A stretch of 12,657 bases of DNA from positions 1 through 12,657 of the forward strand of contig WJIO01000414.1 of the NCBI GenBank assembly GCA_014730235.1, in the 5' to 3' direction. This DNA is from Candidatus Poribacteria bacterium (GTDB lineage Bacteria > Poribacteria > DTPJ01 > WJIO01). Made by a program: the position numbers and the translations under genes. Shown here one piece after another: positions 1-12,657 of this stretch. Numbering within the stretch: the stretch's first letter is position 1; the number at the start of each line of letters is the position of its first letter. The notes under the pieces were generated by a model. It was not told the origin of the DNA. It saw only the letters and a list, made by a program, of their open reading frames with translations, and made no database searches.

Positions 1-1
1 A

Positions 2-658
2 CCCTGGGGTTATGGTGGAGACAAGTTAGAATGGATGGGTCATAAGCCTAAAGACATCAGGAAAATGATGGAAGATAACGGGCTGAAATGCTGCGGTATG
101 CATCTTAGCACCGGTGCACTGCTGGGTGATAACCTGTCCCGCACAATCGAGATGAACCAGATACTGGGTAATAATTTCCTTATCATAGCCGCTGACAGCC
201 AGAGAATGAGTTCTATTGATACTATAATGGAATTAGCTGGTATACTGAATGATGTTTCAGAAAAACTAAAACCCATGGATATGTTTACCGGATATCATGC
301 TCATGGCTTTGATTTTAAGATGGTTGATGGTGAATTAGCCTGGGATAGGTTATTCAGCAATACAAACAAAAATGTAATAATGCAGATGGATATAGGCAAC
401 TGCGCCAGCGGAGGTGGAGATCCTATAGCTGAATTAAAACAGTTCCCGGGTCGGGCCCGATCTGTCCATCTGAAAGATTTTGGTGGTGGACCTGATTCAG
501 TTATCGGTGAAGGTGAAGCCGATTGGGATGTAATATTTCAGTTGTGTGAAGAGCTACACAATACTGAATGGTATGTTGTGGAGGAAGGCGGAAAGGACGG
601 TTTGGGCTTCGATGTATGTAAGAGAAGTCTGGAATCACTAAAGAAAATGGATAAGTAA
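2..658 (+). CDS. Sugar phosphate isomerase/epimerase (TIM barrel), 5' end missing
   Basis: The open frame runs into the left edge (first codons read PWGYGGDKLEW), so the N-terminus lies outside the window and the ATG at 35 is internal. The 218 visible residues look like the xylose-isomerase-like TIM-barrel superfamily (AP_endonuc_2 type). Successive strand-end motifs carry typical metal and substrate ligands: GYHAHGFDF, MDIGNCASGG, SVHLKDF, IGEGEADW and YVVEEGG near the C-terminus, giving the usual His/Asp/His/Glu pattern. Family members isomerise or epimerise sugars, inositols or their phosphates in the cytoplasm using a divalent metal; the substrate cannot be read from sequence. No signal peptide can be judged because the start is absent. 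The gene is followed at once by a strong terminator, so it ends a rightward transcript that began upstream. The family call is secure; the specific activity is unknown. Confidence 0.85.
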   Translation, partial: PWGYGGDKLEWMGHKPKDIRKMMEDNGLKCCGMHLSTGALLGDNLSRTIEMNQILGNNFLIIAADSQRMSSIDTIMELAGILNDVSEKLKPMDMFTGYHAHGFDFKMVDGELAWDRLFSNTNKNVIMQMDIGNCASGGGDPIAELKQFPGRARSVHLKDFGGGPDSVIGEGEADWDVIFQLCEELHNTEWYVVEEGGKDGLGFDVCKRSLESLKKMDK

Positions 659-671
659 TCTGATATAAAAT

Positions 672-720
672 CAAAAAAGCTGAATCAGACCTGGCGGATT
701 GGTCTGATTCGGCTTTTTTG
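672..720. terminator. Bidirectional intrinsic terminator
   Basis: A near-perfect stem: AAAAAAGCTGAATCAGACC at 673-691 pairs with GGTCTGATTCGGCTTTTTT at 701-719, with one G-T wobble and a 9-nt loop. The A-run on one side and T-run on the other let it act in both directions. It can end the isomerase gene from the left and the TPR/secreted-protein operon from the right (stop at 751). A second imperfect hairpin (724-735 with 750-759) sits just beside it on the operon side. Confidence 0.9.
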
Positions 721-750
721 TTTCGGAGGGATAACCAACTTAATAAAATG

Positions 751-1188
751 TTATCTCCGTCTGAAATAGTAGATGGAAAAATGAGGAATTCTCCAGAATA
801 ATCCCCAATTCCGAATTTCAGGAAATACAAAACCACCATCAGGACTATAAAGGAAAGGATCAATTATGCCATATTTTATTATGGCTTCCCAAGTAATACA
901 AAGAAGAGCTGGTTTTTCAAACACTGTTCCACTGGGGCCAAAACAAATATTTACTGAATCTCGATCTTCATTCAAATACGCCGAAATAACTATTTCTTCT
1001 TTTACATCATCCCCAAATGAATTTGGCAATATGCGCAGGGCCAGACCTTTGCAAATCCGGATTGTTCCACCCTCTTCAGGATCAATAACTTCTGAACCAG
1101 CAAGAGCTGAATTGACCGAAAAAACCATTAAAACAGCTAAAACCAAACTCGCAATTTGAAACTTCTTCCAGAAATTTGTGTTCAACAT
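751..1188 (-). CDS. Small secreted protein with ZU5-like domain
   Basis: The protein has 145 residues and starts with a clear Sec signal peptide: MLNTNFWKKF, then a hydrophobic core at residues 11-28, with probable cleavage after ALA at residue 30. The mature part begins GSEVIDPEEGGTIRI. The pattern GGTI...LALRILPNSF...EEIVISAYL...FGPSGTVFEKPALL (residues 40-96) resembles bacterial ZU5-like beta-sandwich domains found in surface or periplasmic proteins. The tail (120-145) is aromatic and ends in Arg-Arg-Arg. The ATG at 1188 is supported by a strong GGGAGGAG ribosome binding site. The gene lies 34 bp downstream of the TPR gene on the same strand with no terminator between, so it is probably the second gene of the same operon. 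No enzymatic motif is visible. The ZU5 assignment is by pattern only; the secretion call is stronger. Confidence 0.72.
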   Translation of the reverse strand: MLNTNFWKKFQIASLVLAVLMVFSVNSALAGSEVIDPEEGGTIRICKGLALRILPNSFGDDVKEEIVISAYLNEDRDSVNICFGPSGTVFEKPALLCITWEAIIKYGIIDPFLYSPDGGFVFPEIRNWGLFWRIPHFSIYYFRRR

Positions 1189-1191
1189 GAT

Positions 1192-1206
1192 TATACTCCT
1201 CCCAAA
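1192..1206 (-). promoter_or_regulatory. Strong Shine-Dalgarno, possible sRNA target
   Basis: On the minus strand the leader of the secreted-protein gene reads TTTTTGGGAGGAG, a few nucleotides before the ATG at 1188. It is one of the strongest ribosome binding sites in the window and fixes the start. The GGAGGAG is an exact complement of CUCCUCC in the loop of the candidate RNA at 4723-4835. Confidence 0.6.
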
Positions 1207-1222
1207 AAGAAATTTATTCTAA

Positions 1223-2350
1223 TCATTTATAGTAACTTGTAACCTTCTGAATTTTAGATTCGATCCTACTTACTTCCTCATCAAGCTCAAGATTCTTATA
1301 AGATTCCATCGCTTGCCGGAGATAATCCAAGGCTTTCATCTTGTCACCTCTTTCAAGATTCATCATCCCTTTCTCAAAAAATATCTCCGCCTCAGTTAAG
1401 AGATTATCATACTTCTTACATATATCTAATCCCTTTTCAAATGATTCCTCTGCGGAATTCCAATCTTTCATTTGAGTGTATATCATCCCATATGTTTTAT
1501 GAACTTCCGCTATGCCCATCTTGTTTTCTGTGGATTGAAATATCTTAAAAGCTTTATCACAATAGACTTTAGCAATTGAAGGATCATAAAGGTTTAATGA
1601 AAGCTGAGACCGGTTTATATAGATTATGGATAACAGGTCATTATCTCCAATGTCCATACATAAATCCATGCTTTTTTGATAGCATTCACCGGCTAGTTTC
1701 CATTCTTCTTTTTTTGCATAGGTCATTCCCAGATTATGGTATGTTTGAGCCAAACCATGAGTATCTCCAGCTTTTTTATAACTGTCTATACTTTTCTGGT
1801 AATATTGTATTGTTTCGTCCAGTTTTCCCTGGGAGTTTGATATTATACCCAGATTGCTATGGGTATCTGCCATGAGTATTGCATCGTTATACTCATTGGC
1901 AATATCAAGAGCCTTATAAAAATATCCTTTTGCTTTGGACATCTCACCTTTTTCAAAATGGTTGAAACCCAGGTTATTATATATATTACCGGACTCACTC
2001 AGGTTTCCGGAATTTTCATAGATTTCCAGGCTGGATCGATAAAAATCATAAGCTTCTTTCCATTCACAAAGCTTTGATTTTATATGTCCCATCTGCTTTA
2101 ATGCTTCAGCCTTTGTTTCCTCACTGCTGGTTAATTTAAATGCTCTTTGAAATATTTCAAGAGCTTTGTTCCAATTTCCGGAAACGATACAGGCTTTTCC
2201 TGCCTCGATTAGCAACAGTGATTCATCATCCTGGGATAAATCCACACCAGTAATTTTTCTTAGTGTATCCAAAACCGTATGAAAATATACTTCTGGACTT
2301 TTATGTATAGTATCTGGTAATTGCTTTTCGCTTTCCATAGTTTTACCCAA
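1223..2350 (-). CDS. Cytoplasmic TPR-repeat protein
   Basis: A protein of 371-375 residues made almost wholly of tetratricopeptide repeats with about 40-residue spacing, from about residue 45 to 365. Recognisable repeats include GNWNKALEIFQRAF, CEWKEAYDFYRSSLEIY, GEMSKAKGYFYKALDIA, GKLDETIQYYQKSIDSY, EEWKLAGECYQKSMDL, KDWNSAEESFEKGLDI and GDKMKALDYLRQAMESY. This long-repeat type forms peptide-binding superhelices, as in LGN or Rap-like scaffolds. No signal peptide, membrane segment or catalytic domain is visible, so it is probably a cytoplasmic adaptor. The longest frame starts at a TTG (2350); the ATG at 2338 is more likely, with a weak GGGT ahead of it. It lies downstream of a sigma-54-type promoter and three palindromes bordering the activator gene, suggesting it is the activator's target. 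The partner is unknown. Confidence 0.88.
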   Translation of the reverse strand: MGKTMESEKQLPDTIHKSPEVYFHTVLDTLRKITGVDLSQDDESLLLIEAGKACIVSGNWNKALEIFQRAFKLTSSEETKAEALKQMGHIKSKLCEWKEAYDFYRSSLEIYENSGNLSESGNIYNNLGFNHFEKGEMSKAKGYFYKALDIANEYNDAILMADTHSNLGIISNSQGKLDETIQYYQKSIDSYKKAGDTHGLAQTYHNLGMTYAKKEEWKLAGECYQKSMDLCMDIGDNDLLSIIYINRSQLSLNLYDPSIAKVYCDKAFKIFQSTENKMGIAEVHKTYGMIYTQMKDWNSAEESFEKGLDICKKYDNLLTEAEIFFEKGMMNLERGDKMKALDYLRQAMESYKNLELDEEVSRIESKIQKVTSYYK

Positions 2351-2367
2351 GAAATATAATTAATAAA

Positions 2368-2378
2368 ACCTGGCTCCT
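2368..2378 (-). promoter_or_regulatory. Leader element AGGAGCCAGGT of TPR mRNA
   Basis: On the minus strand this 11-mer would lie at about +12 to +22 of a transcript starting near 2389. It contains AGGAG but is about 24 nt from the TTG and about 36 nt from the ATG, and the in-frame stop TAA near 2362 excludes a longer protein. It is therefore not a normally spaced ribosome binding site. It is the exact complement of ACCTGGCTCCT in the loop of the candidate small RNA (4797-4807). Confidence 0.45.
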
Positions 2379-2399
2379 TTTGAAATCACTTATATTACT

Positions 2400-2415
2400 T
2401 GCAAAAAATATTCCA
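2400..2415 (-). promoter_or_regulatory. Sigma-54 (-24/-12) promoter for TPR operon
   Basis: The minus strand reads TGGAATATTTTTTGCA, which keeps the invariant GG and GC with exactly 10 bases between them. The -12 block TTGCA is perfect; the -24 block is TGGAA instead of TGGCA. The predicted start is near 2389, giving a leader of about 39 nt to the TTG or 51 nt to the ATG. The neighbouring sigma-54 activator gene and the palindromes 110-210 bp upstream fit the usual enhancer layout. Confidence 0.65.
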
Positions 2416-2498
2416 AATTCAAAAAAATGTTGATTTCCTATAAAAGCAGTAATATCAACACTTTTTCTTATTTTAATAATAACTGAAAAATCTAAAAC

Positions 2499-2516
2499 TG
2501 TTAGTTCGTTCTAACA
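2499..2516. promoter_or_regulatory. Palindromic activator site 1
   Basis: TGTTAG-TTCGTT-CTAACA is a perfect 6+6 palindrome with a 6-bp spacer. Its centre is about 118 bp upstream of the predicted TPR start site. It has the same arms and spacer length as sites 2 and 3. Confidence 0.65.
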
Positions 2517-2564
2517 ATAAACTAGTATACGTTTGCTTTTATCCCTTACTATGACTGGGATAAC

Positions 2565-2594
2565 AACAGGTGTTAGTAAATACTAACACCTGTT
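2565..2594. promoter_or_regulatory. Palindromic activator site 2, extended to a 14-bp inverted repeat
   Basis: The core TGTTAG-TAAATA-CTAACA (2571-2588) is embedded in a longer perfect inverted repeat with arms 2565-2578 and 2581-2594. Its centre is 72 bp from site 1, close to seven helical turns, so both could lie on the same DNA face. In RNA from the minus strand it would form a strong hairpin just after the activator stop codon, though without a clear U-tract. It could therefore also help end or stabilise the activator mRNA. Confidence 0.7.
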
Positions 2595-2608
2595 ATTGAT
2601 TACTAACA
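2591..2608. promoter_or_regulatory. Palindromic activator site 3, overlapping the activator stop codon
   Basis: TGTTAT-TGATTA-CTAACA has one mismatch to sites 1 and 2 and the same 6-bp spacer. Its centre is 20 bp (about two turns) from site 2. It overlaps the last codons and the stop (2593-2595) of the activator gene, and its left arm shares bases with the outer arm of site 2. Confidence 0.55.
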
Positions 2609-4623
2609 CTATTTCTGTATTGATCCAGATCGATATTATGTCTGCTTATTAATTGTGATAACCAGGAACGATTCATACCAGCTTCCCGGGCAGCCTGAGA
2701 TACATTTCCATTATTTTCTGAAAGCAGTTTATTCAGGAACATACACTCAATTTTTTGCTGGATTTTTGCTTTAGCCTCTTTTAATTCTCTATCATTTTTG
2801 GGTGTTGCAATAAAATCATCATCAATATTAATTCCTTCTGATTCGGGTAAAGAATTGCGTATTTCAATGGGAAAAACATCCGGTGTTATTGTGTTTCCCT
2901 CTGTCACTATCATTGCTGTTTCAATTATATGTTTTAATTCCCTTATATTCCCGGGATAGCTGTAATTACAAAGTATTTCATAGGATTTATCATCAATATT
3001 AAAAACATTTTTCCCCAGTTTTTCATTATATAGTGATATAAAGTGATCAATAAGTAGCGGTATGTCTTCCCGTCTTTCAGAAAGGGGTGGTAATTCCAAT
3101 TCAAAAACTTTTAACCGATAATATAAGTCCTGGCGAAATTTTTCATCATTCACCATTTTTTCCAGATTTTGATTTGTTGCAGCTATAACCCTTACATCTA
3201 CCGGGATAATTTTATTTGTTCCAAGGGGTCGAATAACTCTTGCTTCCAGCACTCTAAGGAGTTTAACCTGAAGGCTATAAGGCATATCACCAATCTCATC
3301 CAGAAAAATTGTTCCTCCATCAGCTTCTTCAAAACGACCTATACGCCGGGAGGTTGCTCCTGTAAAAGCACCTTTTTCATGTCCAAAGAGTTCACTTTCC
3401 AGTAGGTTTTCAGGAATTGCACCACAGTTAATAGGTATAAATTTTTTGTTATACCTTAAACTGCTGGAATGTATAGATTGGGCCATTAATTCTTTACCAG
3501 TTCCTGTGTCACCATATATCAGGACAGTAGAGTCAGTAAGGGCAACCTGTTGGGCTTTTGCTATTACCTTTTGAATTCTTCCACTTTTACCTATAATGCA
3601 GTCAAAATCGGTGTTTTTTGCATTCGTCCTTTTATGCTTTACACCTTGATTTTTCAGCAAAGCTTCTGCTTTCTGTAGATCTTGATTTAAGTTCCATTTT
3701 TCAATAGAAACAACCACATTATGAGCCATTGCCTGAAGTATAGCCTTATCTTCTTCAGTAAATTCTCCTTCCTTTTTGTTTATAGCTTCAATTACTCCAA
3801 TAGTTTCACCTTTACTGATCAATGGGGTGCAAAGGACAGATTTTGTTGAATGACCAGTATGTTCATCAAATTCACCATAAAAACGTTCATCGTTTTCAGG
3901 ATTCTTTACTAATGCTGTTTTTCCTTCCCGGAGAACCCAACCTGCAATACCCGTATCACTTGGCAGCTTAAGTCTTTTCAGCTTCTCAGCAACACCTTCT
4001 TCCTCAGAAGCTACGGATGAAAACTGCAATGTTCCCCGCTGGCTATGATTAAATATTATAGAAACACCTTCTACATCAAGAAGCCGTTTGGTTTGTTGAG
4101 CGATAAATTCCAGTAAAGTATCCACGTCACCATGAGAGTTAATGGCCCCCGGAATTTGATATAAAGCTGATAAACGGCTGATTTTGCTTTCCAGTTGACG
4201 ATAACGGTTTAATCTCGTTATAGTGCGTACCCGGGCAAGTAATTCAGAATGATCATAAGGTTTAGATATGAAATCATCTGCTCCTGCCTCTACACCTTTT
4301 AATCTGGAATCTTTATCTTCCAGACACGTAACCATTATAACAGGAATTTCATTTAATAATGAATCTTCTCGAATACGGCGGCATACCTCAAATCCATCAA
4401 TATCAGGAAGCATAACGTCCAGAAGTATTAAATCCGGCGTTATCTCCATTGCCTTTGCCAGGGCTTCCAAACCGCAGGAAGCAATTTTAACATCATATCC
4501 CTTTTCATCAAGTAAGGTTTTTAAAACTTCTCCAATATCCGGTTCATCATCTACCACAAGAATTTTACCTTTATAATCCATAATCCATTGCCTTTGTGGG
4601 TTGATATAATTGCCATTATACAT
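2593..4623 (-). CDS. Sigma-54-dependent activator, REC-GAF-AAA+-Fis
   Basis: A 676-residue NtrC-class enhancer-binding protein. The receiver domain covers about 20-138, with acidic pair D25/D26, phospho-acceptor D69 (ILLDVML), T99 and K121. A GAF-like sensor domain follows at about 152-310. The AAA+ domain at 342-575 has Walker A GDTGTGKE (371-378), the sigma-54-contacting GAFTGA loop (418-423), Walker B FLDEIGD (440-446) and YPGNIRELK (556-564). A Fis-type HTH lies at about 635-668 ([22 protein letters not shown]). Phosphorylation or ligand binding should trigger ATPase-driven opening of sigma-54 promoters. The frame opens at ATG 4623; the ATG at 4581 ([15 protein letters not shown]), preceded by AAAGG, fits the receiver fold better. 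No histidine kinase is in the window, so it is orphan here. Three palindromes at its 3' end are the natural candidate binding sites. Confidence 0.95.
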
Positions 4624-4696
4624 AATACCCGCTGATACTTTAGTCGAATTAATTTATATATTCCGGTTGAGTATATCTCCCCTCTTGGGATAAACT

Positions 4697-4712
4697 TGGC
4701 ATGTAGTTTGCA
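4697..4712 (+). promoter_or_regulatory. Sigma-54 (-24/-12) promoter pointing away from the activator
   Basis: TGGCATGTAGTTTGCA matches TGGCAC-N5-TTGCA at all but one defined position and has the exact GG-N10-GC spacing. It is a better match than the TPR operon promoter. The predicted start is near 4723. It lies 74 bp from the activator's first ATG and fires in the opposite direction, into a region with no protein gene. I found no copy of the TGTTAG-N6-CTAACA palindrome within 200 bp upstream. Confidence 0.6.
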
Positions 4713-4722
4713 AATATATTTG

Positions 4723-4835
4723 GCGTCGCTACTGATAAAAAAAATATCAGTAAGTATTAAGATTTATGTCTGGCACTGAGTTTCAACTAAACTTCGACCT
4801 GGCTCCTCCAAAAAACTCAGTGATGATTTTTGATT
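4723..4835 (+). ncRNA. Candidate sigma-54-driven small RNA
   Basis: Downstream of the -24/-12 element lie two stem-loops. The first, TACTGATA/TATCAGTA (4730-4737 with 4745-4752), has a loop of seven A. The second has a perfect 10-bp stem, CACTGAGTTT (4774-4783) with AAACTCAGTG (4813-4822). Its 29-nt loop contains ACCTGGCTCCTCC, and a T-rich tail (ATGATTTTTGATT) follows that could end transcription. The loop carries the anti-Shine-Dalgarno string CUCCUCC, a feature of many trans-acting small RNAs. Eleven loop bases are exactly complementary to the leader of the TPR mRNA. The ends are estimates from the promoter and the tail. Alternatively, a 23-codon frame from ATG 4766 to TAA 4837 could be a small protein, but no ribosome binding site precedes it. 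Confidence 0.42.
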
Positions 4836-4969
4836 AATTATTTTATTAAATATTAAAAAAGGTATGAGGCGAGTAATACGGTGACAATTTTATAGAGAGA
4901 TGGAAAATTATTAAAATATTTGGTTTTTTCGATTTGAGTGTGGAAATAAGAAAAAATCTCATCTTTTTG

Positions 4970-4995
4970 GTCATTCCTGCAAAAGCAGGAATGAC
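4970..4995. repeat. Palindromic dispersed-repeat unit
   Basis: GTCATTCCTGC-AAAA-GCAGGAATGAC is a perfect 11-bp stem with a 4-nt loop. This sequence type recurs as dispersed intergenic repeats in many bacterial genomes. Its right arm begins the first of two 59-bp direct repeats. It is probably a REP- or MITE-like unit. Hairpin formation in RNA is certain in principle, but the lack of a T-run argues against a simple terminator. Confidence 0.75.
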
Positions 4996-5043
4996 AGGCT
5001 GAGAAAACTTTCAAATATTACCACACTAAACCCGGAAGAACCA
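4985..5043 (+). repeat. 59-bp direct repeat, copy 1
   Basis: It begins GCAGGAATGAC and ends TACCACACTAAACCCGG followed by AAGAACCA. Copy 2 (5571-5629) aligns with it over 59 bp without a gap: the two ends are nearly identical and the middle of about 22 bp diverges. The spacing between copies is 586 bp. Confidence 0.7.
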
Positions 5044-5503
5044 ACTATTTTAAGGGGTAGTCCAGCCTGATACATCCTGCGGTTGGATTTAACCAAAGCA
5101 GGTAAATTTATTTTATAATTGCTCATAAATAACCTGCACTTCGTAATGACCAGAACTGAATTTATGCCAAACTTGTAGCTGGTATTGGTCGTATAAACTG
5201 TGATGGTCAGCAAATTATGTAATACAAGCTGTTAAGGCTTTCATATACTCGGTTGGGCTATATTCTTCCAGATACCCTCCCTACCTCCAGCATTCCCTTA
5301 GGGTTTGAAGGTGAACACATGAAACCCAATCCAATCGAGTATTGAAAGCCTTCCCTCTTTTTAAACACTCCTGGTGTTCCTGCTAAGCCATCCTAATGTC
5401 ACTGATCGGAAGGTTTAGCTGGAGTTTTGCCCTCCTGTTTAATTTCATCAACCTTAAATCTGAAAAGTCTGAATACAAACATAAATTTTGCATCCCCATT
5501 TAG
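5044..5503. other. Non-coding stretch between repeat copies
   Basis: No reading frame on either strand has a convincing ribosome binding site or recognisable protein family. It holds an imperfect inverted repeat: AAGGCTTTCATATACTCG (5234-5251) against CGAGTATTGAAAGCCTT (5336-5352), with arms extendable through CCAA and about 80 bp between them. There is also a short hairpin AACAC-TCCTG-GTGTT (5364-5378). Flanking by direct repeats suggests a decayed or non-autonomous mobile element, but no transposase remnant is recognised. Confidence 0.4.
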
Positions 5504-5582
5504 TTGCGAGGAATGGTGTAACGAAGCAATCTATATATACACTATGTTTCTGAGATCGCCTCGCTCCGCCGCAGGAATGACG
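5504..5582. repeat. REP-like imperfect palindrome
   Basis: The left arm ends in AACGAAGCAATCT (5520-5532) and the right arm starts GAGATCGCCTCGCT (5552-5565). They are partly complementary around an AT-rich centre. The outer ends read TTGCGAGGAATGG and GCAGGAATGAC. Strings of the type GAGAT(T/C)GC(T/C)TCGCT with (A/G)GGAATGAC are typical of dispersed intergenic repeats in AT-rich uncultured bacteria. The right end merges into 59-bp repeat copy 2. Confidence 0.55.
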
Positions 5583-5629
5583 GCATAAAGAAGTTTCTTA
5601 TCTTTACCACACTGAACCCGGAAGAGCCA
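5571..5629 (+). repeat. 59-bp direct repeat, copy 2
   Basis: It begins GCAGGAATGAC and ends TACCACACTGAACCCGG followed by AAGAGCCA, differing from copy 1 by two transitions in the last 25 bp. The middle has diverged. It ends about 36 bp before the -35 element of the lactonase promoter. Confidence 0.7.
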
Positions 5630-5664
5630 CAAACAATTGATATCCATTTTTAACAATTACGTTA

Positions 5665-5693
5665 TTGAAAATGCTATCCATGTCAGTTATAAT
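5665..5693 (+). promoter_or_regulatory. Sigma-70 promoter of the lactonase operon
   Basis: TTGAAA (5665-5670), a 17-bp spacer and TATAAT (5688-5693). This is one mismatch from consensus with ideal spacing. Transcription should start near 5700, giving a leader of about 34 nt before the ATG at 5734, with AGGAAGG at 5721-5727. Confidence 0.75.
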
Positions 5694-5733
5694 GGTTAAA
5701 AGTCAAATATTTTCAATGAAAGGAAGGTAATAT

Positions 5734-6621
5734 ATGGAAATGTTATTTTTAACCCTCTTGATTGGTGGAGCTTCAGATATAAAGTTTTCGGATCTGGTTG
5801 CTGGAGAACCGGAAAGAATAGCATCCGAATTGAAATTTACCGAAGGCCCAGTCTGGCATCACGATGGTTATCTACTTTTTAGCGACATTCCAGCCAACAC
5901 CATCTACAAATTGACGCTAGACCACAAGTTGGAAGTTTTTCGTAATCCCAGTGGAAATTCCAATGGTCTGGCCTTAGACAGCAAGGGCAGACTTGTAGCC
6001 TGTGAACATGGCAACAGAAGGGTTTCCCTCACAAAAGCTGATGACGAAGTAATTACTCTTGCAGAAGCTTATAAAGTTAAAAATCTAAACAGTCCAAACG
6101 ATCTGGCCATTAAATCCGATGGTAGTATATATTTCACCGATCCTCCATATGGCGTGCAATCAGATCAACGGGAACTGGATTTTCAGGGTGTATACAAAAT
6201 ATCACCTGAAGGTAAAATATCCCTTTTATTGGATGATTTTGAAAAACCCAATGGTCTGGTATTTTCGCCTGATGAAAAGGTTCTATATATAGCTGATACA
6301 GCAAGAAAACACGTCAAAGCCTTTGACGTGAAGCCCGATGGTTCTCTTACCAATATGCGTATCTTTGTCGATTCAGTTGTAGAAGACAATCACGGCCCTG
6401 ATGGTATGAAAGTGGATGAAAATGGAAATCTGTATGTCGCTGCCGGAGTTACATGGATTTTCGACAGTTCAGGTAACCATATAGGGAGCATTAAAACCCC
6501 TGAAGCGCCGGCAAATTGCGCCTTTGGCGGGCCGGATAATAAAACCTTTTTCATAACCGCCCGGACTTCCGTTTATAAAATTCCAATGAAAGTTAGCGGT
6601 GCAAAGGCAATAAAGAATTGA
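5734..6621 (+). CDS. SMP-30/gluconolactonase family protein
   Basis: A 295-residue six-bladed beta-propeller of the SMP-30/gluconolactonase/LRE family, close to the usual length. The metal and active-site positions are present: E37 in FTEGPVW, N122 in NSPNDL, N173 in KPNGL and D223 in GPDGM; YFTDPPYG is also typical. Family members hydrolyse sugar lactones such as gluconolactone using a divalent cation. The short hydrophobic start (MLFLTLLIGG) lacks the basic residues of a normal signal peptide, so a periplasmic location is uncertain. The start is supported by AGGAAGG six bases upstream and a near-consensus promoter. The glycosidase-like gene follows after 54 bp with no terminator, so the two are probably co-transcribed, consistent with a role in carbohydrate breakdown. 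The natural substrate is not determinable. Confidence 0.9.
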   Translation: MEMLFLTLLIGGASDIKFSDLVAGEPERIASELKFTEGPVWHHDGYLLFSDIPANTIYKLTLDHKLEVFRNPSGNSNGLALDSKGRLVACEHGNRRVSLTKADDEVITLAEAYKVKNLNSPNDLAIKSDGSIYFTDPPYGVQSDQRELDFQGVYKISPEGKISLLLDDFEKPNGLVFSPDEKVLYIADTARKHVKAFDVKPDGSLTNMRIFVDSVVEDNHGPDGMKVDENGNLYVAAGVTWIFDSSGNHIGSIKTPEAPANCAFGGPDNKTFFITARTSVYKIPMKVSGAKAIKN

Positions 6622-6675
6622 ATAAAGTAATAGGGTAAAAGCAACAATATATAATATAAAAGGAGATATAGGGGT

Positions 6676-8223
6676 ATGCCTGATATTACATTAAAGCAGT
6701 CAATGGAAATGGCCGGTCAATGCTGTCTGGATTGGCTCGATCCTGAAAAGAATTTTATGCCCACAGGTGGATATGAGGTCGCCCATGATACCGGCCGCTG
6801 GTGGGATGCCATGCTGCGTCTGGAGGATGCTGCTGGTTTCGTAATCCCTGAGCATCTGGAAGACGCCATGATGAGTAACCTCAAAACCCTTACAGACAAT
6901 CCTGACGGCCTCCTGATGAATAACCCCAATGTACCCTGGTTGAAACCTATGATTAATCCCCATAATTTCAGGGAAGCCATGATTGCTTTCAATGCTCTGG
7001 TAAGATACCGGAATAGCGAATGGGCGAAAAAAGCCGGCCATAAGCTTCTGGAGACTATGGATAAGAGTTTTAAATCTGACGGCAGGTTTGATTATACAAA
7101 GCTGGAATCCTACGGTAAAATACCCCATACAAGCGATCCATGTCATAATCAGCCAGAAGACACATGGTTTGATGCCACAGCCAACAGTGGTCGCAGCCTT
7201 GAGGGCATAGTCTGGTTTTATGAAGCCACCGGCGATGATCTGGCTATCAGATTGGCGCATCGCATTGCCCGACACCACATGAAAAATACAGTTAATAAAG
7301 ATGGCTCTACCCGCGAAGAGATTATTTCACCGGAAAACGTGGGGCATAATCATTCCTACCTGGGAACACTGCGGGGACTTCTTCTGTTTGGTTTACTTAC
7401 CCAACAATGGGAATATGTTGATGTGGTGGAAGCTACATACCGGAATGGTCTCTGGAAAAATAATATTTCCGAATCCGGTTGGACACCCCATGACCTGGGT
7501 AAGACACGTTTTCCCAACAACGACGGTGATCCTGTTGCTGAGACAGCAAGCTGCGGCGATGTGGTTCAACTAGGATTATGGTTAGCTTTACACTGCGGTA
7601 ATGTGGAACTGCTGGATGATGTGGAGAGATTGATGCGATCCCGAATCCTTCCAGCCCAGATTAAAGAGGATGATATGAAGCACTTTGGTAATCTAGACGA
7701 AAGGAATCAGAAAAAAAGACTGGGCGCATGGGGTGTTCATGGTGATCCTTATGGCAAAGGTTCAATTCACGATGTATTGGCGGCTGTTTTACATACGACT
7801 GTTGATGTTTATAACTCCATCATCACCAGAAGTCCTTTTGGTATAACTATCAACTTTAGTCTTGATTATTCCGATTCCCTGGCCACAATAGAATCAAGAA
7901 GAGATGAATCAGCAGAAATAATAATTCGTCCCAAAATACAGGATAACGTGATGATCCGTATTCCCCAATGGACATCAGAAGATACCATCAGTATAACAAT
8001 AAATGGCAAAAATTATCCGAAACTACGCATTGGCCCCTGGCTACATGCTCCCAGAGACGAGGTAAAACCCGGTTCTGAAATCGTCATAAGGTACAATTTA
8101 CCAGAACGTATAGGCACAGAAATTATGCCCAGTGGAAAAACTTACAAATTGAAATGGAAAGGTGATGAAGTTACAGTCATTTCACCCCATGAATCACCTC
8201 TTTGTATATATAATCCTATGTAA
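6676..8223 (+). CDS. GH127-like six-hairpin glycosidase-fold protein
   Basis: A 515-residue soluble protein without a signal peptide. Residues 1-385 look like an (alpha/alpha)6 barrel with conserved aromatic and acidic patches (DTGRWWDAMLRLE 38-50, INPHNFREAM 93-102, DTWFDATANSGRSLEGIVWFYEATGD 162-187, AETASCGD 288-295, LLDDVERLMRSRIL 312-325). Residues 390-515 form a beta-rich C-terminal domain with IRIPQW, ITINGK and GPWL, as in the GH127/DUF1680 group that includes beta-L-arabinofuranosidases. Known GH127 enzymes use a cysteine nucleophile in a Cys-Cys zinc site late in the barrel. Here the corresponding stretch reads AWGVHGDPYGKGSIHDV, and the only Cys-Cys pair is at residues 16-17. Activity as a classical GH127 is therefore doubtful. 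The start has GGAG ten bases upstream. It is probably an operon partner of the lactonase. Confidence 0.72.
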   Translation: MPDITLKQSMEMAGQCCLDWLDPEKNFMPTGGYEVAHDTGRWWDAMLRLEDAAGFVIPEHLEDAMMSNLKTLTDNPDGLLMNNPNVPWLKPMINPHNFREAMIAFNALVRYRNSEWAKKAGHKLLETMDKSFKSDGRFDYTKLESYGKIPHTSDPCHNQPEDTWFDATANSGRSLEGIVWFYEATGDDLAIRLAHRIARHHMKNTVNKDGSTREEIISPENVGHNHSYLGTLRGLLLFGLLTQQWEYVDVVEATYRNGLWKNNISESGWTPHDLGKTRFPNNDGDPVAETASCGDVVQLGLWLALHCGNVELLDDVERLMRSRILPAQIKEDDMKHFGNLDERNQKKRLGAWGVHGDPYGKGSIHDVLAAVLHTTVDVYNSIITRSPFGITINFSLDYSDSLATIESRRDESAEIIIRPKIQDNVMIRIPQWTSEDTISITINGKNYPKLRIGPWLHAPRDEVKPGSEIVIRYNLPERIGTEIMPSGKTYKLKWKGDEVTVISPHESPLCIYNPM

Positions 8224-8261
8224 AATTAAATTTTAAAGACAAAAACATGCAGGCATAAAAG

Positions 8262-8270
8262 TGTTATAAT
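8262..8270 (+). promoter_or_regulatory. Extended -10 promoter for the 1180-residue gene
   Basis: TGT-TATAAT is a perfect extended -10 element; no -35 hexamer is seen at 16-18 bp. The start is expected near 8277. AGGAG (8306-8310) lies ten bases before the ATG at 8321. Read-through from the upstream operon is also possible, because no terminator is visible between 8224 and 8260. Confidence 0.55.
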
Positions 8271-8320
8271 GTAAGTCTTATTTATGGAATTATTTTTGTT
8301 TACATAGGAGATTTTTTATC

Positions 8321-11300
8321 ATGCCTCATGAACTTAATTCTTCTTTTAAAACCCGGAGATTAACCAGATATAAACCTGATCACAGGATAGTAAACTGCGA
8401 GAAGATATATATTGGTGATGTTGACTGTGATGGTCAACAAGAGATCGTTATACCAAAAAACTGCTCTTCAAATGGTAAAGAAACAGGTGAAATCGTTGTC
8501 TATGATATGGAACTGAACCAGAAAGCGAAGGATAGCTGGAAAGGTTCAGCTATGGACGTTGTAGTTAAAGACATAGATGACGATGGAATTGATGAAATCA
8601 TAGTGGCGGGAAGTATAGAAAATTCATACCCTTTCATCAGGACATTTAAATATAATACAAATTACAGGGATAACCTGACCCTAATATCGCAAATTGCATG
8701 GAAAGCTCCTGAAAAATTATACAGCACAGCTAAAGCCTTATGCGTTTCAGATTTGGATGGCGATGGAAAAGCTGAGATTTCGGTCCTTTCAATCACAGAG
8801 GGTAAGGGAAGTGAAAACGGCTATATCCAGTTGAGAATATATGATCACCAGATAAATCTCAGGAAAATAGCAAAATGGACTCCCATGACCGGAAGTATAG
8901 TCAAATGGGGCCATTGTATGACAACAGCAGATATTGATGGTGATGGCTGTGATGAGTTAATTACCCTTGTAAATTTCCGTCATCAGGGAAAGCAAAAATC
9001 CGATATAAGGGTTTTTAGTCCTGACCTTATGATTAAAAATAAATGTGATGCAATAAAAGATGAGGCCATGTTTGCCACCTGTATGCTGTCTGGTGATATT
9101 TACAACGATGGTAAAATCAAACTGGTAGTTGCAGGAGGTGTATTTTCTCAGGTCTGGCAGGGGGCAACAAACCAGTTAATGATACTGGATGAAAAACTGG
9201 AAATCACATCAAAGACAACATGGAAAACCTTCAGACATTCCTGGGTCTGGGATATTCAGCTTGCTGATCTGGATAATAATGACAAAAAAAAGATTATTAC
9301 CTATGGTGGCGTATCCACAGCAGGACGTAACCAGGAAGACTCCTATATAATGGGAGAAATTCGCATCTGGAATAATGCCGATTTAAGTACAAGGGATATG
9401 TATATATGGCAAAGTAGTCCCGGAGTGGATACAAGGCCATCTCGCGGTTTTGCCTTTAATCACCATGAAAAGCCAATTTTCATAACGGCTACATCCAGGT
9501 GGCGGCGTCATGAAAACCCGGATGAACTGGAAATCCGGATAATGGATTACAATTACAAACCAAATGCTATAAATCACTATTCCAGCTTGATAAAGGCTTA
9601 TGAAGATAGTAATGCGAATACTTTAGCATCCCTTGCTTTACCGGAAAATGAAGATTTTACCCCTTTAGCTGTAGAAGCTTTATGGGTTAGATGTGCTGAT
9701 GAAACCCCTGAAATTATTAATCAGCTTCTTACAACAAAAAACAAACCTTTATTCCGGCGTGTTGTAGGCGTTTTAAAATTTCTTGGCGATAAAGGCAAAG
9801 AAGAACTACGGAAAATTGGCTTTATAATGCCCGAACTGCTAGCCATTGCAAGCCCTTTTGATAACAACCAAAAATGTGGTTTTGAAAAGAAGTATCCCCC
9901 GGAAACGGGAATTGACCTTCAGGCCTATTACGCCGGTAAAGGGCGAATAGTCCGATGGAGCAAGCTGGATTATTACAAATATGATCCATATATCGATCTG
10001 GCGTATGCCCATTTCGACAGCTTTGAGAGAACAGGCATAGAATACTTCTGGAACGAAAAGAAAACTGAATCAACTGCGTATCTATTAACACACATAGAGG
10101 CATCATCTGATTGTAAAATTCAGATCAGGCTGGGAAGTTCAGATCCTGTAAAGATGTGGGTGGATAATGATTTAAAACTCAGCAGTGATAAGGTATCGAA
10201 GGCCAAACCTGATCAGCATACTTCAGAGATGGATTTGTCCAAAGGCAGCCATAATATGATGTTAAAGGTAGCCAATATAAACAACGGTGAATGGGGTATA
10301 TATCTCAGGATCACAGATAATGAGGGCAAACCCATTTCGGATATTAATTATGCACTTCCGGAAGTTGAATATAAACACAATCAGGTTATAGCCGTTAAAG
10401 AGCTTTTAAAGCTTGTGGATTCTACAGATGAAAATTTGCAATTTATGGCAGCAAGCCAGTTGGCATGTTCTCAAGACAGGCGGGGTAATGAGGTTTTATA
10501 TCATCTTCTGGATTCAGAAGATGATATAATAAGATTCAAAGCTGCTCTTGCCCTTACAAGAGCAGACGATCCAGAAGGTGTTGAAACTCTGGTTGAGACA
10601 ACTCCAAACCAGGATCATCTTTTGCAACTGGCAGCCGGCCATGCGCTAAAACGACTTGGTGATCCCCGAGGGGAACAATTTTACCCGGACAACCTGAAAG
10701 ACAAAAACGATAGAAAAGTAGTGGAACTTGATGTTGATAAAAGAGGTAAAGACTACAGAGTAAGTCCAAAATATAAAGGAGATGAAACATCCCATGTTCA
10801 GGTAGGTGTTAATAGGGATTTCCATCTTGGCAATAACATATCTGCAAAAAGTTCCACCATCGAAAGCTTTGGGATACGTAAGCCCATATACAGGGCAATG
10901 GGTCTGGGCAGCATGGCCATATCAAAAGCCTGTGAGATCATGGCTGAACAGGGATACTCATGTTCAACAGTCAGCACAGGTACCCGACTGGTAGCCCACA
11001 GGTTATACTGCCGAAATGGTTATGTTGACCGGCGTTCTCCCTGGCATTACGGTAGAAGCCTGAAGGATGAACTGTCCATAAAGGGTGACGAAAAGATTAA
11101 TGTCCGGGAATACACAGAAGCTGATAAATCCGAAATAGACAGGTTAAGAGAAGACTATAGTCAAAACACTGTAGGTCCTAATGAATGGTCACCCCGGAGT
11201 AATTATGGAAGCTGGATAAGGGTTGCGGAAGAGGAGGATAAAATAATAGGATATACTGATGTCCATTTGGATCCTTTTGAACCTAAAGCAGAAATAAATC

Positions 11301-11863
11301 TGATCCACATAGACCCGGATTATAAGGACGAAAATAAAGCTGTAAAAAGCATATTAGCTCATATCCATGATTATGTAAAAAATGAAGGAAAAGAACAGAT
11401 TAATTATCATGATCCAACTATGGGTTATAGAGAAACAATATTGAGCGCGGGTTATATGGTTGATCCAAGCTGCAAAAGATACGGATGGGTTAATATGTTC
11501 AAGGTAATTAACCTGCCAAAGTTTCTGGAAGAGATTTCAGACTTGCTGGAAATGCGTCTGAAGAAAAGCATTAACGCCGGATGGCAGGGAAGCATAGGAA
11601 TAAGCGGTTCTCGGCTTAAATCTACGCTGGAGATTGATAAAGATTGTAACATAAATGTGAAAAACGATAACGTGGAAAAAGCCGACCTTGTTATCGTTGC
11701 AGATGATAAAACAATAACAAACCTGGTCTGCTGTAATGAGGACATTTGGGAATCCTACAGACAGCATACTTTTACAGTTAAACCCGTATTTAACGAAAGA
11801 ATCAGATTACTTATAGAGAGCTTGTTCCCGCTTTTGCCCTGGAAACAGGGCGGATGGTGGTAA
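8321..11863 (+). CDS. FG-GAP / PA14-like / HEAT / Eis-like acetyltransferase fusion
   Basis: A 1180-residue protein with no signal peptide or membrane segment. Residues 25-410 contain FG-GAP/VCBS-type propeller repeats with calcium-loop motifs: GDVDCDGQQEIV (32), KDIDDDGIDEII (83), SDLDGDGKAEIS (143) and ADIDGDGCDELI (203), plus weaker ones near 258 and 315. Residues 420-510 are helical. Residues 530-675 resemble a PA14-like jelly roll (LGSSDPVKMWVDND, LSKGSHNMMLKV, WGIYLRI). HEAT repeats follow at 685-785. The C-terminus resembles Eis-type acetyltransferases: a GNAT half-domain (825-905, RKPIYRAMGLGSMAISKA), a second GNAT-like domain (925-1065) and an SCP2-like domain (1072-1180, ADLVIVADD and ESLFPLLPW). 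The first GNAT seems to lack its N-terminal strands. Acetyl-CoA-dependent acetylation is possible; the target is unknown. The frame is intact throughout. Confidence 0.8.
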   Translation: MPHELNSSFKTRRLTRYKPDHRIVNCEKIYIGDVDCDGQQEIVIPKNCSSNGKETGEIVVYDMELNQKAKDSWKGSAMDVVVKDIDDDGIDEIIVAGSIENSYPFIRTFKYNTNYRDNLTLISQIAWKAPEKLYSTAKALCVSDLDGDGKAEISVLSITEGKGSENGYIQLRIYDHQINLRKIAKWTPMTGSIVKWGHCMTTADIDGDGCDELITLVNFRHQGKQKSDIRVFSPDLMIKNKCDAIKDEAMFATCMLSGDIYNDGKIKLVVAGGVFSQVWQGATNQLMILDEKLEITSKTTWKTFRHSWVWDIQLADLDNNDKKKIITYGGVSTAGRNQEDSYIMGEIRIWNNADLSTRDMYIWQSSPGVDTRPSRGFAFNHHEKPIFITATSRWRRHENPDELEIRIMDYNYKPNAINHYSSLIKAYEDSNANTLASLALPENEDFTPLAVEALWVRCADETPEIINQLLTTKNKPLFRRVVGVLKFLGDKGKEELRKIGFIMPELLAIASPFDNNQKCGFEKKYPPETGIDLQAYYAGKGRIVRWSKLDYYKYDPYIDLAYAHFDSFERTGIEYFWNEKKTESTAYLLTHIEASSDCKIQIRLGSSDPVKMWVDNDLKLSSDKVSKAKPDQHTSEMDLSKGSHNMMLKVANINNGEWGIYLRITDNEGKPISDINYALPEVEYKHNQVIAVKELLKLVDSTDENLQFMAASQLACSQDRRGNEVLYHLLDSEDDIIRFKAALALTRADDPEGVETLVETTPNQDHLLQLAAGHALKRLGDPRGEQFYPDNLKDKNDRKVVELDVDKRGKDYRVSPKYKGDETSHVQVGVNRDFHLGNNISAKSSTIESFGIRKPIYRAMGLGSMAISKACEIMAEQGYSCSTVSTGTRLVAHRLYCRNGYVDRRSPWHYGRSLKDELSIKGDEKINVREYTEADKSEIDRLREDYSQNTVGPNEWSPRSNYGSWIRVAEEEDKIIGYTDVHLDPFEPKAEINLIHIDPDYKDENKAVKSILAHIHDYVKNEGKEQINYHDPTMGYRETILSAGYMVDPSCKRYGWVNMFKVINLPKFLEEISDLLEMRLKKSINAGWQGSIGISGSRLKSTLEIDKDCNINVKNDNVEKADLVIVADDKTITNLVCCNEDIWESYRQHTFTVKPVFNERIRLLIESLFPLLPWKQGGWW

Positions 11864-11887
11864 TAACCAGATGATCCGACAAAAATA

Positions 11888-11929
11888 TAGCAGTCACCAA
11901 TTCCGGAGGATTAGAATAGGTGACTGCTA
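11888..11929. repeat. Strong stem-loop between genes
   Basis: TAGCAGTCACC (11888-11898) pairs perfectly with GGTGACTGCTA (11919-11929) across a 20-nt loop that contains CCGGAGGA. On the plus strand no T-run follows, so it is more a processing or regulatory hairpin than a terminator for the upstream gene. On the minus strand the stem is followed by TATTTTTG, so it could end transcripts coming from the transposase side. Confidence 0.6.
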
Positions 11930-11959
11930 CCCGAATTAAGGAGAGTTCACTGAAAAGGG

Positions 11960-12403
11960 TTGACAGACTCTGATAAAATAATAGATTTCACTGCCATAGA
12001 AGACAATATTGACTACCAGGATTATATTTACCATATCCCCAAGTGTTTATTTTCTATCAGGCTTAGATCCACTGTAAAAACACTTTTGAAATCTGCCCCA
12101 TATCTTGCAGAATTAGAAGAGTATCTGGTCTCTAACAGCGAATCTCTCCGGGATTTTGATATAATCACAATTCCCGGCATCGTCCTGAGAAAATACGATT
12201 ACAACATCTACATTCTCGGCGAATTAACAAAAGATATGCTTTCAGCATTATACAACCATTTTAATTATAAGAATATTGGATTTCGAGATATGTATCCGGA
12301 ACTAAATGGTTTAATCCTTAAATTATCAAATCTATTGATAAAAGAACAGAAAATCTCAAAAATCTATATAAACCAGTATAGAAAGTTATACCAATTTAAA
12401 TAA
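11960..12403 (+). CDS. Hypothetical 147-residue protein
   Basis: I do not recognise this family. The protein is predicted soluble, with many Ile, Leu, Tyr and Asn residues, no signal peptide and no cysteine-rich or catalytic motif; it has a lysine-rich C-terminus (KLYQFK). Segments such as DYIYHIPKCLFSIRLRSTVKTLLKSAPYLAELEEYL and LTKDMLSALYNHFNYKNIGFRDMYPELNGLILKLSNLLIK suggest alternating helices. The only usable start near the N-terminus is TTG at 11960, since a TGA lies three codons upstream. AAGGAG at 11938-11943 is 16 bases away, longer than usual, and AAAAGGG abuts the start. A 17-codon GTG frame (11920-11973) with GGAGG ahead of it overlaps this start and might couple translation. It could be a native gene or cargo beside the IS element. 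Confidence 0.55.
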   Translation: MTDSDKIIDFTAIEDNIDYQDYIYHIPKCLFSIRLRSTVKTLLKSAPYLAELEEYLVSNSESLRDFDIITIPGIVLRKYDYNIYILGELTKDMLSALYNHFNYKNIGFRDMYPELNGLILKLSNLLIKEQKISKIYINQYRKLYQFK

Positions 12404-12657
12404 ATAAGGGATTATTATTCTTTTCCCTGAATTTGTTTAATAAACCAAGGATATGCACACAATTCCCTGACTTTCTCTGCGTCGTGGAAATACTCCTCCA
12501 GGGCTTCTGATAAAGTGTCCTCAAGTTCTTCCAGAGAATCGAATATCCTGTTGGCTATCTTCCGACGCAATTCCTGAAAGAAACGCTCCACCGGGTTCAG
12601 TTCGGGACTGTATGCTGGCAATGGTATTGAATTTATGCCATCTGGAAGATGCTTTGC
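12395..12657 (-). mobile_element. IS630-family insertion sequence, partial
   Basis: Inferred from the transposase C-terminus at the window edge. The left boundary is an estimate: it must fall between the last codons of the unknown gene and the transposase stop. IS630 elements insert at TA dinucleotides, and several TA steps are present around 12395-12414. Confidence 0.6.
12415..12657 (-). CDS. IS630-family transposase, C-terminal part
   Basis: The frame enters from the right edge and ends at TAA 12415-12417, leaving 80 visible residues. LPAYSPELNPVERFFQELRRKIANRIF is the signature of the C-terminal DDE_3 domain of IS630/Tc1-like transposases; the Glu in NPVER is the third catalytic residue of the DDE triad. 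The following helices (SLEELEDTLSEALEEYF) are also typical. The first two catalytic Asp residues and the other end of the element lie outside the window, so intactness cannot be judged. The 3' end of the element should lie somewhere in 12395-12414, where I cannot define the terminal inverted repeat without its partner. It converges with the unknown gene, only 11 bp apart. Confidence 0.88.
   Translation of the reverse strand, partial: AKHLPDGINSIPLPAYSPELNPVERFFQELRRKIANRIFDSLEELEDTLSEALEEYFHDAEKVRELCAYPWFIKQIQGKE

Follow-up and report, generated by a model that had tools for sequence, protein, structure and literature searches.

Genes and features of the locus

The stretch of DNA analysed here, 12,657 nt long and hereafter called the window (G000:C361:1-12657), belongs to a genome of 5.5 Mb in 451 contigs. 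It carries the gene of a sigma-54 activator, a gene for a TPR protein on the same strand, and a candidate small RNA which would be transcribed divergently from the activator gene. The relevant features are:

1223-2350, minus strand: TPR protein gene, the proposed target (Pfam TPR families; start TTG at 2350 or ATG at 2338)
2335-2373, minus strand: predicted hairpin in the TPR leader, CCAGGUUUUAUU / GGUAAAACU-A-UGG (z 0.28, no stabler than shuffled sequences)
2367-2378, minus strand: TPR leader site, AGGAGCCAGGU(U), containing the only AGGAG of the leader
2400-2416, minus strand: sigma-54 promoter of the TPR gene, TTGGAATATTTTTTGCA (start expected at about 2389)
2499-2608, no strand: three TGTTAG-N6-CTAACA dyads, probable activator sites, before the TPR promoter
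2593-4623, minus strand: sigma-54 activator with receiver, GAF, AAA+ and HTH domains (Pfam; GAFTGA in the translation)
4696-4712, plus strand: putative sigma-54 promoter of the RNA, TTGGCATGTAGTTTGCA (start expected at about 4723)
4723-4838, plus strand: candidate small RNA of about 110 nt with two predicted hairpins (3' end inferred)
4728-4755, plus strand: 5' hairpin of the RNA (predicted in both the MFE and the centroid structure)
4774-4822, plus strand: predicted main hairpin of the RNA, CACUGAGUUU / AAACUCAGUG (10-bp stem, 29-nt loop at 4784-4812)
4796-4807, plus strand: loop bases complementary to the leader of the TPR gene (11 Watson-Crick pairs and one G-U)

A gene for a small secreted-looking protein (751-1188, minus strand) lies behind the TPR gene. 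In another part of the window, 8321-11863 encodes a protein of 1180 amino acids with an unusual mix of FG-GAP, HEAT and GNAT acetyltransferase matches.

The activator and its probable target

The predicted activator has the PF00158 and PF00072 domains and the GAFTGA motif of the NtrC family, its HTH having been recognised from the alignment with paralogs only. The three dyads, which are themselves inferred binding sites, lie between the region of the activator's stop codon and the sigma-54 promoter of the TPR gene, and when one mismatch was allowed only one further copy was found in the genome. Such near-unique dyads directly before the TPR promoter support the TPR gene as the likely target of the activator. 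Similar dyads (TGTTG...CAACA) are found just past the activator gene of a paralog in the same genome (C190, L070 5500-5538). In a genome of another family of the same order (G001:C267, L071 3190-3600), CCAACA/TGTTG repeats lie downstream of a 50 % activator homolog, and in the same region a sigma-54 promoter (L071:3578) precedes the gene of a secreted protein; no sigma-54 promoter was found upstream of this homolog.

The candidate small RNA

The putative promoter at 4696, with GG and GC 10 nt apart as -24 and -12 elements, was the joint best sigma-54 match in 1.47 Mb of the organism's own genome, with a score of 0.99 on our own consensus-based measure. Several of the other top sites lie shortly before an ORF of at least 90 amino acids, and some are seemingly inside coding sequence. 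The promoter at 4696 is located directly before the RNA, no ORF of at least 90 amino acids starts within 700 nt after it, and the plus strand has no long gene between 4624 and 5733. The fold of the RNA has a z of -1.8, and a run of T (4827-4831) follows the second hairpin, after which no canonical terminator was found. A search of Rfam 15 with the RNA gave nothing near the gathering score. On these sequence features a small RNA is credible, probably transcribed from about 4723 and ending close to 4838.

Alternatively, the transcript could be the leader of a longer message, such as that of the gene at 5734, or the mRNA of a 23-residue peptide (4766-4837), in which case the loop would have no target in trans. 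Both the missing terminator and the 23-codon frame, which is open through the hairpin, fit this explanation, but the next plus-strand gene (5734) is about 1 kb downstream, past two MITE-like repeats, and the short frame has no SD and is present as a single copy in the genome, making the alternative quite unlikely. The MITE-like copies are at 4911-5053 and 5570-5629, the latter partial, and have dozens of relatives genome-wide. A long imperfect inverted repeat (AAGGCTTTCATATACTCGGTTGG ... CCAATCGAGTATTGAAAGCCTT) is present at 5232-5354; the region 5220-5400 folds with -44 kcal/mol on the plus strand and -54 kcal/mol on the minus strand and has no Rfam match.

The leader of the TPR gene

The sigma-54 promoter of the TPR gene scored 0.93 and ranked 12th in the 1.47 Mb. 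Its -12 element at 2401 places the transcription start at about 2389, and the leader site consequently at about +12 to +22, in agreement with the position proposed in the initial annotation. AGGAG (2378-2374) is the sole SD-like element of the leader, 23 nt from the TTG at 2350 and 35 nt from the ATG at 2338. The 3' end of the 16S gene, with the anti-SD, is cut off by a contig end.

The spacing had led the initial annotation to discount the site as a ribosome binding site. In linear sequence the distances are 23 and 35 nt, but the predicted hairpin at 2373-2335, which directly follows AGGAG and reaches as far as the AUG, would bring the two together. Such shortened spacing makes direct occlusion of translation possible, if the modelled hairpin, which is of ordinary stability, forms. 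Comparable split sites are found in T4 genes 38 and 25, in which an SD 22 or 27 nt from the AUG is drawn near by an intervening hairpin (PMC3014915). The TPR leader would be similar if the predicted hairpin between its distant SD and the AUG forms; it differs in that this hairpin is no stabler than shuffled sequences, and in that its stem includes part of the start codon.

Complementarity between the RNA loop and the TPR leader

The 11-mer ACCTGGCTCCT is found on the plus strand at 4797-4807 and, in an identical copy, at 2368-2378, so that an RNA from the plus strand is complementary to the minus-strand TPR leader, where the counterpart reads AGGAGCCAGGT (2378-2368). The exact 11-nt complementarity described in the initial annotation is thus present as stated. 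An additional wobble pair, G4796-U2367, extends the duplex to 12 bp (11 Watson-Crick and one G-U), with -23.8 kcal/mol.

The predicted cost of opening was about 3.3 kcal/mol for the leader site and about 1.2 kcal/mol for the RNA loop, and the predicted dimer of the RNA and the leader, which uses this same site, gains -19.9 kcal/mol. The loop bases of the RNA are predicted to be open. Within the leader site, the AGGAG half is likewise mostly open, but for the CCAGGU half the prediction is a paired state, with an unpaired probability of 0.01-0.22. We infer that the RNA may pair with the leader in the cell.

Chance and the placement of the match

A shuffled sequence as long as the window is expected to contain about one GC-rich 11-nt direct repeat (at least 7 G/C), so the repeat by itself is unremarkable. 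The rarity is one of placement: one copy lies in the loop of a hairpin and the other in the leader of a gene. Among dinucleotide-shuffled loops, 68 of 20,000 (0.3 %) had an 11-nt match to the leader, as did 104 of 20,000 shuffles of the whole RNA (0.5 %), and the pairing energy was equalled by 2 of 3000 shuffled loops. When 960 leaders of the same genome were ranked with the cost of opening the leader included, the TPR leader was first, at -20.5 kcal/mol; the ranking was made on 1.46 Mb, or roughly one quarter of the genome, with simple ORF starts. In a look-elsewhere control on 1.46 Mb of the genome, non-coding hairpins with 7-bp stems and loops of 11-40 nt were compared with leaders within 6 kb, N excluded. 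The control comprised 1,325 hairpins and 7,345 loop-leader pairs, and the sole other match with at least 5 G/C among these hairpins corresponds in sequence, as judged by eye, to the abundant MITE-like repeat.

In the 5.5-Mb genome the 11-mer is confined to its two sites, both within the window. The 10-mer CCTGGCTCCT has 10 genome copies, approximately the number expected at random, and the eleventh base is present only in the two copies of the window. An origin of the 11-mer in a repeat family was considered and rejected, the other eight 10-mer sites having unrelated flanks.

A chance origin of the match is unlikely, and the earlier judgement that it was improbable is borne out by the shuffled loops and by the rank among leaders. 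The complementarity to the leader is better than chance would be expected to give, as should be the case for a trans-acting base-pairing sRNA. The TPR mRNA need not be the target, however: the RNA could be a genuine sigma-54 sRNA acting on other mRNAs, with the TPR match arising by chance, aided by the SD-like AGGAG, which is common to many leaders and would match any CUCCU loop. The next-best leaders, at -18.8, -18.7 and -18.0 kcal/mol, are nearly equal in energy and several carry AGGAG at normal spacing, the TPR leader was only 8th of 633 by duplex energy alone, about one repeat of this kind is expected in any such window, and the RNA promoter has no dyad nearby. Against this, the TPR leader is the best of the 960 once accessibility is counted, the pairing extends past the SD, and the 11-mer has no other genomic site. 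On this evidence, other targets are a possibility to be taken seriously, though a doubtful one.

Search for relatives

No ortholog of the RNA or of the TPR gene was found among the relatives searched at the protein, DNA and covariance-model levels, and the ortholog searches recovered only activator paralogs from the same genome. No comparable divergent sigma-54 RNA was found beside these paralogs. When 23 related genomes were searched with a covariance model built for the RNA, the sole match was marginal (G013, E 0.04) and was taken as chance, and a scan of the genome contigs gave one match, which was unrelated.

Proposed mechanism and comparison with known systems

The preferred reading, to which we assign a probability of about 45 %, is that a Qrr-like sigma-54 sRNA occludes the AGGAG of the TPR leader and lowers translation of the TPR gene. 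A sigma-54-dependent sRNA of about 110 nt would be transcribed divergently from the activator gene, and its 29-nt loop would base-pair with the TPR mRNA at about +12 to +23, over a length of 12 bp. Such pairing would mask the sole AGGAG and open the hairpin that otherwise places it beside the AUG, and with AGGAG covered and the hairpin opened, translation of the TPR protein would be expected to fall, perhaps together with that of the secreted-protein gene behind it.

The opposite effect may also be considered, since part of the start codon is predicted to be paired as long as the leader is free. The RNA might pair with the leader and raise TPR expression, either by opening the start-codon hairpin or by shielding the 5' end of the mRNA. 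In the predicted structure of the leader alone, two of the AUG's three bases are paired, which speaks for activation. On the other hand, the start codon is not clearly released in the prediction when the leader site is freed, and the AGGAG itself would be covered. Activation appears very unlikely. If the RNA acts, we infer repression over activation at roughly 70:30.

The initial annotation suggested that the divergent RNA of the activator controls the activator's target operon. A putative sigma-54 RNA divergent from the activator gene, the match of its loop to the leader and the TPR gene as probable target of the activator all agree with this, whereas a common activator for the RNA and the TPR gene is not supported: no dyad was found near the RNA promoter at 4696 even with three mismatches, the nearest, those at 2499-2608, being about 2.1 kb away. 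The RNA may therefore answer to another activator, or to the dyads about 2.1 kb away. A broader but unlikely reading takes the locus as a lineage-specific sigma-54 unit: the target operon would lie on one side of the activator gene and a divergent sigma-54 sRNA on the other, the loop of this sRNA would recognise the operon's leader at a ribosome binding site bridged by a hairpin, and activator and RNA would form a local feed-forward circuit.

The arrangement resembles that of Vibrio qrr1, located 151 bp upstream of luxO, oppositely oriented and preceded by predicted LuxO and sigma-54 sites (PMC8043402). As in Qrr1-LuxO, a strong sigma-54 promoter precedes a putative sRNA just upstream of, and opposite to, the gene of a sigma-54 regulator, and pairing with an mRNA is expected (PMC8043402). 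Unlike Qrr1, the RNA described here matches no Rfam family and no activator site is found before its promoter, and the proposed target is the activator's neighbouring operon. The activator differs from LuxO in having an extra GAF domain and in scoring 310 bits against NF041946 (NCBIfam), for which the cut-off is 800.

The rhizobial sRNAs NfeR1 and alpha-r14 carry anti-SD seeds in loops and act on ntrB (PMC10746234). Unpaired anti-SD bases directed at an SD and a link to an NtrC-type system are shared with the candidate RNA (PMC10746234), but the rhizobial sRNAs have three CCUCCUCCC motifs, whereas here there is one loop, a sigma-54 promoter, and pairing that is specific past the SD. Membership of the Qrr or NfeR1 groups is not claimed. 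CJnc230 (FlmE) of Campylobacter jejuni is an RpoN-dependent sRNA, and the gene whose translation it inhibits belongs to the same regulatory cascade (PMC11187230). Dependence on RpoN/sigma-54 and inhibition of translation within one regulatory cascade are likewise proposed here; CJnc230 is, however, processed from the flgE mRNA, whereas the candidate RNA appears to have its own promoter.

If the preferred reading is correct, the locus would contain a sigma-54 sRNA in a lineage without a close relative among the genomes searched. Its layout would be similar to that of Qrr1-LuxO, except that the target would be the operon next to the regulator gene itself. The pairing site would be specific enough for a simple reporter test in E. 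coli, and the locus could exemplify control by an sRNA at a ribosome binding site bridged by a hairpin.
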